Part shown: piece by piece, positions 1-64,000 of the stretch
Position numbering within the stretch: the stretch's first letter is position 1
How the letters are laid out: every line of letters begins with the position of its first letter
Assembly: GCA_026985095.1 (NCBI GenBank)
Contig: JALSQW010000046.1
Location: 1 to 64,000 of the forward strand
Source: Acidimicrobiia bacterium
Lineage (GTDB): Bacteria > Actinomycetota > Acidimicrobiia > Spongiisociales > UBA5794
DNA: 64,000 nt
Reading direction: 5' to 3'
Position numbers and translations under genes: made by a program
The notes under the pieces: model-generated
Seen by the model: only the letters and a program-made list of their open reading frames with translations
What the model was told of the DNA's origin: nothing
Database searches by the model: none

Positions 1-315
1 GCCATCCGGAAGGCCGACAGCCTCTCGGGTGGTGAGACGTTCCTGGCCTCCCTCGCCCTGGCCCTCGGCCTCGCCGAGATCGTGGCCAGGACGGGCGGGA
101 GGATGGACGCCTTCTTCCTCGACGAGGGGTTCGGGACCCTGGACCCCGAGCACCTCGACCTCGCCATGGAGGGCATCGAGGCGCTCGTCGCCGCCGCCGA
201 GGGCCGTCTCGTGGTCATCGTCTCCCACGTGCCCGAGATGCGCGAGCGGATCGAGGACCTCGTCGAGCTCGATCGCGACCCGGTCACCGGAGACACGATC
301 GTCGTCCGCGCCTGA
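1..315 (+). CDS. sbcC: SbcC/Rad50-family exonuclease ATPase, C-terminal end (partial)
   Basis: The frame is open from the first base, so the start lies outside the window. The visible 104 residues hold the C-terminal half of an SMC-type ATPase head: an ABC signature LSGGE at local residues 8-12, a Walker B with catalytic acid ([11 protein letters not shown], about 38-48), and the switch histidine in VIVSHV. In SbcC this half pairs with an N-terminal Walker A across a long coiled coil, and works with SbcD in opening DNA ends and hairpins. The [10 protein letters not shown] form is typical of SbcC rather than of SMC or RecN. SbcD is not visible; it would lie upstream. Confidence 0.85.
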
Positions 316-382
316 TCCGCGGGCCGCGACGTCGTTCTCCCTCCACGGGTCGTGCCCGGACCCGTCGACATGTCCGGTCCGG

Positions 383-388
383 TACGCT
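383..388 (+). promoter_or_regulatory. -10 box (TACGCT) of the CoA transferase gene
   Basis: TACGCT lies seven bases before the GTG at 396. That spacing puts the transcription start at or next to the start codon, so the mRNA would be leaderless. No good -35 box is seen. Confidence 0.45.
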
Positions 389-395
389 GCCCGGC

Positions 396-1544
396 GTGGG
401 ACCGCTGGAAGGCATCACGATCATCGAATTGGCGGGTATCGGCCCGGGACCGTTCTGTGCCTCGCTCTTCGCCGACATGGGGGCCGGCGTCGTCCGTATC
501 GACCGCCCCGGTGGGTCCGGTGACCTGCCCGACCCGATGCGGGCGATCTCGGGTGGCGGGCGGCGCTCGATCGTGATCGATCTCAAACGTCCCGAAGGCG
601 TCGACGTCGCCCTCGCGCTGATCGAAGGCGCCGACGGGCTCATCGAGGGGTACCGGCCCGGGGTGGCCGAACGGCTCGGGATCGGTCCGGAGGCCTGCCT
701 GGCTCGCAACCCCAGCCTCGTCTACGGACGGATGACCGGATGGGGAAGAGAAGGGCCCTATGCGGCGATGGCCGGTCACGACATCGACTACATCGCCCTG
801 ACCGGGGCCCTCCACGCCATCGGCCCGGCGGACGGACCGCCGGTGCCTCCCCTGAACCTCGTCGGTGACTACGGCGGCGGTGCCCTCTACCTGGCGATGG
901 GCATGCTCGCCGCGCTGGTCGAACGCGCGACCTCCGGCCGGGGACAGGTCGTCGATGCGGCCATGGTCGACGGAGCTGCGTCCTTGATGGCTCCGTTCTA
1001 TCGACTCCACGCCGGCGGGTTCTGGTCGGAACGCCGGGGGAGCAATCTCCTCGACGGCGCGGCCCCGTTCTACACCACCTACCGCACCGCCGACGACCGG
1101 TACGTCGCCGTCGGAGCGCTCGAGCCTCGGTTCTACGACGAGCTCATTGCCGGCCTCGGGTTCGATGATGCCGATCTGCCCGATCGGATGGATCCGCGGA
1201 ACTGGCCCGAGCTCAGACGCCGGTTCGCCGAGGTCTTCGCGACCAGGACCCGGGACGACTGGGAGACCGAGTTCACGGGCACCGATGCCTGCGTCGCCCC
1301 GGTACTGTCGGTGGCCGAAGCACCGCATCATCCGCACAACACGGCGCGTGGCGTGTTCGTCGCATCACCCGGCGGCCCGGTCCCGGCTCCGGCGCCCCGC
1401 TTCGGCCGAACGCCCGCGGTTCGGCCCTCGTCGTCGCCTCCGGTGCCGGGGGCCGACACCGAGGCCGTGCTCGTCGACCACGGCTTCGACCACGACGAGA
1501 TCGCCCGCCTCCGCCGGGCCGGGGTCGTCGGCGGGATAGGATGA
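396..1544 (+). CDS. Family III CoA transferase, alpha-methylacyl-CoA racemase type
   Basis: The 382-residue protein opens with the pattern [18 protein letters not shown] and continues with [13 protein letters not shown], as in alpha-methylacyl-CoA racemases of the CaiB/BaiF superfamily. H128 (in AGHDIDY) and D158 (in GDYGGG) fall where the mycobacterial racemase has its catalytic pair. These enzymes epimerise 2-methylacyl-CoA or move CoA between acids. The GTG start is supported by a -10 box seven bases upstream. The gene overlaps the downstream permease by four bases (ATGA), so it is co-transcribed with an importer and pyrimidine-type catabolic genes. Its substrate there is unknown, and a different CoA transfer is possible. 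Confidence 0.85.
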
Positions 1545-2449
1545 CGGCCATGGAGGTGGTCGAGGGAACATCCCGACGCGTCGAGGCGCGCGATGCGTCC
1601 GGCCGGTCCCCGATCCCTCCGGCGTTCCGCTCCTTGGTGTGGTTCCTGGCCATCTTGGGGTCTCTCATGCTGGCCTGGGAGCTCTACAAGGTCGTCGGCA
1701 GAGCCCTCGAAGGGACCGTGCCGCTGCCCGTCCGGCCCGACAACAAGTCGATGCCTCACGTCTGGGACATCCTCGGGGTGTTGTTCACCCGTCGGCTTCC
1801 CAACGAGCCGATCCTCCTGCTCGTGCTCCTGCGCGAATCGCTGTTCACCTTCCGAGAAGCGCTCATCGGGTTCGCCGTGGGGACGACGGTCGGCTTCGCC
1901 CTGGCGATCGCCTTCAGTCAGTCACGGCTGCTCGAACGGGCCTTCATGCCGTACGTCGTGGCCTCCCAGACCGTCCCGCTGGTCGCCATCGCCCCGATCA
2001 TCGTCATCTGGGGAGCCAAGATCGGATGGCCCGTATGGATCTCGGTGTCGATCATCAGTGCCTACCTGGTGTTCTTCCCCGTGGCGATCAACACCCTGCG
2101 GGGTCTCCGATCGCCCGATCCGACCGCGATGGAGTTGATGCGGTCGTACGCCGCGGGCCGGCGCGACACGCTGTGGAAGGTGCAGGCACCCGCCGCGATG
2201 CCGTTCATCTTCTCGGCGTTGAAGATCTCCGCCACGGCCTCGGTCGTCGGAGCGCTCGTCGGCGAGCTACCGTCGTCGCTGAACCAGGGCCTGGGCAGAG
2301 CGCTCCTGTCGTTCATGTACACGTTCATCACCGGGCCCGAGAAGCTGTTCGCGGCGATCCTCGTCGCGTCGGTGCTGTCGATGTCGTTCGTCGGGGCGAT
2401 CGCCACGGCGGAGCACTACGTCCTACGCAACAGGAGGGGATCGAGGTGA
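1541..2449 (+). CDS. ABC transporter permease (SsuC/ThiX-like), first of two
   Basis: A 302-residue inner-membrane protein with about six hydrophobic segments and the binding-protein-dependent permease core, including the EAA-like loop around [21 protein letters not shown]. It belongs to the NitT/TauT/SsuC group, which import organic anions or pyrimidine-like compounds. The start overlaps the CoA transferase by four bases; an alternative ATG lies nine bases further on. The stop overlaps the ATPase gene start (GTGA). With the second permease at 3228 it probably forms a heterodimeric channel. The N-terminal 30 residues are hydrophilic and unlike the family core. Confidence 0.88.
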
Positions 2450-3231
2450 GCGAGCACGCGGTCGTCGCCGAGGGGGTCGGCAAGGTCTTCAACGCCGGAT
2501 CGTCCGACCAGGTGGAGGCGCTCAAGGGCATCGACCTGACCATCGGAGCAGGCGAGTTCGTCTCCTTGATCGGTCCCTCCGGATGCGGCAAGTCCACCCT
2601 GCTGCGCCTCGTCGGGGACCTCGTGCAGCCGAGCGCGGGACGTCTCGAGGTCAACGGCAAGACGCCGCATCGAGCACGACTCGATCGCGACTACGCGATG
2701 GTGTTCCAGAAGGCGACGCTGCTCGAATGGCGCACCGTCGGCAAGAACGTCCAGCTTCCCCTCGAGATCATGGGGGTCGACAAGGCCGAGCGTGAACGTC
2801 GTTCCCGCGAGTTCCTCGACCTGGTGCAGCTCGCCGAGTTCTCCGACCACTACCCGTGGCAGCTCTCGGGGGGGATGCAGCAGCGTGTCGCCATCGCCCG
2901 CGGGCTCGTGTTCGACCCGGCCTTGCTGTTGATGGACGAGCCCTTCGGTGCCCTCGACGAGATGACCAGGGAACGGATGCAGATGGAGTTGATGGACATC
3001 TGGCGGCGCACCGGCAAGACCGTCGTGTTCGTCACCCACTCCATCCCCGAGGCCGTGTTCCTGTCGACGAGGGTCGTGGTCATGTCCCCCCGACCGGGTC
3101 GGATCACCGACGTCATCGACATCGACCTCACGCAACCCCGGACCTTCGATACTCGAGAATCGACCCCGTACTACGAGAAGATGACCGAGGTCAGGGAAGC
3201 CCTTCGGGCGGCAGGGGTGGGCGTCGAATGA
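2446..3231 (+). CDS. ABC transporter ATP-binding protein (NitT/TauT type)
   Basis: The 261-residue ATPase has Walker A (GPSGCGKST), a Q-loop (VFQKATLLEW), signature LSGGMQQRVAIARG, Walker B (LLLMDEPFGALDE) and the switch histidine (VTHS), all in order. The LLxWRTV stretch after the Q-loop is typical of SsuB/TauB/ThiZ-like proteins. It powers the two neighbouring permeases from the cytoplasmic face. The GTG start is set by the four-base GTGA overlap with the upstream permease, and the end overlaps the second permease by ATGA, so the whole set is translationally coupled. Confidence 0.93.
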   Translation: MSEHAVVAEGVGKVFNAGSSDQVEALKGIDLTIGAGEFVSLIGPSGCGKSTLLRLVGDLVQPSAGRLEVNGKTPHRARLDRDYAMVFQKATLLEWRTVGKNVQLPLEIMGVDKAERERRSREFLDLVQLAEFSDHYPWQLSGGMQQRVAIARGLVFDPALLLMDEPFGALDEMTRERMQMELMDIWRRTGKTVVFVTHSIPEAVFLSTRVVVMSPRPGRITDVIDIDLTQPRTFDTRESTPYYEKMTEVREALRAAGVGVE

Positions 3232-4085
3232 GCCTGCGCGACGACCCGGACGTCCTCGAGGCGTTCGATGCCGACGTCCCGGGGGAGCCCCAGGTCGACG
3301 TGTCCCGTCTCCGGGAACGTCTCCGCGAGGTCGCCCCGGCGATCGTCCTGTTCTTCGCCGCCTTGGCGCTGTGGGAGCTGACGGTCATCGCCTTCGGCAT
3401 CCAGGAGTTCCTGCTTCCTCGCCCGACGGTGATCGTCGGCACCCTCGTCGACAACTGGACGGAGATCTCCAAGGCGGCGTTCGCGACCTTCGAGGAGGCC
3501 GTCGGAGGGTTCGTCGTCGGGGCGGCCGCCGGAGCGCTGGTGGCCCTGGCCACGGCCCGCTGGACGGGCTTCCGTACCGGGGTGCTCCCGATCGCGATCG
3601 CCCTCAACTCGGCGCCGATCATCGCTTTGGCCCCGATCATGAACCAGTGGTTCGGACTCACCAACCCGGTGTCCAAGATGGCGGTGGTGGCGATCATCGT
3701 GTTCTTCCCCGTGATGATCAACACCGCCCGAGGGCTCACCGAGGTCGATCCCGCCGAGCTCGAGCTGCTCGATTCGTACGCTGCATCGCCGTCGGAGATC
3801 ATGCGCAACGTTCGGATCCCGAGCTCCCTCCCGTTCGTGTTCGCCGCGTTGAAGGTCGGTACGGTCCTGTCGGTCATCGGCGCCATCGTCGCCGAGTACT
3901 TCGGCGGTCCTCGCGACGTCCTGGGTGTCTACATCACGCAACAAGCGAGTCTGCTCCACATCGCCGAGGCGTGGGCGGCTATTGTCGTGGCGACGGTCCT
4001 CGGGGTGGCGATGTACACGATCGTGCTGGTCGCCGAACGGCTGATCATGCCGTGGCACGCATCCTTCCGGGACCAACGTGTGTGA
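3228..4085 (+). CDS. ABC transporter permease, second of two
   Basis: A 285-residue permease with an acidic N-terminal tail of about 30 residues, a transmembrane segment around APAIVLFFAALALWELTVI, and the transport core with the EAA-type loop LDSYAASPSEIMRNVRIPSS. It is related to the permease at 1541 and shares its length and loop pattern, which suggests an ancient duplication now forming a heterodimer. Two different permease genes flanking one ATPase is common in pyrimidine and taurine importers. ATGA overlap with the ATPase gene fixes the start. Confidence 0.88.
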   Translation: MSLRDDPDVLEAFDADVPGEPQVDVSRLRERLREVAPAIVLFFAALALWELTVIAFGIQEFLLPRPTVIVGTLVDNWTEISKAAFATFEEAVGGFVVGAAAGALVALATARWTGFRTGVLPIAIALNSAPIIALAPIMNQWFGLTNPVSKMAVVAIIVFFPVMINTARGLTEVDPAELELLDSYAASPSEIMRNVRIPSSLPFVFAALKVGTVLSVIGAIVAEYFGGPRDVLGVYITQQASLLHIAEAWAAIVVATVLGVAMYTIVLVAERLIMPWHASFRDQRV

Positions 4086-4096
4086 GCGAGCGAAGG

Positions 4097-4113
4097 CCCG
4101 GACCGCGTCCGGG
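4097..4113 (+). other. Short hairpin between permease and binding-protein genes
   Basis: CCCGGAC and GTCCGGG form a perfect seven-base stem with a three-base loop (CGC). It sits 12 bases after the permease stop and 26 bases before the binding-protein start. Hairpins here in importer operons often mark processing or raise binding-protein mRNA relative to the permeases; that role is inferred. There is no U tract, so a terminator is unlikely. Confidence 0.35.
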
Positions 4114-4139
4114 TGAGACAGAGCGAGGGAGGGGTCCCC

Positions 4140-5273
4140 ATGCGGAGGAACGACACGAAGGCGACGAAGCTCCTTCTCCTGCTTGCGGTGGTGGCGCTGG
4201 TCGCCGCCGCCTGCAGCAGTAGCGGAGGCGGGGACACGGGAGGCACCGGCGGCGACTCCGGCGGCGAGATGACCAAGGTCAGGCTCCAACTCCAATGGTT
4301 CACCCAGGCGCAGTTCGCCGGCTACTACGCGGCGCTGGATCAAGGCTTCTATGCCAAGGAAGGTCTCGACGTGGAGATCCTCCAAGGTGGCGTCGACATC
4401 GTCCCCCAGCAGGTCATCGGCTCGGGCAACGCCGAGTTCGCCATCTCCTGGGTGCCCAAGGCGCTCGTGTCTCGGGAAGAGGGCATCGACATCGTCAACA
4501 TCGGTCAGGTGTTCGAGCGGTCCGGCACCTTGGAGGTGTCGTGGGCCGACTCGGGCATCAAGGAGCCGAAGGACTGGAAGGGCAAGAAGGTCGGTAACTG
4601 GGGGTTCGGGAACGAGTTCGAGCTGATCGCCGCCATCCGGAAGGCGGGCCTGGATCCCAATTCGGACGTGACGCTCGTCCAGCAGGCCTTCGACATGTCG
4701 GCGCTTCTCAACGACGAGGTCGATGCGGCCGAGGCGATGATCTACAACGAGTACGCCCAGGTGCTCGAGACGGTCGACCCCGAGACCGGTGAGCTGTACC
4801 AACCCGAGGACCTGAGTGTGATCGACTTCAACGACGTCGGCACCGCGATGCTCCAGGACTCCATCTGGGCGACCGCCGACTATCTCGAAGCCAACTCGGA
4901 TGTCGCGACCAGGTTCCTGAAGGCATCCTTCGAAGGATGGATCTGGTGCCGGGACAACTTCGATGCGTGCGTTCAGGTCGTGTTGGACAACGCTCCGACC
5001 CTCGGTGAGAGCCACCAGCGGTGGCAGCTCAACGAGATCAATGGCCTCATCTGGCCGGCGACGAACGGCATCGGTGTGATGAACACGCCGTTGTGGGATC
5101 AGACGATCGAGGTGGCCACCTCCGAGCAGATCCTCGGCGCCGCTCCCGATTCCGGGGCGTTCCGCACGGATCTCGCCGAGGCGGCCATCAAGGCGCTCGA
5201 AGCGGAGGGTCTCGACGTCGAGGGCGCCGACTGGACCCGCCAGGAGGTCGAGCTGAAGGAAGGCGGCAACTGA
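4140..5273 (+). CDS. ABC transporter substrate-binding lipoprotein, NMT1/THI5-like
   Basis: The protein starts at ATG 4140 after a strong GAGGGAGGGG ribosome site; an upstream in-frame start at 4113 would spoil the signal peptide. Residues 1-24 form a lipoprotein signal with the acceptor cysteine at 25, followed by a Ser/Gly-rich linker. The mature domain (LQLQWFTQAQFAGYYAALDQGFYAKEGLDVEI) is the NMT1/SsuA-like fold that binds pyrimidine precursors, hydantoins or sulfonates outside the membrane. A double-tryptophan-rich C-terminal half is typical of the family. Context with hydantoinase-type enzymes points to a pyrimidine, dihydropyrimidine or hydantoin ligand, which is an inference. Confidence 0.88.
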   Translation: MRRNDTKATKLLLLLAVVALVAAACSSSGGGDTGGTGGDSGGEMTKVRLQLQWFTQAQFAGYYAALDQGFYAKEGLDVEILQGGVDIVPQQVIGSGNAEFAISWVPKALVSREEGIDIVNIGQVFERSGTLEVSWADSGIKEPKDWKGKKVGNWGFGNEFELIAAIRKAGLDPNSDVTLVQQAFDMSALLNDEVDAAEAMIYNEYAQVLETVDPETGELYQPEDLSVIDFNDVGTAMLQDSIWATADYLEANSDVATRFLKASFEGWIWCRDNFDACVQVVLDNAPTLGESHQRWQLNEINGLIWPATNGIGVMNTPLWDQTIEVATSEQILGAAPDSGAFRTDLAEAAIKALEAEGLDVEGADWTRQEVELKEGGN

Positions 5274-5286
5274 CCCCCGGGGCCCC

Positions 5287-5397
5287 GAACCCAGGGTTCA
5301 GGACGCCCCCTGAGGGTGCCACGAACCCTGGGTTCGCCACGATGTCGTGAACCGTGGGCCGGCGACCTCCCTGAGGGTGCCACGAACCCTGGGTTCG
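5287..5397. repeat. Three 13-bp palindromes with a 29-bp direct repeat
   Basis: The palindrome GAACCC-N-GGGTTC occurs at 5287-5299 (centre A), 5323-5335 (centre T) and 5384-5396 (centre T). The last two lie inside a perfect 29-bp direct repeat at 5308-5336 and 5369-5397, exactly 61 bp apart. A degraded fourth copy may lie at 5349-5358. The cluster stands between the importer operon and the promoter of the catabolic genes, so operators for a dimeric regulator are likely; terminator or REP-like functions are alternatives. Confidence 0.6.
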
Positions 5398-5435
5398 GGA
5401 TCCGGTGAACGGGGGCCGATGGGCGTTTCTGGGAC

Positions 5436-5441
5436 TATGTT
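5436..5441 (+). promoter_or_regulatory. -10 box (TATGTT) of the pyrimidine catabolic operon
   Basis: TATGTT lies 36 bases before the ATG at 5478, leaving a leader of about 30 bases with a GGAG ribosome site. The nearest GAACCC-N-GGGTTC palindrome is centred about 48 bases upstream of the box. I see no strong -35 match, which fits an activated promoter. Confidence 0.4.
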
Positions 5442-5477
5442 GGGTCGAGGACGAGGGAGAGAAGCGAAGGAGCGACG

Positions 5478-6320
5478 ATGGCGAACGTGGTGAAGGCGGC
5501 GATCCTGCAGACGGCGTGGACGGGTGACAAGGACTCGATGATCGAGCACAACGCCAAGTACGCCAGACAGGCCGCAGAGCAGGGCGCCCAGGTGATGTGC
5601 TTCCAGGAGATCTTCTACGGTCCGTACTTCTGCCAGGTGCAGGAGAACGAGCACTTCGACTACGCCGAACCCATCCCCGACGGCCCCACGACCCGCAAGA
5701 TGCAGGAGCTGGCGAAGGAGACCGGCATGGTCCTCGTGCTCCCCATGTTCGAGAAGGAGGACTCGGGGTTCTACTACAACACGGCTGCCGTGGTGGACGC
5801 CGACGGCACGTACCTCGGCAAGTACCGCAAGAACCACATCCCCCACGTCAGCGGATTCTGGGAGAAGTTCTACTTCCGGCCCGGCAACATGGGGTACCCG
5901 GTCTTCGACACGGCCGTGGGGCGGATCGGCGTCTACATCTGCTACGACCGGCACTTCCCCGAAGGGTGGCGGGCACTGGGCCTGCACGGCGCCAAGATCG
6001 TCTTCAACCCGTCCGCGACGAGCCGTGGACTGTCCATGTACCTGTGGAACCTCGAGCAGCCGGCGGCGGCGGTCGCCAACGAGTACTTCATCGGCGCCAT
6101 CAACCGTGTCGGCAAGGAGCCCTTCGGCGACAACGACTTCTACGGATCGTCGTACTTCGTCGACCCCCGCGGTCAGGTCATCGGCGAGGCGGCTTCGGAC
6201 ACCGACGAGGAGCTCGTCGTACGGGACCTCGACCTCGACATGATCGACACCGTCCGCAAGACGTGGGCCTTCTACCGGGATCGCCGTCCCGACACCTACG
6301 GCGACCTGTGCGCACCGTGA
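5478..6320 (+). CDS. Carbon-nitrogen hydrolase, beta-ureidopropionase type
   Basis: The 280-residue protein is a nitrilase-superfamily amidohydrolase with the full catalytic set: E44 (CFQEIFYG), K118 (KYRKNHIPH) and C155 (YICYDRHFPEGW). The RHFPEGWRALG and NPSATSRGLS patterns match N-carbamoyl-beta-alanine or N-carbamoyl-D-amino acid hydrolases. It would split N-carbamoyl-beta-amino acid into the beta-amino acid, CO2 and ammonia, the third step of reductive pyrimidine breakdown. A leader with GGAG precedes ATG 5478. The gene overlaps the aminotransferase by four bases. Beta-ureidopropionase is favoured by context over N-carbamoylputrescine amidase. Confidence 0.88.
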   Translation: MANVVKAAILQTAWTGDKDSMIEHNAKYARQAAEQGAQVMCFQEIFYGPYFCQVQENEHFDYAEPIPDGPTTRKMQELAKETGMVLVLPMFEKEDSGFYYNTAAVVDADGTYLGKYRKNHIPHVSGFWEKFYFRPGNMGYPVFDTAVGRIGVYICYDRHFPEGWRALGLHGAKIVFNPSATSRGLSMYLWNLEQPAAAVANEYFIGAINRVGKEPFGDNDFYGSSYFVDPRGQVIGEAASDTDEELVVRDLDLDMIDTVRKTWAFYRDRRPDTYGDLCAP

Positions 6321-7624
6321 CCGACGGAGACATGACGCCCCACCGCGAGCTCCTGGCCAGACACCGGCAGGTCCTGCCGTCCTGGTTGGCGTTGTACTAC
6401 GACGAGCCCATCGCCCTCGTCGACGGCGAAGGGCGACGGGTCGTCGATGCCGAAGGGAACGAGTACCTCGATTTCTTCGGCGGCATCCTCACGACGATGA
6501 CCGGCTACAAGGTCCCCGAGGTCGTCGCCGCCATCCAACGCCAGGCTGCCGAGATGCTGCACACCTCGACGCTGTACCTCATCGAACCGCAGATCGAGCT
6601 GGCGGAGAAGCTGATCGAACGGTCCCCGATCCCCGATGCCAAGGTGTTCTTCGTCAACTCGGGCTCCGAGGCCAACGAGGCGGCCTTGCTCCTGGCGACC
6701 GCCTATCGCCGATCCAACCAGATCCTGGCCGTGCGCAACAGCTACCACGGTCGCACCTTCAGCGCCGTCGCCATCACGGGGAACCGGGCATGGTCACCGA
6801 CCAGCCTCAGTCCGGTCGATGTCACCTACATCCACGGCGGCTACAAGTACCGGAGCCCCTTCGGTCATCTCCCCGACGACGAGTTCACGGCGGCATGCGT
6901 CGCCGACCTGCGGGACATGCTGGCGATCGCCACGGCGGGGGACGTCGCCGCGATGATCGCCGAGCCGATCCAGGGTGTGGGCGGGTTCGTCACGCCCCCC
7001 GACGGCTTCTTCGGCGCCATGAAGGAGGTCCTCGACGAGCACGGCATCCTGTTCATCTCCGACGAGGTCCAGACCGGCTGGGGACGGACCGGCGAGCACT
7101 TCTGGGGCATCGACGCCCACGGGATGGTCCCCGACATCATCACCTTCGCCAAAGGGCTCGGCAACGGCCTGGCCATCGGCGGGGTGATCGCCCGGGCCGA
7201 GATCATGGACTGCCTCACGGCCAACTCGATCTCCACCTTCGGTGGCAACCCGCTGGCCACGGCCGGCGCGCTGGCCAACCTCGAGTACCTCATCGAACAC
7301 GACCTGCAGACCAATGCCCTCAAGGTCGGCCAGCATCTTCGCTCCCGCCTCGACGATCTCGCCGACCGGTCGGAGATCATCGGCGAGGTTCGCGGCAAGG
7401 GTCTCATGCTCGGCGTTGAACTGGTTCGACCATCGAGCACCGAACCGAATCCTTCCGCCGCCAAGACGATCATGGAGGAGGCGAAGGCAGGGGGGCTGCT
7501 CATCGGCAAGGGCGGCCTGTACGGCAACGTCCTCAGGATCGCCCCTCCGTTGACGCTCACCGAGGCCGAGGCGGACGAAGGCTACGAGATCATCGAGCGG
7601 GCGGTGACCAGCGCCGAGGTGTAG
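6317..7624 (+). CDS. Class III PLP-dependent aminotransferase (beta-alanine or AGXT2-like)
   Basis: From GTG 6317 the protein has 435 residues; ATG 6332 is an alternative. It carries the class III fold with VNSGSEANEAALLLA for phosphate binding, D249 (ISDEVQTGWGRTG), and the Schiff-base lysine K279 in TFAKGLGNG. It resembles alanine-glyoxylate/beta-alanine transaminases (AGXT2 type). After the carbamoyl hydrolase it would take the amino group from beta-alanine or 3-aminoisobutyrate, giving a semialdehyde. The GTGA overlap couples it to the hydrolase. No semialdehyde dehydrogenase gene follows, so that step must be encoded elsewhere. Confidence 0.88.
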   Translation: MTDGDMTPHRELLARHRQVLPSWLALYYDEPIALVDGEGRRVVDAEGNEYLDFFGGILTTMTGYKVPEVVAAIQRQAAEMLHTSTLYLIEPQIELAEKLIERSPIPDAKVFFVNSGSEANEAALLLATAYRRSNQILAVRNSYHGRTFSAVAITGNRAWSPTSLSPVDVTYIHGGYKYRSPFGHLPDDEFTAACVADLRDMLAIATAGDVAAMIAEPIQGVGGFVTPPDGFFGAMKEVLDEHGILFISDEVQTGWGRTGEHFWGIDAHGMVPDIITFAKGLGNGLAIGGVIARAEIMDCLTANSISTFGGNPLATAGALANLEYLIEHDLQTNALKVGQHLRSRLDDLADRSEIIGEVRGKGLMLGVELVRPSSTEPNPSAAKTIMEEAKAGGLLIGKGGLYGNVLRIAPPLTLTEAEADEGYEIIERAVTSAEV

Positions 7625-7661
7625 GACGCCGTCGATCACGACCGAGAAGGGAGAAGCGACC

Positions 7662-9110
7662 ATGCGTACGCTGATCAAGGGCGGGACCGTCGTCACCGCG
7701 ACGGAGAAGATGCGAGCCGACGTGCTCATCGAAGACGACAAGGTCGTCGCCATCTACGATCCCGGCGGTCGAGGGTGGGAGAAGACGCTGACCGAGGCCG
7801 TCGTCGGGGTGCTCGCCGACAAGGTCATCGATGCGACGGGCAAGCTCGTCATGCCCGGCGGGATCGATCCCCACACCCACATGGAGCTTCCCTTCGGCGG
7901 AACGTTCGCCGCCGACACCTTCGAGACCGGCACCCGGGCCGCGGCGTGGGGTGGGACGACGACGATCATCGATTTCGCCGTCCAGACGAAGGGCCAGGGG
8001 TTGCTGGAGGGACTCGAGGCGTGGATGGACAAGGCCGACGGCAAATGCGCCATCGACTACGGCTTCCATCTCATCGTCGGCGACGTCAACGACCAGTCGC
8101 TCAAGGAGATGGACATCGCCGTCGGTGAAGGGGTGACGTCGTTCAAGATGTTCATGGCCTATCCGGGGGTGTTCTACTCCACCGACGGCGAGATCCTGCG
8201 GGCCATGCAGAAGGCGCTCGAGAACGGCTCGACGATCATGATGCACGCCGAGAACGGGATCGCCATCGACGTGCTGGTCCAGCAGGCTCTCGAACGGGGC
8301 GAGACCGACCCGATCTACCACGGGTTGACCCGGCCCCCGGCCCTGGAGGGCGAAGCGACCCACCGGGCCATCGTCCTGGCCGACGTCGCCGGCGGCACCC
8401 CGTTGTACATCGTTCACCTGTCGGCGGCAGAGGCGCTCGAAGAGGTCACGATCGCCCGTGACGAGGGGAAGAACGTGTTCGCCGAGACGTGCCCGCAGTA
8501 CCTGTTCTGCGATCTGGACGACCTCGGCAACGGCTTCGAGGGCGCCAAGTTCGTGTGCTCCCCCCCGATGCGGGACCGAGCCGAGCAGCATCAGGAAGCC
8601 CTCTGGCGCGGCTTGGCGACCAACGACCTGCAGGCGGTGTCGACGGATCACTGCCCGTTCTGCATGGGGGACCATCCGGTCTTCGGGACCCAGAAGCAGC
8701 TCGGGCAGGGGGACTTCTCGAAGATCCCGAACGGCATGCCCGGCGTCGAGTACCGGATGGAGCTCATCTACCACGGCGGCGTCAACGCCGGGCGGATCGG
8801 TCTCAACCGCTTCGTCGAGATCACCTCGACGACCGCGGCCAAGATGTTCGGCCTCTACCCGCAGAAGGGCACGATCGCCATCGGGTCCGATGCCGACATC
8901 GTCGTGTTCGACCCCGACGCCACCCACACGATCTCGGCCAAGACCCATCACATGTGGGTGGACTACTCCCCGTACGAAGGGATGGAGATCACCGGCAAGG
9001 TGGAGACGGTCCTGTCGCGGGGCAAGACGATCATCGAGAACGGCGAGTACCTCGGCGAGCCCGGCGACGGCCGGTATCTGCGGAGGGCGAGCAACCAGTA
9101 CCTGATCTGA
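7662..9110 (+). CDS. hydA: Dihydropyrimidinase / D-hydantoinase
   Basis: The 482-residue cyclic amidohydrolase shows the complete binuclear metal site: H71 and H73 in GGIDPHTHMELPFGG, carboxylated lysine K162 in SFKMFMAYPG, H195 (MMHAENG), H252 (VHLSAAEAL) and D329 (STDHCPF). It opens the dihydropyrimidine or hydantoin ring to an N-carbamoyl amino acid, feeding the hydrolase at 5478. A GGGAGAAG ribosome site precedes the ATG. Gene order (third rather than first) does not follow the pathway order, which is common. Allantoinase is less likely because of the FKMFMAYPG form. Confidence 0.93.
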   Translation: MRTLIKGGTVVTATEKMRADVLIEDDKVVAIYDPGGRGWEKTLTEAVVGVLADKVIDATGKLVMPGGIDPHTHMELPFGGTFAADTFETGTRAAAWGGTTTIIDFAVQTKGQGLLEGLEAWMDKADGKCAIDYGFHLIVGDVNDQSLKEMDIAVGEGVTSFKMFMAYPGVFYSTDGEILRAMQKALENGSTIMMHAENGIAIDVLVQQALERGETDPIYHGLTRPPALEGEATHRAIVLADVAGGTPLYIVHLSAAEALEEVTIARDEGKNVFAETCPQYLFCDLDDLGNGFEGAKFVCSPPMRDRAEQHQEALWRGLATNDLQAVSTDHCPFCMGDHPVFGTQKQLGQGDFSKIPNGMPGVEYRMELIYHGGVNAGRIGLNRFVEITSTTAAKMFGLYPQKGTIAIGSDADIVVFDPDATHTISAKTHHMWVDYSPYEGMEITGKVETVLSRGKTIIENGEYLGEPGDGRYLRRASNQYLI

Positions 9111-9151
9111 TCGAGACCCGATCGAACAGCCGGCGATCACAGGAGGGCCAT

Positions 9152-10156
9152 GTGCAGTTCGGAGCCGTGTTCCAGACCGACCCGCCGGCACAGCGGGTCA
9201 TCGACCTGGCCAAGGAGGCCGAAGTCCTCGGCTTCAGCCACGTATGGACGTTCGATTCCCACGTGCTGTGGGAGGAACCGTTCGTCATCTACTCGCGGAT
9301 CCTCGCCGAGACCGACCGTCTCATCGTGGGTCCGCTCGTGACGAACCCCGGGACGCGGGACTGGACGGTGCTGGCGTCGCTGTTCGCAACGCTCGACGAG
9401 ATGTCGGGCGGGCGCACGATCTGCGGCATGGGGAGAGGAGACTCCGCGCTGCGCTATATCGGCCGCAAGCCGACGCGCCTGGCGACCATGTCCGAGGCGA
9501 TGAAGGTCATCAAGGGTCTCGTCGCCGGCGAGGAGGTCGACTACAAGGGCACGCCCGTCCGCATCCCCTGGCTCGACGGGGGCTGGGACCTGCCGATGTG
9601 GGTGGCCGGCTACGGGCCGAAGGCGCTCGACCTCATCGGACGGGAAGCCGACGGGTTCGTCCTCCAGCTCGCCGATCCCAAGATCCTCGAATGGACGGTC
9701 GAGACGGTCAAGACCGCGGCGTCCGATGCCGGTCGCGACCCCGACGAGCTGACCATCGCCGTAGTGGCCCCGGCGTACGTCGGCGACGACCTGGCCGCGC
9801 AATGCGAGGAGCTGCGCTGGTTCGGTGGCATGGTGGGCAACCACGTCGCCGACCTCGCCGCCCGCTACGGCGACGAGGGCACGATCCCCAGCGATCTGCT
9901 GGAGTACATCGCCGCCCGGGAGTCCTACGACTACTCCCATCACGGGAAGTCCGGCAACCCGACGACCGATTTCGTCACCGACGAGATCGTGGAACGCTTC
10001 TGCATCCTCGGGCCGGTCGACCATCACGTCGACAAGATCCGCCAGCTCGAACAGCTCGGAGCGGACCACGTGTCGCTCTACCTGATGCACGATCACATCG
10101 AAGGCACGATGGAGGCATACGGCCAGACCGTCATCCCGGCGATCAACGGTTCGTGA
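9152..10156 (+). CDS. Luciferase-like (LLM) F420-dependent oxidoreductase
   Basis: The start is GTG 9152, five bases after a perfect AGGAGG; the ATG at 9150 is out of frame. The 334-residue protein has the TIM-barrel LLM pattern (GFSHVWTFDSH near the start, LVTNPGTRDWTVLASLFATLDEMSGGRTICGMGRGDSA). It resembles the Mer-like subgroup often annotated as F420-dependent and found beside hydantoinase genes. CofG and CofH later in the window show that F420 can be made here. No dihydropyrimidine dehydrogenase is in this cluster, so this protein could carry a redox step on the ring; that is a hypothesis. Confidence 0.82.
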   Translation: MQFGAVFQTDPPAQRVIDLAKEAEVLGFSHVWTFDSHVLWEEPFVIYSRILAETDRLIVGPLVTNPGTRDWTVLASLFATLDEMSGGRTICGMGRGDSALRYIGRKPTRLATMSEAMKVIKGLVAGEEVDYKGTPVRIPWLDGGWDLPMWVAGYGPKALDLIGREADGFVLQLADPKILEWTVETVKTAASDAGRDPDELTIAVVAPAYVGDDLAAQCEELRWFGGMVGNHVADLAARYGDEGTIPSDLLEYIAARESYDYSHHGKSGNPTTDFVTDEIVERFCILGPVDHHVDKIRQLEQLGADHVSLYLMHDHIEGTMEAYGQTVIPAINGS

Positions 10157-10205
10157 CGCCGCAGTCGGGTAACCTCGTCGGACAACGATCGGAGGTCGAG
10201 GTCCG

Positions 10206-11648
10206 ATGAAGGTCATCGTCGTCGGCGTCGGCGGAACCACCCGGGAGCTCCTGCGCCGTCTCGGCGAGATGTGGGAATGCGTCCTGGTGGACACCGATCC
10301 GGATGCCATCGCCCAGGTCACCGAGATCGCCAGGGTCGAGTCCTTCGTCGGAGACGGCTCTTCCGCCCTCGTGCTGGAGCGGGCCGGTCTCGACCAGGCG
10401 GATGCTCTCGTCGCGGTGACCGACGACGACGACGTCAATCTGGAAGCGTGCCGGATCGCCCAGGAGGCGGGTGTGCTTCGCGTCATCGGCGTCGCCGCGG
10501 AGCCCGAGCGGGTCGAGGACTATCGGGATCTCGGAGTGATCGCGGTGTCGCCGGAGTCGCTCGCGGCGCGTCACATCGAAGTGCAGCTCGAACCGCGGCG
10601 GGTGGTCTCGACCGCGTTCGCCGACGGGAAGGCCGAGGCGATCGAGTTCTCGATCTCCCCCGATTCGACGGTGAAGGGCAAGCAGCTCAAGGAGCTGCAT
10701 TCGGAGACCTGGATCGTGGCGGCGATCCTGCGCCAGGGCGAGTTGATCGTTCCTCACGGGGACACCCGTCTCCAGGCCGGCGACCGTGTCACGGTCGTCG
10801 GCGCGGCGAACGACTTCGCCACGATCGTACGGACCTTCACGGCCGGCGAGGCCCGGTTCCCGCTCGGGTACGGACGCAAGGTGGCGGTGACCCTCGACTC
10901 GGAGGCCGATCTGGCCGGCCCTGTGGCCGAGGCGCTCAGCGTCGTTCGGAACTCACCGGCCGAAGAGTTGCTGGTCGTCCATCGGGATCCCGCCAGCGAA
11001 CGCGACTCGGACCGGGCAATGGCCGTCGACACCCTGCTGGAACGACTCAGGAGTCAGGCCGATGGTGTGGAGGTCGACCTCGCGCCGGAGCGACCTCCGC
11101 TCGACCAGGGGCTGATCCGACGAGTGACCACAGAGAGCGTGGGGCTCGTGGTCGTCCCCGCACCCGCCGGTGGGCAGCTGTCGGGACGACTGCGGACGGC
11201 CAGGGTCCTCAACCGCCTCGCTCCGCTCGGCAAGCCGGTGCTGCTGAGCAGGGCCACCCACCCGTACGCGTCGATCGTGGTGCCGGCTCGACGCACGCCT
11301 GCGGGAGAAGCGGCCGGGCGCGCCGGGATCGACCTGGCGAGGAGCTTCGGTGCGACCCTCGTCGGCGTGGCGGTCGTGGCGCCGACGTTCGTCGGGGAGG
11401 AGGATCTCGATGACGCCCGGAAAGCCGCCGCCTGGCTTCGCGAGGAAGCCGCGGTGCAGGGGGTTCAGGTACGACGACGGGTCCGACGCGGCAACCCCGT
11501 CCGCGTCCTGGAGGAGGCGGCGAACGAAGCGAGCCTGCTCGTCCTGGCGATGCCGCAGGTTCCGCTCGGTCCGTGGCGGCCGGGCATCACCGGGCATCTG
11601 GCGCAGCGGGCACGGGTCTCGGTCCTGCTGGTGCCGGAGCTCCGCTGA
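10206..11648 (+). CDS. RCK (TrkA-type) protein fused to two USP-like domains
   Basis: The 480-residue protein begins with a Rossmann fold (VIVVGVGGTTREL, acid at VDTD) that matches RCK-N (about 1-120). A RCK-C domain follows (about 130-215, with LQAGDRVTVVGA). The remaining 265 residues look like two universal-stress-protein domains (about 222-350 and 352-480), the second ending in SVLLVPE. RCK domains sense NAD(H) or nucleotides and gate cation transporters. The gene touches the CPA2 antiporter gene (TGATG), so it probably regulates it. A ribosome site GGAGGTCGAGG precedes ATG 10206. The combined USP architecture is less common than RCK alone. Confidence 0.78.
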   Translation: MKVIVVGVGGTTRELLRRLGEMWECVLVDTDPDAIAQVTEIARVESFVGDGSSALVLERAGLDQADALVAVTDDDDVNLEACRIAQEAGVLRVIGVAAEPERVEDYRDLGVIAVSPESLAARHIEVQLEPRRVVSTAFADGKAEAIEFSISPDSTVKGKQLKELHSETWIVAAILRQGELIVPHGDTRLQAGDRVTVVGAANDFATIVRTFTAGEARFPLGYGRKVAVTLDSEADLAGPVAEALSVVRNSPAEELLVVHRDPASERDSDRAMAVDTLLERLRSQADGVEVDLAPERPPLDQGLIRRVTTESVGLVVVPAPAGGQLSGRLRTARVLNRLAPLGKPVLLSRATHPYASIVVPARRTPAGEAAGRAGIDLARSFGATLVGVAVVAPTFVGEEDLDDARKAAAWLREEAAVQGVQVRRRVRRGNPVRVLEEAANEASLLVLAMPQVPLGPWRPGITGHLAQRARVSVLLVPELR

Positions 11649-12886
11649 TGCCGCTCCTGGCGGCCGAGACGGGGATCGTCCCGGGTGCACCGACGTTCGT
11701 GGCCATCGGGCTGGGTGCGTTCCTCCTGCCGATCGTCGCTCGCCGGATCGGGGTTCCGTCGGTCGTCCTGGAGATCCTCTACGGCGTCCTCATCGGTCCG
11801 TCGGTGTTCGGGCTGATCGCCGCCAGCTCGACCGAGGAGGGGTTCGTGCTGGTCCTCGGAGAACTCGGATTGCTGCTCCTGATGTTCCTCGCCGGGTTCG
11901 AGATCGATTTCGCCCGTCTCGAACGGGAAGGGCCGATCCCGATCCTGTGGGGCCTGGTCTACTTCGTGCTGGTCCTCGCAGCGGCCTGGATCGGCTTCGG
12001 GTTCATGGGGATGGAGACCTTCGAGCAGCGTCTCTTCCTGACGTTGCTCGTCTCCGCGGCATCCCTGGGGATCATCATCCCCGCCCTTCGCGCCACCGGC
12101 CGGATCAACACCCGGCTCGGTCAGGTCGCGATCGTCGCCGGCGTCATCGCCGAGTTCCTGTCCGCCACGGGCCTGGTCGGCTTCGGGATCGTGGTGGAGA
12201 ACGGGGTCGGCATCCGGCTCCTGGGCATCCCCGTGTTCGCCGTGGTCGTCCTGGTGACCCTGGCGACGATGCGGAGGGTGGCCTGGTGGTACCCGGAGTA
12301 CGCGGAGCGCATGTTCGCCAGCCACGATCCCGACGAGATGGGGATCCGTGCCAGCCTCGCCCTCCTCTTGGTGCTCGTCGGGATCTCCCTGGGCCTCGGC
12401 ATCGATCCGATCCTGGGCGCGTTCTTCGCCGGAGCGCTCTTCACCTACGTGTTCCGCAACAGCGGCGACCTCGAGACCAGGTTGTCCGGGTTCGCCTACG
12501 GGTTCTTCATCCCGATCTTCTTCATCAGCGTCGGGATCCGGTTCCCCCTCGACGTGCTCGAGGACCCGTCGGTGCTGGCCGGTTCCGCCGCCCTCATCGG
12601 CGTGGCCATCGTGGCCAAGCTGCTGCCCGCCCCCGTGTTCTTGTGGCGTGGACTGACGATGCGGGAAGCCTTCGCCGCCGGGGTGCTGCTCGCCGGACAA
12701 CTGTCGGTCGTGATCGCCCTCGCCGAGTTCGGGGTCCAGGTCGGGGTCATCGACGACCGCCTCGCGGCCGGTGCCATCCTCCTGGTCGGCGTGACGGCGA
12801 TCGCGTCGCCGATCGTCTTCCGGATGGTGATGCCGGGGATCGCCGACGTCGATGAGGGAGCCTCCGCCGACGTCGAGTTGCGGTGA
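11648..12886 (+). CDS. CPA2-family monovalent cation:proton antiporter (KefB-like)
   Basis: The 412-residue integral membrane protein has about twelve hydrophobic segments and the CPA2 pattern: GVLIGPSVFGLI near residue 50, GELGLLLLMFLAGFEID near 75, and IGAFFAGALF/IPIFFISVGI later. Such carriers exchange K+ or Na+ for protons. It lacks a C-terminal RCK domain; the separate RCK/USP gene directly upstream, sharing one base, supplies it. The 3' end overlaps the start of the FlgM-like frame by four bases. Substrate ion cannot be told from sequence. Confidence 0.87.
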   Translation: MPLLAAETGIVPGAPTFVAIGLGAFLLPIVARRIGVPSVVLEILYGVLIGPSVFGLIAASSTEEGFVLVLGELGLLLLMFLAGFEIDFARLEREGPIPILWGLVYFVLVLAAAWIGFGFMGMETFEQRLFLTLLVSAASLGIIIPALRATGRINTRLGQVAIVAGVIAEFLSATGLVGFGIVVENGVGIRLLGIPVFAVVVLVTLATMRRVAWWYPEYAERMFASHDPDEMGIRASLALLLVLVGISLGLGIDPILGAFFAGALFTYVFRNSGDLETRLSGFAYGFFIPIFFISVGIRFPLDVLEDPSVLAGSAALIGVAIVAKLLPAPVFLWRGLTMREAFAAGVLLAGQLSVVIALAEFGVQVGVIDDRLAAGAILLVGVTAIASPIVFRMVMPGIADVDEGASADVELR

Positions 12887-13461
12887 CGACCGGCGGCGAG
12901 CGGGCCGGCAGGATCGAGTCGCTGCGGGCGGCCATCGCCGCAGGGGCCTACGCGATCGATCCGGACGTGGTCGCCGAGGCGATCCTCGAGCGTCTCGTGG
13001 CGTCAGACGCCGTGGATCTCCTCGATCCCGTCCTGTGCGGTCCGGTGCTCCATGCGAGCGGCGATGGTGGAGACCGCCACCACGAAGACGGCGGCGACCA
13101 GACCGATGACCAAGGCAACCGCGAGGCTGTCATCGGGGCGTCCGAGGACGGTCGAGTCGACGCCGTCGGGCCACGGCCACAGGACCCGCATGGATCCGAC
13201 CATGAGCCCGATCAAGACCGCCATGACCGAGTCGTAGTGCTCGTCGAGGGCCCAATGGAGGCCCTGGGAGAAGAGCGCGAGTCCGACGACCGTGCCCAGC
13301 ACGAAGATCCCCAGGGACAGGACGTCGCGGTCGGTGACGGCGCCGAGTACCGGCCCGTACATCCCCAACATGACGAGGATGAACGAACCGCTGATCCCGG
13401 GGAGGATCATGGCGCAGATGGCGACCGCGCCGGCTCCGAAGAACGCCCACGGCGCCGGTGA
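12883..13461 (+). CDS. FlgM-like anti-sigma domain ORF reading through into antisense of DUF368 (doubtful 3' end)
   Basis: A GTGA overlap with the antiporter gene begins a frame whose first 41 codons look like the FlgM C-terminal helices (RIESLRAAIAAGAYAIDPD followed by VVAEAILERL). FlgM proteins normally stop right after this. Here no stop occurs and the frame runs 450 bases more, antisense to the DUF368 gene, giving a low-complexity acidic and charged tail typical of shadow frames. Either the native stop was lost, or only the first part matters. No flagellar genes are visible. The domain call is moderate; a real 192-residue product is doubtful. Confidence 0.35.
   Translation: MTTGGERAGRIESLRAAIAAGAYAIDPDVVAEAILERLVASDAVDLLDPVLCGPVLHASGDGGDRHHEDGGDQTDDQGNREAVIGASEDGRVDAVGPRPQDPHGSDHEPDQDRHDRVVVLVEGPMEALGEERESDDRAQHEDPQGQDVAVGDGAEYRPVHPQHDEDERTADPGEDHGADGDRAGSEERPRRR
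12999..13011. terminator. Palindrome at the convergent gene junction
   Basis: GGCGTC-A-GACGCC is a perfect inverted repeat that spans the DUF368 stop codon and the expected end of the FlgM-like domain. It may form a small stem acting as part of a bidirectional terminator. It lacks a U tract, so this is a weak call. Confidence 0.25.
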
Positions 13462-13935
13462 CGAGAGCTGAGCCACGACCTCGTCGGTGGTTCCCGGTCG
13501 GAGCCCGAGGACGACGAAGACCCCGACGGCGGTGGCCGCCATGATGGTGAGCCGGGTCGCGTCGCGGCGTTCGAGGAGCTGCCAGGTGATGACCACCGAG
13601 CCGGCCACCAGGCCGGTGAAGAGGGCGGCCATCTCGATGGGACGGTCGGCGAGGGTCCGCTCCAGGACGTGGGAGAGGGCGAGCACCGCCAGACCGATCC
13701 CGGCCACGAGCGAGAGCACGAAGTTCCATTCCACCCGACGCAGCGTCGACATCCCGCCGCCGAGGTCGCCGCGGAGGAATCGCCCGAGGGCCGACGAAGC
13801 GGTGCTGATGGAGCGGACGAGGCGCCGGTAGATCCCCAGGACCAGCGCCACGGTACCGCCCGAGACGCCGGGGACGATGTCGGCGGCGCCCATGAGGAAG
13901 CCGCGGGCGACCGAGGTGGGGATCTCGCGGACCAT
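13003..13935 (-). CDS. DUF368 membrane protein, probable undecaprenyl phosphate transporter
   Basis: The 310-residue protein opens with GFLMGAADIVPGVSGGTVALVLGIY, the hallmark of DUF368, and has a second inverted copy of the motif (MILPGISGSFILVMLGMY) in its middle, with about eight to ten membrane segments. DUF368 proteins have been shown in other bacteria to recycle undecaprenyl phosphate across the membrane for wall synthesis. A TAGACT box six bases before the ATG suggests leaderless transcription. It is convergent with the antiporter operon and divergent from dtd. Confidence 0.88.
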   Translation of the reverse strand: MVREIPTSVARGFLMGAADIVPGVSGGTVALVLGIYRRLVRSISTASSALGRFLRGDLGGGMSTLRRVEWNFVLSLVAGIGLAVLALSHVLERTLADRPIEMAALFTGLVAGSVVITWQLLERRDATRLTIMAATAVGVFVVLGLRPGTTDEVVAQLSSPAPWAFFGAGAVAICAMILPGISGSFILVMLGMYGPVLGAVTDRDVLSLGIFVLGTVVGLALFSQGLHWALDEHYDSVMAVLIGLMVGSMRVLWPWPDGVDSTVLGRPDDSLAVALVIGLVAAVFVVAVSTIAARMEHRTAQDGIEEIHGV

Positions 13936-13941
13936 GGCGGC

Positions 13942-13947
13942 AGTCTA
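13942..13947 (-). promoter_or_regulatory. -10 box (TAGACT) of the DUF368 gene
   Basis: Read on the minus strand, TAGACT ends six bases before the ATG at 13935. This supports that start and a leaderless mRNA. Confidence 0.45.
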
Positions 13948-13999
13948 CGGGGACCCGCGGTGGAGGCGGTAGGTTTGTGGCTCGTCGGCGAGGAGGCGT

Positions 14000-14455
14000 A
14001 TGCGGTCGGTCGTGCAGCGGGTCACCGAGGCGTCGGTGTCGGTCGACGGCGTCGTCGTCGGGAGCATCGGACCGGGACTCGTGGCGTTCGTGGGCGTTGC
14101 CCCCGACGACACGCCGGCGGATGCCGCGGCGCTGGCGGCGAAGCTGGCGACACTGAGGGTCTTCCCCGATGCTCCTGCTGCGACCGGCCGCTGCGTGCGG
14201 GACGTCGCGGGTTCGGTGCTGGTCGTCTCCCAGTTCACGTTGCTCGCCGACGTCCGGAAGGGTCGGCGGCCGTCGTTCGCCGCCGCCGCACCGCCAGAGG
14301 TGGCGGAGCCGTTGGTGGGAGAGGTGGCTCGGTGTCTCACCGACCTCGGGGTTCCCGTGGCGTCCGGCCGGTTCGGTGCTTCGATGGTCGTCGAGGTGGT
14401 CAACGACGGGCCCTTCACGTTGGTCTTGGAGATCGTCGACGGGAAGGTGCGTTGA
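14000..14455 (+). CDS. dtd: D-aminoacyl-tRNA deacylase
   Basis: The 151-residue protein has the DTD fold with MRSVVQRVTEASVSVDG at the start, the SQFTLLAD motif near residue 76 and the cis-GlyPro motif NDGPFTLVLE near the end. It hydrolyses D-amino acids wrongly attached to tRNA, protecting translation. The ATG is preceded by AGGAGG only three bases away and by a TAGGTT -10 box at 13970-13975, giving a short leader. Its last 41 bases overlap the end of the convergent adnB-like gene. Confidence 0.93.
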   Translation: MRSVVQRVTEASVSVDGVVVGSIGPGLVAFVGVAPDDTPADAAALAAKLATLRVFPDAPAATGRCVRDVAGSVLVVSQFTLLADVRKGRRPSFAAAAPPEVAEPLVGEVARCLTDLGVPVASGRFGASMVVEVVNDGPFTLVLEIVDGKVR

Positions 14456-17400
14456 CCCAACGGCGCCCGGCATCGCAGAAGGCGAGGAAGTCGCACGTCC
14501 GGCAGGCCTCCGAGGGGGATGGTTCGTGATGGAGGGCGGCGGCGCGTTCGGCCAGGGATGCGATCGTCTCGTGGGTCTCGTCGAGGAGGTGCCGGTCGAG
14601 GTCGACGGACTCCTCCTCGGGTTCGGGGCCCCCGAAGTAGGCGAAGGTGAGGGTGAGCGCGTCGGGTCGGGTGACCGACACCGCGCCGAGGTCGACGGCG
14701 ACGGCGTACGCCTGGAGCTGCACCCACCGTTCGGGACGGTTCGCTCTCCGGCCCGACTTGTAGTCGACGATCTCCCAATGGGAGTCGCCTCGATCGTAGA
14801 TGGCGTCGATGCGACCTCGGAGACGGACCGGCCCCACCGGCACATCGATCGAGACCTCGGTGAACAGCGGTGGTGAGGCGGCGAACCGCGACCGGGTGAA
14901 CGTGTCGTAGGGGTCCGTCGTCGGTGGATGCTCCTGCCCGGGCGCAGCCACCGCGTCGTAGGCATCCGGATCGAGGTCCTCGAACGGCAGCTTCCCGAGG
15001 TTGTGGAGCTCGACCCGGCGATGGAACTCGATGCCGCGCCGGAACCACGGGCTGGGACGTCGTGGAAGGTGATCGATCTCGGCGAACGCGAACCGGCGTG
15101 GACACGATGCCAAGGTCATCAATCCGGTGACCGAGACGTCGGTGGGGCGCGCGTGGGCAGGGGGAGCCACCGAGGGGAGCCGCGCGAGCGCGTCGCGTAG
15201 CTGGCGTCCCATCTCGTCGACCACGGCCACCTCCATGTCGTCGGGGATCGGGAGCGTGCCTCCGGCCGCGCGGTCGTGCAAGGCGGCGCGCCAACCCGCT
15301 GCGAAGAGCGGATCGGGCGGGGCGCCCGTCCCCGCGTCGACGGCGTCGAGATCGGGAGCCTCACCGGGGTCGGGGGTCTCGACGAGCGCTTCGGTCGCCG
15401 GATGTTGGGCGATGATCTCGAACAGGGCGGAAGGCGAGTTGGGGCGGCGGCGGCCCGGCTCCCACCAGGCTCCGGAGGCGATGAGGACATGGCGGGCGCG
15501 CGTGGTGGCGACGTACGCGGTACGCCACTCCTGGGAGAGGTGGTGCTCGCGCAACAGTCGTGAACGATGCGACGGGTCGGCGGCCGAGGCGAGGTCGGGG
15601 AGGTGCTCGGCGTCGAGTCGGAGCTCATAGGGCAAGAAGCGCGCCCGAGCGGTGGGATCGTCGTAGATGGCGGCTCGCGACGGGAACGTGTCCGTGGCGA
15701 GCGACGGCAACACGACCACGTCCCATTCCAGTCCCTTGGCGCGGTGGACGGTGGATAGGGACACGGCGTCCTCGTTCGAGACGGTGGCGGTGTCGAGCTC
15801 GGCGTCGTCGGCGCCTTCGGCCAGCACGTCGAGGTAGGCCAGGAAGCCGTCGAGGGATGGGCGTCCTTCGAGCGGGGACCAGCTCTCGGCAAGATCGAGG
15901 AAGCGATACAGGTCGAGTCTGGTCGACAACGCCTTGCCGGGTGCCATCGCGGCGATCTCCTTCCAGGCGTCCATGGTGTCGAGGACACGTCGGGAGAGCT
16001 CGACGAGGGTGAGGCTCTGGGCGGCGGCCAGGAGATCCCGGTACTCGTCACGGAAGGCGCGGAGACGGACTACGGCGTCGTCGTCGAGGCCGGTCACGTC
16101 GTCCAGGCGGTCGATCGCCTCCAACAGGGGCCAGCCCGGCGCGGCTTCGGTGTCGGTGGGGGAACGCCCCTGGGCGGCGATCCAGGCATGCAACGGCGCC
16201 AGATCCCCGAAGCCGAGCCGGTAGCGGCCGCCGAAGAGGATCCTGACCAGCGCCGCCGAGTCGTCGGGAGCCCGCAGGATGCGCAACCACGCATGGAGGT
16301 CGGCGACCTCGGGCACGTCGAGGAGACCTCCGAGGGACACGACCTCGACGGGGATGTCCTCGGCTTCCAGGGCGAGGCGGATGCCGTGCATCGTCTTGTT
16401 CTTCCGCACCAGGACGGCCATCGAACCCCACGGGGTACCGAGGTCGTGGTAGTGGATGAGGCGACGAGCGATCCAGGTGGCTTCGTCGTGCGAGGTCCGG
16501 AACCACCCGGTCTGGACGGTCCCGGGGCCTGCGTCGTCGCGGGGCCGCAGCGGGGGGACGGCGTCTGGGCTTCCGATCTTCCGCTTGACGCGTTCGGCGA
16601 TGTCGATGATGGCCCTGTCGGACCGACGGTTGAGCGTGAGCGGGAGGGTGGGGGCCGGTTCCCCGTCGCTGGTCGGGAAGTGCCGAGGGAACGACGCGAA
16701 GTTGCCGAGCGACGCCCCCCGCCATTCGTAGATCGTCTGGTCGGGATCTCCCACGGCGGTCACCGGGAAGCCCGGACCGAGGAGTGTCTGGAGGAGGCGG
16801 CGCTGCCCGGGGTCGGTGTCCTGGTACTCGTCGAGGAGCACCATCTCGTAGCGGTCGCGGATCCGAGCTGCGACCTGGGGATGCTCGGTGAGCAGGCGGT
16901 GGGCGAGCCGGATCAGGTCTCCGTGGTCGAGAACCCCGAGGCGGCGCTTGGCGGTCTCGTAGGCCCGGACGATGCCGACCAGATCGAGGCGCTGAGCCCA
17001 CACGTCGTCGCGTTCGTCGGGAGGTGGGGCGATGGCTTCGAGGTCGTCGGCGGTCGCCAGGTTGTCGGCGAGTTGCCGCAGGAGGGTCGCTGCCTCGGCG
17101 ATCCGAGAGGGGGGGTGGGTCAGGTCGATCGTGCGGCCCCCGGCGGTACGGAGGGCCTCGTCGAGGAGTTGGCGCTGATAGCCAGCGCCGATGACGGCCG
17201 CTGCGCGTTCGACGCCGACGAGGGCCCCGTGATCGAGGAGCAGCGAGTAGGCGAAGCCGTGGTAGGTCGTGACCATCACCTCTCTTCCGGTTGCCGTCAG
17301 CTCGGGGAGCTGTTCGCGCAGCCGGTCGGCGAGCTCCTCGGCGGCCTTGTTCGTGAAGGTGAGTCCGACCGCCCGTTCCGGAGCCAGCCCCTCGGCGATG

Positions 17401-17528
17401 GCGGTGGCGAGGCGGAGGACGATGGTCGTGGTCTTCCCGGTGCCCGCGCCGGCGGCCACGCGCAGCGGGGAGGCTCGGTGGCGGACGATGGCGAGCTGTT
17501 CGGTGGTCAGATCGTCGAGTCCGATCAT
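14415..17528 (-). CDS. adnB: AdnB-like UvrD-type helicase with C-terminal Fe-S nuclease domain
   Basis: The 1037-residue protein has superfamily 1 helicase motifs: Walker A AGAGTGKTTT near residue 26, DEYQDTDPGQRRL, GDPDQTIYEWRGA, STVHRAKGLEWD and ATTRARHVL. A RecB-type nuclease domain follows with IVDYKSGRR, bracketed by a Cys in SCPRRFAF and a C-x2-C-x5-C set (ACRTCDFLAFC), the AddB-like Fe-S pattern. Length and layout match AdnB, which with AdnA resects double-strand breaks in actinobacteria. The ATG overlaps the adnA-like stop by four bases. Upstream in-frame starts would lie inside adnA. The tail overlaps dtd. Confidence 0.82.
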   Translation of the reverse strand: MIGLDDLTTEQLAIVRHRASPLRVAAGAGTGKTTTIVLRLATAIAEGLAPERAVGLTFTNKAAEELADRLREQLPELTATGREVMVTTYHGFAYSLLLDHGALVGVERAAAVIGAGYQRQLLDEALRTAGGRTIDLTHPPSRIAEAATLLRQLADNLATADDLEAIAPPPDERDDVWAQRLDLVGIVRAYETAKRRLGVLDHGDLIRLAHRLLTEHPQVAARIRDRYEMVLLDEYQDTDPGQRRLLQTLLGPGFPVTAVGDPDQTIYEWRGASLGNFASFPRHFPTSDGEPAPTLPLTLNRRSDRAIIDIAERVKRKIGSPDAVPPLRPRDDAGPGTVQTGWFRTSHDEATWIARRLIHYHDLGTPWGSMAVLVRKNKTMHGIRLALEAEDIPVEVVSLGGLLDVPEVADLHAWLRILRAPDDSAALVRILFGGRYRLGFGDLAPLHAWIAAQGRSPTDTEAAPGWPLLEAIDRLDDVTGLDDDAVVRLRAFRDEYRDLLAAAQSLTLVELSRRVLDTMDAWKEIAAMAPGKALSTRLDLYRFLDLAESWSPLEGRPSLDGFLAYLDVLAEGADDAELDTATVSNEDAVSLSTVHRAKGLEWDVVVLPSLATDTFPSRAAIYDDPTARARFLPYELRLDAEHLPDLASAADPSHRSRLLREHHLSQEWRTAYVATTRARHVLIASGAWWEPGRRRPNSPSALFEIIAQHPATEALVETPDPGEAPDLDAVDAGTGAPPDPLFAAGWRAALHDRAAGGTLPIPDDMEVAVVDEMGRQLRDALARLPSVAPPAHARPTDVSVTGLMTLASCPRRFAFAEIDHLPRRPSPWFRRGIEFHRRVELHNLGKLPFEDLDPDAYDAVAAPGQEHPPTTDPYDTFTRSRFAASPPLFTEVSIDVPVGPVRLRGRIDAIYDRGDSHWEIVDYKSGRRANRPERWVQLQAYAVAVDLGAVSVTRPDALTLTFAYFGGPEPEEESVDLDRHLLDETHETIASLAERAAALHHEPSPSEACRTCDFLAFCDAGRRWVNAPSRRRSPRPT

Positions 17529-20485
17529 GACGCGAACGCCTCCCGTCCTTCGGGTCGGGCGGGGCAGACCAGGGCGACCGCGCAGTGCCGGCAGGCAGGT
17601 CCGGGTGTGGGAGCCCAATCCTCTCTGAGGATCCCGTCGGTGACGGCGGTCATCCTCTCGGTGATCTCACCGAGCGCGGCCGGGTCGAAGTACCGGATGG
17701 CGGGGCCCCTCTCGAGCATCTTGAGGGGGTACCACAGTTCGGCACCCACGGGTTCGGCGAGATCGCTCAGTGCTGCGTCTCGGCGCGCGGCGAGCAGGTA
17801 GTACCCTAGCTGGAGCGAACGGGCGGCGTCGGCCCTGGGGAGCGGAGTCCTGGTGGTCTTGTAGTCGACGATGACGAGCCCATCGTCGCGACGCTCGATC
17901 CGGTCGGCCTTGCCGACCCATCGCACGCCTCGGTGCGGCTGCTCGAGGCGTCGTTCGACGTCCACGACGGCGCCCGAGCTCGGCCATCGCCCGTAGAGGT
18001 TCTCGAGCGCCCTGCGGCCGCGGTCGAGCCAGGCGGAGGCGAAGGGCTCACCGCCGAACCGATCGGGGTCGAAGCGAGCGTCGAGTTCGGCCACCGCCTC
18101 GGCGAGCGTTCCATGGGGTTCGCCGCGCTCGAGGGCGGCCCGTTCGACGGTTTCGAGCACGCCGTGGACGAGGGTGCCGAACTCCGCGTAGACGCTCTCG
18201 GAGCGGCCGATGCCGAGGCGTCGTTCGAGGGCGTACCGGCGTGGGCAGGTCTCGTAGAGCTCTCCTTGGGAGGGGGAGAGGGTGATGTCGGGCGGCAGGA
18301 TCCCCGTGTCGGGCCGACGTGGTCGTACCCCGGAGATCGAGCGCGGGTCGCCGAGGCCGAGGCGGGCTCCGTCGGCGAGCACATCGAGCGCGGCGAGGCG
18401 CCGCGCCGGTGGGACGGACGGGTCGGCGACCAGGCGCCTGAGGTAGCCGTCGAACTCGGTGACGGTCACCGGTCGCCGTCGTTCGGGTGCCGGCGCGGCG
18501 GCTTCGGCGACCGTGGCCGTGCCGGCGACGAGGGCCAGGAAGCGGCTGGGGATCCCGCGTCCCTCGTCGTATCCGGTCGACGTGGCGGTCCAGACCACCC
18601 GTCGAGCGGCGCGGGTCATGGCCGTGTACGCGAGGCGTCGTTCCTCCTGGAGACGGAACGCGAGGTACTCCGCGGTGTCGGCGGGAAGGTGCTCGGTGAG
18701 GTGACGGGCGCCTAGCAGCGAGTCCCGGGGACGGAGATCCGGGAACACGCCTTCCACCGCGTCGCAGACGAACACGACGTCGAAATGGAGGCCTTTCGAT
18801 TGATGGAGGGTGGTGACGACGAGACGGTCGGCTCCGGTCCGTCGGTACGACAGGAGGGGGGTGGCTTCGAACGCATCGTCTTCGGTGAGGTCGAGGTACC
18901 GGACGAGGGTCGCCTCTGGGTCTCGGTCGTTCCATCGGACGAGGACCTGCGCCAGCGAGCTCCATGCGGCTCGGGACTCGGTGCCGTCGGGGTCGGCGAC
19001 GATGCGGGCGATCTGAGGGAGGTCGGTCCACAGTTTCCAGAAGGCGCCGTGGGCGGGCAGGTCGGTCGCCCACGTGGCGTCTTCGATGAGGTCGGCGAGG
19101 GGTCCCCCTTCGGGGACGAACCGCCGGATGACGTCCGGCCATGATCTCCCCCGGCCCGCCTTCTCCCTGAGCAGATCGTGGAGGGTTCCCAAAGGGAGGC
19201 GGAACAGCGGCCCGAGGAGGATCCTCCGGACGGCCCGCTCGCGTTCGGCCGCATCCGTGTCGGTGGCGGCGATGACGCAGTCCAGCACGAACCGCACCGC
19301 CGGTTGGTCCGCCAGCCGGGAGTCCGGCCGCTCGTGAGGGATGCTTCGGCGTTCGAGCGCCCGAGACAGCTCGGGGAGGAAGCGACGCTTGCTCCTGACG
19401 AACACCGCCATCGACGAGTAGGGGAGCCCGAGCTCGAGATGGGCCCGTTGGATCTCGGCGGCGACCCACTCGGCTTCCTCGGTCTGCTGCTCGAAGCGGT
19501 ACGTCTCCACCGAGGCGACGCCGTCGGCGGGTACGACTGGCCCCGACGCTCCGGGGAGCTCGTGGGCAGCGACCCGTTCGGCGGCCGTCAGGATCGTTCG
19601 AGGGACACGGAACGATGTCGTCAGGACGTAGCGGCGCGCTCGGCGGTCGGGACCGGAGAACTCGTCGACGAAGCGGCCGACGTTGCGGAGGTCGGCGCCC
19701 CGGAAGCTGTAGATCGACTGGTACGGGTCCCCGGCGACGGCGACGTTGCCGTGGTGGGCGGCGACGGCTCTCAGGAGTGCGACCTGGGCTCTGGTGGTGT
19801 CCTGGTACTCGTCGACCAGGACGTGGGCGTACTGTCGGCCGACGGCAGCGCGGACGTCGGGATCGCCGAGGAGGGCGACGGCCTCGGTGAGGAGGGTGCC
19901 GTAGTCGATCCTCTCCGACGTCCGGAGGGTGGCGTCGTATCGGTCGATGAACTCCGGGACCCCGCGCCATTCGGGCCGGGCGATCCGTCGCAGGTCGTCG
20001 GGTCCGACGAGCTGCTCCCGGCATCGCAGCAGGAGGTCGGTCAGTTCTTCGGCGAAGGTGCGGCTCTCCAGGATGCCGCGGTACGCCGGGGACCAGGCTT
20101 CGGGGCGTTCTTCGGCCAGCATGCGGGCGACGAGGGCGATCTGTTCGGGTGCGCTGAGCAGACGTGGGGGCGCGACCCAACCGCGGCGTTCGGCGTGGAC
20201 CTCCATGAGGCGCATGGCGAACGAGTGGTACGTGGCGGTGGCGACGGCACGGACCGCTCCCGGGTAGGCCGTTCGGAGGCGACCCGCCAGGTCGGCCACG
20301 CTCCGGCGGGAGAAGCTGAGCATGAGCAGCCCGTCGTCGGGTCGTTCCTGCAGGATCCGGATGGCTCGCCGAACGAGGAACTCGGTCTTGCCGGTCCCCG
20401 GGCCGCCGACGATCAACTGGGGTCCGTCGAGATCCGCGACGGCGCCCTCCCAGTCGGCGGGATCGACGCGGATCTCGTCGGTCAC
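17525..20485 (-). CDS. adnA: AdnA-like UvrD-type helicase with C-terminal Fe-S nuclease domain
   Basis: The 986-residue partner of the downstream AdnB-like protein. It has Walker A GGPGTGKTEF near residue 31, the helicase motif VDEYQDTTRAQ, GDPYQSIYSFRGAD, TLHQSKGLHFD and AMTRAARRV. The nuclease domain carries VIVDYKTTRTPLPR and Fe-S cysteines in ETCPRRYALE and ACRHCAVALVC. The GTG start at 20485 is fixed by the GTGA overlap with the RecB-like gene; the open frame extends upstream but only in shadow of that gene. The pair should form a processive end-resecting motor and nuclease. Which subunit dominates translocation cannot be judged here. Confidence 0.82.
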   Translation of the reverse strand: MTDEIRVDPADWEGAVADLDGPQLIVGGPGTGKTEFLVRRAIRILQERPDDGLLMLSFSRRSVADLAGRLRTAYPGAVRAVATATYHSFAMRLMEVHAERRGWVAPPRLLSAPEQIALVARMLAEERPEAWSPAYRGILESRTFAEELTDLLLRCREQLVGPDDLRRIARPEWRGVPEFIDRYDATLRTSERIDYGTLLTEAVALLGDPDVRAAVGRQYAHVLVDEYQDTTRAQVALLRAVAAHHGNVAVAGDPYQSIYSFRGADLRNVGRFVDEFSGPDRRARRYVLTTSFRVPRTILTAAERVAAHELPGASGPVVPADGVASVETYRFEQQTEEAEWVAAEIQRAHLELGLPYSSMAVFVRSKRRFLPELSRALERRSIPHERPDSRLADQPAVRFVLDCVIAATDTDAAERERAVRRILLGPLFRLPLGTLHDLLREKAGRGRSWPDVIRRFVPEGGPLADLIEDATWATDLPAHGAFWKLWTDLPQIARIVADPDGTESRAAWSSLAQVLVRWNDRDPEATLVRYLDLTEDDAFEATPLLSYRRTGADRLVVTTLHQSKGLHFDVVFVCDAVEGVFPDLRPRDSLLGARHLTEHLPADTAEYLAFRLQEERRLAYTAMTRAARRVVWTATSTGYDEGRGIPSRFLALVAGTATVAEAAAPAPERRRPVTVTEFDGYLRRLVADPSVPPARRLAALDVLADGARLGLGDPRSISGVRPRRPDTGILPPDITLSPSQGELYETCPRRYALERRLGIGRSESVYAEFGTLVHGVLETVERAALERGEPHGTLAEAVAELDARFDPDRFGGEPFASAWLDRGRRALENLYGRWPSSGAVVDVERRLEQPHRGVRWVGKADRIERRDDGLVIVDYKTTRTPLPRADAARSLQLGYYLLAARRDAALSDLAEPVGAELWYPLKMLERGPAIRYFDPAALGEITERMTAVTDGILREDWAPTPGPACRHCAVALVCPARPEGREAFAS

Positions 20486-21336
20486 GCCGGCGAGCTGGAC
20501 CCCGCCTGTGCCGGTACCGGGGCGGTCGAGGCGTCGGACGGGGCCGCCGCGGTGTCGGTCGAGTCGGCGAAGGCGGGGCAGAGGTCCTTGAAGCTGCACC
20601 AGTCGCAGAGCGGTCCCGGTCGGGGAGGGAACGTCCGGTCCCGCATCGCCCGCTCGATGGCTCCCCACAGGGCACGGAGCTGTCGCTCCATGGCGTCGAG
20701 CTGGGCATCGGAGACGGGGATCTCGTAGACGGTCGGTCCGTTGAGATAGACCAGACGGAGCGCGTCGGGGGTTCGTCCGGTGCGGATGCGGATCAAGAGC
20801 GCGTAGATCTTGAGCGCGAAGAACGCGGACAGGGCGTAGCGTTCCGGAGGGGCCTTGCCGGTCTTGTAGTCGATGATGACCAACCCGTCGTCCGTGTCGT
20901 CGATGCGGTCCAGGATCCCTCGGATCTTCATGCCGCCGACCACCTCGAGCATGTCGAGCTCCCGGTCGAGGGGTTCGATCGCGGTGGGATCCTCGACCGA
21001 GAAGTAGTTCGCCAGCAGGGTCAGGCTCTCGGCGCCCCAGGCGCGTTCATCGTCGACGGAGTCGAACAGGTCGGGGAACTCGGTGGGTTTGAGCTCCATC
21101 CACGCGTCTCGGAAGAGGTCGTAGAGATGTTCGGGGGTCCGTTCCTCGGCGGGCAGGTCGAACAGCCGTTGGAGCGCCAGATGGGCCGTCGTGCCCCTCG
21201 CCTGGTACACCGTCGGCGGAGCTTCGAGGCGGTCGATGGCCTTGAACTTGAAGAGCTGCGGACACACCTTGAAATCGCTGGCGCGACTGGGCGAGAGGGT
21301 CTCGAGGGTCGGCGGGGAGCTCGTGAGATCGTCCAT
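20482..21336 (-). CDS. RecB-family PD-(D/E)XK nuclease with Fe-S cysteines
   Basis: The 284-residue stand-alone nuclease has the Cas4/RecB layout: SPSRASDFKVCPQLFKF with the first Fe-S cysteine near residue 26, DGLVIIDYKTGKAPPERYAL as the active site, and a C-terminal C-x2-C-x5-C (LCDWCSFKDLC). It leads an operon with the AdnA- and AdnB-like genes, each joined by four-base overlaps. Start choice: a TATGAT box (minus, 21344-21349) ends seven bases before ATG 21336, fitting leaderless transcription; ATGs at 21345 and 21348 would overlap the box. It may supply a single-strand nuclease to AdnAB or work alone. Confidence 0.82.
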   Translation of the reverse strand: MDDLTSSPPTLETLSPSRASDFKVCPQLFKFKAIDRLEAPPTVYQARGTTAHLALQRLFDLPAEERTPEHLYDLFRDAWMELKPTEFPDLFDSVDDERAWGAESLTLLANYFSVEDPTAIEPLDRELDMLEVVGGMKIRGILDRIDDTDDGLVIIDYKTGKAPPERYALSAFFALKIYALLIRIRTGRTPDALRLVYLNGPTVYEIPVSDAQLDAMERQLRALWGAIERAMRDRTFPPRPGPLCDWCSFKDLCPAFADSTDTAAAPSDASTAPVPAQAGSSSPA

Positions 21337-21343
21337 GGTGGGC

Positions 21344-21383
21344 ATCATACGGTCCTGGTGCGACAGGAACCACATCGATGTGA
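21344..21383 (-). promoter_or_regulatory. Promoter and palindromic operator of the recB-adnA-adnB operon
   Basis: On the minus strand a TATGAT -10 box occupies 21344-21349. A perfect 12-bp palindrome CACATCGATGTG at 21371-21382 sits over the expected -35 region. With one flanking base it reads TCACA-TCGA-TGTGG on the minus strand, resembling TCACA-CGCG-TGTGA at the smc promoter (36433-36446). A repressor or activator binding there would control end resection genes; its identity is unknown. Confidence 0.45.
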
Positions 21384-21390
21384 TTCGGGT

Positions 21391-21465
21391 CGCGAAATCT
21401 CGGTCGGAGGCGCGAAAAGCAAGTACCGATCCGACTTGACGCCGACCGACGCCCACCGATAGGTT
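21391..21465 (+). promoter_or_regulatory. Promoter of structured RNA A, with upstream CGCGAAA boxes
   Basis: Elements in order: CGCGAAA at 21391-21397, CGCGAAAAGCAA at 21411-21422 (20 bp from the first), then a 13-base gap, -35 TTGACG at 21436-21441, an 18-base spacer, and -10 TAGGTT at 21460-21465. All distances are identical in the promoter of RNA B at 21854-21928, although the intervening bases differ. Conserved spacing with unconserved spacers points to real protein sites, with the two boxes on the same DNA face. Confidence 0.7.
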
Positions 21466-21471
21466 GCCCTC

Positions 21472-21798
21472 CGCTGATCGGACGAGGGCTTCGGCCCGGA
21501 CCCGAGACGCATCGCAGCGAGGGCCTTCGGGTCCGAGCAGCGGTCGGTCCTGAGGGACGGCCCAGGTTCCGAGGGCCGGTCCGCCGCCTCGGCGGCGGGA
21601 CGGTTCCGAGGGACTCCGGTCCATTCAGGGCCAGGCGCCAGAAGCGCCGCCTGGCGGGGAACCGTCGGGCGACGTGGAGACGCCAACCCCGGCCGATCGG
21701 GTGCGAGCCCGTGAGGTCGGACCGAAGCGGCTCACGCCGCTTCGATGAGAACCCCGAGAGGGTGAGGCTCCGGCCGAGCTCCCTCGGGGTTTCTCGCG
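21472..21798 (+). ncRNA. Putative structured non-coding RNA A (unknown family)
   Basis: No credible protein frame exists here. Starting seven bases after the -10 box, the transcript would be about 325 bases. Visible helices: 21497-21505 with 21527-21535 (nine perfect pairs, CGGACCCGA); 21559-21563 with 21573-21577; 21581-21588 with 21591-21598; a nine-pair long-range helix 21599-21607 with 21658-21666 (GACGGTTCC) enclosing 21631-21637 with 21648-21654; 21698-21701 with 21708-21711 inside 21693-21696 with 21717-21720; 21723-21730 with 21737-21744; then the terminator hairpin. It matches no tmRNA, RNase P, SRP or 6S signature I know. Ends are inferred. Confidence 0.6.
21749..21798 (+). terminator. 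Terminator-like hairpin ending RNA A
   Basis: AACCCCGAG (21750-21758) pairs with CTCGGGGTT (21783-21791), with further pairing inside, followed by TTTC. The 48 bases 21751-21798 match 22163-22210 at 44 positions, by far the strongest similarity between the two RNA units. The U tract is short, as often in high-GC actinobacteria, so efficiency is uncertain; the element might instead be a conserved functional domain. Confidence 0.55.
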
Positions 21799-21853
21799 TT
21801 CGGCGGGCGGCCGGAAGCCCGATGCGTCCACGGCAGCAGGCCCGAGCGCACGT

Positions 21854-21928
21854 CGCGAAAACCCGAAGAAGGCCGCGAAAAGCAACCAGCGTTCCAGCTT
21901 GCAAGATGCTGCAGCCCGCGCGTACATT
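21854..21928 (+). promoter_or_regulatory. Promoter of structured RNA B, with upstream CGCGAAA boxes
   Basis: CGCGAAA at 21854-21860, CGCGAAAAGCAA at 21874-21885, a 13-base gap, -35 TTGCAA at 21899-21904, an 18-base spacer and -10 TACATT at 21923-21928. It reproduces the geometry of promoter A base for base. It lies about 55 bases after the RNA A terminator, so RNA B has its own start. Confidence 0.7.
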
Positions 21929-21934
21929 GTGGTC

Positions 21935-22211
21935 GTCGTCGATGAGGGCAACCGAAACGGCGGCGACGGCCCGAGAGGGTCGTTCCTCGGAAGCCCGAGA
22001 GGGTGGAAGAGGAGATCCGAGACCCGCAAGGGTCGAGGAACACCGACCGGTCCGCACCCCGAGAGGGGAGCGGCGGTCCCGAGAGGGGCCGGCCCGGGAA
22101 GGCCTTCGGGTCGACCCGGATCCGGAAGGGAGCCGGCGCCCGCAAGGACGCCGGATGGGAACACCCCGAGAGGGCGAGGTTTCGGCCGAGCTCCCTCGGG
22201 GTTTCCCGCGC
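21935..22211 (+). ncRNA. Putative structured non-coding RNA B, rich in GNRA-capped hairpins
   Basis: About 275 bases, built mostly of short stems closed by GNRA tetraloops: 21967-21982 (six pairs, GAGA loop); 21994-22003 (CCC-GAGA-GGG) within a TCCTC/GAGGA helix at 21984-21988 and 22009-22013; 22021-22034 (GACCC-GCAA-GGGTC); 22052-22073 (eight pairs with one A-A mismatch, GAGA loop); 22075-22090 (six pairs, GAGA loop); 22133-22154 (CCGGCG and CC pairs, GCAA loop). It ends in a terminator hairpin nearly identical to that of RNA A. Six hairpins using the same loop class in this span is far beyond chance. Family unknown to me. Confidence 0.62.
22163..22210 (+). terminator. Terminator-like hairpin ending RNA B
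   Basis: ACCCCGAG (22163-22170) pairs with CTCGGGGT (22195-22202), followed by TTCC. It is the second copy of the 48-base element at 21751-21798 (44 of 48 identical). It lies 30 bases before the start of the PH-domain gene and should insulate that gene from RNA B. Confidence 0.55.
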
Positions 22212-22227
22212 TCGGAGCCCGGTGCAC

Positions 22228-22233
22228 TACCAT
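22228..22233 (+). promoter_or_regulatory. -10 box (TACCAT) of the PH-domain gene
   Basis: TACCAT ends six bases before ATG 22240, implying leaderless transcription and supporting that start over the open frame that continues upstream through the RNA region. Confidence 0.5.
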
Positions 22234-22239
22234 CCGCGC

Positions 22240-22875
22240 ATGAGTTGGCCCGAGAACGCCCTGACCGAGGACGAGAAGATCGTCTCCCAATTCCGGCCGC
22301 ACTGGAAGCTGCTGGCGATCCCGATCGTGTGGTTCCTTCTCATCGCCGTTGGCGTGTTCGCCGTCTTCCGTTGGGTACCGGGAGGGGCCGTGATCGATCT
22401 CGTCCTCGTCCTCGTGCTGGCGGCGGCGTTCCTGTGGCTGGTGGTCAAACCGGTGATCGACTGGTACTTCACCCGCTATGTGCTCACCACCGAACGACTG
22501 ATCACCCGCAAGGGCCTCATCTCCCGACACGGCGTCGAGATCCCCCTGGAGAACATCACCAACGTCAACTTCTCGCAGACGATCTTCGAACGGCTCCTCG
22601 GGGCCGGGGACCTGCTCGTCGAATCCGCCGGGGAGACGGGTCACTCGGCGTTCTTCGACATCCCACACCCGGACCGGTTCCAGGCGGTCCTGTACAAGGT
22701 CCGGGAACAGCGGACGCTCGAGCTCAAAGGGCTCGCTCCATCCCCCGACGGGGGTGCCGAGTCCACCGTCGACCCCGAGGACCGGCTCCGCCGGCTGACT
22801 CGCCTCCACGACGAAGGGCTCATCACCGATGAGGAGTACGAACGCAAGCGGCGAGCGCTGCTCGACGACATCTGA
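22240..22875 (+). CDS. Membrane protein with bacterial PH domain and C-terminal SHOCT segment
   Basis: The 211-residue protein has two membrane segments (about 24-44 and 49-68), then a bPH2-type domain with YVLTTERLITRKGLISRHGVEIPLENITNVNFSQTIFERLLG, the pattern of DUF304 proteins. The last 35 residues (PEDRLRRLTRLHDEGLITDEEYERKRRALL) are a SHOCT module, a short oligomerisation helix pair. Family function is unclear; related proteins sit in the membrane and bind partners through the PH fold. Start chosen from the leaderless box; longer in-frame starts would overlap RNA B. Confidence 0.85.
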   Translation: MSWPENALTEDEKIVSQFRPHWKLLAIPIVWFLLIAVGVFAVFRWVPGGAVIDLVLVLVLAAAFLWLVVKPVIDWYFTRYVLTTERLITRKGLISRHGVEIPLENITNVNFSQTIFERLLGAGDLLVESAGETGHSAFFDIPHPDRFQAVLYKVREQRTLELKGLAPSPDGGAESTVDPEDRLRRLTRLHDEGLITDEEYERKRRALLDDI

Positions 22876-22880
22876 GCCGC

Positions 22881-24089
22881 TCAGGTCGAGACCAAGCGGG
22901 CCACGGTCTCGACGTGATGGGTCTGGGGGAACAGGTCGATCGGCGCCGCCCACTCCAGTTCGAACCCTCGTTGGGCCAGTTCGGCGACGTCACGCGCCAG
23001 CGCGGCAGGATCGCATGACACGTACGCGATGACGCGAGGCTTCCCGGCGAGCACCGCGGCGATCCCGGCGGTGCCCAGCCCCGCGCGTGGAGGGTCCACC
23101 ACCGCCACGTCCCATCGCCTCTCCAGCTCGGCGGTCACCACCTCGAAGCGGCCGGGAACGATCGTCACCGACGCCAGATCCGCCACGTTGTGGCGCAGAT
23201 CGGCCAGGGCGGCGGGGTCGGACTCGACCGCGATCGCCGCGGCACCGGACACGGCGACGGTGCGCGTGAACAGTCCACCGCCGGCGTAGCCATCCAGGAC
23301 CACGTCTCGGGGTCCGACGTCCGCCGCTGCACGCACCAGATCCACCAGGAGATCGGCCGCGGCGGTATTGACCTGGAAGAACGCCGCAGCAGAGATCCGG
23401 AACCGCTCCCCGGCGACGACCTCCTCGATCGCGGGCGGCCCGAGCACCGCCCTCGCCCGGCCGCCGGGGTGGAGCGCCACCACCGAGGCGCTCCACCGGT
23501 CGGCGTGGCCCGGCACCTCGCCGACCACACCCACCAGCGAGTCGCCCGTCCGGCTGCTGCCCCGCACCGTGAGCCGCTCGACCCCGCGCAGATCCCCGAG
23601 ACGTCCGAACACCTGGGCGGGCGCGTCCTCCAGCAAGAGGCACGGATCGACCGCGATCAGATCCTCCGACCGGCGCCGATGCAGCGCCGGTCGGCCCCCC
23701 AGCACGGTGAAGTCCATCCGATTGCGATACCGCAGCGGCTGCGGCGACGCCACCGTGGGATGGACCACGGGCCGGTCGAGGCCGCCGAGGTGCTCGAGCT
23801 GGCCGCGGACGACATCGCGCTTGAGCGTCAGCTGCAGCCGGTACGAGGCATGTTGGAGGTCGCACCCGCCGCACCTCCCGAAGACCCCGCACGGTGGCCT
23901 CCGTCGATCGGACGCAGGCTCGACGATCGACACCGGCTCGGCTCGCGCCCAGCGACGCTTCTCGGTGACGATCCGAGCCTCGACGATCTCGCCTGGGAGC
24001 ACGCCCGGGACGAAGACGACCTTCCCGTCCACCCGCCCGACGCCGTCGCCCCCATGGGCGATCCCGTCGATGGCGATGCGGCGCTGCAT
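22881..24089 (-). CDS. 23S rRNA (uracil-5-)-methyltransferase, RlmD/TrmA family
   Basis: About 402 residues with an N-terminal TRAM-like beta-barrel (GIAHGGDGVGRVDGKVVFVPGVLPGE), an Fe-S cluster motif (CGVFGRCGGCDLQH), and a SAM-dependent domain with AFFQVN, LDGYAGGGLFT, VVDPPRAGLG, the catalytic cysteine in YVSCDPAALARD, and the general-base region IDLFPQTHHVE. It makes m5U in rRNA or tRNA; the target cannot be told. The ATG at 24089 lies six bases after a TACCGT box, so it is preferred over the GTG at 24092. Confidence 0.88.
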   Translation of the reverse strand: MQRRIAIDGIAHGGDGVGRVDGKVVFVPGVLPGEIVEARIVTEKRRWARAEPVSIVEPASDRRRPPCGVFGRCGGCDLQHASYRLQLTLKRDVVRGQLEHLGGLDRPVVHPTVASPQPLRYRNRMDFTVLGGRPALHRRRSEDLIAVDPCLLLEDAPAQVFGRLGDLRGVERLTVRGSSRTGDSLVGVVGEVPGHADRWSASVVALHPGGRARAVLGPPAIEEVVAGERFRISAAAFFQVNTAAADLLVDLVRAAADVGPRDVVLDGYAGGGLFTRTVAVSGAAAIAVESDPAALADLRHNVADLASVTIVPGRFEVVTAELERRWDVAVVDPPRAGLGTAGIAAVLAGKPRVIAYVSCDPAALARDVAELAQRGFELEWAAPIDLFPQTHHVETVARLVST

Positions 24090-24095
24090 CACCGG

Positions 24096-24101
24096 ACGGT
24101 A
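24096..24101 (-). promoter_or_regulatory. -10 box (TACCGT) of the RNA methyltransferase gene
   Basis: On the minus strand TACCGT is six bases before ATG 24089. It decides between adjacent GTG and ATG starts, favouring ATG. Confidence 0.4.
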
Positions 24102-24205
24102 GCGTCTCGGCCGCCCACCGAGCGCCTGGTCCAGCGACCGGACATCGGCGTCCCCGAACGCACTAGCCTCGCGCCGACCGATCGTCGACCATCTCGGGAG
24201 CGGAT

Positions 24206-24562
24206 GTGCTCTGGTTCCATCAGCACTGGTTCTACGTCGCCGTCGCCACCACCGGCCTGGTCGGGCTGTGGGGTCTGGCGCTGGCGTTGGCGAAGCGGGA
24301 ACCGGGTCGGGCCTTCCTCACGGCCAGGGGTCTCGCCATCATCGCCATGCTCATCCAGGTGGGGGCCGGGTTGGTCCTCTACGCCCAGGGACGACGGCCG
24401 GGCAACGCCTTCCACATCTTCTACGGGGTGGTCATCGCCATGACCTTCGGCTTCGTCTACGTCTACCGGTCCCAGATGGCGCGACGGCCGGCGCTCGCCT
24501 ACGGTCTGTTACTGCTGTTCGTCATGGGCCTCGGGCTCCGTGCCTGGGCGAACGTGAACTGA
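24206..24562 (+). CDS. Small four-helix membrane protein, unknown function
   Basis: A 118-residue protein with four hydrophobic segments (about 9-28, 39-58, 69-86 and 95-112) separated by short basic loops (AKREPGR, QMARRP). The GTG start follows a GGGAGCGG ribosome site; TAGCCT at 24164-24169 could be its promoter. It lies 29 bases before the fabI-like gene and may share its transcript. I recognise no family with confidence. Confidence 0.7.
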   Translation: MLWFHQHWFYVAVATTGLVGLWGLALALAKREPGRAFLTARGLAIIAMLIQVGAGLVLYAQGRRPGNAFHIFYGVVIAMTFGFVYVYRSQMARRPALAYGLLLLFVMGLGLRAWANVN

Positions 24563-24591
24563 CGCCGGGCGCACGAGGAAAGGAGATCGTG

Positions 24592-25377
24592 GTGCTACTC
24601 GAGGGCAAACGTCTCGTCGTGACCGGGGTCCTCACCGACGACTCCATCGCCTGGCACACCGCCCGGGTGGCCCAGCAGGAGGGTGCCGAGATCGTCCTCA
24701 CCGGGTTCGGGCGCGGCATCCGGCTCACCCAACGGGCGGCCAAGCGTCTCCCGGTGGAGCCTCCCGTGCTCGAGCTCGACATCACCAACGACGAGCACAT
24801 GGCCAACCTCGTTCGTGACCTCGACGAGCGCTGGGGACGCGTCGACGGCGCGCTGCACGCGATCGCCTACGCACCCGACGACGCCCTCGGTGGCAACTTC
24901 CTGACGACACCGGCCGACTCCGCGTCCACGGCGTTCGTCACCTCCGCGTTCAGCTACAAGACCCTGGCCGTCGGTCTGCTGCCGTTGCTGCGGAAGGCCG
25001 GCGGTGGGGGACTGGTGGCCCTCGACTTCGACAACTCGCAGGCATGGCCGTCGTACGACTGGATGGGGGTCTCCAAGTCGGCGCTGCAGTCCGTCACCCG
25101 CTACCTGGCCAAGTACCTCGGTCCCGATCGGATCCGGGCCAATGCCGTGTCGGCCGGCCCGCTGGCCACGATCGCCGCCAAGTCCGTCCCCCACTTCGAA
25201 CGCTTCGAAGAGGTCTGGAAGGCCCGATCGCCCATCGTCTGGGACGTCCACGATCCGGAGCCCGTGGCCAAGATGGCGTGCGTGCTGATGAGCGACTGGG
25301 CCCCGCAGACCACCGGCGAGATCGTGCACGTCGACGGCGGCTTCCACGCCGTGGCCATCGGGCCGGAGGGGGACTAG
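24592..25377 (+). CDS. fabI: Enoyl-[acyl-carrier-protein] reductase (NADH), FabI/InhA-like
   Basis: The 261-residue SDR enzyme has a FabI-type N-terminus (LLEGKRLVVTGVLTDDSIAW), the nucleotide loop, and the catalytic pair Y155 and K162 in YDWMGVSKSAL, spaced as in mycobacterial InhA. It reduces enoyl-ACP in fatty-acid elongation. The second of two adjacent GTG codons (24592) is chosen because it is six bases from AAAGGAG; the first would be only three away. The gene converges on the histidine kinase gene with a four-base overlap of stop codons. Confidence 0.92.
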   Translation: MLLEGKRLVVTGVLTDDSIAWHTARVAQQEGAEIVLTGFGRGIRLTQRAAKRLPVEPPVLELDITNDEHMANLVRDLDERWGRVDGALHAIAYAPDDALGGNFLTTPADSASTAFVTSAFSYKTLAVGLLPLLRKAGGGGLVALDFDNSQAWPSYDWMGVSKSALQSVTRYLAKYLGPDRIRANAVSAGPLATIAAKSVPHFERFEEVWKARSPIVWDVHDPEPVAKMACVLMSDWAPQTTGEIVHVDGGFHAVAIGPEGD

Positions 25378-27170
25378 GACCCGGGAGCTCGGGCCGCCTC
25401 GGGGTCGGGCGTGCGGTCCCGGAGGGCGACCACGAAGGTGGCGCCCCCACCGATCGTCGGCTCGTACCAGACCCTCCCTCCCATCGCCTCGGTGAGCCCC
25501 CGGACGATGTACAGTCCGAGCCCGGTGCCGCCCATCGAGCGGGTCTCGTGATCCTGGAGCTGGGTGAAGCGTTCGAAGATCTCGTCGCGCCGTCGGTACT
25601 CGATCCCCGGACCGTGGTCGACGACGAACAGGAGCACCTCGTCGTCCTTCACGCGGGCACCAACCTCGATGGGACTGCCCTCGGCGTACTTGAGGGCGTT
25701 CTCGACGAGGTTGCGCAGGATGCGCCCGAGGTGATCGGGGTCGGCGTCGATGCGTTCGACCTCGGTGCCGATCGACAGCGAGACATGCCCTCGAGCGCCC
25801 GGGACCGAGTCGACGACCTCCTCCAAGAAGTTGTGCGCCGCCAGGGTCCGGGTGCGGATGGGGAGGGCCTCGGCGTCGAGCCGCGACACGACGAGGAGGT
25901 CCTCGATGAGCGTCCGCAGGCGTTCGGTCTGTTTCCCCGCGGTGGCGATCAGCTCCCGTGCGGTCGGGTCGGGATGCTGCAGCTCGGCGCGTTGGAGCGT
26001 GCCGAGCGTGCCGATGATCGAGGTGAGCGGGGTACGGAGCTCGTGGGACACCACCGAGACGAACTCGGTCTTGAGCTCCGCCAGTTCGGCCATCTTCGCT
26101 CCCTCCGTCGTGGCCTGCTCGTAGCGGGCGAGCTGGTCCAGGACGAGCGCGGCCGGCGCGGACATCGACTCGATCACCGCCACGTCCTGCGGGGTGAAGC
26201 GCGTCGGGGTGTCGGCGAGCAGCACGACCCCGATGCGACGAGCCCCGACCCGGAGGGGGACCGCCACCGCACGTCGCACGTCCAGATCGGCGAGGAGCCG
26301 GTCGTCGCAGGCGGACTCGCCGCCGTCGACGCAGGCCGACTCGGAGGAGATGAACGCCCCCGTGATGAGCGTCCGTTCCGTCAGCGCGACATCGACGGGG
26401 TCCGACGGGATGACGTGGCCCTTCACCCAGATCGGTGACATCACCCGCAGGAGCTCTTCGTCGGGAACGTACAGCGCCACCAGACCCAGCTCCGCATGGA
26501 CGACCCGCGCCATGCGTCCGACCAGTTCGGGAAGGACCTCACCGAGGTTGGAGCCGGCACCGATCGTGCGTGAGATGTCGTACATCCGCGACAGCTCCCG
26601 CTCCTTGTCGGCCAGTTCCCGCTCGCGTCGCTCGAACTGTGCGATCTCGATGCCGGCCTCGTGGAGACGGCTCTTGATCCCCCCGGCGAGGAGGAACACG
26701 AGGACGCAGGCCGCGGCGAACGTCGAGATGAGCAGCGCCGAGCCGCCGATCGTGGCGTCGGGAGGGGTGACCGCCGCGTACGAGTAGGCCGCCAGCGCCA
26801 ACGCGGAGGTGAGGACCACGAGCAGGTCGCTGGTGATCGTCGCGGCCGCGAAGAGCACGACCAGCAGATAGCCGACGCCCACCGGAGTGCCGGTGCGAGG
26901 GAGCTCGACGATGACCAGACCGATGATGGCGATGGCCGAGCCCAATGTCAGGAGGATGTCGGCGAGCGGCGTCTCCAAGGTCCGGCGCCACGGGACGACC
27001 GTCAAGATCACCAGCGCCGCCGCCAGCAGCGCCGCGATCAGCATCCGGGAGCGGGGCTCGTTGCGCCACAGCGACCAACCCGTCAAGGTGATCAGGCCGA
27101 GCCAGGACAGCACCAAGCCGACGCGGACGACCCGGAGACGGTAGGCGGCGTACGAGCTGAGGCGGGTCAT
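25374..27170 (-). CDS. Membrane sensor histidine kinase with GAF domain
   Basis: The 598-residue protein has about six membrane segments (residues 14-165), a coiled coil (about 170-200), a GAF domain (about 205-350), the H-box VSVVSHELRTPLTSI with phospho-acceptor H376, and an ATPase domain with NLVENALKYAEG, DHGPGIEYRRRDEIFERF and GGTGLGLYIV. It therefore senses through the GAF or membrane region and autophosphorylates. No response regulator is adjacent, so it is an orphan kinase. ATG 27170 (TRLSSYAAYR) is chosen over upstream starts that would overlap the ddl promoter. Confidence 0.9.
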   Translation of the reverse strand: MTRLSSYAAYRLRVVRVGLVLSWLGLITLTGWSLWRNEPRSRMLIAALLAAALVILTVVPWRRTLETPLADILLTLGSAIAIIGLVIVELPRTGTPVGVGYLLVVLFAAATITSDLLVVLTSALALAAYSYAAVTPPDATIGGSALLISTFAAACVLVFLLAGGIKSRLHEAGIEIAQFERRERELADKERELSRMYDISRTIGAGSNLGEVLPELVGRMARVVHAELGLVALYVPDEELLRVMSPIWVKGHVIPSDPVDVALTERTLITGAFISSESACVDGGESACDDRLLADLDVRRAVAVPLRVGARRIGVVLLADTPTRFTPQDVAVIESMSAPAALVLDQLARYEQATTEGAKMAELAELKTEFVSVVSHELRTPLTSIIGTLGTLQRAELQHPDPTARELIATAGKQTERLRTLIEDLLVVSRLDAEALPIRTRTLAAHNFLEEVVDSVPGARGHVSLSIGTEVERIDADPDHLGRILRNLVENALKYAEGSPIEVGARVKDDEVLLFVVDHGPGIEYRRRDEIFERFTQLQDHETRSMGGTGLGLYIVRGLTEAMGGRVWYEPTIGGGATFVVALRDRTPDPEAARAPGS

Positions 27171-27222
27171 CGTTGCCCGCGACCCGGGGATCGAGATCGA
27201 CGGCCGAGAGGAGGCATGGCGG

Positions 27223-27228
27223 TATCCT
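27223..27228 (+). promoter_or_regulatory. -10 box (TATCCT) of ddl
   Basis: TATCCT ends seven bases before GTG 27236, supporting a leaderless ddl mRNA starting at that codon. It lies in the divergent region shared with the histidine kinase gene. Confidence 0.5.
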
Positions 27229-27235
27229 GCGTTCG

Positions 27236-28261
27236 GTGGCACGCGTACTCCTTCTCTTCGGCGGAAGATCCGACGAGCATGAGGTGTCCTGCGTCTCGGC
27301 GGTGTCCATCTACGACGCCCTCGTCGAGGCTGATCACCAGGTCGTGCCGGTCGGCATCGATCGCGCCGGGGGCTGGCACATCGCCGACCCCGGCTACCGC
27401 CCGTTCCACGCCTCCGGACGTTCGGTGCGGCTGGCGGTCCCCGACGGGATCCTCATCTCAGGCGACGACGAGATCGCCTTCGACGTCGTGTTCCCCGTCC
27501 TGCACGGACCGTTCGGCGAAGACGGGACGGTCCAAGGCCTGCTCGAGCTCATCGGCAGGCCGTACGTCGGCAACGGCGTCCTCGCCTCGGCGGCGGCGAT
27601 GGACAAAGACATCGCCAAACGGCTCGTGGCCGACCGGGGGATCCCGACGACGCCCTACCGGGTGCTGCATCGCCACGATCTCGATGCCGACCCGGCCGGA
27701 ACGGCGGCACAGCTCCTCGACGCCCTCGGGCTGCCGGTCTTCGTCAAACCGGCCGCGTTGGGATCGTCGGTCGGGATCACCAAGGTGGACGCCGTCGAGG
27801 ACCTCGAGAAGGCACTCGCGGTGGCGTTCGGCTTCGGTGGCAAGGTCCTGGTCGAGGAGGCCATCGACGGCCGGGAGATCGAAGTGGCCGTCCTCGAAGG
27901 CGGACGGGTCGCGGGTCCCGGCGAGGTCATCACCGCGTCGGGGTGGTACGACTACAACGCCAAGTACCACGACCCGTCGAGCCGGTTCGAAACCCCCGCC
28001 AACCTGCCGGATCAGCGGGCCGAGGAGGTCCGCGCGCTGGCCGTGGCGGCGTTCGAGGCCCTCGAGGGTCGTGGTCTGGCCCGGGTCGACTTCCTCTATG
28101 AGGCTCCGGGGCGAGGGTTCCTGTTCAACGAGATGAACACGATGCCCGGGTTCACGCCCATCTCGGGGTTCCCGAAGATGTGGGAGGCCGCGGGGATGTC
28201 CTACCCGGGGCTCTGTAACGAGCTGGTGGAGCTGGCGCTCGGGCGGGGCCGATCGGCGTGA
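27236..28261 (+). CDS. ddl: D-alanine-D-alanine ligase
   Basis: A 341-residue ATP-grasp ligase with FGGRSDEHEVSCVSA at the start, HGPFGEDGTVQGLLEL, VKPAALGSSVGITK for nucleotide binding, EVAVLEGG, and the metal site ARVDFLYE and FNEMNTMPGFT. It joins two D-alanines for peptidoglycan precursors. The GTG at 27236 (VARVLLLFGG) is chosen from the leaderless box; earlier in-frame starts add unsupported residues. YDYNAKYHD matches D-Ala rather than D-lactate ligases. The 3' end overlaps a small minus-strand frame. Confidence 0.93.
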   Translation: MARVLLLFGGRSDEHEVSCVSAVSIYDALVEADHQVVPVGIDRAGGWHIADPGYRPFHASGRSVRLAVPDGILISGDDEIAFDVVFPVLHGPFGEDGTVQGLLELIGRPYVGNGVLASAAAMDKDIAKRLVADRGIPTTPYRVLHRHDLDADPAGTAAQLLDALGLPVFVKPAALGSSVGITKVDAVEDLEKALAVAFGFGGKVLVEEAIDGREIEVAVLEGGRVAGPGEVITASGWYDYNAKYHDPSSRFETPANLPDQRAEEVRALAVAAFEALEGRGLARVDFLYEAPGRGFLFNEMNTMPGFTPISGFPKMWEAAGMSYPGLCNELVELALGRGRSA

Positions 28262-28524
28262 GGGATCGGGAGCAAGGCGTCGAGGCGGTCGCCGAGCAGC
28301 AGGGACAAGGCGGCGCCGGTGACGAACGCCACGCCACGGGAGCGATGGGCGGCGAGGCCGACGACGGCAGCCACCACGATGTTGGCCAGCGGAGCGGCCA
28401 TCGTCAGCTCGCCTCGATGCTCGTTCTCGGGGCCGGAGCCGGGAGCCAGGATCTGTCGCATCGAGGAGCCGGCGGTGGCGCCGGCGACGGCTGCGACGAC
28501 GGTCCTCCAGGCGCGGATCATCAC
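28201..28524 (-). CDS. Small hydrophobic protein, unknown function
   Basis: A 107-residue frame with two or three hydrophobic stretches (VVAAVAGATAGSS, IVVAAVVGLAAH, FVTGAALSLLLG) and a polar Ser-rich tail. Starts are GTG 28524 or the next ATG. The last 61 bases overlap the convergent end of ddl. It is the final gene of a minus-strand series after rpmB, a cold-shock-like gene and an AsnC-domain gene, 35 bases downstream of the latter. The hydrophobic pattern supports it as real, but it matches no family I know. Confidence 0.5.
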   Translation of the reverse strand: MMIRAWRTVVAAVAGATAGSSMRQILAPGSGPENEHRGELTMAAPLANIVVAAVVGLAAHRSRGVAFVTGAALSLLLGDRLDALLPIPHADRPRPSASSTSSLQSPG

Positions 28525-28559
28525 CGACCGCTCACTGCCATCGGCGGGGTGATCGACAC

Positions 28560-28790
28560 CTAGATCTTGATCACGGGACAGGTCAAGGTCCGCACGATGC
28601 CCTCGACGGGCTGGATGCGGGTGACCACGAGCTGGCCGAGGGCATCGACGTCCTCGGCCTCGGTGAAGACGATGACGTCGTAGGGCCCGGTCACGGCCTC
28701 GGTCGACAGGACCCCCGGAAGGTCACGGATGGCGCTCGCGACTTCGGCGGCGCGTCCGGTGTCGGTCTGGATGAGCACGTATGCCTGCAC
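28560..28790 (-). CDS. Stand-alone Lrp/AsnC ligand-binding (RAM) domain protein
   Basis: The 76-residue protein is just the RAM/AsnC C-terminal domain: QAYVLIQTDTGRAAEVASAIRDLPGV, GPYDVIVF and LGQLVVTRIQPVEGIVRTLT. It has no DNA-binding helix-turn-helix. Such proteins assemble into rings and bind amino acids, acting as modulators of full-length Lrp/AsnC factors or as sensors. GTG 28790 is eight bases after AGGAGG, and TACACT at 28820-28825 (minus) is a likely -10, so it probably has its own promoter. Confidence 0.82.
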   Translation of the reverse strand: MQAYVLIQTDTGRAAEVASAIRDLPGVLSTEAVTGPYDVIVFTEAEDVDALGQLVVTRIQPVEGIVRTLTCPVIKI

Positions 28791-28862
28791 GAGCCGAACC
28801 TCCTGGTGGGGGGAGTTCCAGTGTATCGCGACGATCGGGCCCTCGGGCGGCCCGGGATCGGG

Positions 28863-29075
28863 TCAGTACCCGTCGGAGCCGAACCGCAGGTTCCGGGCGA
28901 CGGGACTGCCGTCGACGTGATGCAGGTCGAAGACGATGCGTTGACCCTGCCGGAGCATGCGGAACATCGAGCCCTCGAGGGAACCGGGATGGAGGTACAC
29001 CTCCGAACGGTCGTCGTCGCGGACGATGACGCCCACGCCGGTCTCGGGATCGAAGACCTTGACGACGCCCTGCAC
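28863..29075 (-). CDS. Cold-shock-domain-like protein
   Basis: A 70-residue protein starting at GTG 29075, two bases after the rpmB stop, so translation is coupled. The pattern VVKVFDPETGVGVIVRDDD, then SEVYLHPGSL and LRQGQRIVFDLHHVDGSPVARNLR follows the cold-shock domain. The RNA-binding motifs are altered: RNP1 KGFGFI is TGVGVI and RNP2 VFVHxS is VYLHPG, with aromatic residues lost. It may bind nucleic acid weakly or differently. Longer in-frame extensions upstream are shadows of rpmB and recG. Confidence 0.72.
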   Translation of the reverse strand: MQGVVKVFDPETGVGVIVRDDDRSEVYLHPGSLEGSMFRMLRQGQRIVFDLHHVDGSPVARNLRFGSDGY

Positions 29076-29077
29076 GG

Positions 29078-29266
29078 CTACGCCTTCTCGATCTTGCCGG
29101 CCTTGATACAGGACGTGCACACGCGCATCCGCCTCGAGTTGGAGCCGTGCTTGACTCGGACTCGCTGGATGTTGGGCAACCACCGGCGGCTCGACCGCTT
29201 GTGGGAGAAACTGACCTGCTTGCCGACCCACGGCTCCTTGCCGCAGACCTCGCACCGATATGCCAT
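29078..29266 (-). CDS. rpmB: 50S ribosomal protein L28
   Basis: The 62-residue protein starts MAYRCEVCGKEPWVGKQVSFSHKRS and ends with RVCTSCIKAGKI, so it is the zinc-binding (C+) form with two CxxC pairs. ATG 29266 is eight bases after a perfect AGGAGG (29275-29280), and TATCCT (29294-29299) is its -10. Upstream in-frame codons are excluded by these signals. It shares a divergent promoter region with recG, and leads the small operon with the cold-shock-like gene. Confidence 0.95.
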   Translation of the reverse strand: MAYRCEVCGKEPWVGKQVSFSHKRSSRRWLPNIQRVRVKHGSNSRRMRVCTSCIKAGKIEKA

Positions 29267-29293
29267 ATGGGGAACCTCCTGAGGCGGTTCGGG

Positions 29294-29299
29294 AGGATA
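29294..29299 (-). promoter_or_regulatory. -10 box (TATCCT) of rpmB
   Basis: On the minus strand TATCCT gives a leader of about 20 bases carrying AGGAGG. It is divergent from the recG promoter about 60 bases away. Confidence 0.5.
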
Positions 29300-29358
29300 G
29301 CAGAGCCGTGTGCCTTCCTCGGCCGGGCAGTCGGCCACGCTGGGAGGGCGCAGGGCCA

Positions 29359-29364
29359 TAACAT
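29359..29364 (+). promoter_or_regulatory. -10 box (TAACAT) of recG
   Basis: TAACAT ends six bases before GTG 29371, implying a leaderless recG mRNA. Confidence 0.45.
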
Positions 29365-29370
29365 CGGCTC

Positions 29371-31536
29371 GTGAACACACGAGCCCGCACCCTCGCGTAC
29401 CTCTCCGCCGTCCCCGTCGAGCGGGTGAAGGGGATCGGTCCTGCCCGGGCCCGGCACCTCGCCAGGCTCGGCATCGCCTCGGTGGCGGACCTGCTGCTCC
29501 ACGTCCCCCGGCGGTACCTGGATCGATCGCGCACGTTCGACCTGTCCGAGGTCCCGTTGGGGGAGGAGGTGACGATCTTCGGAACCGTCATGTCCACCAA
29601 GAAGCGGCGGATCTCGGGGGGGCGGGTGATGATCGACGCCCGGATCTCCGACGGGACCAACGTGGTGGATGCGGTGTGGTTCAACCCGTACCTCAAGATC
29701 GAGGAGGGTTGGGAGGTCGCCATGTCGGGCACCGTGTCGATGTACCGGGGGCGCCTCCAGATGCGTTCGCCGGAACTGGAGCGGTTCGGCACCGGCTCCC
29801 TCGCCGTCGGTCGCATCGTCCCGGTCCATCCCGCCGTCGCCAAGCTCTCTCCGGCCAAGGTGCGTGCGGCGGTGGACAACGCCCTGCGCCGGTCCCGGCC
29901 CATCGCCGATGTCCTGCCGGCCGACCTGCGGGAACGCCTCGGGCTCGTCGACCGCGACACCGCCTTCGCCGACGTCCACTTCCCCGACGATCTCGACGCC
30001 GCGACCCGTGCCCGGCGTCGCCTCGCCTTCGACGAGCTCTTCCGCCTCGAGGTCGGCTTGGCGGTCCGCAAGCATCGCCAGGTCCACGACGCCACCGGAA
30101 TCGTCCACGACGGAGCGGGCCACCTCGTCGACGCGTACCTCGAGGCGCTCCCGTACGAGCTCACCGGAGCTCAGCGCCGGGCGCTCGACGAGATCGAGAC
30201 CGACCTGCGATCGCCGCTGCCGATGCATCGCCTCCTGCAAGGTGAGGTCGGTTCGGGCAAGACCGCGGTCGCGGTCTGCGCCATGCTGCGAGCCGTCGGC
30301 AGCGGCTACCAGGCGGCGGTGATGGCTCCCACCGAGGTCCTCGCCACCCAGCACTACCTGGGGGTCACCGCCGCGCTGGCCGACGCCGGCCTCGCTCCCG
30401 ACCGAGAGGCCGTCGCCGACGCGGTCGGGACCGAGAGCCTCTTCGCCGCTCGCCGACGAGGCCCCGAGGTCTCGGTGGCGTTGTTGACGTCCAACGCCGT
30501 CGAGGTGAACGTCGCTCCCGGGGCGTCCCGATCCGACGTGATCGCCCGGGTCGCCGCCGGTGACATCGATCTGGTGGTCGGGACCCATTCGCTGATCCAG
30601 GAAGGCGTGACCTTCGCCCGCCTCGGGCTCGCCGTCGTCGACGAGCAGCATCGCTTCGGGGTGTACCAGCGGGTCATGTTGCGGGAGAAGTCCCAGGGAT
30701 ACGACCCGGACCTGCTGATCATGACCGCCACGCCCATCCCGCGGACCCTGGCGATGACCCTCTACGGCGATCTGGACGTCTCGTTGATCGACGAGATGCC
30801 CCCCGGCAGGTCCCCGGTGCGGACCCTCCACGTGACGGCGTTCGACGACACGGTCCACCAGATGATCCGCGCGGAGGTCGCCTCGGGGCACCAGGTGTTC
30901 GTCGTGTGCCCCCTCGTCGAGGACTCCGACAAGCTGGCGGCCCGGTCGGCGACGGCCGAGTACCACCGGCTCTCGGCGGCCCTGGACGGCCTCGAGGTCG
31001 GTCTCCTCCACGGCCAGCTCCGCCCAGGGGACAAGGACGTCGTGATGACGGAGTTCCGGGCCGGGCGGATCGACGTCCTCGTCACGACCACCGTCATCGA
31101 AGTCGGTGTCGACGTCCCGAACGCGACGATGATGGTCGTCATCGACGCCGACCGGTTCGGACTCAGTCAGCTCCATCAGCTACGCGGCCGGGTCGGGCGT
31201 GGGACGGCGCCGGGTTCGTGCGTGCTGGTCGCCGATCCGACGACCCCGGAGGGGGAGCGGCGGGTCGCCGCCATGGTGGCGACCACCGACGGGTTCGCGC
31301 TCGCGGAGGAGGACCTGCGCATCCGCGGTCAGGGCACCGTCCTCGGAGCCCGTCAGGCGGGGATGACCGACCTCAAGATCGCCGACATCCTCCGAGACGC
31401 CGACCTGCTCGTTCGCGCCCGCCAGGAGGCGTTCGCCCTGGTCGACGACGACCCCGACCTCGCCCGTCACCGGGAGCTCGCCGAAGAGCTGAGGATCCTG
31501 CTCGGCGAGGACGTCGCATGGCTGGAGCGGAGCTGA
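29371..31536 (+). CDS. recG: ATP-dependent DNA helicase RecG
   Basis: The 721-residue helicase has the wedge/OB domain (VKGIGPARARHLARLGI, then FGTVMSTKKRRISGG), Walker A GEVGSGKTAVA from residue 291, the DEQHRFG box near 424, TATPIPRTLAMTLYGDLDVS, and the C-terminal VIEVGVDVPNATMM and QLRGRVGRG motifs. It remodels stalled replication forks and Holliday junctions. The GTG start fits the leaderless box. The stop shares one base with the rsmD start. Confidence 0.95.
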   Translation: MNTRARTLAYLSAVPVERVKGIGPARARHLARLGIASVADLLLHVPRRYLDRSRTFDLSEVPLGEEVTIFGTVMSTKKRRISGGRVMIDARISDGTNVVDAVWFNPYLKIEEGWEVAMSGTVSMYRGRLQMRSPELERFGTGSLAVGRIVPVHPAVAKLSPAKVRAAVDNALRRSRPIADVLPADLRERLGLVDRDTAFADVHFPDDLDAATRARRRLAFDELFRLEVGLAVRKHRQVHDATGIVHDGAGHLVDAYLEALPYELTGAQRRALDEIETDLRSPLPMHRLLQGEVGSGKTAVAVCAMLRAVGSGYQAAVMAPTEVLATQHYLGVTAALADAGLAPDREAVADAVGTESLFAARRRGPEVSVALLTSNAVEVNVAPGASRSDVIARVAAGDIDLVVGTHSLIQEGVTFARLGLAVVDEQHRFGVYQRVMLREKSQGYDPDLLIMTATPIPRTLAMTLYGDLDVSLIDEMPPGRSPVRTLHVTAFDDTVHQMIRAEVASGHQVFVVCPLVEDSDKLAARSATAEYHRLSAALDGLEVGLLHGQLRPGDKDVVMTEFRAGRIDVLVTTTVIEVGVDVPNATMMVVIDADRFGLSQLHQLRGRVGRGTAPGSCVLVADPTTPEGERRVAAMVATTDGFALAEEDLRIRGQGTVLGARQAGMTDLKIADILRDADLLVRARQEAFALVDDDPDLARHRELAEELRILLGEDVAWLERS

Positions 31537-32090
31537 TGCGCATCGTCGCCGGGAGCGCCAAGGGACGACGCCTGAAGACCCCGGCCGCAGGGACCCGCCC
31601 CCCGACCGGGCGGATGAGGGAGGGGACGTTCTCGGCCCTCGGGGCGCGGGTCCGGGACGCCGAGGTGCTCGATCTGTTCGCCGGCTCGGGAGCGTTCGGT
31701 CTCGAAGCACTGAGCCGGGGAGCCGCAGGCGCCACCTTCGTCGAGCGGAGCCCGGCCGCGGTCCGCGCGTTGCGCGACAACGTCGACGCCGTGGGTCTGG
31801 GCGGGACCATCGTGCGCAGCGACGTGGCGCGGTTCGCCGCGTCGGCGGCCCGGGCAGGCAGCGGGCCCTTCGACATCGTGTTCGTCGATCCACCCTACGC
31901 GATGTCCGACGACGCGGTCGTGGCCATCCTCGACGCGGTGGCGCCGCTGGTGGCCGCCGATGGCGTCGTGCTGGTCCATCGTCGGGCCGGCGCCCGGGCG
32001 TTGGAACCCGAATTCCTCCGTTTGCGGCGGACCCGGCGGTACGGTGATGGCGAACTGTCGTGGTACGAGAGACGGGAGGACACGGCGTGA
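31536..32090 (+). CDS. rsmD: 16S rRNA (guanine966-N2)-methyltransferase
   Basis: The 184-residue enzyme has MRIVAGSAKGRRLKTP, RPTGRMREGTF (here PPTGRMREG), the SAM loop VLDLFAGSGAFGLEALSRG, and the catalytic FVDPPYAMSD. It methylates G966 of 16S rRNA. ATG 31536 overlaps the recG stop by one base. It is followed by coaD with a four-base overlap, the standard actinobacterial arrangement recG-rsmD-coaD. Confidence 0.92.
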   Translation: MRIVAGSAKGRRLKTPAAGTRPPTGRMREGTFSALGARVRDAEVLDLFAGSGAFGLEALSRGAAGATFVERSPAAVRALRDNVDAVGLGGTIVRSDVARFAASAARAGSGPFDIVFVDPPYAMSDDAVVAILDAVAPLVAADGVVLVHRRAGARALEPEFLRLRRTRRYGDGELSWYERREDTA

Positions 32091-32560
32091 TCACGGCTCT
32101 GGTCCCTGGGAGCTTCGATCCCCCGACCAACGGCCATCTCGACGTCGTCGAGCGATGCGTCGGGATCTTCGATCGCGTGGTCGTCGCCGTCATCCGGAAC
32201 CCCTCCAAGAAGCCCCTGTTCGACGCTTCCGAACGCGAGGAGCTCCTCCGCTCGTGCTGTGCGTCGTGGGACAACGTCGAGATCGATTCCTTCTCCGGTC
32301 TCCTCGTCGACTACGCCGAACAGGTCGGGGCGACGACCATCGTCAAGGGGCTCCGAGCCATGACCGACTTCGACTACGAGATCCAGATGGCCCAGATGAA
32401 CCGGCATCTGTCTGGGATCGTCACGCTGTTCGTCGCCACCAAGCCGGAGTTCGGCTACCTGTCATCGTCGCTGGTCAAGCAGGTGGCAGAGCTGGGAGGT
32501 TCCATCGACGCCCTCGTTCCCGACGTCGTCGCCGCAGCCATGAAGGAGCGATTCGGATGA
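32087..32560 (+). CDS. coaD: Phosphopantetheine adenylyltransferase
   Basis: The 157-residue protein shows the nucleotidyltransferase motif in VPGSFDPPTNGHLDVVERC, K40-like lysines in NPSKKPLF, GLRAMTDFDYEIQMAQMN and the C-terminal YLSSSLVKQVAELGG. It makes dephospho-CoA from phosphopantetheine and ATP. GTG 32087 is fixed by the GTGA overlap with rsmD, and the downstream gene begins with an ATGA overlap, so the genes are coupled. Confidence 0.95.
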   Translation: MITALVPGSFDPPTNGHLDVVERCVGIFDRVVVAVIRNPSKKPLFDASEREELLRSCCASWDNVEIDSFSGLLVDYAEQVGATTIVKGLRAMTDFDYEIQMAQMNRHLSGIVTLFVATKPEFGYLSSSLVKQVAELGGSIDALVPDVVAAAMKERFG

Positions 32561-33150
32561 CCGATCACCGTCGACCCGAGTACGGGGCAGATGGGTACGA
32601 CACCCAGCCCGTGCCGATCGTGCAGCACCCCCCCGCCCAGGGCACCCATCCCCAGCCTCCGCCACCGATCCCCGGCCGGGTCCTGGACATGGTGGAGGAC
32701 CTGATCGTGGAGGTCGAGAGCGCCCGTCAGGTGCCGCTGTCGAGCAGTGTCATGCTGAACCAGGAGGAGCTGTTGGAGCGACTCCAGACGGTCAAACACG
32801 AGCTGCCCGAAGAGCTCCGCGCCGCCCGTTGGATGGTCCGTGAGCGTGAGGCGTACATCGCCCGCACGAACGAGAAGGCCCGAGAGCTCCTCGCCAAGGC
32901 GAAGGCACGTTCCGAAGAGCTCGTCTCCGAGTCGTACATCGTCCAGGAGGCCGTCGAGGAGGCGAACTCGCTGGTCCGCAACGCCGAATCGGAGGCCCGA
33001 CGGATCCGGCTCGAAGCCGAGGACTTCGCCGAACGGCACCTCGGGGAGGCCGAGACCATCCTGGGCGAACTCCTCCGCTACGTGCAGGAGGCCCGGGCGG
33101 AGCTGCACCGGTCCCTCCCGCCTGCCCCGCCGCCTCCCGTGGCGGACTGA
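32557..33150 (+). CDS. DivIVA-like coiled-coil protein
   Basis: A 197-residue, highly charged protein with a proline- and glutamine-rich N-terminal 45 residues, then long helices (LLERLQTVKHELPEELRAA; REREAYIARTNEKARELLAKAK; VEEANSLVRNAESEARRI) and a Pro-rich end. Proteins like this are encoded next to coaD in many actinobacteria and resemble DivIVA or ATP-synthase b-subunit coils. A role at the cell pole or in division is an inference. Four-base overlap with coaD sets the start. Confidence 0.75.
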   Translation: MTDHRRPEYGADGYDTQPVPIVQHPPAQGTHPQPPPPIPGRVLDMVEDLIVEVESARQVPLSSSVMLNQEELLERLQTVKHELPEELRAARWMVREREAYIARTNEKARELLAKAKARSEELVSESYIVQEAVEEANSLVRNAESEARRIRLEAEDFAERHLGEAETILGELLRYVQEARAELHRSLPPAPPPPVAD

Positions 33151-33176
33151 CCGAGCGACGGGGAAGCTCCGGCCGG

Positions 33177-33182
33177 TACCCT
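33177..33182 (+). promoter_or_regulatory. -10 box (TACCCT) of yceD-rpmF
   Basis: TACCCT ends seven bases before ATG 33190, implying a leaderless transcript covering yceD, rpmF, plsX, rnc and mutM. Confidence 0.45.
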
Positions 33183-33189
33183 TGGCCCC

Positions 33190-33711
33190 ATGGCCCCGGG
33201 ACCCTTCGTCGTCAACGTCGCCGACATCCGCCGGAGCGGCGGATCGCGACCCGCGCACATCGAGACCCCGGTCGACTGGAAGCTCGCGTTCAGCGCCCTT
33301 CGGCCCTCGGAGCCGCTCGTCGCCGACCTCGTCCTGCGGTCGATCCCCGGTGGACTGGTGGTGACCGGCGACGTCGAGTACCTGGTGGAGCATCGCTGCA
33401 CCGCGTGCCTGGAGCCGTTCGTCGATCGAACGTCCATCCCGATCGCGGTGACGTTCGAGCTCGAGCCCGACGAGGACGGCTATGCGCTGGTCGGCGACGT
33501 CGTCGATCTCGAGCAGATGATCCGCGACGAGGTGATGCTGTCGCTTCCGCTCGTGCCCCGCTGCGGAGGTGCGCACGAGGAAGTTGTGACTAGCGCAGGA
33601 ACGGACTTGAATACGGGCTCCCCGGACACCTTCGGCGATTCGCCGTTCGCGGTCCTGCGCGAGGTGCTCGAGGCCGACGATCGTGGTCCGGGACCCGAAG
33701 GAGTGAGGTGA
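33190..33711 (+). CDS. yceD: YceD/DUF177 family protein
   Basis: The 173-residue protein has the DUF177 pattern: VTGDVEYLVEHRCTACLEPFVDRTSIPI with a CxxC, DLEQMIRDEVMLSLPLVPRC, and FAVLREVLE near the end. The family is found almost always upstream of rpmF and has been linked to 23S rRNA accumulation. Here it is followed after three bases by rpmF, consistent with that. Start fits a leaderless box. Confidence 0.88.
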   Translation: MAPGPFVVNVADIRRSGGSRPAHIETPVDWKLAFSALRPSEPLVADLVLRSIPGGLVVTGDVEYLVEHRCTACLEPFVDRTSIPIAVTFELEPDEDGYALVGDVVDLEQMIRDEVMLSLPLVPRCGGAHEEVVTSAGTDLNTGSPDTFGDSPFAVLREVLEADDRGPGPEGVR

Positions 33712-33714
33712 CCC

Positions 33715-33888
33715 ATGGCGGTACCGAAGAAGAAGATGTCGCGGTCCCGTACCCGACGGCGCAAGGCACAGTGGAAGGTCTCTCGACCGTCGTTGGCGAC
33801 CTGCCAGCGGTGCGGTTCGCTGCACGTTCCGCACCGGATGTGCAAGGAATGCGGAACCTACAACGGTCGCGAGGTCACCGACGTCTGA
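33715..33888 (+). CDS. rpmF: 50S ribosomal protein L32
   Basis: A 57-residue protein, MAVPKKKMSRSRTRRRKAQW at the start, with a zinc ribbon CQRCG and CKECG (two CxxC). These features are diagnostic of L32. It lies between yceD and plsX as in most bacteria. A GGAGTGAGG ribosome site precedes the ATG. Confidence 0.96.
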   Translation: MAVPKKKMSRSRTRRRKAQWKVSRPSLATCQRCGSLHVPHRMCKECGTYNGREVTDV

Positions 33889-33898
33889 CCGGAGAGCG

Positions 33899-34882
33899 AT
33901 GAACCCGATCGCGGTCGATGCGATGGGCGGCGACAAGGCGCCCGACGAGATCGTCCGCGGTTGCCTGACGGCGGTCGGAGAAGGTCGCCGGATCGTCCTC
34001 GTCGGAGACGAGCGGCGGCTGCGGTCGATCCTCGACACCGTGGACGGCGATCTTCCCATCGTGCACGCGTCGCAGGTCATCGACATGCACGAGGACCCGG
34101 GACGGGCCATCCGGGAGAAGAAGGACGCCTCGGTGAGTGTCGCCGCCCGACTCGTGGCCGAAGGCTCGGCGAGCGGATTCTTCTCGGCCGGGTCGACGGG
34201 AGCGACGCTGGCGGCCGCGGCGTTCATCATCGGTCGGACCAAGGGCGTGAAGCGCCCCGCCGTCGCCTCGATCTTCCCGACCGGCAAGATCGTCCTCGAC
34301 GCCGGGGCCAACCTGACGGTGCGTCCCGAGCACCTGGTCCAGTTCGCGGTGATGGGGACGGCGGTCTCGCAGGTCTATCACGGTGTCGACGCACCCCGTG
34401 TGGGGCTGTTGAACATCGGCGAAGAGGCGGGGAAGGGCCGGGACCTCGAGAAGGAGGCCTTCACGCTGCTGCGGTCGACACCTGGCGTCCGGTTCATCGG
34501 CAACGTCGAAGGCCGCGACATCGCCGGCGACGCGACCGAGGTCATCGTGACGGACGGCTTCACGGGCAACGTGCTGTTGAAGACCGCCGAGGGCGTCTCC
34601 CGGGCCTTGTACCACATGCTGCTCGAAGAGGTCGCCGCCCCCGAGTACCAGGAGGCGCTGGCGACCCTCATGCCGGCGTTCCTGGGGCTCCGAGCACGCC
34701 TCGATCACGAGTCGGTCGGAGGGGGACATCTGGTCGGCGTCGACGGGGTCGTCGTCATCGCGCACGGGAGCTCGTCGCGGGTGGCGGTGGCCAACGGGAT
34801 CGGCTTGGCCGCCGACGCGGTCGAGCGGGACCTGGTCGGCCGGGTGGCCCGGGGGATCGAGGCGACGCTGGCGGCGCCATGA
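33899..34882 (+). CDS. plsX: Phosphate acyltransferase
   Basis: The 327-residue protein begins NPIAVDAMGGDKAPDEIVRG and contains GSTGATLAAAAFIIGR, SIFPTGKIVLDAGANLTVRP, GLLNIGEEAGKG and TDGFTGNVLLKTAEG, all standard PlsX motifs. It converts acyl-ACP to acyl-phosphate for phospholipid synthesis. ATG follows GGAGAG. It overlaps rnc by four bases. Confidence 0.95.
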   Translation: MNPIAVDAMGGDKAPDEIVRGCLTAVGEGRRIVLVGDERRLRSILDTVDGDLPIVHASQVIDMHEDPGRAIREKKDASVSVAARLVAEGSASGFFSAGSTGATLAAAAFIIGRTKGVKRPAVASIFPTGKIVLDAGANLTVRPEHLVQFAVMGTAVSQVYHGVDAPRVGLLNIGEEAGKGRDLEKEAFTLLRSTPGVRFIGNVEGRDIAGDATEVIVTDGFTGNVLLKTAEGVSRALYHMLLEEVAAPEYQEALATLMPAFLGLRARLDHESVGGGHLVGVDGVVVIAHGSSSRVAVANGIGLAADAVERDLVGRVARGIEATLAAP

Positions 34883-35589
34883 GCACCGATGTGCTCACCC
34901 GCCTGGAGGACGCGCTCGGGCATCGGTTCGAGGACCGGTCCCTCCTCCGGCAGGCGCTCAGCCATCGGTCGTTCGTCGCCGAGCATCCGGGGAGCGAGTC
35001 GTACGAGCGGCTGGAGTTCCTCGGCGACGCCGTCCTCCAGCTCGCGGTGACCCGCTACATCTTCGACCGGTACCCGGACGCGTCCGAAGGGGAGATGGCC
35101 AAGATCAGGGCCTCGGTCGTGAGCGAACCGACCCTCGCCGACCTCGCCGGCGACCTCGCCGTTGCCGACGCCCTGTTCCTCGGTCGGGGCGAGGAGCTGA
35201 CGGGAGGTCGAGGCAAGGCGTCGATCCTCTCCGACGTGGTGGAGGCGTTGTTCGGTGCGTTGTTCCTCGAGGTGGGATACGACGCGTCGGAGCGGATCGT
35301 CGTCGATCTCCTGTCGCCCTTCGTGGACGAGCGGGCGCGTCTGCCCGGGGGCCGCGACTACAAGACCCGGCTGCAGGAGGTCCTCGTCGCCGAAGGGACG
35401 GCTCCGTCCTACACGGTCGCCGAATCGGGCCCCCAGCACGCCAAACGGTTCCATGCCGTGGTGACGTCGGGAGGCCGGGTCATCGGGGAGGGCACGGGCA
35501 CGTCGAAGAAGCGGGCCGAACAGGCCGCCGCCGAGGATGCCTTCGAACGTCGGCGGCTGCGGCAAGGACCCGATGCCGGAGCTCCCTGA
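34879..35589 (+). CDS. rnc: Ribonuclease III
   Basis: The 236-residue protein has the RNase III signature ERLEFLGDAVL at residues 43-53, the second metal-site run ILSDVVEALFGALFLEVGY, and a C-terminal double-stranded RNA-binding domain (DYKTRLQEVLVAEGTAPSY; GTGTSKKRAEQAAAEDAF). It processes rRNA and structured mRNAs, and could act on RNA A and RNA B. It overlaps plsX by four bases and mutM by 17. Confidence 0.96.
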   Translation: MSTDVLTRLEDALGHRFEDRSLLRQALSHRSFVAEHPGSESYERLEFLGDAVLQLAVTRYIFDRYPDASEGEMAKIRASVVSEPTLADLAGDLAVADALFLGRGEELTGGRGKASILSDVVEALFGALFLEVGYDASERIVVDLLSPFVDERARLPGGRDYKTRLQEVLVAEGTAPSYTVAESGPQHAKRFHAVVTSGGRVIGEGTGTSKKRAEQAAAEDAFERRRLRQGPDAGAP

Positions 35590-36403
35590 GGTCGAGACGA
35601 CGAGACGCCTCCTCGATCCGCTCGTCGTCGCCCGCACCGTGACCGGGGTCGAGGTACCCGGGCGTCGGGTCCTTCGGCGCCATGAGCGCCCGACGGACCT
35701 TCCCGACCGACTCGAGGGACGCCGGATCGAGCGCACCGATCGGGTCGGCAAGTTCCTCCTCATGGGGCTCGAAGGCGACCTCACCTGGGTCATCCACCTG
35801 GGGATGTCGGGCAGGCTCACGGTCGTCGCCCACGATGCGCCCGAGACGCCCCACACGACCCTGGAGGCGGCCTTCGAGGACGGCTCGGCCCTGCGCTTCG
35901 TCGACCCCCGGACGTTCGGATGGTCCGCCGTGTGGACCCCGCAGGAGGTCGCCGCTTCGCCCCTTGCCCGTCTCGGCCCCGACGCCTTGGAGGCGCCCCC
36001 CGACGTCGAGGGGTTCGCTCGTCGTCTCGAAGGTCGCAGGGCGCCGATCAAGTCGCTGCTCCTCGATCAGACGGTCATCGCCGGCCTCGGCAACATCTAT
36101 GCCGACGAGGCGCTCCACCGGGCCCGGATCTCTCCGCGGAGACCCGCCGGGAGGATCTCCCGTCGTCGCCTCGGATTGCTGCTGGCGGCCATCGAAGACG
36201 TGCTGGACGCCGCGCTCGCGGCCGGAGGCACCTCCCTCGACGACATGGCGTACCTCCTTCCCGACGGCCGTGCCGGCGACTACATGACCGAACTTCGCGT
36301 GTACGGACGCGGGGGAGAGCCCTGCCTGGGATGTCACCAGACCCTGCGATCGGCCACGATCGGCGGCCGGACCGCCACCTGGTGTCCCCGCTGCCAACGA
36401 TGA
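35573..36403 (+). CDS. mutM: Formamidopyrimidine-DNA glycosylase
   Basis: The 276-residue protein starts MPELPEVETTRRLL; Pro2 and Glu3 are the catalytic residues, which fixes ATG 35573. Other marks are KFLLMGLEGD, HLGMSGRL, DQTVIAGLGNIYADEALHRA, and a C-terminal zinc finger CLGCHQT and CPRC. It removes 8-oxoguanine and formamidopyrimidines from DNA. The rnc-mutM-smc order is typical of actinobacteria. Confidence 0.95.
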   Translation: MPELPEVETTRRLLDPLVVARTVTGVEVPGRRVLRRHERPTDLPDRLEGRRIERTDRVGKFLLMGLEGDLTWVIHLGMSGRLTVVAHDAPETPHTTLEAAFEDGSALRFVDPRTFGWSAVWTPQEVAASPLARLGPDALEAPPDVEGFARRLEGRRAPIKSLLLDQTVIAGLGNIYADEALHRARISPRRPAGRISRRRLGLLLAAIEDVLDAALAAGGTSLDDMAYLLPDGRAGDYMTELRVYGRGGEPCLGCHQTLRSATIGGRTATWCPRCQR

Positions 36404-36432
36404 CCGTCACCGACGCGGCCGCCCGGAGTGAG

Positions 36433-36461
36433 TCACACGCGTGTGATTCCCACGGTATGCT
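36433..36461 (+). promoter_or_regulatory. smc promoter with a 14-bp palindrome over the -35 region
   Basis: TCACACGCGTGTGA (36433-36446) is a perfect inverted repeat that covers the place of a -35 box for the -10 TATGCT at 36456-36461. The box ends nine bases before GTG 36471. The half-sites TCACA and TGTGA with four bases between also occur at the recB-adnAB promoter (21370-21383). A regulator bound here would block or recruit polymerase. Confidence 0.5.
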
Positions 36462-36470
36462 CTGTCGACC

Positions 36471-39400
36471 GTGCTTCTGAAGAGACTCTCGCTCGTCGGC
36501 TTCAAGTCCTTCGCCGACCGCACACGCCTGGATTTCGACGCCGGCGTGAACGTGGTCGTGGGCCCGAACGGATCGGGCAAGTCGAACATCCTCGACGCGA
36601 TCGCCTGGGTCATGGGGACCCAAGCCACCCGGGCGCTGCGCACCGAGAAGATGGAGGACGTCGTCTTCGCCGGGACCGCCACCCGACCCGCCCTGTCGCG
36701 AGCGGAAGTGTCGCTCACGTTCGACAACAGCGACGGTTTCCTCCCACTGGACCTCGCGGAGATCACCATCACGCGGCGCCTCTATCGAGACGGCACCTCT
36801 GAGTACGAGCTCAACGGAGCCCCATGCCGGCTCCTCGACATCCAGGAGCTCCTCTCCGACGGCGGCGTCGGCCGACACCAGCACGTCCTGGTCGGTCAAG
36901 GTCAGGTCGGTGACGTGCTCACCGCCCGACCCGACGAACACCGTGCCATCATCGAGGAGGCGGCGGGGATCACCAAACACCGGGGGCGCCGAGATCGGGC
37001 GCTCCGTCGGTTGGCGTCGACCGACGCCGACGTCGATCGTCTCGAGGATCTCCTGAGGGAGAAGCGCCGGCAGATGCGGCCGCTCAAACGGCAGGCCGAC
37101 GCGGCCGCCAGGCACGATTCGGTACGGGCCGAGGCGAGGGCCATCCGGATGTGGCTCGGGGCCCAGGAGCTCCGATCCCTCGACTCGTCTCGGGCCGCCG
37201 CGGAGGCAGAGAAGCGTCGCCTCGACGAGGAGGTGACCCAGGCGACGGCGGAACTCGACGAGCTGACGGGTCGACTGGCCGAGCTGCGCGAACGGGCCGG
37301 TGACGTCGGTCGTCGCCTCGAACGCGACACCGCGGCGGCGGCACGGCTGGAGACGGTCCTGCAGCGACTCCACGGTGTCGCCTCGGTCGCGAAGGAACGC
37401 CGGTCCGCCATCGAAGGTCGGATCGAGGGTGCCGGGCTCCGCCGCTCCGACCTGCAGGCCGAGGCCGGCGAGCTCGAGCGGGAGATGGCCGAGGTCGCCG
37501 CCCAGGAGGCCGAATCGCGGGCCGCGTTGGAGCAGGCCGAGGCCGCCCTCGTCGCCCTCGAGGAAGAGGAACGGACCCTCGCCGAACAGGTCCAGCTCCC
37601 GGCGGAGGGGCTCTTGGCGAACCTCCGGGGCGACCTGCGGGCGCTCGAGACGGCCGCCGACCGGGACCGCCGGGAACTCGAGGCTCTGCAGGCGCGGAGG
37701 GCCGTCGTTGCCGAGCGGATCGCCGAAGAGGTCCGCGAACGCGACGAGATGGCCGCCGCCATCCAGGCGATCGACGTCGAGGTGGGCAGCGCCCAGGCTC
37801 ACTACACCAGGGCTCGCGACTCGCGCCGTGAGGCCCAGCGGTCATGGGAGGAGACCGACCGGCGATCGGCAGGCGCGGCGGTCGACGTTGCCGCAGCTCG
37901 GGGTCGGGTCGAGGCGCTCGAGTCGGCCCTCGCCGGGCTCGGGGACCCCGAGACGCGTGGGCGTGTCGAATCGATGCCTCAGGTCCTCGGGTCGCTCGTG
38001 GCGCTCCTCGACGTCCCCGAGGACGTTGCCGCCGCCGTCGATGGGCTCTTGGCGGGATGGGTGGACGCCTTCGCCACCACGGACCGCAGGAGCATCCGGC
38101 ACATCGCCGAGGCCCTGAAAGCGGAGGGTCTCGGGGGGATCGGACTCGTCGCCCCCGGCCGCGGTGCCTCCGGCAGAGCTGCCGCGGTCGCCGCCGATCT
38201 GGGCCTCGAGACCCTCGTCGATCGGCTCGGTCCGAACGCGGATCGGAGGCTCGCCGAAGAGCTCTTCGGTGATGTCGTCCTGGCCGAAGGCTGGGTGACC
38301 GCCTGGGAGGTCGTGAACGGCGATCCGACCGTTCGTGCCGTCACCCCCGAAGGTGACGTCATCTCGTCGACCGGGATGAGGATCGCCGCGCCCGACGGCG
38401 CCGGACACGTCGCGCTGGAGTCGGCCCGCATCGCCCTGGAACGGGCCCTCGCCGACGAGGCCCGAGCCCGGAGTGCGGCGACGACCGCCCGGCGGGCGTT
38501 CGAGGAGTCACGCGCCACCGAACGGCTCGCCCTCGAGGCGCTCGAAGCCCTCGAAGCTCGTCTGTCCGGGCTCACCGAGGCGCTGGATCTCGTCGAGCGG
38601 GCACGGGCCGAAGGCGAAGCCGAGCTCGGTCGACTCGATGCCCGGCGCGCCGCCATCGAGGCGACGGCCGAGGCCCGAACGGAGCGGATCGAGGAGCTCC
38701 GTCGTCGTCTCGGCGATCTCGAAGGCGAGGAAGCCGAACGTCAGGCGGCATGGGAGGCCCTCAACCGCCGCCGGGACGCGGTCGCCCGGCGGCGGGATCT
38801 GGCGCGCCGCCGACGCGACGATATCGCCGCGGTGGCGGCCCGGTCAGGGGAGCGACGGGCGATGCTCGCTCGCCGGACCGAGGCGATCACCAGCGAACTG
38901 GCCCAGCTCGAGCTCCTCCCTCCCGACGACGCTCGCATCGAACGGCTCACGGTCATCGAAGACACCGCGCAGGCGGCGTCGCAGGTCGTCTCGATGCATC
39001 TGGACGCGTTGCGCCGGCGTCAACGCGAGCTGCGCGATCGGACGACCGACGCCGGTGCCGCGTTGGGCGCGGCCGAGCGCCGGAAGGAGGAGCTCGACGA
39101 GGCGACCAGGACGGCACGGGACCGTCTCGCCGTCCTGTCCGTCGAGCTCGCCGAGATGCGTGTCCGGCGCGAGGCGGTCGCCGAGGCGTTGCGTCGCGAC
39201 GCCGACGCCGACGAGGACGCGGCATTGGCGGCTCCCGAACCCGAGATCCCCGACGGGACGACCGCCGAGGAACGTCTCGAGTCGCTCCTGGCCGATCTGC
39301 GACGGATGGGCCCGATCAACCCGCTGGCGGCCGCCGAGTACGCGGAGGTGGCCGGCGAGGTCGAGCTCCTGGAGGGTCAGCTCGCCGACCTGGCCGAGTC

Positions 39401-39911
39401 GCGCAGTGAGCTGCGAAAGGTGATCGCGGCGCTCGACGAGGAGATGGGTCGTTCCTTCATGGAGGCCTTCGAGGAGATCGCTGCGCTCTATCGAGAGAAC
39501 TTCGCCCTCGTGTTCCCCGGTGGCCGCGGCTCGTTGCATCTCACCGACCCCGATCGGCCCCTCGAGACCGGCGTCGAGGTTCGCGCCCAACCGGCGGGGA
39601 AGAAGGTCGGCAAGCTGAGTCTCCTGTCGGGCGGTGAACGCTCCCTCGCCGCCCTGGCGTTCCTGTTCGCCGTCTTCCGTGCCCGCCCGAGCCCGTTCTA
39701 CGTGCTCGACGAGGTCGAGGCGGCGCTGGACGACGCCAACCTGCGCCGGTTCCTCCGTCTGGTCGATGGCCTCCGCTCGTCGGCCCAGCTCGTCGTCATC
39801 ACCCATCAGCAACAGACGATGGAAGCCGCCGATATCCTGTACGGGGTCACCATGGAGCCGGGAGAGTCCTCCAAGGTGATCGCCAAGCGGATGCAGTCCG
39901 TCGACGCCTGA
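36471..39911 (+). CDS. smc: Chromosome segregation protein SMC
   Basis: A 1146-residue protein with the full SMC plan: Walker A GPNGSGKSNI (31-40), QVGDVLTARPDEHRAIIEEAAGI, two very long coiled coils, a hinge around residues 490-640 (MPQVLGSLVALLDVPEDV; GLGGIGLVAPGRGASG), then the signature LSLLSGGERSLAALAFLFA and Walker B FYVLDEVEAALDD. It organises and segregates chromosomes with ScpAB. It has its own promoter, and GTG 36471 fits the -10 box. Confidence 0.96.
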   Translation: MLLKRLSLVGFKSFADRTRLDFDAGVNVVVGPNGSGKSNILDAIAWVMGTQATRALRTEKMEDVVFAGTATRPALSRAEVSLTFDNSDGFLPLDLAEITITRRLYRDGTSEYELNGAPCRLLDIQELLSDGGVGRHQHVLVGQGQVGDVLTARPDEHRAIIEEAAGITKHRGRRDRALRRLASTDADVDRLEDLLREKRRQMRPLKRQADAAARHDSVRAEARAIRMWLGAQELRSLDSSRAAAEAEKRRLDEEVTQATAELDELTGRLAELRERAGDVGRRLERDTAAAARLETVLQRLHGVASVAKERRSAIEGRIEGAGLRRSDLQAEAGELEREMAEVAAQEAESRAALEQAEAALVALEEEERTLAEQVQLPAEGLLANLRGDLRALETAADRDRRELEALQARRAVVAERIAEEVRERDEMAAAIQAIDVEVGSAQAHYTRARDSRREAQRSWEETDRRSAGAAVDVAAARGRVEALESALAGLGDPETRGRVESMPQVLGSLVALLDVPEDVAAAVDGLLAGWVDAFATTDRRSIRHIAEALKAEGLGGIGLVAPGRGASGRAAAVAADLGLETLVDRLGPNADRRLAEELFGDVVLAEGWVTAWEVVNGDPTVRAVTPEGDVISSTGMRIAAPDGAGHVALESARIALERALADEARARSAATTARRAFEESRATERLALEALEALEARLSGLTEALDLVERARAEGEAELGRLDARRAAIEATAEARTERIEELRRRLGDLEGEEAERQAAWEALNRRRDAVARRRDLARRRRDDIAAVAARSGERRAMLARRTEAITSELAQLELLPPDDARIERLTVIEDTAQAASQVVSMHLDALRRRQRELRDRTTDAGAALGAAERRKEELDEATRTARDRLAVLSVELAEMRVRREAVAEALRRDADADEDAALAAPEPEIPDGTTAEERLESLLADLRRMGPINPLAAAEYAEVAGEVELLEGQLADLAESRSELRKVIAALDEEMGRSFMEAFEEIAALYRENFALVFPGGRGSLHLTDPDRPLETGVEVRAQPAGKKVGKLSLLSGGERSLAALAFLFAVFRARPSPFYVLDEVEAALDDANLRRFLRLVDGLRSSAQLVVITHQQQTMEAADILYGVTMEPGESSKVIAKRMQSVDA

Positions 39912-39928
39912 ACACACCTGGAGATCCC

Positions 39929-40921
39929 GTGGACTTGTCGCAGTTGCTCATCGTGATCGTCGTGGTCGCGGTGCTGGTCGGGGTCGCCGTCGTCGTCGCT
40001 CGCGCCCGTTCGACGTCGCCGGTTGGCCGGCCGATCGCGGCGCCGCCGGCGACGGGACTCCGCCCGAAGCTGGCCAAGACCCGCTCGGCGCTCGCCGGGG
40101 TCTTCGGCCGCGACACCCTCGACGACGCGTTCTGGACCGAGCTGGAGGAGGCGCTCATCGCCGCGGACGTCGGAGTCGAGACGGCGGCCGACCTCGTGGC
40201 CGAGGTACGACGATCCGGAACAGGGTCCCCCGACGAGGCACGGACGGGGCTCGAGGAGGCGATCGTGGAGCTCCTCGCCGGTGTCGACCGGTCCCTCCAC
40301 CTGGATGGGCACCCGGCCGTCGTGCTCGTCGTGGGGGTCAACGGGACCGGGAAGACCACGACGATCGCCAAGATCGCCAGGCGCCTGGTCGACGAGGGTC
40401 GCGGGGTGGTCCTGGCGGCGGGCGACACGTTCCGGGCGGCGGCCGTCGAACAGCTCCGGACATGGGGTGAGCGGATCGGCGTCCCGGTCGTCGCCGGAGC
40501 GGCTGGAGCCGACCCGGCGGCGGTGGCCTACGACGGGTTGCGCTCGGCGCGGGAAGCCGATGCCGACGTGCTCGTGGTCGATACCGCAGGACGGCTCCAG
40601 TCGAAGTCGAACCTGATGGACGAACTGGCGAAGATCAAGCGGGTGCTGGAGAAGGACGGCGGCGTCGTCGGCGAGGTCCTGCTCGTGCTCGACGGCACGA
40701 CGGGCCAGAACGGGATCGCCCAGGCCGAGGCGTTCCGGGCGGCCGTCGAGGTGACCGGCCTCGTGATCACGAAGCTCGACGGTACCGCCCGCGGTGGCGT
40801 CGCGGTCGCCGTCGAACGGAACCTCGGCATCCCGGTCAAGTTCATCGGGATCGGAGAGGCGATGGACGACCTCGTGCCGTTCGAACCGCGGGCGTTCGCC
40901 GAGGCCCTCCTCGGGGTGTAG
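39929..40921 (+). CDS. ftsY: Signal recognition particle receptor FtsY
   Basis: The 330-residue GTPase has an N-terminal membrane anchor (LLIVIVVVAVLVGVAVVVA), a short linker, the NG domain with G1 GVNGTGKTTT (136-145), [27 protein letters not shown] and TKLDGTARGG, and ends in EPRAFAEALLG. It docks ribosome-SRP complexes at the membrane. GTG follows GGAG. Its partner ffh lies 9.3 kb downstream instead of next door. Confidence 0.95.
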   Translation: MDLSQLLIVIVVVAVLVGVAVVVARARSTSPVGRPIAAPPATGLRPKLAKTRSALAGVFGRDTLDDAFWTELEEALIAADVGVETAADLVAEVRRSGTGSPDEARTGLEEAIVELLAGVDRSLHLDGHPAVVLVVGVNGTGKTTTIAKIARRLVDEGRGVVLAAGDTFRAAAVEQLRTWGERIGVPVVAGAAGADPAAVAYDGLRSAREADADVLVVDTAGRLQSKSNLMDELAKIKRVLEKDGGVVGEVLLVLDGTTGQNGIAQAEAFRAAVEVTGLVITKLDGTARGGVAVAVERNLGIPVKFIGIGEAMDDLVPFEPRAFAEALLGV

Positions 40922-40957
40922 TCGACGCGGTGAGCCTCGCCACGAGCGCCGCGTCGA
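40922..40957 (+). terminator. Possible terminator stem after ftsY
   Basis: TCGACGCGG (40922-40930) is perfectly complementary to CCGCGTCGA (40949-40957) with an 18-base loop, directly after the ftsY stop. There is no U tract, so this is only a candidate. Confidence 0.35.
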
Positions 40958-41067
40958 GCTCGCGTCGCCGGAGGTGTGCGTCGAGCGTTCGTCGGTGGGA
41001 TCGCCCAGGTCGTGCCATCATGCGCCGGTACGAGACACGCAGGTGACCCGACGACCGAGGAGGTTGC

Positions 41068-41469
41068 ATGGATCCGGACGATCGACGTCGGATGGACGAG
41101 GCCCGGAAGGCCGCCGAGCGGGCCTACGCACCGTATTCGGGCTTCCGGGTCGGGGCGTTGGTCGTGGCTTCCGACGGGTCCGAGCACATCGGCGCCAACG
41201 TGGAGAACGCGGCGTTCCCATCGTCGATCTGCGCCGAAGCCAACGCCATCACCACTGCGGTGGCGAGCGGTGCCCGAGCCGTCGAAGCGGTCTACGTGAC
41301 GTGCATCGACGACCCGGGATGCACGCCCTGTGGCAACTGCCGGCAGATCATGCGGGAGTTCGGGGTGGAGCGGGTGATCCTCGAGCACCCCGGCGGTCGG
41401 TTGGAGACGTACCGGCTCGGCGATCTGTTGCCGTTGTCGTTCGGTCCCGACGCGCTCGGTGCCAGGTGA
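41068..41469 (+). CDS. cdd: Cytidine deaminase
   Basis: The 133-residue enzyme has YAPYSGFRVGALV, the catalytic CAEANAI (zinc Cys plus Glu) and the second zinc pair PCGNCRQIM. It deaminates cytidine or deoxycytidine to uridine forms. GAGGAGG precedes ATG 41068. It starts the 9.3 kb block between ftsY and ffh that also holds punA, deoA and upp, so it fits a nucleoside salvage role; its strand differs from those genes. Confidence 0.95.
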   Translation: MDPDDRRRMDEARKAAERAYAPYSGFRVGALVVASDGSEHIGANVENAAFPSSICAEANAITTAVASGARAVEAVYVTCIDDPGCTPCGNCRQIMREFGVERVILEHPGGRLETYRLGDLLPLSFGPDALGAR

Positions 41470-41579
41470 CGGGTCGGAACATCGTCGCATTTCGGACGGT
41501 TCGGCACGATCGATGTGACCGGAGCGACCGTCGACGCGTCGAGAGGGCACCGAACGAGGACATACGAAAGGGCCACGAC

Positions 41580-42413
41580 ATGCACCGGATCCCATCGACC
41601 ACCCGGCACCGGGGACGCCTGTGGGCGTTGACACTCGTCCTCGTCGTCGTCGGGGCGGCCTGCTCGAGCGGGGACACGGACGCGACCACGGTCCGCCCGT
41701 TCTCCGACATCCAGTCCAGCGATCTGCGGTTCGGCCTCGACGACCGAGGTCTCGGCGAGATGGTCGTCGAGACCTCCGCGGCGGCCGTGTGCTCGATCGC
41801 CTGGGGTGAGACCGAGGCCCTCGGGAACCTCAACACGGATCTCGACATGGCCGGAACGGGCCACACGGAGCACCATGTCGTGCTCCCCGGCGCCGAGCCG
41901 GGGAAGACCTACTTCTACCGGCTGCAGGGCACCACCGCCGACGGTTCCCTCTTCCAGTCCGAGCTCCAGACCTTCACGCTCCCCGAGGCGGAGGCCTCGG
42001 CGCCCGGGACCGAGCGCGTGAACCTGGCGGAAGGAGCCACGGTGCTGGAGGTGAGCTCCGAGTTCTCGCCGGCGTGGGCCGGAGCCAACGCCGTCGACGG
42101 GGATCTGTCGACCGAGTGGGCGACCTCCGGGAGCGGCGATGACGCCTACATCGTCATCGACCTCGGTGAGGAACGGGCCGTCTCCGGAGTCGAGTTCCTG
42201 ACCCGGTCGATGAGCGACGGATCGGCCACCACGACGGAGTTCACCGTCACCGTCGACGACGGTGAGACCTTCGGGCCGTTCCCCGCGTCCGCGCCCGGCT
42301 CGCCGCAGGTCGCGACGTTGGAGACCACCGGCCGGGTGTTCGGATTCGACGTGGCCGCCTCCACCGGCGGCAATACCGGCGCCATCGAAGTGATGGTGTA
42401 CGCCTCCCGCTGA
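41580..42413 (+). CDS. Lipoprotein with fibronectin-like and F5/8 type C-like domains
   Basis: The 277-residue protein has a lipoprotein signal with acceptor Cys28 (VVVGAAC). Residues 45-145 look like a phosphatase-type fibronectin domain (PGKTYFYRLQGTTADGS). Residues 150-277 resemble a discoidin/F5-8C sandwich: SPAWAGANAVDGDLSTEWATSG, DAYIVIDLGEERAVSGVEFLTR. Such domains bind sugars or surfaces. It would be anchored outside the membrane. Function unknown. GAAAGG precedes the ATG; the open frame upstream is a cdd shadow. Confidence 0.75.
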   Translation: MHRIPSTTRHRGRLWALTLVLVVVGAACSSGDTDATTVRPFSDIQSSDLRFGLDDRGLGEMVVETSAAAVCSIAWGETEALGNLNTDLDMAGTGHTEHHVVLPGAEPGKTYFYRLQGTTADGSLFQSELQTFTLPEAEASAPGTERVNLAEGATVLEVSSEFSPAWAGANAVDGDLSTEWATSGSGDDAYIVIDLGEERAVSGVEFLTRSMSDGSATTTEFTVTVDDGETFGPFPASAPGSPQVATLETTGRVFGFDVAASTGGNTGAIEVMVYASR

Positions 42414-42469
42414 GCGGTCCCCTGGGCCGCAGCGCTCGAGCCGGGCCCTGGTGGAGACCCGATGCCGCG

Positions 42470-43420
42470 TCAGCCCTCGCGCTCGCGGAGGGCCTCGATC
42501 AGCTTGGGGAGGACCTGATGGACGTCGCCGACGACCCCGAGATCGGCGATCCCGAAGATCGGTGCCTCGGGATCCTTGTTGATGGCGATGATGATCGACG
42601 AGTCCTTCATCCCGACGACGTGTTGCATCGCGCCCGAGATGCCGGCTGCGAGGTAGACCTTCGGCTTGACGGTCTTGCCCGTCTGTCCCACCTGCAGCGA
42701 GTACGGCACCCATCCGGCGTCGACGACGGCCCTGGTGGCGCCGACCGCGCCTCCCAGCAGCTCGGCCAGCTCGTTGACGATCGTGAAGCGTTCCGCGTCG
42801 CCCAACCCGCGGCCGCCCGAGACGACGATCTCGGCGGCTTCCAGGTCCGGTCCCTCCGAGGGCTCCTCGTGGCGTTCGAGGACCCGGACCGCACCGGAAT
42901 GGCCGACGTCCGGCATGGCCACGGGCACCACCGTGGGAGCGGAGCCACCCACCGGTTCCGCCGTGAACGCCTTCGAGCGAACGATGACGATGGCCGGGTC
43001 GTCGGCAGTGATCGCTTTGACGACCCGCAACGTGCCGCCCAGGATCTCGGTGACGACGGCCTGACCCTCGTCCTCGGAGATCACATCGAGGGCGTTGGAA
43101 GCCACGGGACGGTTCATCCGGACGCTGAGGCGGCCGGCGACGTCACGATCGAGGTTGCCCATCCCGAACAGGACGGCCTTGGCGTCGCCGACGAGGTCGG
43201 CGAGCGCGGCTGCGGCGGGAGCCGCCGGAAGCGTCGCTCCCGGATCGAGATGATGGACCTCTGCGGCGCCGTGATCGCCGAGCTCGTCGAAGACCGCGTC
43301 GCCCCCCGGGCCGACGTGGAAGACGGTGGCTTCGCCGTACTCGCGAGCCTTGGCGAGCAGCTCGAGCGTCGAAGCTGCGGGTCGGCCATGGTGCTCTTCG
43401 CTGAAAACCCAGACCTTCAT
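42470..43420 (-). CDS. etfA: Electron transfer flavoprotein, alpha subunit
   Basis: The 316-residue subunit ends with the FAD motif: [60 protein letters not shown] and [21 protein letters not shown]. It pairs with EtfB to carry electrons from acyl-CoA dehydrogenases to the quinone pool. It begins one base after etfB on the minus strand. Confidence 0.95.
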
Positions 43421-43421
43421 G

Positions 43422-44198
43422 TCACACCACCTTCGCCTGTTCGAGGACCTCGAGGATCTTGCGGTAGGCCTCCCCGTCGTCCTCGACGATCTCGCCCGCC
43501 TGACGAGCCGGGACCGGCGTGACCGAACGCACGTACTGGGCCGAACCGGCGGCGCCGACCTCGGTGGCGTCGAAGCCGAGGTCGGCGGCGGTGAGCTGCT
43601 CGACCGGCTTCTGCTTTGCCTGCATGATGCCCTTGAAGGTCGGGTAGCGGGGTTCGACGACCCCGGCGGTCACGGTGAGCACCGCAGGCAACGTGGCTTC
43701 GACCTCGTCGTACCCGTCGGGGGTCTGGCGGTGGATCCGGATCGTGTCACCGTCGTGCTCGACGGCCTTGGCGAAGGTCAACGCCGGGACCTCGAGGAGC
43801 TCGGAGAGTTGCTGTGGGAGGACGCCGGCCGATCCGTCGGTCGATTCGGTGCCGGCGATGACGAGGTCGAACCCTTCCTGCTGGATGGCGCGGGCGAGGA
43901 CCTTGGCCGTGACGAGGGCATCGGAGCCCTTGAGGGCCGGATCGCTCACGATCACCGCCTTGTCGGCACCCATGGCGAGAGCTTGGCGGATACCTTGGAG
44001 GTTCCCTGCAGGGGACATGGAGAACAGGGTCACGGACCCTTCCGACGCCTCCGCGAGCTGCAGACCGATCTCGACGCCGTACCGATCGGTGTCGTCCAGG
44101 ATCTGGTCGTCGGGACGGACGATCCAGTGGTGCTCGGGATCCAGCTCGTAGGGCGTGGCCGGGTCAGGGATCTGCTTGGCACAGACCGCGATCTTCAT
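43422..44198 (-). CDS. etfB: Electron transfer flavoprotein, beta subunit
   Basis: The 258-residue subunit has MKIAVCAKQIPDPATPYELD at the start, AMGADKAVIVSD, AGTESTDGSAGVLPQQLSELL and the AMP-region RYPTFKGIMQAKQKP. Its own promoter is suggested by TAACAT at 44232-44237 (minus) and AAGGAG before the ATG. It is transcribed with etfA, and would serve acyl-CoA oxidation, consistent with the CoA-dependent mutase and CoA transferase in the window. Confidence 0.95.
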   Translation of the reverse strand: MKIAVCAKQIPDPATPYELDPEHHWIVRPDDQILDDTDRYGVEIGLQLAEASEGSVTLFSMSPAGNLQGIRQALAMGADKAVIVSDPALKGSDALVTAKVLARAIQQEGFDLVIAGTESTDGSAGVLPQQLSELLEVPALTFAKAVEHDGDTIRIHRQTPDGYDEVEATLPAVLTVTAGVVEPRYPTFKGIMQAKQKPVEQLTAADLGFDATEVGAAGSAQYVRSVTPVPARQAGEIVEDDGEAYRKILEVLEQAKVV

Positions 44199-44275
44199 GG
44201 CGTCGACGCTCCTTGAATCGGGGTGCCTGCGATGTTACGGAGGTGGTGACGCTCATCAAAAAGCGCTCGGCGGAC

Positions 44276-45106
44276 TCAGAGGCGCATCAGGCGGGGAAGG
44301 AGGGCATCGAGCACCGCGGTGATCCTCGCCTTGGCTCGGGTGGCGGTCTCGGTCACCTCCTGGTGCGAGAGCGGCGTCGGGGAGATCCCGGCGGCCAGGT
44401 TCGTGACCAGCGAGATCGCGCCAACGTCGACCCCCATGTGTCGAAGGGCGATCGTCTCGGGTACCGTCGACATGCCGACCAGGTCGCCGCCGGCGCGTGC
44501 GACCATCTGGATCTCCGCGGGCGTCTCATAGGAGGGACCCAGCATCCAGGCATAGACCCCTTCCCGGTGATGGACCCCGGCGTCGGCGAACACCTCGGCG
44601 AAGGTGGCCCGAAGCTGCGGCGAGTAGGCCGCGGAGAGATCCGGGAACCGGGGTCCGAGCCGGTCGTCGTTGGGGCCGACCAGGGGATTGCGGCCCGTCA
44701 GGTTGAGATGGTCGCGGATGACCACCAGGTCGCCGGGTGCGAGACCGTCGGCGACCCCTCCCGCGGCGTTGGTGAGGACGACGCGGCGGCAGCCCGACGA
44801 CGCGGCGGCGCGGACCGCGAACACCACGTCGTCGAGGTCCCAGCCTTCGTAGGCGTGGACCCGGCCCGCGAGGACGAGGACGTTGCCGTCGGGGAACGGG
44901 ACCGAGTAGAGCTCGCCGGCGTGTCCCTCGACCTTGGGGACGGGGAAGTGGGGGATCGCCCGGTACGGGACCTCGACGGCCCCCTCGAGGCCGCGGGCGT
45001 AGTCGCTCAGACCCGATCCCAGCACCACGGCGGCGTCGTGGCGATCCCGTCCCGTCGCTCGGGCGATGGCTGCGACCGCCTCCTGGAGACGGTCGTAGAC
45101 GCTCAT
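44276..45106 (-). CDS. punA: Purine nucleoside phosphorylase (trimeric type)
   Basis: The 276-residue enzyme contains VVLGSGLSDYARGLE, GHAGELYSVPF, GRVHAYEGWDLDDV, LTNAAGGVADGLAPGDLVVIRDHLNLTGRNPL and MSTVPETIALRHMGVDVGAISLVTN. These are class I (trimeric) PNP motifs. It splits purine nucleosides with phosphate. ATG 45106 overlaps the deoA stop by four bases; upstream in-frame codons are deoA shadow. Confidence 0.94.
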   Translation of the reverse strand: MSVYDRLQEAVAAIARATGRDRHDAAVVLGSGLSDYARGLEGAVEVPYRAIPHFPVPKVEGHAGELYSVPFPDGNVLVLAGRVHAYEGWDLDDVVFAVRAAASSGCRRVVLTNAAGGVADGLAPGDLVVIRDHLNLTGRNPLVGPNDDRLGPRFPDLSAAYSPQLRATFAEVFADAGVHHREGVYAWMLGPSYETPAEIQMVARAGGDLVGMSTVPETIALRHMGVDVGAISLVTNLAAGISPTPLSHQEVTETATRAKARITAVLDALLPRLMRL

Positions 45107-46416
45107 CGCACCTCCCCGAGGACGAGCCGTGCCGGCGGCGGCGGTTCGTCGGCGAACTCCCAGGCCGTCTCGAGGAGCTCGAGGCAGTTGTCGAGACGTT
45201 CGTGGTCGTTCCAGCCGACGGTGGCGAGCGCGGACCCGGCATCCACCCGGTCGCCCACCTTGGCATGCAGGGTGATCCCCACCGCGGGATCGATCGCGTC
45301 CTCCTTCGTGCTTCGACCGGCTCCCAGACGTACCGCCGCCCACCCGACCGTGAGGGCGTCGCAGCGGGTCACGTACCCCGCCCGGGGAGCGGTGACCTCA
45401 TGGAGGTGCTCGGGAGCGGGAAGGAGGGCGAGGTCGTCGACGACGTCGGGGTTCCCGCCTTGCGCGGCGATGACCTGCCGGAACGTCTCGAGGGCTTCAC
45501 CCGACGAGATGGCGACCTCCAGACGATCGCGAGCCGCGGAGCGGTCGGGAGCCACGCCGCCGAGGAGGAGCATCTCTTCGGCGAGGAGCATCGTGACGGC
45601 GACGAGATCCGAAGGACCGCCGCCGCGAAGCACCTCGATCGACTCCCTGACCTCGTTGGCGTTGCCCACCTCGCAGCCGAGGGGCTGATCCATGGCGGTG
45701 AGGTGCGCCACGACCGTGGTGCCGTGAGCGGCACCGATGCCCACCATCGTTCGGGCCAGCGTCTCGGCGTCGTCCACGTCCTTCATGAACGCGCCCGAGC
45801 CGACCTTGACGTCGAGGACGAGCGCATCGAGATCCTCGGCGAGCTTCTTGGACATGATCGACGAGGCGATCAGCGGGATGGACGGGACGGTGCCGGTCGC
45901 GTCGCGCAGCGCGTAGATCTTGCGGTCTGCGGGCACCAGCGACTCGGACTGGCCGGCCAGCACGATGCCGATGTCGGAGAGCTGGGCGACGAACTCATCG
46001 GCGGTGAACGAGGTACGGAACCCGGGGATGGACTCCAACTTGTCGAGGGTGCCGCCGGTGTGGCCGAGCCCTCGCCCCGACATCATCGGGACCGCGACGC
46101 CGCACGCGGCCACGAGCGGAGCCAGCGGGATCGAGACCTTGTCCCCGACGCCTCCGGTCGAGTGCTTGTCCACCTTGGGGGAGGTGATGGAGGAGAGGTC
46201 GAGGACGTCGCCCGAGTGGAGCATGGCTTCGGTCCAGGCGGCGAGCTCATCGGCGTCCAGGCCGCGGCACACGACCGCCATCAGGAACGCCGACATCTGA
46301 TAGTCGGGGATCGCACCTGCGGTGTACCCGTCGACGATCCATCTCAGCTCCTCGGCGTCGAGCGTTCCCCCGTCCCGCTTCTTCGCGATCAGCTCCGGCA
46401 TGGAGTACTCGGCCAC
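45103..46416 (-). CDS. deoA: Thymidine / pyrimidine-nucleoside phosphorylase
   Basis: The 437-residue enzyme has KVDKHSTGGVGDKVSIPLAPL (phosphate site), MMSGRGLGHTGGTLDKLESIPG, DRKIYALRDATGTVPSIPLIASSIMSKKLA and VKVGSGAFMKD. It phosphorolyses thymidine or uridine/deoxyuridine. GTG 46416 has CGGAGGTG upstream. It is the first gene of a minus-strand salvage pair with punA. Confidence 0.94.
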   Translation of the reverse strand: MAEYSMPELIAKKRDGGTLDAEELRWIVDGYTAGAIPDYQMSAFLMAVVCRGLDADELAAWTEAMLHSGDVLDLSSITSPKVDKHSTGGVGDKVSIPLAPLVAACGVAVPMMSGRGLGHTGGTLDKLESIPGFRTSFTADEFVAQLSDIGIVLAGQSESLVPADRKIYALRDATGTVPSIPLIASSIMSKKLAEDLDALVLDVKVGSGAFMKDVDDAETLARTMVGIGAAHGTTVVAHLTAMDQPLGCEVGNANEVRESIEVLRGGGPSDLVAVTMLLAEEMLLLGGVAPDRSAARDRLEVAISSGEALETFRQVIAAQGGNPDVVDDLALLPAPEHLHEVTAPRAGYVTRCDALTVGWAAVRLGAGRSTKEDAIDPAVGITLHAKVGDRVDAGSALATVGWNDHERLDNCLELLETAWEFADEPPPPARLVLGEVR

Positions 46417-46503
46417 GGCACCTCCGGTCGTCGGGATCGAACCCAGTATCGCACCGACGCGTCCGGTTCCCGGTGTCTACGGTGGGGGAGGGAGGTGAAC
46501 ATC

Positions 46504-48072
46504 ATGACGGATGTGATCGTGGTCGGGGCGGGCTCGGCGGGGGCCGCCGTCGCCGGTCGGTTGACGGAGGACCCCGACATCTCGGTCCTGCTGCTCGAAG
46601 CCGGTCCGAGCGATCGGGTGAAGGAGGTCGCCATCCCCGCAGCGTTCTCCAAACTGTTCCGGACCGAGCGGGATTGGGCCTACGAGACCGAGCCGCAGGC
46701 AGAACTCGACGGCCGCCGTCTCTTCTGGCCGCGGGGGAAGATGCTCGGCGGATCGTCCTCGATGAACGCCATGATGTGGGTGCGGGGCGTCCCGGAGGAC
46801 TACGACGCCTGGGCGGCCGCCGGCGCCGCCGGATGGGCCTACGAGGACGTGCTCCCCTTCTTCCGACGGATCGAGAACGCCCAGCGAACCGACGGGCGAC
46901 ACGTCGGCGAGGGCGGGCCGCTCCCCATCGAGGACCAACGGGATCCCAACCCGACGACGTCGGCCTTCGTCGAAGCCTGCGTTCGAGCCGGCTTCCGGCG
47001 GAACCCCAACGCCAACGCCGGAGACAACGAGGGAGTGGACTTCGCCCAGGTCACCCAGCGCCGCGGTCGTCGGGCATCGGCGGCGTGGGCGTACCTGCGT
47101 CCGGCGATGCGACGCCCCAACCTGGAGGTCGTCACCGACGCGTTGGTGACCCGCGTCGTCATCGAGTCAGGACGCGCGGTCGGCGTTCGCTACCGCAGGA
47201 ACGACACCGAACACCACGCGCAGGCGCGGGAGGTGGTGCTGTCGGGAGGAACCGTCAACTCACCCCAGCTCCTCGCCCTCTCCGGGATCGGTCCCCGAGG
47301 CGACCTGGAAGCGTTGGGGATCGAGGTGGTCACCGACCTCCCCGGGGTGGGACGGAACCTGTCGGATCATCTCGTCGCCGGTTTCGTCGTCGGCACCGAT
47401 CGCACCGACACCCTGGTGTCGGCCGAATCGCTCGGCAACCTGGTGAGGTACCTCCTGGCGCGCCGGGGCCCGTTGACGTCCAACGTCGGTGAGGCCCATG
47501 CCTTCTTCCGGTCGGATCCGTCGCTGGATGCCCCCGACCTCGAACTGCTGTTCGCTCCGGTGCCGTTCCTGGACCACGGCGCGACGGATCCACCCGGGCA
47601 CGGGTTCACCCTCGGGACGATCTTGCTCCAGCCTCGTTCGAGGGGAACGATCCGGCTCCGAGCCGCTGATCCGTCCGTGCCGCCGGCCATCGATCCCGCC
47701 TACCTGTCGGATCCCGAGGACCTGCGGATCCTCGTGTCGGGACTCCGGCGGGCCCAAGAGGTGCTGGGCACCGAACCGCTCGCCGCCATGGTGGCCGGCC
47801 CGATGCGGCCCGAAGCGCTGCCGAGAACCGACGCGGATCGAGAGGCGGTCGTCCGCCGCCACGCCGAGACGCTCTACCACCCGGTGGGGACCTGCGCCAT
47901 GGGCACCGGCGCCGACGCGGTGGTCGATCCCGAGCTCCGGGTGCACGGGATCGAAGGGCTGCGGGTCGCGGACGCTTCGGTGATGCCGACCCTGAACCGG
48001 GGGCACACGAACGCCCCGGCGATCATGATCGGCGAGCGGGCCGCCGACTTCGTGGGCTCGGCGCTTCGCTGA
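46504..48072 (+). CDS. GMC-family FAD-dependent oxidoreductase (choline dehydrogenase-like)
   Basis: The 522-residue flavoenzyme has the FAD motif VIVVGAGSAGAAVAGRL, LFWPRGKMLGGSSSMNAMMWVRG, LSGGTVNSPQLLALSGIG and the C-terminal active-site HPVGTCAMG with TLNRGHTNAPAIMIGER. It oxidises an alcohol; substrate unknown. A GGGAGGGAGG tract precedes ATG 46504. It is divergent from deoA. Its last 50 bases overlap the convergent alkyltransferase-like gene. Confidence 0.9.
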   Translation: MTDVIVVGAGSAGAAVAGRLTEDPDISVLLLEAGPSDRVKEVAIPAAFSKLFRTERDWAYETEPQAELDGRRLFWPRGKMLGGSSSMNAMMWVRGVPEDYDAWAAAGAAGWAYEDVLPFFRRIENAQRTDGRHVGEGGPLPIEDQRDPNPTTSAFVEACVRAGFRRNPNANAGDNEGVDFAQVTQRRGRRASAAWAYLRPAMRRPNLEVVTDALVTRVVIESGRAVGVRYRRNDTEHHAQAREVVLSGGTVNSPQLLALSGIGPRGDLEALGIEVVTDLPGVGRNLSDHLVAGFVVGTDRTDTLVSAESLGNLVRYLLARRGPLTSNVGEAHAFFRSDPSLDAPDLELLFAPVPFLDHGATDPPGHGFTLGTILLQPRSRGTIRLRAADPSVPPAIDPAYLSDPEDLRILVSGLRRAQEVLGTEPLAAMVAGPMRPEALPRTDADREAVVRRHAETLYHPVGTCAMGTGADAVVDPELRVHGIEGLRVADASVMPTLNRGHTNAPAIMIGERAADFVGSALR

Positions 48073-48334
48073 CGCGGCCACCGAGGATCGCCACACCCTC
48101 GGCCCGGAGGCGCTCGGCATGATCGGCCTCCTTGCCCGGTACGAGACGACCGGAGGCGGTCACGACGCGCCACCACGGAAGGCCCGTCGCGCGACGTAGG
48201 AGATTGCCGACGGCACGGGCCGCGCCGGGGAAGCCCGCCTCGGCGGCCACCTCTCCGTAGCTGAGGATCTCGCCGGGGCGGGTGCGTTCGAGCACGGCCC
48301 GCACCGCCGCCTCGAAGTCGGGGGTCGCCGTCAC
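48023..48334 (-). CDS. Alkyltransferase-like protein (Atl), MGMT-fold DNA-binding
   Basis: The 103-residue protein matches the DNA-binding domain of O6-alkylguanine transferases: FEAAVRAVLERTRPGEILSYGEVAAEAGFPGAARAVGNLLRR, then PWWRVVTASGRLV. The reactive cysteine of the PCHR motif is replaced by tryptophan, the mark of Atl proteins, which bind O6-alkyl lesions and hand them to nucleotide excision repair. GTG 48334 is fixed by the GTGA overlap with upp. The 3' end overlaps the GMC gene. Confidence 0.85.
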   Translation of the reverse strand: MTATPDFEAAVRAVLERTRPGEILSYGEVAAEAGFPGAARAVGNLLRRATGLPWWRVVTASGRLVPGKEADHAERLRAEGVAILGGRVSEAPSPRSRRPARRS

Positions 48335-48948
48335 AGGGTCCCGAAGAGCCGATCTCCCATGTCGCCCAGGCCGGGAACGATGTAGTAGCGGTCGTTGAGC
48401 TCCCGGTCGTGGGCGGCGGCGACGATGTGGACGTCGGGATGCTCCTCGTACATCCGCTTGACCCCTTCGGGGGCCGTGACCACGCACAGGGCCGTGATGT
48501 CGGTGGCCCCCGACGCCTTCACCTTCGACACCGCCCACGACAGGGAGCCTCCGGTGGCGAGCATGGGCTCGAGGATGAGCACGGTCGCTCCCGACAGGTC
48601 CGGGAGCTTGGCGTAGTACTCCTGCGGGGTGGCGGTCTCCTCGTCCCGCTGAACCCCGGCGAAGCCGACCTTGACATGGGGGATGGTCTCGAGGACCGCG
48701 TCGAGCATCCCCAGCCCCGCTCGGAGCACGGCCACCGCGACGACGTCGCCGACCTCGTATCCGACGGTCGTCTCCAGCGGCGTTTCGATGGTCGTCTGGG
48801 TCAGCGGGAGGCGCTTGGTGGCTTCCAGCACCAGCGTGTAGGTGAGCCCCTTGGCGGCGAGACGGAACGCCTCCGGCGGTGTCCGCTTGTTCCGTAGGAC
48901 GCTGAGGTAATGCCTGGCCAGGGGATGGTCGATTACGGTGAGATTCAT
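48331..48948 (-). CDS. upp: Uracil phosphoribosyltransferase
   Basis: The 205-residue enzyme has DHPLARHYLSVLRNKRTPPE, VAVLRAGLGMLDAV, the PRPP loop LEPMLATGGSLSWAV and C-terminal IVPGLGDMGDRLFGT. It makes UMP from uracil and PRPP. The ATG at 48948 overlaps head-on with the start of the plus-strand GT87-like frame (CATG shared), so at least one annotated start may be off. It is coupled to the Atl gene. Confidence 0.95.
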   Translation of the reverse strand: MNLTVIDHPLARHYLSVLRNKRTPPEAFRLAAKGLTYTLVLEATKRLPLTQTTIETPLETTVGYEVGDVVAVAVLRAGLGMLDAVLETIPHVKVGFAGVQRDEETATPQEYYAKLPDLSGATVLILEPMLATGGSLSWAVSKVKASGATDITALCVVTAPEGVKRMYEEHPDVHIVAAAHDRELNDRYYIVPGLGDMGDRLFGTL

Positions 48949-50173
48949 GCGGACCAGGCTATCAGCCCTCTTCGCTCCCCGATCGACCGCACGGTCGGAG
49001 CCGGCGCACCGTTCACCGGGTGTGTGGTTCTGGGTCACGGTGGTCGCGGTCGCGGTCACGCTCGCGCTGGCCATCCCGCTGTGGGTCGGCGGCATCGCCG
49101 GCCGAGGCGACCTTGGCCCGGGACTGCCGACCGCCGGGAGCGACTACCGAGCGTTCGCTCGCGCCGGGGAGCTCGTCTGGGAAGGCCGCGACGATCTGCT
49201 CTACGACCCCGACGCCTACGACGGGATCGAAGCGTCCGAGTTCCGTTCACTGCCTCCCTTCGCGGTGATGATGGTGCCGTTCGGTCTCCTCCCGTCGGAC
49301 GTCGGCTACCTGGTCTGGTCCGTGGCGTCGATCGTCGCGTTCGCGGCACGGCTCCTCCACCTGCCGCTCGGGTTCCCCCTCGTCGCTGCCCTCGGGGCGA
49401 CCGGCTTCATGCAGCTGTGGGCCGGTCAGGTGGCCTGGTTCTCGTTGCTGGCGTTCGCCGTCGCCTACCGGCTGGCCGGCGACGGACGCGTCGACCGGCC
49501 GTCGTTCGGGTTCGTCGCGTTGTACAAGCCGCAGCTCGTGACCGGCGTGTGGGGATGGTGGCTGGCTGCCGGATCGGGTCGTCGGCCTCGATGGTGGGCC
49601 GACCTGTGGGTGATCGTGGCCGGATCCGCCATCTCGGCGGTGGTGCTCCCGGCGGCATGGAGCGGTTGGTTCCGTCTCGTCGGCGGCATCCTGCAGACGC
49701 CGGGGGAGGACCTCTCGGCCCTCGATCGCGTCCAGTTCTCGCTCCCCGCCCTGTAGCGGCTGGCCCTGGGGGCCGGAGCCCCGGCGCGGGCGATGACGGT
49801 GGTGTCGTACGGCGTCGTGGTGGTCGCGGTCGTGGTCGTGCTGTCCCGCCTCGTCGACCGCCCTCGCCTGGCCGTCGGGATGGCGGTCTGCGCGGGGCTC
49901 GTGCTGTCGCCGCACCTGCTCGGATGCGACCTGGTTCTCCTGCTGGTGCCATTCGCCGCGGCATGGCACGAACTGCCACAACGGCGGCCCCTGTGGGCGG
50001 GCTCGGCGGCGGCCCTGGCCGCGGCGGCGGCGATGTCGCCGACCGTCACCGACCTGCAGATCGCGGCCTGGGGCCGGGCGCTGGCGATGGGCCCGTTGGT
50101 CCTCGCGGGGGTTGTCGCGGTGCTGGCGACGGCGGCCCGTACCCCGACCCACCACGACGTCGGCGCGGCATAG
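48947..50173 (+). pseudogene. GT87-like polyprenol-sugar mannosyltransferase, interrupted by an in-frame TAG
   Basis: A membrane protein frame with many hydrophobic helices and the DUF2029/GT87 pattern (SDYRAFARAGELVWEGRDDLLYDPDAYDG; LPPFAVMMVPFGLLP; FVALYKPQLVTGVWGWWL). A TAG at 49754-49756 ends it after 269 codons, but the same frame continues 138 codons with further helices and the LLVPFAAAWHELPQ-type end, so the full gene would code about 408 residues. It is either a broken gene or one split by a recent mutation or base error. GTG 49022 is another possible start, since 48947 collides with upp. Confidence 0.65.
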
Positions 50174-50176
50174 ACT
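50171..50176 (+). promoter_or_regulatory. -10 box (TAGACT) of ffh
   Basis: TAGACT ends seven bases before ATG 50184 and includes the stop codon of the interrupted GT87-like gene. It supports the ATG start and a leaderless ffh transcript. Confidence 0.5.
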
Positions 50177-50183
50177 GACCCAG

Positions 50184-51521
50184 ATGTTCGAGACGCTCAA
50201 CGCCAGGCTCAGCGACACCTTCGCTCGGTTGCGGGGCAAGGGGAAACTGTCCGAAGCGGACGTCGACGCCGCCCTCCGGGAGGTCCGCATCGCGCTCCTC
50301 GAAGCCGACGTCAACGTGTCGGTCGTCAAGTCGTTCCTCGCACGGGTGAAGGAACGTGCCATCGGCGCCGAGGTGACCAAGAGCCTCACGCCGGGCCAGC
50401 AGGTCGTCAAGATCGTGCACGAGGAGCTCGTCGTCACCCTCGGTGCCGAGCGCGCGCCGCTGGCCCGGCCCGCCGCACCGCCGCTGGTCGTGTTGATGGC
50501 CGGCCTGCAGGGATCGGGCAAGACGACGACCGCGGCCAAGCTCGCCAAGCACCTCAAGGCGAAGGGAAAGCGGCCGTTACTGGTCGCCGCCGACCTCCAG
50601 CGCCCTGCCGCCATCGACCAGCTGGAGGCCCTCGGTCGCCGGATCGACGTCCCGGTGTACACCGATCGGAAGGGCAAGGCGCCGAAGGTCGTCAAGGCTG
50701 CGCTCAAGCATGCCCGCACCGAGGGGCGCAACGTCGTGATCGTCGACACGGCGGGCAGGCTCCAGATCGACGACGACCTCATGAAGGAGCTCGCCGCCGT
50801 CCGCAAGGTGGCGGACCCCGACGAGGTCCTCCTCGTCGTCGACGCCATGACCGGTCAGGAGGCCGTCAACGTGGCCAAGGGGTTCCTCGAGTACACCGAC
50901 CTCACGGGTCTCGTGATGACCAAGCTCGACGGCGACGCCCGAGGAGGCGCGGCCATCTCGGCCAGAGAGGTGACGGGCCGCCCCATCAAGTTCGTGGGGC
51001 TCGGTGAGGGCCTCGACGACCTCGACGTGTTCCATCCCGACCGGATGGCGTCCCGCATCCTGGGTATGGGCGACGTCATGACGCTGATCGAGAAGGCCGA
51101 GCAGGCCTACGATCAGGAGGAGGCGCTGAAGGCGGCGGCCAAGATGCGCGACGCCTCCTTCGACCTCGAGGACTTCCTCGAGCAGTTCCAGCAGCTCAAG
51201 AAGATGGGACCGTTGCAGCAGCTCGTTAGTATGCTGCCCGGCGCTGGAGCCGCGCTGGGTGACGTGCAGATCGACGAGCGCCAGTTGGCGCGGGTCGAAG
51301 CGATCATCCGGTCGATGACCCGGGACGAGCGACGCAACCCGAAGCTCATCAACGGGAGCCGCAAGCGGCGGATCGCAGCCGGGTCGGGGACCAGGCCGCA
51401 GGACGTCAACGCCGTTCTCAAGCAGTTCTCCGAGGCACAGAAGATGATGAAGGCGCTCGCCGGAGGGAAGAGCCCCATCCCGGGGCTCCCGATCCCGGGG
51501 ACACGCCGGAAGAAGAGGTGA
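50184..51521 (+). CDS. ffh: Signal recognition particle protein Ffh
   Basis: The 445-residue GTPase has an N domain, G1 [10 protein letters not shown] (107-116), [26 protein letters not shown] and [15 protein letters not shown] methionine-rich M domain follows with [16 protein letters not shown] and the RNA-binding [15 protein letters not shown]. It binds signal peptides at the ribosome. It opens the ffh-rpsP-KH-rimM operon. No SRP RNA is recognised in the window. Confidence 0.96.
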
Positions 51522-51523
51522 AC

Positions 51524-51955
51524 ATGTCGGTGAAGATCCGCCTGACGCGGATGGGGAAGAAGAAGCAGCCGAGCTATCGCGTGGTCGTGGTCGATTCTCG
51601 CCGTCCTCGCGACGGTCGGTACATCGAGCAGATCGGGCGTTACGACCCCCGCCAGGAGCCGTCCGTCGTCGAGATCGACAACGACAAGGCGCTGGCCTGG
51701 CTCCGGAACGGCGCTCAGCCGACCGACCGAGCCCGCAAGCTCCTCGAGATCTCCGGGGCGTGGACGCAGTTCAAGGTCGCCAAAGGTGAGATCCACACCA
51801 TCGATGTGACGCCGACGGCGGAAGAGGAGCAGGCTGCTTCGGGAGCCGCAGTCGACGAGCCGACCGCCGACACGCCTCAGGAGCCGGAGACCGCATCGGA
51901 CGACGAGCCGGAGGCCGTGGACGGCTCCACCGATCCCGAAGGAGTCGAAGCATGA
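51524..51955 (+). CDS. rpsP: 30S ribosomal protein S16
   Basis: The core [41 protein letters not shown] is diagnostic. ATG 51524 is preferred, five bases after AGAGG; GTG 51518 is in frame. The 143-residue protein is longer than the usual 80-90 because of an acidic, low-complexity tail (from about residue 88) common in actinobacteria. It overlaps the KH gene by four bases. Confidence 0.95.
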
Positions 51956-52203
51956 AGCAGGGCGAGATCGTCGACCGGGTCGTCACCTACGTCGTGAAGG
52001 AGATCGTCGACGACGCCGATGCCGTCGAGGTCGAGATCGTGGCCGACGGCCAAGATGCCGTCGTCGCCGAGGTGCGGACCGCCAAGCCGGACATGGGACG
52101 GGTCATCGGTCGCCGGGGACGGGTCGCCCGGGCGATCCGGACCGTCGCCGGCGCTGCCGGAGACGAGGAGGGTGTCGCCGTCGACGTCGAGTTCCTCGAC
52201 TGA
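51952..52203 (+). CDS. khpA: KH-domain RNA-binding protein (KhpA-like)
   Basis: An 83-residue single KH domain with the GxxG loop in [17 protein letters not shown]. Such proteins sit between rpsP and rimM in Gram-positives and bind RNA, often with a Jag/KhpB partner. The ATGA overlap with rpsP couples translation. Confidence 0.92.
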
Positions 52204-52213
52204 CGGCTCGCCG

Positions 52214-52753
52214 ATGGCCGACCCCGTCGGCGGCGGACGCGGCGCCACCGAGGACCGGGTCCCGGTCGGCTACGTCCGCCGAGCCCACGGGATCCGTGGG
52301 GCGGTCGTGGTTCGTCCCACCACCGACGCGCCGGACCGACGGTTCTCGCCGGGAGCGGTCTTCGACACCGACCGCGGCCGGCTCGAGATCGCCACGGTGG
52401 CTCCGCACAAGGACGGGCTGGTCGTGGCCTTCGTCGGCATCGATGATCGGACCACCGCCGAAGCGCTGCGAGGCACGACCCTGACCATCGAGCCCGCCGA
52501 GCGCCGGGAGCTGGAGGCGGGCGAGTACTGGCCCGATGACCTGGTCGGCTGCCACGTCGAAGCACCCGACGGATCGATGCTCGGCACGGTGGTCGAGGTC
52601 GTGGTGGGGGAGGCACAGGATCGCCTCGTCGTCCGGACCCCCGACGGCAGACCGGTCCAGGTGCCGTTCGTCGACGCCTTGGTGCCTGACGTCGATGTGC
52701 CGGCTCGACGCATCGTCGTCGACGCGCCGGAGGGGCTGTTCGGGGCCGAGTGA
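52214..52753 (+). CDS. rimM: 16S rRNA processing protein RimM
   Basis: The 179-residue protein has VPVGYVRRAHGIRGAVVVRP, the EYWPDDLVGCHVEAPDG hinge of the PRC-barrel, and VPFVDALVPDVDVPARRIVVDAPEGLF. It assists 30S head assembly. It begins ten bases after khpA. trmD and rplS normally follow but the next gene is an unrelated mutase with its own promoter. Confidence 0.93.
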   Translation: MADPVGGGRGATEDRVPVGYVRRAHGIRGAVVVRPTTDAPDRRFSPGAVFDTDRGRLEIATVAPHKDGLVVAFVGIDDRTTAEALRGTTLTIEPAERRELEAGEYWPDDLVGCHVEAPDGSMLGTVVEVVVGEAQDRLVVRTPDGRPVQVPFVDALVPDVDVPARRIVVDAPEGLFGAE

Positions 52754-52771
52754 GGCAACGTCGGGCCTCCG

Positions 52772-52790
52772 GGTGACGTCACCGTAGAAT
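52772..52790 (+). promoter_or_regulatory. icmF promoter with a 12-bp palindrome
   Basis: GGTGACGTCACC (52772-52783) is a perfect palindrome immediately upstream of the -10 box TAGAAT (52785-52790), which ends six bases before ATG 52797. The palindrome lies in the spacer, where a bound repressor would block polymerase. The transcript should be leaderless. Confidence 0.5.
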
Positions 52791-52796
52791 CGGCCC

Positions 52797-55700
52797 ATGC
52801 CGTACACGCCGAAGAACCACGTGAGGATCGTCACGGCGACCTCGTTGTTCGACGGCCATGACGCCGCCATCAACATCATGCGGCGGATCCTGCAGGCCTC
52901 CGGTGCAGAGGTCATCCACCTCGGCCACGACCGGTCCGCTGCGGAGATCGTCCAAGCGGCCCTCGACGAGGACGTTCAGGCGGTGGCCGTCACCTCCTAC
53001 CAGGGCGGTCACATGGAGTTCTTCACCTACGTCCGGGAGCTCCTCGACGCCGCCGGTGCCCGTCACATCCGCGTCTTCGGCGGCGGCGGAGGCACCATCC
53101 TCCCGGAGGAGGCGGCCGAGCTCGAACGGCGAGGCATCGCCACGATCTACGGTCCCGACGAGGGTCGCCGCCTGGGCCTCCAAGGGATGATCGACGACCT
53201 GTTGTCCCGCGCCGATCTCCCCGTGGGCGACATCGAGGGTGTCGCCGTCGAGGATCTCGCACAGGACCGGTACGCCCTCGGCCGCGCCATCTCGGCGGCG
53301 GAGAACGACCCGGAGTCCCACACCGCGTTCCTCGAGCGGGTCCGCGCCGTCGCCGGCGACAGCCACGCTCCGGTCGTGGGGATCACCGGGACCGGCGGGT
53401 CGGGCAAGTCGTCGCTGGTGGACGAGCTCGTGCTCCGGTTCGTCCGTGATTTCCCCGATCGACGGGTCGCGGTCGTCTCGGTGGATCCGTCGCGGCGAAG
53501 GACCGGAGGCGCGCTGTTGGGGGACCGGATCCGGATGAACGCGGTGTTCGGCCCCCGCACGTTCATGCGCTCCCTGGCGACCCGCCAGGCGAACCTGGCG
53601 CTGTCGCCGCATGTGGCGGATGCGGTCTCGCTCGTCAAGGCCGCAGGCTACGACCTCGTGTTCCTCGAGACGTCGGGGATCGGTCAGTCCGACACCGAGA
53701 TCGTCGATCATTCCGATCTGTCCGTGTACGTGATGACCCCCGAGTACGGTGCCGCGTCGCAGCTCGAGAAGATCGACATGCTCGACTTCGCCGACCTGAT
53801 CGCCATCAACAAGGCGGACCGGCGAGGCGCCGACGACGCCTTGCGTGACGTGCGTAAGCAGTACCGGCGCAATCGGATGGCGTTCGAGCTCGACGCCGCC
53901 GACGTCCCGGTCTACGCGACGATCGCCTCGCATTTCAACGACCCCGGGGTGAACACCTTCTACCGGGCGCTGATGACGAAGGTCGATGCGGTGACGCCGT
54001 TGGATCTGTCGCCGCGAGGTTCCCTGCCCGTCGACCGTACCGGCGGCCACGGCATCATCCCCCGTTCGAGAACCCGGTACCTGTCCGAGATCGCCGAGAC
54101 GATCCGTTCGCGCGCCGCGGCCGTCGAGGAGGAGGCTGCGGTCGCGGACCGGCTCCAGGCGGTCGAGACGACCATGGGACTCGCCGTCGACCCCGACATG
54201 ACGGATCGTCTGGCGGCGACCGCCGAGGAGCTCCGGTCGCGGTTGTCGCAGGACTCCCTCGAGGTCCTCGACCGGTGGGACGAGCGCGCCGAGGCCTACC
54301 GCGAGGACCGGTACGTCTACGAGGTCCGGGGCCGCTCCGTCGAGGTGGAGACCCGTACGACCACCCTGTCGGGTACCAGGGTCCCGAAGGTGTCGGTGCC
54401 GCGGTACCGGTCGTGGGGTGATCGGGTGCGCTGGGCCGCCCACGAGAACTACCCGGGCGCGTACCCGTTCACCGCCGGGGTCTACCCCTTCAAACGCACC
54501 GCGGAGGAGCCGACGAGGATGTTCGCCGGGGAAGGCGGGCCCGAGCAGACCAACCGGCGCTTCCACTTCCTCGCCGAGGGCATGCCGACCGTGCGGCTCT
54601 CCACCGCGTTCGATTCGGTCACGCTGTACGGGGAGGACCCTCAAGCGCGACCCGACGTGTACGGGAAGATCGGCAACTCGGGGGTTTCGGTCGCCAGCCT
54701 CGACGACGCCAAGAAGCTGTACTCGGGATTCGATCTCCTGTCCCCGACGACGTCGGTGTCGATGACGATCAACGGTCCTGCGCCGATGATGCTGGCGTTC
54801 TTCCTCAACGCCGCGATCGACCAGGCCTGCGAGACCTACATCGTCCGTCACGGCCTCGAGGCGGAGGTGGAAGCGAAGATCGCCGCCCGGTACGAGGACC
54901 GGGGCATCCCCCGACCTCGGTACCACGGAGATCTTCCCGACGGTCACGACGGCCGCGGCCTCATGCTGCTCGGCATCACCGGCGATGAGGTCCTCGAACC
55001 CGACGTGTACGAGCGCATCGCGGCCGAGACCGTGGCGACGGTGCGCGGCACCATCCAAGCAGACATCCTCAAGGAGGATCAGGCCCAGAACACCTGCATC
55101 TTCTCGACCGAGTTCGCCCTCCGGATGATGGGCGACATCCAGGGGTGGTTCATCGACCACGACGTCCGGAACTTCTACTCGGTGTCGATCTCCGGCTACC
55201 ACATGGCCGAAGCCGGGGCGAACCCCATCACCCAGCTCGCGTTCACCCTCGCCAATGGCTTCACCTACGTCGAGTACTACCTGGCCCGGGGTTACCCGAT
55301 CGACGCGTTCGCTCCGAACCTGTCGTTCTTCTTCTCCAATGGCCTCGACGCCGAGTACGCGGTGATCGGTCGGGTGGCGCGACGGATCTGGGCCCAGGCC
55401 ATGAAGGAGCGCTACGGCGCCGGTGAGCGCTCCCAGAAGCTGAAGTACCACATCCAGACCTCGGGACGGGCCCTGCATGCCCAGGAGATCTCCTTCAACG
55501 ACATCCGTACGACCCTGCAGGCGCTCTACGCGGTCTACGACAACTGCAACTCGTTGCACACCAACGCCTACGACGAGGCGATCACGACCCCCACCGAGGA
55601 GTCCGTACGCCGGGCCCTGGCCATCCAGTTGATCATCAACCGCGAGCTGGGGCTCGCCAAGAACGAGAACCCGCTGCAGGGGTCGTTCGTCGTCGAGGAG

Positions 55701-56144
55701 CTCACCGAACTGGTCGAGGAGGCCGTGCTGGCCGAGTTCGATCGCCTCACCGAACGCGGGGGCGTCCTCGGGGCCATGGAACACATGTACCAACGATCGA
55801 AGATCCAGGAGGAGTCCCTGCTCTATGAGCGGTTGAAGGACTCCGGCGAGCTCCCGATCGTGGGGGTGAACACGTTCCTGTCTCCCGACGGGTCGCCCTT
55901 CGTGACCCCCGATGCGGTCGTTCGCTCCACCGACGAGGACAAGGACCGTCAGATCGCCAACGTCCGGGCGATCCACGAACGCCACGAGAAGGCCGCCGCC
56001 GAGGCCCTCGGCGAGCTGCAGCGGGCCGCCATCGCGGGCGCCAACACCTTCGACGCCATGATGGAAGCGGCCAAGGTCTGCACCATCGGCCAGATCTCGC
56101 ATGCCCTCTATGCGGTGGGCGGCCGCTACCGGCGCAACATGTGA
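52797..56144 (+). CDS. icmF: Fused isobutyryl-CoA mutase (IcmF)
   Basis: The 1115-residue protein joins three parts: a B12-binding domain at the N-terminus ([17 protein letters not shown] with the cobalt-ligand histidine), a central G-protein chaperone (P-loop GTGGSGKSS near residue 199, then [12 protein letters not shown] and [10 protein letters not shown]), and a C-terminal acyl-CoA mutase barrel ([45 protein letters not shown]). This order is IcmF, which interconverts isobutyryl- and n-butyryl-CoA, or related acyl-CoAs. The substrate specificity cannot be fixed here. A leaderless promoter with a palindrome precedes it. Confidence 0.93.
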
Positions 56145-57253
56145 ACGACGTGGCGCGGCGCGTCCTCCTGTGGTCCCTCGGCGTCGGGTTCCTCCTGATC
56201 GTCGCCGGATGTGCCGGACGCGGCGGTTCGGTGCCGCCGGCCACGTCGGCAGACACCGAACCGATCACGCTTCCGACGACACCGGCCGGCTCGGGGGAGT
56301 GGGCTTCCGCGGCGCCTCCGTGCGCGGAGGGAGGCGGCTGGGGGACCTGCGCCGTCGCCGGCTTCGAGGATCGGCCGTACGACGTCAAGGTACCGTCGGG
56401 GTACGACCAGGCGACGGCGTTCCCGGTCGTGGTCGCGCTCCACGGCGGCGGCGGTTCGGCCGCCACGGCGGAGACCATGACGTGCCCCGGCGGCGATCGC
56501 GCGGAGGCATCCTGCCTCCAGGGTCTCGGCGACGTGGAAGGCTTCCTCACCGTGTTCCCCAACGGGAGCGGTTTCCCGCCGGTCCGACGACTCCGCACCT
56601 GGAACGCCGGGGGAGGCGAGGCGGGCTGGAACTGCACCTCGGGTCGGGCGTGTGCCGAGGGGACGGACGACATGGTCTACCTCGACGCCGTGCTCGACGA
56701 CGTGGCTCGCCGCTACCACGTGGACCCGGACAGGATCTATGCCGTGGGTCTGTCCAACGGGGCCGCCCTGGCCCATCGATTGGCCTGTGAGCGTTCGGGG
56801 CGGTTCGCCGCCGTCGTGGCGGTCGCCGGATCGAACCAGTTCTCGACCACGTCGCCGTGCGACCCCGCCGAGCCGGTAGCCGTCATGCAGGTGCACGGGA
56901 CCGAGGATCCCTGCTGGACCTATGAGACGTCGGAGAGCGCCTGTGTCGATCGCGGCGGACGGAAACTCGGGGCGATCGAGAGCATCACCGGATGGGTCGA
57001 GCGACTCGGGTGCCACCAGGGGTCCGAGGTTCCGGTGCCCGACGTCGACGATGACGGCACCAGCACCACGATGCGGACGTGGACCGGGTGCGACGGCGGC
57101 GTCGAGGTCGTCCTGGCCACCGTGAAGGGAGGCGGACACACCTGGCCGAATGGCGATCCTGCGCTCCCCGAGCGTCGGGTCGGGCGGGTGGCTCGCGACT
57201 GGGGCAACGAGCGGATCTGGGCGTTCCTGAGCCGGTTCGGTGGCAGGGGATGA
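56141..57253 (+). CDS. Lipoprotein esterase, PHB-depolymerase/feruloyl-esterase-like
   Basis: The 370-residue protein has a lipoprotein signal with Cys24 (LLIVAGC), then an alpha/beta-hydrolase: oxyanion segment [12 protein letters not shown], nucleophile serine in [17 protein letters not shown], and a late HGTEDP and GGGHTWP that hold the Asp/His. The layout is that of LpqC-like or polyhydroxybutyrate depolymerase-like secreted esterases. Cysteine pairs suggest disulfides outside the cell. GTG overlaps the icmF stop (GTGA). Confidence 0.82.
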
Positions 57254-58218
57254 CGCTCCGGTCGCTGGCAGCCGTTGCCGTGGTGGTCGCATTGGGGGCG
57301 TCGGGGTGCCGAGCGTCCTCGCCGGCGGATACCGGGGGTTTCGACGGGATCGAGATCCAGGGTCACCGTGGTGCCAGGGGGCTGCAGCCCGAGAACACGC
57401 TGCCCGGATTCGAGACGGCCCTCGACCTGGGTGTCGACACGCTCGAGCTTGACATGCACCTGACCGCCGACGGTGTCGTCGTCGTGTGGCACGACGACAC
57501 CATCGGACCCGACACGTGCCGTCTGGCCGCGGGTGCCGATCCGTCGCCACCCGACCCGGCGGAACGTCCTCGGATCTCCGAGTTGACGGCCGCCCAGGTC
57601 GCCGGCTACCGATGCGACCGCAACCCCGACCCGGACCGGTTCCCCGATCAGCGGCCCGAGCCGACGGCGCTCGCCGGGGACGATTACGGGATCCCGACCC
57701 TCGCCGAGGTCTTCGAGTTCGTCGCCCGGTACGCGGCGGCGTCCGACAAGACCGCGGTGCAGCGGGAACGGGCGGCGCAGGTCGGGTACAACATCGAGAC
57801 GAAACGCGACCCGGCCGATCCGGAGGCCATCGGCGACCGGTTCGACGGGACGGCTCCCGGCGCCTTCGAGCTGGCCGTCCTGGCGGTCGTCGACGCCGCC
57901 GGCGTCGCGGAGCGGGTGACGATCCAGAGCTTCGATCACCGGTCGTTGTGGGCCATCCACGCGATCCGTCCGGAGATGGACCTCGCGGCGTTGACCCGCC
58001 GTGGCGACGCACCCGACTTCGCTGATCTGGCCGCCAAGGGTGCGACGATCTGGTCGCCCGATCGGCGAGCCGTCGATGCCGCACGGGTCACCGCCGCGCA
58101 CGAGGCCGGGTTGCGGGTCGTCCCGTGGACCGTCGACGATCTCGACGAGGCCAGGGCCCTCGTCGCCGACGGCGTCGACGGGCTGATCACCGATCGGCCC
58201 GACCGGTTCACGCGCTGA
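57250..58218 (+). CDS. Glycerophosphodiester phosphodiesterase lipoprotein
   Basis: The 322-residue protein has a lipoprotein signal with Cys20 and a GDPD TIM barrel: IQGHRGARGLQPENTLPGFETAL, VDTLELDMHLTADGVVVVWHDDTI, IPTLAEVFEF, NIETKRD and the closing VDGLITDRPDRF. All catalytic histidines and acids are visible. It would cut glycerophosphodiesters outside the membrane for phosphate or glycerol. ATGA overlap joins it to the esterase gene. Confidence 0.92.
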   Translation: MTLRSLAAVAVVVALGASGCRASSPADTGGFDGIEIQGHRGARGLQPENTLPGFETALDLGVDTLELDMHLTADGVVVVWHDDTIGPDTCRLAAGADPSPPDPAERPRISELTAAQVAGYRCDRNPDPDRFPDQRPEPTALAGDDYGIPTLAEVFEFVARYAAASDKTAVQRERAAQVGYNIETKRDPADPEAIGDRFDGTAPGAFELAVLAVVDAAGVAERVTIQSFDHRSLWAIHAIRPEMDLAALTRRGDAPDFADLAAKGATIWSPDRRAVDAARVTAAHEAGLRVVPWTVDDLDEARALVADGVDGLITDRPDRFTR

Positions 58219-58297
58219 GGACGCATCGGCGGTCTGGAAGGAGGAGCGGTCGGGTGGGCGCCGGTGGCACCGGCGCGCTCGGTAGCCTCCACCGACG

Positions 58298-58894
58298 ATG
58301 TTCGCGGTCGTCTCCTTCGTCGTGTCTGCGTCGGCTTGGGCGGTCCAGCGGCTGTCGACGCGCACGGTCATCGCCGGGTCCGTCGCCGGCTCGGCGGTGG
58401 CGGTCATGGCGTCGGTGGCCGGGATCGACGGCTATCCATGGTCGAACGTCGTGGTGCTGATGGTCGCCGTGGCCGGTGGGGTCGGCGTCGGGCGATGGGT
58501 GACGCCGACGGCGCGGGCGATGTTCCTGCTGCTCGCCGTGCTGTCGGCGCTCGATCTCTCCCAGCTCCTGTGGGCCGGCGGTACCCGGGCGCAGGGGCCG
58601 GCACCGTGGGAGACGTGGTTCCATCTGCTCGTCCTCGCGGCCGACGGGACGCCGATCCTCAAGATCGGCGTCGTCGATCTGCTCCTCGTCGCTGCCGTCG
58701 CCGAACATTGGCGACGGCGGGGGGCGGGGTTCTGGCTCGCCGCGCTCACCGGCCCCGTCGGACTGGCGTTGTCGTCCGGCTACGCCTGGGTCGTCCGGCC
58801 GGCCGGCGGCATGGTGCTCGTGCCGTTCGTGTTCGTCGGGTGGTCGATGTCGGAGCTGTGGTGGCGTCGCCATCGCAGGCGGGCCGTTCCGTAG
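58298..58894 (+). CDS. Membrane protein, unknown function
   Basis: A 198-residue protein with about six hydrophobic segments (for instance FAVVSFVVSASAWAV, IAGSVAGSAVAVMASVAG, VVVLMVAVAGGVGVGRWV, AMFLLLAVLSAL). TAGCCT at 58283-58288 ends nine bases before ATG, suggesting little or no leader. It ends ten bases before the ATP-grasp gene. I recognise no domain. Confidence 0.7.
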   Translation: MFAVVSFVVSASAWAVQRLSTRTVIAGSVAGSAVAVMASVAGIDGYPWSNVVVLMVAVAGGVGVGRWVTPTARAMFLLLAVLSALDLSQLLWAGGTRAQGPAPWETWFHLLVLAADGTPILKIGVVDLLLVAAVAEHWRRRGAGFWLAALTGPVGLALSSGYAWVVRPAGGMVLVPFVFVGWSMSELWWRRHRRRAVP

Positions 58895-58897
58895 ACT
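58892..58897 (+). promoter_or_regulatory. -10 box (TAGACT) of the ATP-grasp gene
   Basis: TAGACT ends six bases before ATG 58904 and begins with the stop codon of the preceding membrane-protein gene. It supports a leaderless transcript. Confidence 0.45.
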
Positions 58898-58903
58898 GCA
58901 TCC

Positions 58904-60337
58904 ATGGAGATCGAGGAGCTCGCCGCGGCGATCGCGGAGCGGTACGCGGGACGCCGCTGGATCGTCCCGGCCGATGTCGCCGCGGGAGCGACCGCACTGG
59001 TGGCCTACCTGCGCGAATGTGGGGTCGACGCCGTGATGGTCGTCGCCGGCACCGAAGGTATCGGAGAGCTCCCCGCCGCCGACGTCACCTTCGTCACCGC
59101 CAGTCGCGGCGACACGATGATGACGGCGATCCGAGCCTTCCTGACTGCCGTCGAGGATCCGTCCGACGAGCTCCGCGCCGCGGTGGACGCCTTCGATCCC
59201 TCCGGCGCGGCGATGGTCCTCGGAGGGGGCTTCTCCCGACGTGATCGGCTGCTGGGGCGTCCCGTGTACGGGGCCCGCCTGGCCGCATGGGGGGCCCTCG
59301 AGGACAAGACGATCATCGACGAGCTGTGGGACGCGGCCGGCGTTCCTCGGGCGCCGTCACGGGTCGTTCCGGTGGCCGAGGCCGCCGCCGTCGCCCCGGC
59401 CATGGCGAGCGATCTCGGCTCCGTGTGGGTGGCCGACAACACCGAGGGCTGGCACGGCGGAGGCGAGTACCTACGCTGGGTCCGGGAGCCCGCCGACGTC
59501 GACGAGGCGACCACGTTCTTCGCCCGTCGGGCCCGTCGGGTGCGGGTGATGCCGTTCCTCGACGGGATCCCGTGCTCCATCCACGGGTTCGTCGCCGACG
59601 ACGGCGTGGCCGTCTTCCGTCCGGTCGAGATGCTGATCCTCCGCCGTACCGACCGGTCGGGCCTGCTCTACGGCAGGGCCGCCACCTTCTGGGAGCCGAC
59701 CGCCGACGTCGCCGCCGAGATGCGGGAGGCGGCCCGGAGGGTCGGCACCGAGCTGCGGCGACGTGTCGCCTACCGGGGATCCTTCGGCATCGACGGGATC
59801 GCCACGATCGACGGGTTCCGACCCACCGAGCTGAACCCGCGGGCCAGTGTCGGCCACTTCCTCCAAGCCCAGGCGGCCGGGCTCCCCTACGGCTCCATGG
59901 AACGCTGCTTCCTCGCCGGGGACCTCGACGTCGACGTCCGATGGCTCGCCGAGACGGTGACCGCCGCCGCCGCGGAGCACCGCTCCGGTGTGTCCTTCGT
60001 CCCCATCGAGGGTCGGTACGACGAGACCACCGTCGGCGTGAGGTTCTCCGACGAGGGCGCCGCGGCGGTCGAACTCGGCGGGGGCGGGGACGAACCCGCC
60101 GTCGACGCGACGATGCGGATCGGGCCGTCGGCGTTCGGTTCGGTGCTCATGGTCCGCTTCGATCCGGACCGCACCCCGGTGGGTCCGTCGACGGCCCCTC
60201 GCGCCCTCGCGGCGATCGACCTGGCCAGGGAGCTGTGGAACGTCGACATCCCGCCCGTCGCCGCGTCCCCCGACGTTCTCGCCCGGAACGACCCCTCAGG
60301 GCAGGTCGAGGTCGACGGTGACGCCCTCGCTGGATAG
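58904..60337 (+). CDS. ATP-grasp domain protein of unknown specificity
   Basis: The 477-residue protein shows an ATP-grasp layout in its middle: RRVRVMPFLDGIPCSIHGFVADDGVAVFRPVEMLILRR, then YRGSFGIDGIATIDGFRPTELNPRASVGH, which carries the metal-binding Glu and Asn. The N-terminal 150 residues form a Rossmann-like pre-domain with GGGFSRRDRLLGRP. ATP-grasp enzymes join carboxylates to amines or thiols. Partners cannot be deduced: neighbours are a membrane protein and a lipoprotein. Its 3' end overlaps the lipoprotein gene by 42 bases. Confidence 0.75.
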   Translation: MEIEELAAAIAERYAGRRWIVPADVAAGATALVAYLRECGVDAVMVVAGTEGIGELPAADVTFVTASRGDTMMTAIRAFLTAVEDPSDELRAAVDAFDPSGAAMVLGGGFSRRDRLLGRPVYGARLAAWGALEDKTIIDELWDAAGVPRAPSRVVPVAEAAAVAPAMASDLGSVWVADNTEGWHGGGEYLRWVREPADVDEATTFFARRARRVRVMPFLDGIPCSIHGFVADDGVAVFRPVEMLILRRTDRSGLLYGRAATFWEPTADVAAEMREAARRVGTELRRRVAYRGSFGIDGIATIDGFRPTELNPRASVGHFLQAQAAGLPYGSMERCFLAGDLDVDVRWLAETVTAAAAEHRSGVSFVPIEGRYDETTVGVRFSDEGAAAVELGGGGDEPAVDATMRIGPSAFGSVLMVRFDPDRTPVGPSTAPRALAAIDLARELWNVDIPPVAASPDVLARNDPSGQVEVDGDALAG

Positions 60338-61204
60338 GCCGAGGGCGTCGATGGCGCCGACGAACAACTCCACCATGCCCCCCGGGCCGTCCGAGAGGGC
60401 GACGTCGAAGGCCTCCCAGGCGTCGCCACCGGCAGCGGTCGCGACCGACCGGTCGAGGTCCAAGGTGCCGTCGGGATCGCTGATCCTGACCCGCACGGCA
60501 GCGCTTCCGGGCGCGGCATAGCCCGCGACCCGAAGCGGGTACAGGTTCGGACCCGGCGGCGGCGACGTCAGGACGACCCCGCCCGAGCTCCGAGGTCTCG
60601 ACAGGATCACCGCCCGGTTGGCGCCCGGACGGAGGTCGACCACGATCTCGGCGGGAGACGCCGAGACGAAGCCGCGGGCTTCGACGACGGTGACCGGAGC
60701 GAGGTGGAACTCGATGGTCAGTCGCTGGTCGGTCGAGCGCACCACGTAGATCCGATCGACCAGATCCGTGTCGGCGAGGGTGTCGGCGATGGCGCTCGCC
60801 CGAACTTCCTCGGGGAGGGTGACCCGAACGATGCCCGAACTCGGAACGATCGACACCCCCGCAGCCCCGATGGTCGACGCGGGGGCACCCGACAGGGTGC
60901 GGAACCCGATCCGGAACCGCTCGCACCCGTCGGCCACCGTCCAGTCGATCGCCGCGACGACCGCCGCGTCCCCCACGTCCCGGCCGAACGCCGACACCAG
61001 ATCGGAGGACCCGAAGGGGGCGTCGGTTCCGGTGCATCCCGGCGGGTTCGGTTGCGTGGTCGCGACCACGGTCGTCGTCGAGGTGGCGGCGGGGAGCGTC
61101 GAACCCGAAGGGGAAGCGGGCGTGCACGCCACGGCCACCGCGGCGAGAGCCGTGACCAACACCAGGGATCGGACGGCGCGGCGTGCGGGGATCGGAGACT
61201 GCAT
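60296..61204 (-). CDS. Lipoprotein, possible AMIN/Gmad2-like domains
   Basis: The 302-residue protein has a lipoprotein signal with Cys27 (AAVAVAC), a Thr/Ser/Pro linker, a globular domain around residues 55-115, an AMIN-like sheet (VYVVRSTDQRLTIEFHL-type, about 155-200) and a C-terminal Ig-like part (YPLRVAGYAAPGSAAVRVRISDPDG) similar to the Gmad2 fold. These modules bind cell-wall components in other proteins. Domain calls are by eye and moderate. It is divergent from cofG. Confidence 0.65.
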   Translation of the reverse strand: MQSPIPARRAVRSLVLVTALAAVAVACTPASPSGSTLPAATSTTTVVATTQPNPPGCTGTDAPFGSSDLVSAFGRDVGDAAVVAAIDWTVADGCERFRIGFRTLSGAPASTIGAAGVSIVPSSGIVRVTLPEEVRASAIADTLADTDLVDRIYVVRSTDQRLTIEFHLAPVTVVEARGFVSASPAEIVVDLRPGANRAVILSRPRSSGGVVLTSPPPGPNLYPLRVAGYAAPGSAAVRVRISDPDGTLDLDRSVATAAGGDAWEAFDVALSDGPGGMVELFVGAIDALGLSSEGVTVDLDLP

Positions 61205-61345
61205 GCCCTAGTGATAGCGCCTCGGCGGTGCTTGCCGCGCCCCGTCGGGGGACCGTGGCGACCGAGGAGCTCCTCGACATCGTTCACGGACCGACGCACC
61301 GACCGGTCACGGTCTCCGAGCGTCCAAGACGACGCGGAGCTGTGA

Positions 61346-61351
61346 TAGGTT
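61346..61351 (+). promoter_or_regulatory. -10 box (TAGGTT) of cofG
   Basis: TAGGTT ends six bases before ATG 61358, so cofG-cofH should be transcribed without a leader. Confidence 0.5.
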
Positions 61352-61357
61352 CGGTCG

Positions 61358-62494
61358 ATGCCGCATCCATCCCCGGATCCCGAACTCGCCGTCGACTACA
61401 TCGAAGGTCGCCGGTCCGACGCTCCGCTGCTCGCCGAAGCCGTCAGGCTCCGGGACGAAGGCAAGGGCCGGACCGTGACGTACTCCCGGAAGGTGTTCAT
61501 CCCGTTGACGACCATGTGCCGGGACACCTGCACGTACTGCACCTTCGTCAAGCCGCCCGGCGGCGGCGGCGAGTACCTCGTCCCCGACGACGTCATGGCC
61601 ATCGCCGCGGCGGGGGCCCGCCACGGCTGCACCGAAGCCCTCTTCACCCTCGGGGACCGTCCGGAGGATCGCTGGCCGGCCGCCAGGGAGTTCCTGGCCG
61701 GAGTCGGGCACGCCTCGACGATCGACTACGTCTGCGCGATGACCGAACGGGTGGCAGCGGAGACACCCCTGTTCCCGCACGCGAACCCCGGACTCATGTC
61801 GGCCGATCAGCAGCGGCGTCTCCGCCGTTCCAACCCGTCGCTCGGCCTCATGTTGGAGAACATCTCCCCACGGCTGCTGGAGCCCGGCGGGCCCCACCAC
61901 GGGTGTCCCGACAAGGATCCGGAGCTCCGGATGGCGACGATCGCCGCTGCGGGCCGGGAGCGGATCCCGTTCACGTCCGGGATCCTCGTCGGGATCGGCG
62001 AGACGCCCCGCGAGCTCGTCGACAGCCTCTTCGCCCTGGCCCGGCTGCATCGCACCTACGGTCATATCCAGGAGATCATCGTCCAGAACTTCCGCGCCAA
62101 GGCCAACACGCGGATGCGTCACCGGCCGGAACCGACCCCGGAGGTCTTCCGCCGGGTGGTCGCGGTGGCGCGATGGATCATGGGACCCGAGATGAACATC
62201 CAGGTCCCGCCCAACCTGTCGGAGGATCTCGCCGCCCATCTCGACGCCGGGATCAACGACTGGGGCGGGGTGTCACCGCTCACCATCGACTGGGTGAACC
62301 CGGAGGCCCCATGGCCGCAGCTCGATCGACTCGACGCGGTCACCCGGGCGGCCGGTTTCGAGCTTCGGCCCCGGCTCCCGGTCTATCCCGAGTACATCTC
62401 CGAGGAGTGGATCGACCCCGGGCTCTTGGCCAAGGTCTCGGCCGCGGTGGACGATCGTGGCTACGTGCGACCCATGGAAGGAGCCCGCCCATGA
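61358..62494 (+). CDS. cofG: FO synthase subunit 1 (CofG)
   Basis: The 378-residue radical SAM enzyme has C54, C58 and C61 in CRDTCTYC, then FVKPPGGGGEYLVPDDVM, CTEALFTLGDRPEDRW, MLENISPRLLEPGGPHHGCPDKDP and FTSGILVGIGETPRE. With CofH it makes 7,8-didemethyl-8-hydroxy-5-deazariboflavin, the chromophore of F420. Actinobacteria often fuse the two as FbiC; here they are separate genes overlapping by four bases. Confidence 0.93.
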   Translation: MPHPSPDPELAVDYIEGRRSDAPLLAEAVRLRDEGKGRTVTYSRKVFIPLTTMCRDTCTYCTFVKPPGGGGEYLVPDDVMAIAAAGARHGCTEALFTLGDRPEDRWPAAREFLAGVGHASTIDYVCAMTERVAAETPLFPHANPGLMSADQQRRLRRSNPSLGLMLENISPRLLEPGGPHHGCPDKDPELRMATIAAAGRERIPFTSGILVGIGETPRELVDSLFALARLHRTYGHIQEIIVQNFRAKANTRMRHRPEPTPEVFRRVVAVARWIMGPEMNIQVPPNLSEDLAAHLDAGINDWGGVSPLTIDWVNPEAPWPQLDRLDAVTRAAGFELRPRLPVYPEYISEEWIDPGLLAKVSAAVDDRGYVRPMEGARP

Positions 62495-64000
62495 CCATCT
62501 CGTTCCTCCAACTCCGTCCCGCCGAGGCGGTCAACGAGCTGTGGGCCACGACCCGCCGGAAGGAAGGCACCACCACCGTCGAGGTCCCGACGCTCACGGC
62601 CGAGGACCGGGCGGGGAGCCTGGCCGGAGGGCTGCTGCCGGTGGCGACGGCCATCGCTCCGGTCGCACCCGCCGCATGGGTGGTCCCACCCGAGGACGCC
62701 GTGGCGCTCGCCGCCGCCGGAGAGCCCGGATGGCGCATCACCGTGGTCGACGATCCCCGGCGCGACGTCGTGGTGGACGCCGTTGCGCGCTCCGCCGCGG
62801 CCTACCTTCGAACGCGACGAAGCACGGTCGAGGCGGCCGCGTCGATCGCGTCGCTTCCGGGGTTGTCGCTCGTCGTGTCGGTCTTCGTCGACTCGGTGGG
62901 CGAGGCGATCGCGGCCGTTGCCGCCGGCGCAGGCGACCTGCTGGTGCGGGGCTGGACCACCGACATGGTCGCCCAGCTGCGCGACGCTCTCGACGGGAAC
63001 CTGGTCGAACGGGTCGCGGTGCCGCCGCAGGTGACCGTCGACGAGGCCCGCGCCCGGTTCGACGGGGACCTGTTCGCGGTCTACCTGGATCAGGTCGACG
63101 CCACCGGCCATGCCCGCCCCCGTGACGGGTGGGCCCCCGGCAAGGACCTTCCCGTCCCGGTGCCGCAGGCCCGCTTCTCGGCCGCCTGGCCCGACCCGAC
63201 ATGGCGGCGGCGGACCTCGCCGCTGCCGGCGGAGGTGCGGCCGCGGGTGCGGGCCATCCTCCGACGCTCGGCCGCCGGCATCCCACCGGACCGTGATGAC
63301 GTCCAGGCGCTCTTCGAGGCGCGAGGCGCCGAGATCGACGCCATCGTCGAGGTCGCCGACGAGCTGCGGCGCGCGATGGTGGGCGACACCGTCACCTACG
63401 TGGTGAACCGCAACATCAACTACACGAACCAGTGCTATTTCCGCTGCGGCTTCTGTGCCTTCAGCAAGGGCCCGCGGTCGCTCAACCTTCGCGGGGAGCC
63501 GTACCTCCTGTCCATCCCGCAGGTCGTCGAACGCACCGTCGACGCGCATCGCAGGGGCGCGACCGAGGTCTGTCTCCAAGGCGGCATCCATCCCGAGTTC
63601 ACCGGCGACTTCTACGTGCACGTGCTGGAGGCGATCAAGGAGGCCGTCCCCGAGATGCACGTGCACGGGTTCACGCCCCTGGAGGTGTGGCAAGGCGCCG
63701 AGACGTCGGGCACGTCGGTGGCGGCGTTCCTGGAGCGGCTCCGTGACGCCGGTCTCGGCACGCTCCCAGGGACCGCGGCGGAGATCCTCGACGATCGGAT
63801 CCGCCGTCACCTCTGCCCCGACAAGATCCGCACCGCGCAATGGGCCGAGGTGATGATCACCGCCCACGAGCTCGGACTCCGGTCGACGGCGACGATGATG
63901 TTCGGACACATCGACGATCCCGGCTCCTGGGCCGAGCACTTCGAGGTCCTGCGGGCCATCCAGCGACGGACCGGAGGCATCACCGAGTTCGTGCCGCTGC
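62491..64000 (+). CDS. cofH: FO synthase subunit 2 (CofH) with a long N-terminal extension (partial, runs off the window)
   Basis: The frame is open from ATG 62491 to the last base (503 codons). The radical SAM motif is C315, C319 and C322 (CYFRCGFC), preceded by TYVVNRNINYTNQ and followed by AFSKGPRSLNLRG, EVCLQGGIHPEFTGDFY and HVHGFTPLEV, all CofH marks. The usual CofH N-terminal helices (RPRVRAILRRSAAGIPPDRDD) begin near residue 248. The first 245 residues are extra: alpha/beta in character, with VSVFVDSVGEAIAAVAAGAG and a Trp/Pro-rich linker. I do not recognise that part. ATGA overlap with cofG fixes the start. Confidence 0.88.
   Translation, partial: MTISFLQLRPAEAVNELWATTRRKEGTTTVEVPTLTAEDRAGSLAGGLLPVATAIAPVAPAAWVVPPEDAVALAAAGEPGWRITVVDDPRRDVVVDAVARSAAAYLRTRRSTVEAAASIASLPGLSLVVSVFVDSVGEAIAAVAAGAGDLLVRGWTTDMVAQLRDALDGNLVERVAVPPQVTVDEARARFDGDLFAVYLDQVDATGHARPRDGWAPGKDLPVPVPQARFSAAWPDPTWRRRTSPLPAEVRPRVRAILRRSAAGIPPDRDDVQALFEARGAEIDAIVEVADELRRAMVGDTVTYVVNRNINYTNQCYFRCGFCAFSKGPRSLNLRGEPYLLSIPQVVERTVDAHRRGATEVCLQGGIHPEFTGDFYVHVLEAIKEAVPEMHVHGFTPLEVWQGAETSGTSVAAFLERLRDAGLGTLPGTAAEILDDRIRRHLCPDKIRTAQWAEVMITAHELGLRSTATMMFGHIDDPGSWAEHFEVLRAIQRRTGGITEFVPL

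Follow-up and report, generated by a model that had tools for sequence, protein, structure and literature searches.

Two units of identical layout in an 895-bp intergenic region

The window, a 64,000-nucleotide stretch of DNA from an Acidimicrobiia bacterium, contains an 895-bp gap between a PD-(D/E)XK nuclease gene (recB/Cas4-like; 20485..21345, − strand; PF12705, E = 8.7e-36) and a bacterial PH-domain gene (bPH_2 + SHOCT; 22240..22875, + strand; PF03703, E = 1.1e-18), which raises the question of what the gap encodes. The two flanking genes serve as synteny markers and lie outside the system described here. An earlier note had proposed that the gap holds no credible protein and two tandem, structured RNAs; this observation was confirmed in a stronger form than first claimed, and its interpretation was partly supported. 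The absence of a credible protein is consistent with the lengths of the orthologs, about 100–850 nt, and with the divergence of their bodies.

The gap contained two units, A and B, with the same order of parts, as had been described. Each comprises two CGCGAAA boxes offset by 20 bp, an interval of 18 bp, a TTG −35 element, a spacer of 18 bp (the correct length in the earlier description), a TAnnnT −10 element, a 5′-terminal tetraloop hairpin, a hairpin-rich body, and a near-invariant 3′ hairpin of about 50–60 nt. All features of both units are on the + strand. In unit A, the boxes CGCGAAA-N13-CGCGAAA (21391..21417; 21391–21397 and 21411–21417) precede the core promoter TTGACG(21436)-N18-TAGGTT(21460) (21436..21465), with a predicted start at about 21472. 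RNA A (21472..21801, about 330 nt) has a body of tetraloop hairpins. Its 5′-terminal hairpin (21476..21507), with a UUCG loop at 21490–21493, was assigned from arm pairing and loop position, and its conserved 3′-terminal hairpin (21746..21801), which covaries, scored 75 bits (E = 3.6e-16) with a covariance model of which this sequence is a part. In unit B, the boxes CGCGAAA-N13-CGCGAAA (21854..21880; 21854–21860 and 21874–21880) precede the core promoter TTGCAA(21899)-N18-TACATT(21923) (21899..21928), with a predicted start at about 21935. GNRA hairpins predominate in RNA B (21935..22213, about 280 nt), whose 5′-terminal hairpin (21934..21965; GCAA loop at 21948–21951) was assigned in the same way, and whose conserved 3′-terminal hairpin (22158..22213) scored 63.6 bits (E = 4.0e-13) with the model, of which it is also a part. 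The arrangement of the boxes was repeated in relatives, and both RNAs had orthologs.

The 60-nt terminal block, corresponding to the near-identical terminator-like hairpin of the earlier description, was 87% identical between A and B, and the 50-nt promoter block was 70% identical. RNA A and RNA B folded far better than dinucleotide shuffles, with z values of −5.1 and −5.4, respectively; none of 100 shuffles for A and none of 200 for B equaled them, in agreement with structured RNAs. A simple sigma-70 and terminator scanner found no promoter or terminator. Because the −10 elements are weak and the U-tract is just TTT, the evidence from the single sequence is thin, and since the scanner found nothing, the case for the units rests on comparison between genomes. 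It is this comparative evidence that makes the predicted promoter and terminator of A and B convincing.

Search for known RNA families

Rfam 15 (4227 models) gave no match at or above the gathering threshold in the 64-kb window, and matches at E values up to 10 were noise alone. The 6S RNA covariance model (RF00013) did not match in the window. Housekeeping RNAs were rejected as identities for A and B: the RNase P and tmRNA models did not match at the locus, and the true copies were located elsewhere in the genome, on contigs C56 and C18, respectively. The earlier statement that the units belong to no recognized family was supported. A literature search on Acidimicrobiia ncRNAs or the CGCGAAA motif turned up nothing relevant. 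In a different part of the window, ARAGORN called a 95-nt tRNA-Asp (14655–14749) inside an adnA-like gene, which is probably a false positive.

Distribution and genomic context

Of 149 relatives searched at the DNA level, 103 had matches, nearly all via the terminal hairpin, which was frequently present in two or three direct copies per locus. With an iterated profile, the hairpin was present in 40 of 40 fetched loci, and a covariance model of the hairpin detected it in most sampled genomes of the order; most genomes compared were MAGs. Scanning 84,980 species genomes for an exact pattern yielded at least 80 loci, nearly all labeled Acidimicrobiia or Actinobacteria. Weak covariance-model matches outside the order (families f9, f18, and f23 and other members of the phylum) were rejected as chance or ordinary terminators, the loci that were read having neither boxes nor synteny. 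The RNA family appears to occur throughout one order of Acidimicrobiia and, as far as tested, to be limited to it. Of the proposed new actinobacterial RNA class, the novelty stood, as no known family matches, but the range, as far as tested, is narrower than the name suggests.

The PD-(D/E)XK gene adjoined the RNA locus in 38 of the 40 loci, and the PH-domain gene was found in 31. In the window, about 27 nt separate the end of RNA B from the PH start codon, and the terminal hairpin can be drawn as two competing folds; both features would suit a cis-acting role, as leader or attenuator, on the gene that follows (for B, the PH-domain gene), in which termination at the 3′ hairpin would be regulated. 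However, the RNAs lay anywhere from tens of nucleotides to kilobases from the PH gene. In 9 of the 40 loci that gene was not found, in one (L066) it was inverted relative to the RNAs, and unit A is followed by unrelated genes. With distance, orientation, and downstream gene all varying, no fixed position before one gene was seen, and we rejected a cis-acting leader as highly improbable.

The spacing between hairpin copies extended from about 280 nt to 5.5 kb. In L058, L059, and L070, about 5.5 kb separated the copies, and the interval in L058 consisted of ordinary protein genes. The RNA units were inverted relative to their neighbors in L066 and convergent in L069. Because of the flipped units in L066, the convergent units in L069, and the genes between copies, A and B are best viewed as independent units of transcription that occupy a syntenic position. 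The L058 interval (7400–12600), from one genus, held several protein genes between A and B: PAP2-like and kinase-like genes, both assigned by eye, and genes for membrane proteins.

A conserved promoter with a double box

The double box was located upstream of 76 of the 79 hairpin copies in the 40 loci and the window. Among 75 distinct promoters, the distance from the second box to TTG was exactly 18 nt in 70, a single value that is informative because the search tolerance was 16–19 nt; a TAnnnT within the range of 16–19 nt beyond the −35 element was present in 67, its distance from the hexamer being 17 or 18 nt, and the gap between the boxes was 13 in 57 and 14 in 18. A reversed control pattern of the double box had no occurrences in the 26 genomes first tested. 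With centers near −57 and −77, the boxes are separated by two turns of the helix and lie on one face of it.

Selection on RNA structure

For the 3′ hairpin, covariation was counted in 86 distinct sequences on a structure derived from the same sequences and alignments: 92% of cells were paired, 12 of 20 pairs had double changes, and double-change cells numbered 105 versus 43 in shuffles, with slid-structure controls far lower. The core, CCCCGAG/CUCGGGG, was nearly invariant. Homologs with compensatory changes, which the earlier note had proposed to look for in relatives, were thus found. A GNRA or UNCG hairpin was present at the 5′ end of 68 of 76 units, its loop mostly 90–95 nt past the start of box 1 (99 in window RNA A), and it also covaried, with pairing at arm offsets 1–11 exceeding every shuffle.

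Within 75 bodies (20.7 kb), GNRA and UNCG hairpins numbered 212 and 151, versus 18.6 and 5.4 in shuffles, respectively, and other tetraloop hairpins numbered 386 versus 330. Flanking sequence of 60 kb contained 36 GNRA and 23 UNCG hairpins. The commonest body tetraloops were UUCG (141), GCAA (69), GAAA (54), and GAGA (44). Among the window, G001, and G016, GNRA loops interchanged GAGA, GAAA, GCAA, and GCGA yet remained GNRA, and one entire 25-nt hairpin was missing in G016. Compensatory changes were not found between the window and G001, a pair that is too similar. A single MAFFT alignment of all B RNAs was too divergent, recovering the terminal and one middle hairpin, and subfamily alignments were used instead. 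The folds of subfamilies A5 and A4, derived from the same alignments, had double changes in 19 of 48 and 23 of 87 pairs, respectively, above all 500 shuffles in each case.

As DNA, the hairpins are inverted repeats too, and in some genomes they form direct-repeat copies with cargo genes between them, which would suit DNA elements or repeats (terminators, REP-like hairpins, or recombination sites) rather than RNA genes. However, the promoter is fixed at one end and the loop position is set from it, the selection on GNRA/UNCG loop class acts on RNA, each genome has essentially one RNA locus, and the exact-match hairpin pattern was absent from 2.9 million viral contigs. On the fixed promoter, the RNA loop-class selection, and the single locus per genome, a repeat or mobile element was rejected, and we regard it as very unlikely. 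RNA genes being the preferred reading, A and B appear to have the marks of structured, trans-encoded ncRNA genes: a promoter of their own, defined ends, and a structure that covaries across species.

Some subfamilies retained invariant internal loops such as GGGGGCCCGCUUUCCC, which stands out as a candidate site of specific binding. The short A RNAs of family f2 (first copies in L035, L041, L046, L048, L060, and L064) had the invariant GGGGGCCCGCUUUCCC hairpin loop in common.

Two lineages of RNA

Orthologs of RNA A were 96% (G001) and 67% (G016) identical over the body, and those of RNA B were 96% (G001) and about 80–84% (G016) identical. The best body matches across genomes were mostly A to A and B to B, and a body matched another of its own genome solely where tandem duplicates were present (L053, L054). 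Because the bodies match their own type in other genomes, A and B are old, separate RNAs. The suggestion that they are diverged paralogous RNAs stood insofar as they are paralog-like units with different bodies; they are, however, not recent duplicates but two orthologous lineages. A common promoter type, terminator type, and locus keep A and B together.

A regulatory site shared with replication genes

The double box had just a few occurrences per genome. Beyond the 40 hairpin loci, about 61 sites were read, drawn from among the matches listed and not a random sample, and about 5 of them were further RNA loci (L118, L219, L220, L239, and probably L222). About 56 sites in the matches listed remained, of which 44 preceded dnaA (18), nrdJ (20), dnaB (4), or ftsK (2). 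Representative DnaA, NrdJ, DnaB, and FtsK proteins were confirmed with Pfam and NCBIfam; nrdJ encodes the B12-dependent ribonucleotide reductase. The genome of the window itself had the double box before dnaA (L101) and nrdJ (L201). The paired boxes first noticed in the gap thus proved to be a shared regulatory site. The family, its anatomy, covariation, and promoter, and the shared regulon all emerged from comparing sequences between genomes.

The 18-nt distance to TTG was retained at many nrdJ sites but mostly not at dnaA sites; since a TTG at that distance is mostly missing there, the mode of action of the box at dnaA may differ. In AT-rich genomes of about 1 Mb from another lineage of the class (L285–L296), the double box preceded dnaA at 12 of 12 sites read, one of these dnaA genes being confirmed by Pfam, and the association of box and dnaA therefore reaches beyond the order. 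It seems that the RNAs either were recruited into this regulon or originated in it.

The box CGCGAAA (21391, 21411, 21854, and 21874 in the window) coincides with one variant of CRCGAAA, the G1/S box of yeast, a curious likeness in a replication regulon and surely a coincidence.

Proposed function of the RNA pair

We lean toward reading A and B as structured ncRNAs that belong to a new family, are independent of each other and probably stable, act in trans within a DNA-replication regulon, and probably bind protein. From the comparisons we infer transcription, activation through the box, stability, and protein binding. The double box would be the binding site of a putative regulator with dnaA, nrdJ, dnaB, and ftsK as its other targets, and because the box is common to these genes, the output of A and B would be coupled to the initiation of replication and the supply of dNTPs, and through these to growth or the cell cycle. 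Activation from an upstream site would suit boxes centered near −57 and −77 on one helix face; the putative regulator could instead repress. The 5′-terminal hairpin and the strong 3′ hairpin would shield the RNA from exonucleases, aiding the build-up of a large pool. A and B would most likely act as protein-binding scaffolds or decoys, a role reached by exclusion: base-pairing to a fixed target fits poorly because loop class and the two end hairpins stay constant, whereas the stems and the number of hairpins vary.

That the RNAs are replication- or cell-cycle-timed regulators that base-pair with mRNAs, like CcnA or EcpR1 in alphaproteobacteria, would agree with the double box common to A, B, dnaA, nrdJ, dnaB, and ftsK. 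sRNA precedents in cell-cycle control have been reported (PMC8959179, PMC4414408), and the invariant loops specific to subfamilies leave room for a seed. However, body sequence and length drift strongly while the hairpin class stays, and no unpaired seed was seen across the family; we consider base-pairing regulators unlikely. CcnA and EcpR1 resemble A and B in being ncRNAs wired to replication or cell-cycle genes and differ in acting by base-pairing, with unrelated sequence, phylum, and regulators.

RNA polymerase-binding RNAs, functional analogs of 6S, Ms1, or CoRP that would tune transcription with growth, were also considered. 6S was not found in 21 genomes of the order, in a search whose positive controls matched in just 5 of 14, and Actinobacteria replaced 6S by Ms1 and, in Corynebacterium, by the unrelated CoRP, each a structured RNA encoded at a conserved locus (PMC9130861, PMC11077062). 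The size range is similar (200–500 nt), and A and B share with Ms1 and 6S a structured RNA of 200–300 nt at a conserved chromosomal locus in Actinobacteria, and with CoRP a long structured actinobacterial RNA of narrow taxonomic range. However, A and B are arrays of short hairpins, whereas Ms1 and 6S form one long hairpin with an open bubble, and no Rfam 6S match was obtained. Ms1 has a conserved HAD-IB hydrolase neighbor (PMC9130861) and CoRP is a single 516-nt RNA between tRNA genes (PMC11077062), unlike A and B, which are flanked by PD-(D/E)XK and bPH_2 genes. Two paralogous lineages in tandem under a replication-regulon promoter are unreported for Ms1 and CoRP, and paired units are unreported for CoRP. 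An RNA polymerase-binding role for A and B is thus improbable in our estimate.

The arrays also resemble CsrB/RsmZ sponges in having many short hairpins with a conserved loop class and free hairpin number, but their loops are UUCG and GNRA rather than GGA-bearing. Like OLE, ROOL, and GOLLD, they are large structured RNAs of unclear function; unlike these, they have a small 5′/3′ frame with a variable hairpin body, and no Rfam match was obtained.

Within the preferred reading of protein-binding, trans-acting RNAs, we tentatively raise the possibility that the RNA pair is a core output of the replication regulon, timed by growth or replication, whose GNRA/UUCG arrays would target the machinery of replication, segregation, or transcription, a kind of RNA undescribed in bacteria. 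The results add an RNA family that spans the order, covaries strongly, and has no known relatives, and the predicted DNA-replication regulon offers a handle on replication control in mostly uncultured Actinobacteria. They also raise the testable question of why genes for copying the chromosome and two structured RNAs use one switch.

Further double-box sites

Four sites (L107:5429–6274, L223:2146–2940, L234, and L238) preceded a family of proteins of about 280 aa, for which Pfam gave no match. These candidates may represent a new protein of replication or the cell cycle, or may be the regulator.

In the six genomes of genus g47 (L305–L334), 5–10 dispersed double boxes per genome had the form CGCGAAA..CTA..CGCGAAA, and the terminal hairpin of the ncRNAs was not found. 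Most of these boxes were followed by a conserved GGGCCCACCCCCGCCACCACC stretch, and some preceded apparent acyl-CoA dehydrogenase or enoyl-CoA hydratase genes. The g47 element looks like a different regulon or element with a similar box; because its boxes sit in this different, dispersed element, the double box does not always mark a replication target.

In three genomes (L116, L221, and L240), the double box preceded similar SAF/RcpC-CpaB-like (Flp pilus) genes, the assignment by Pfam being from L240.
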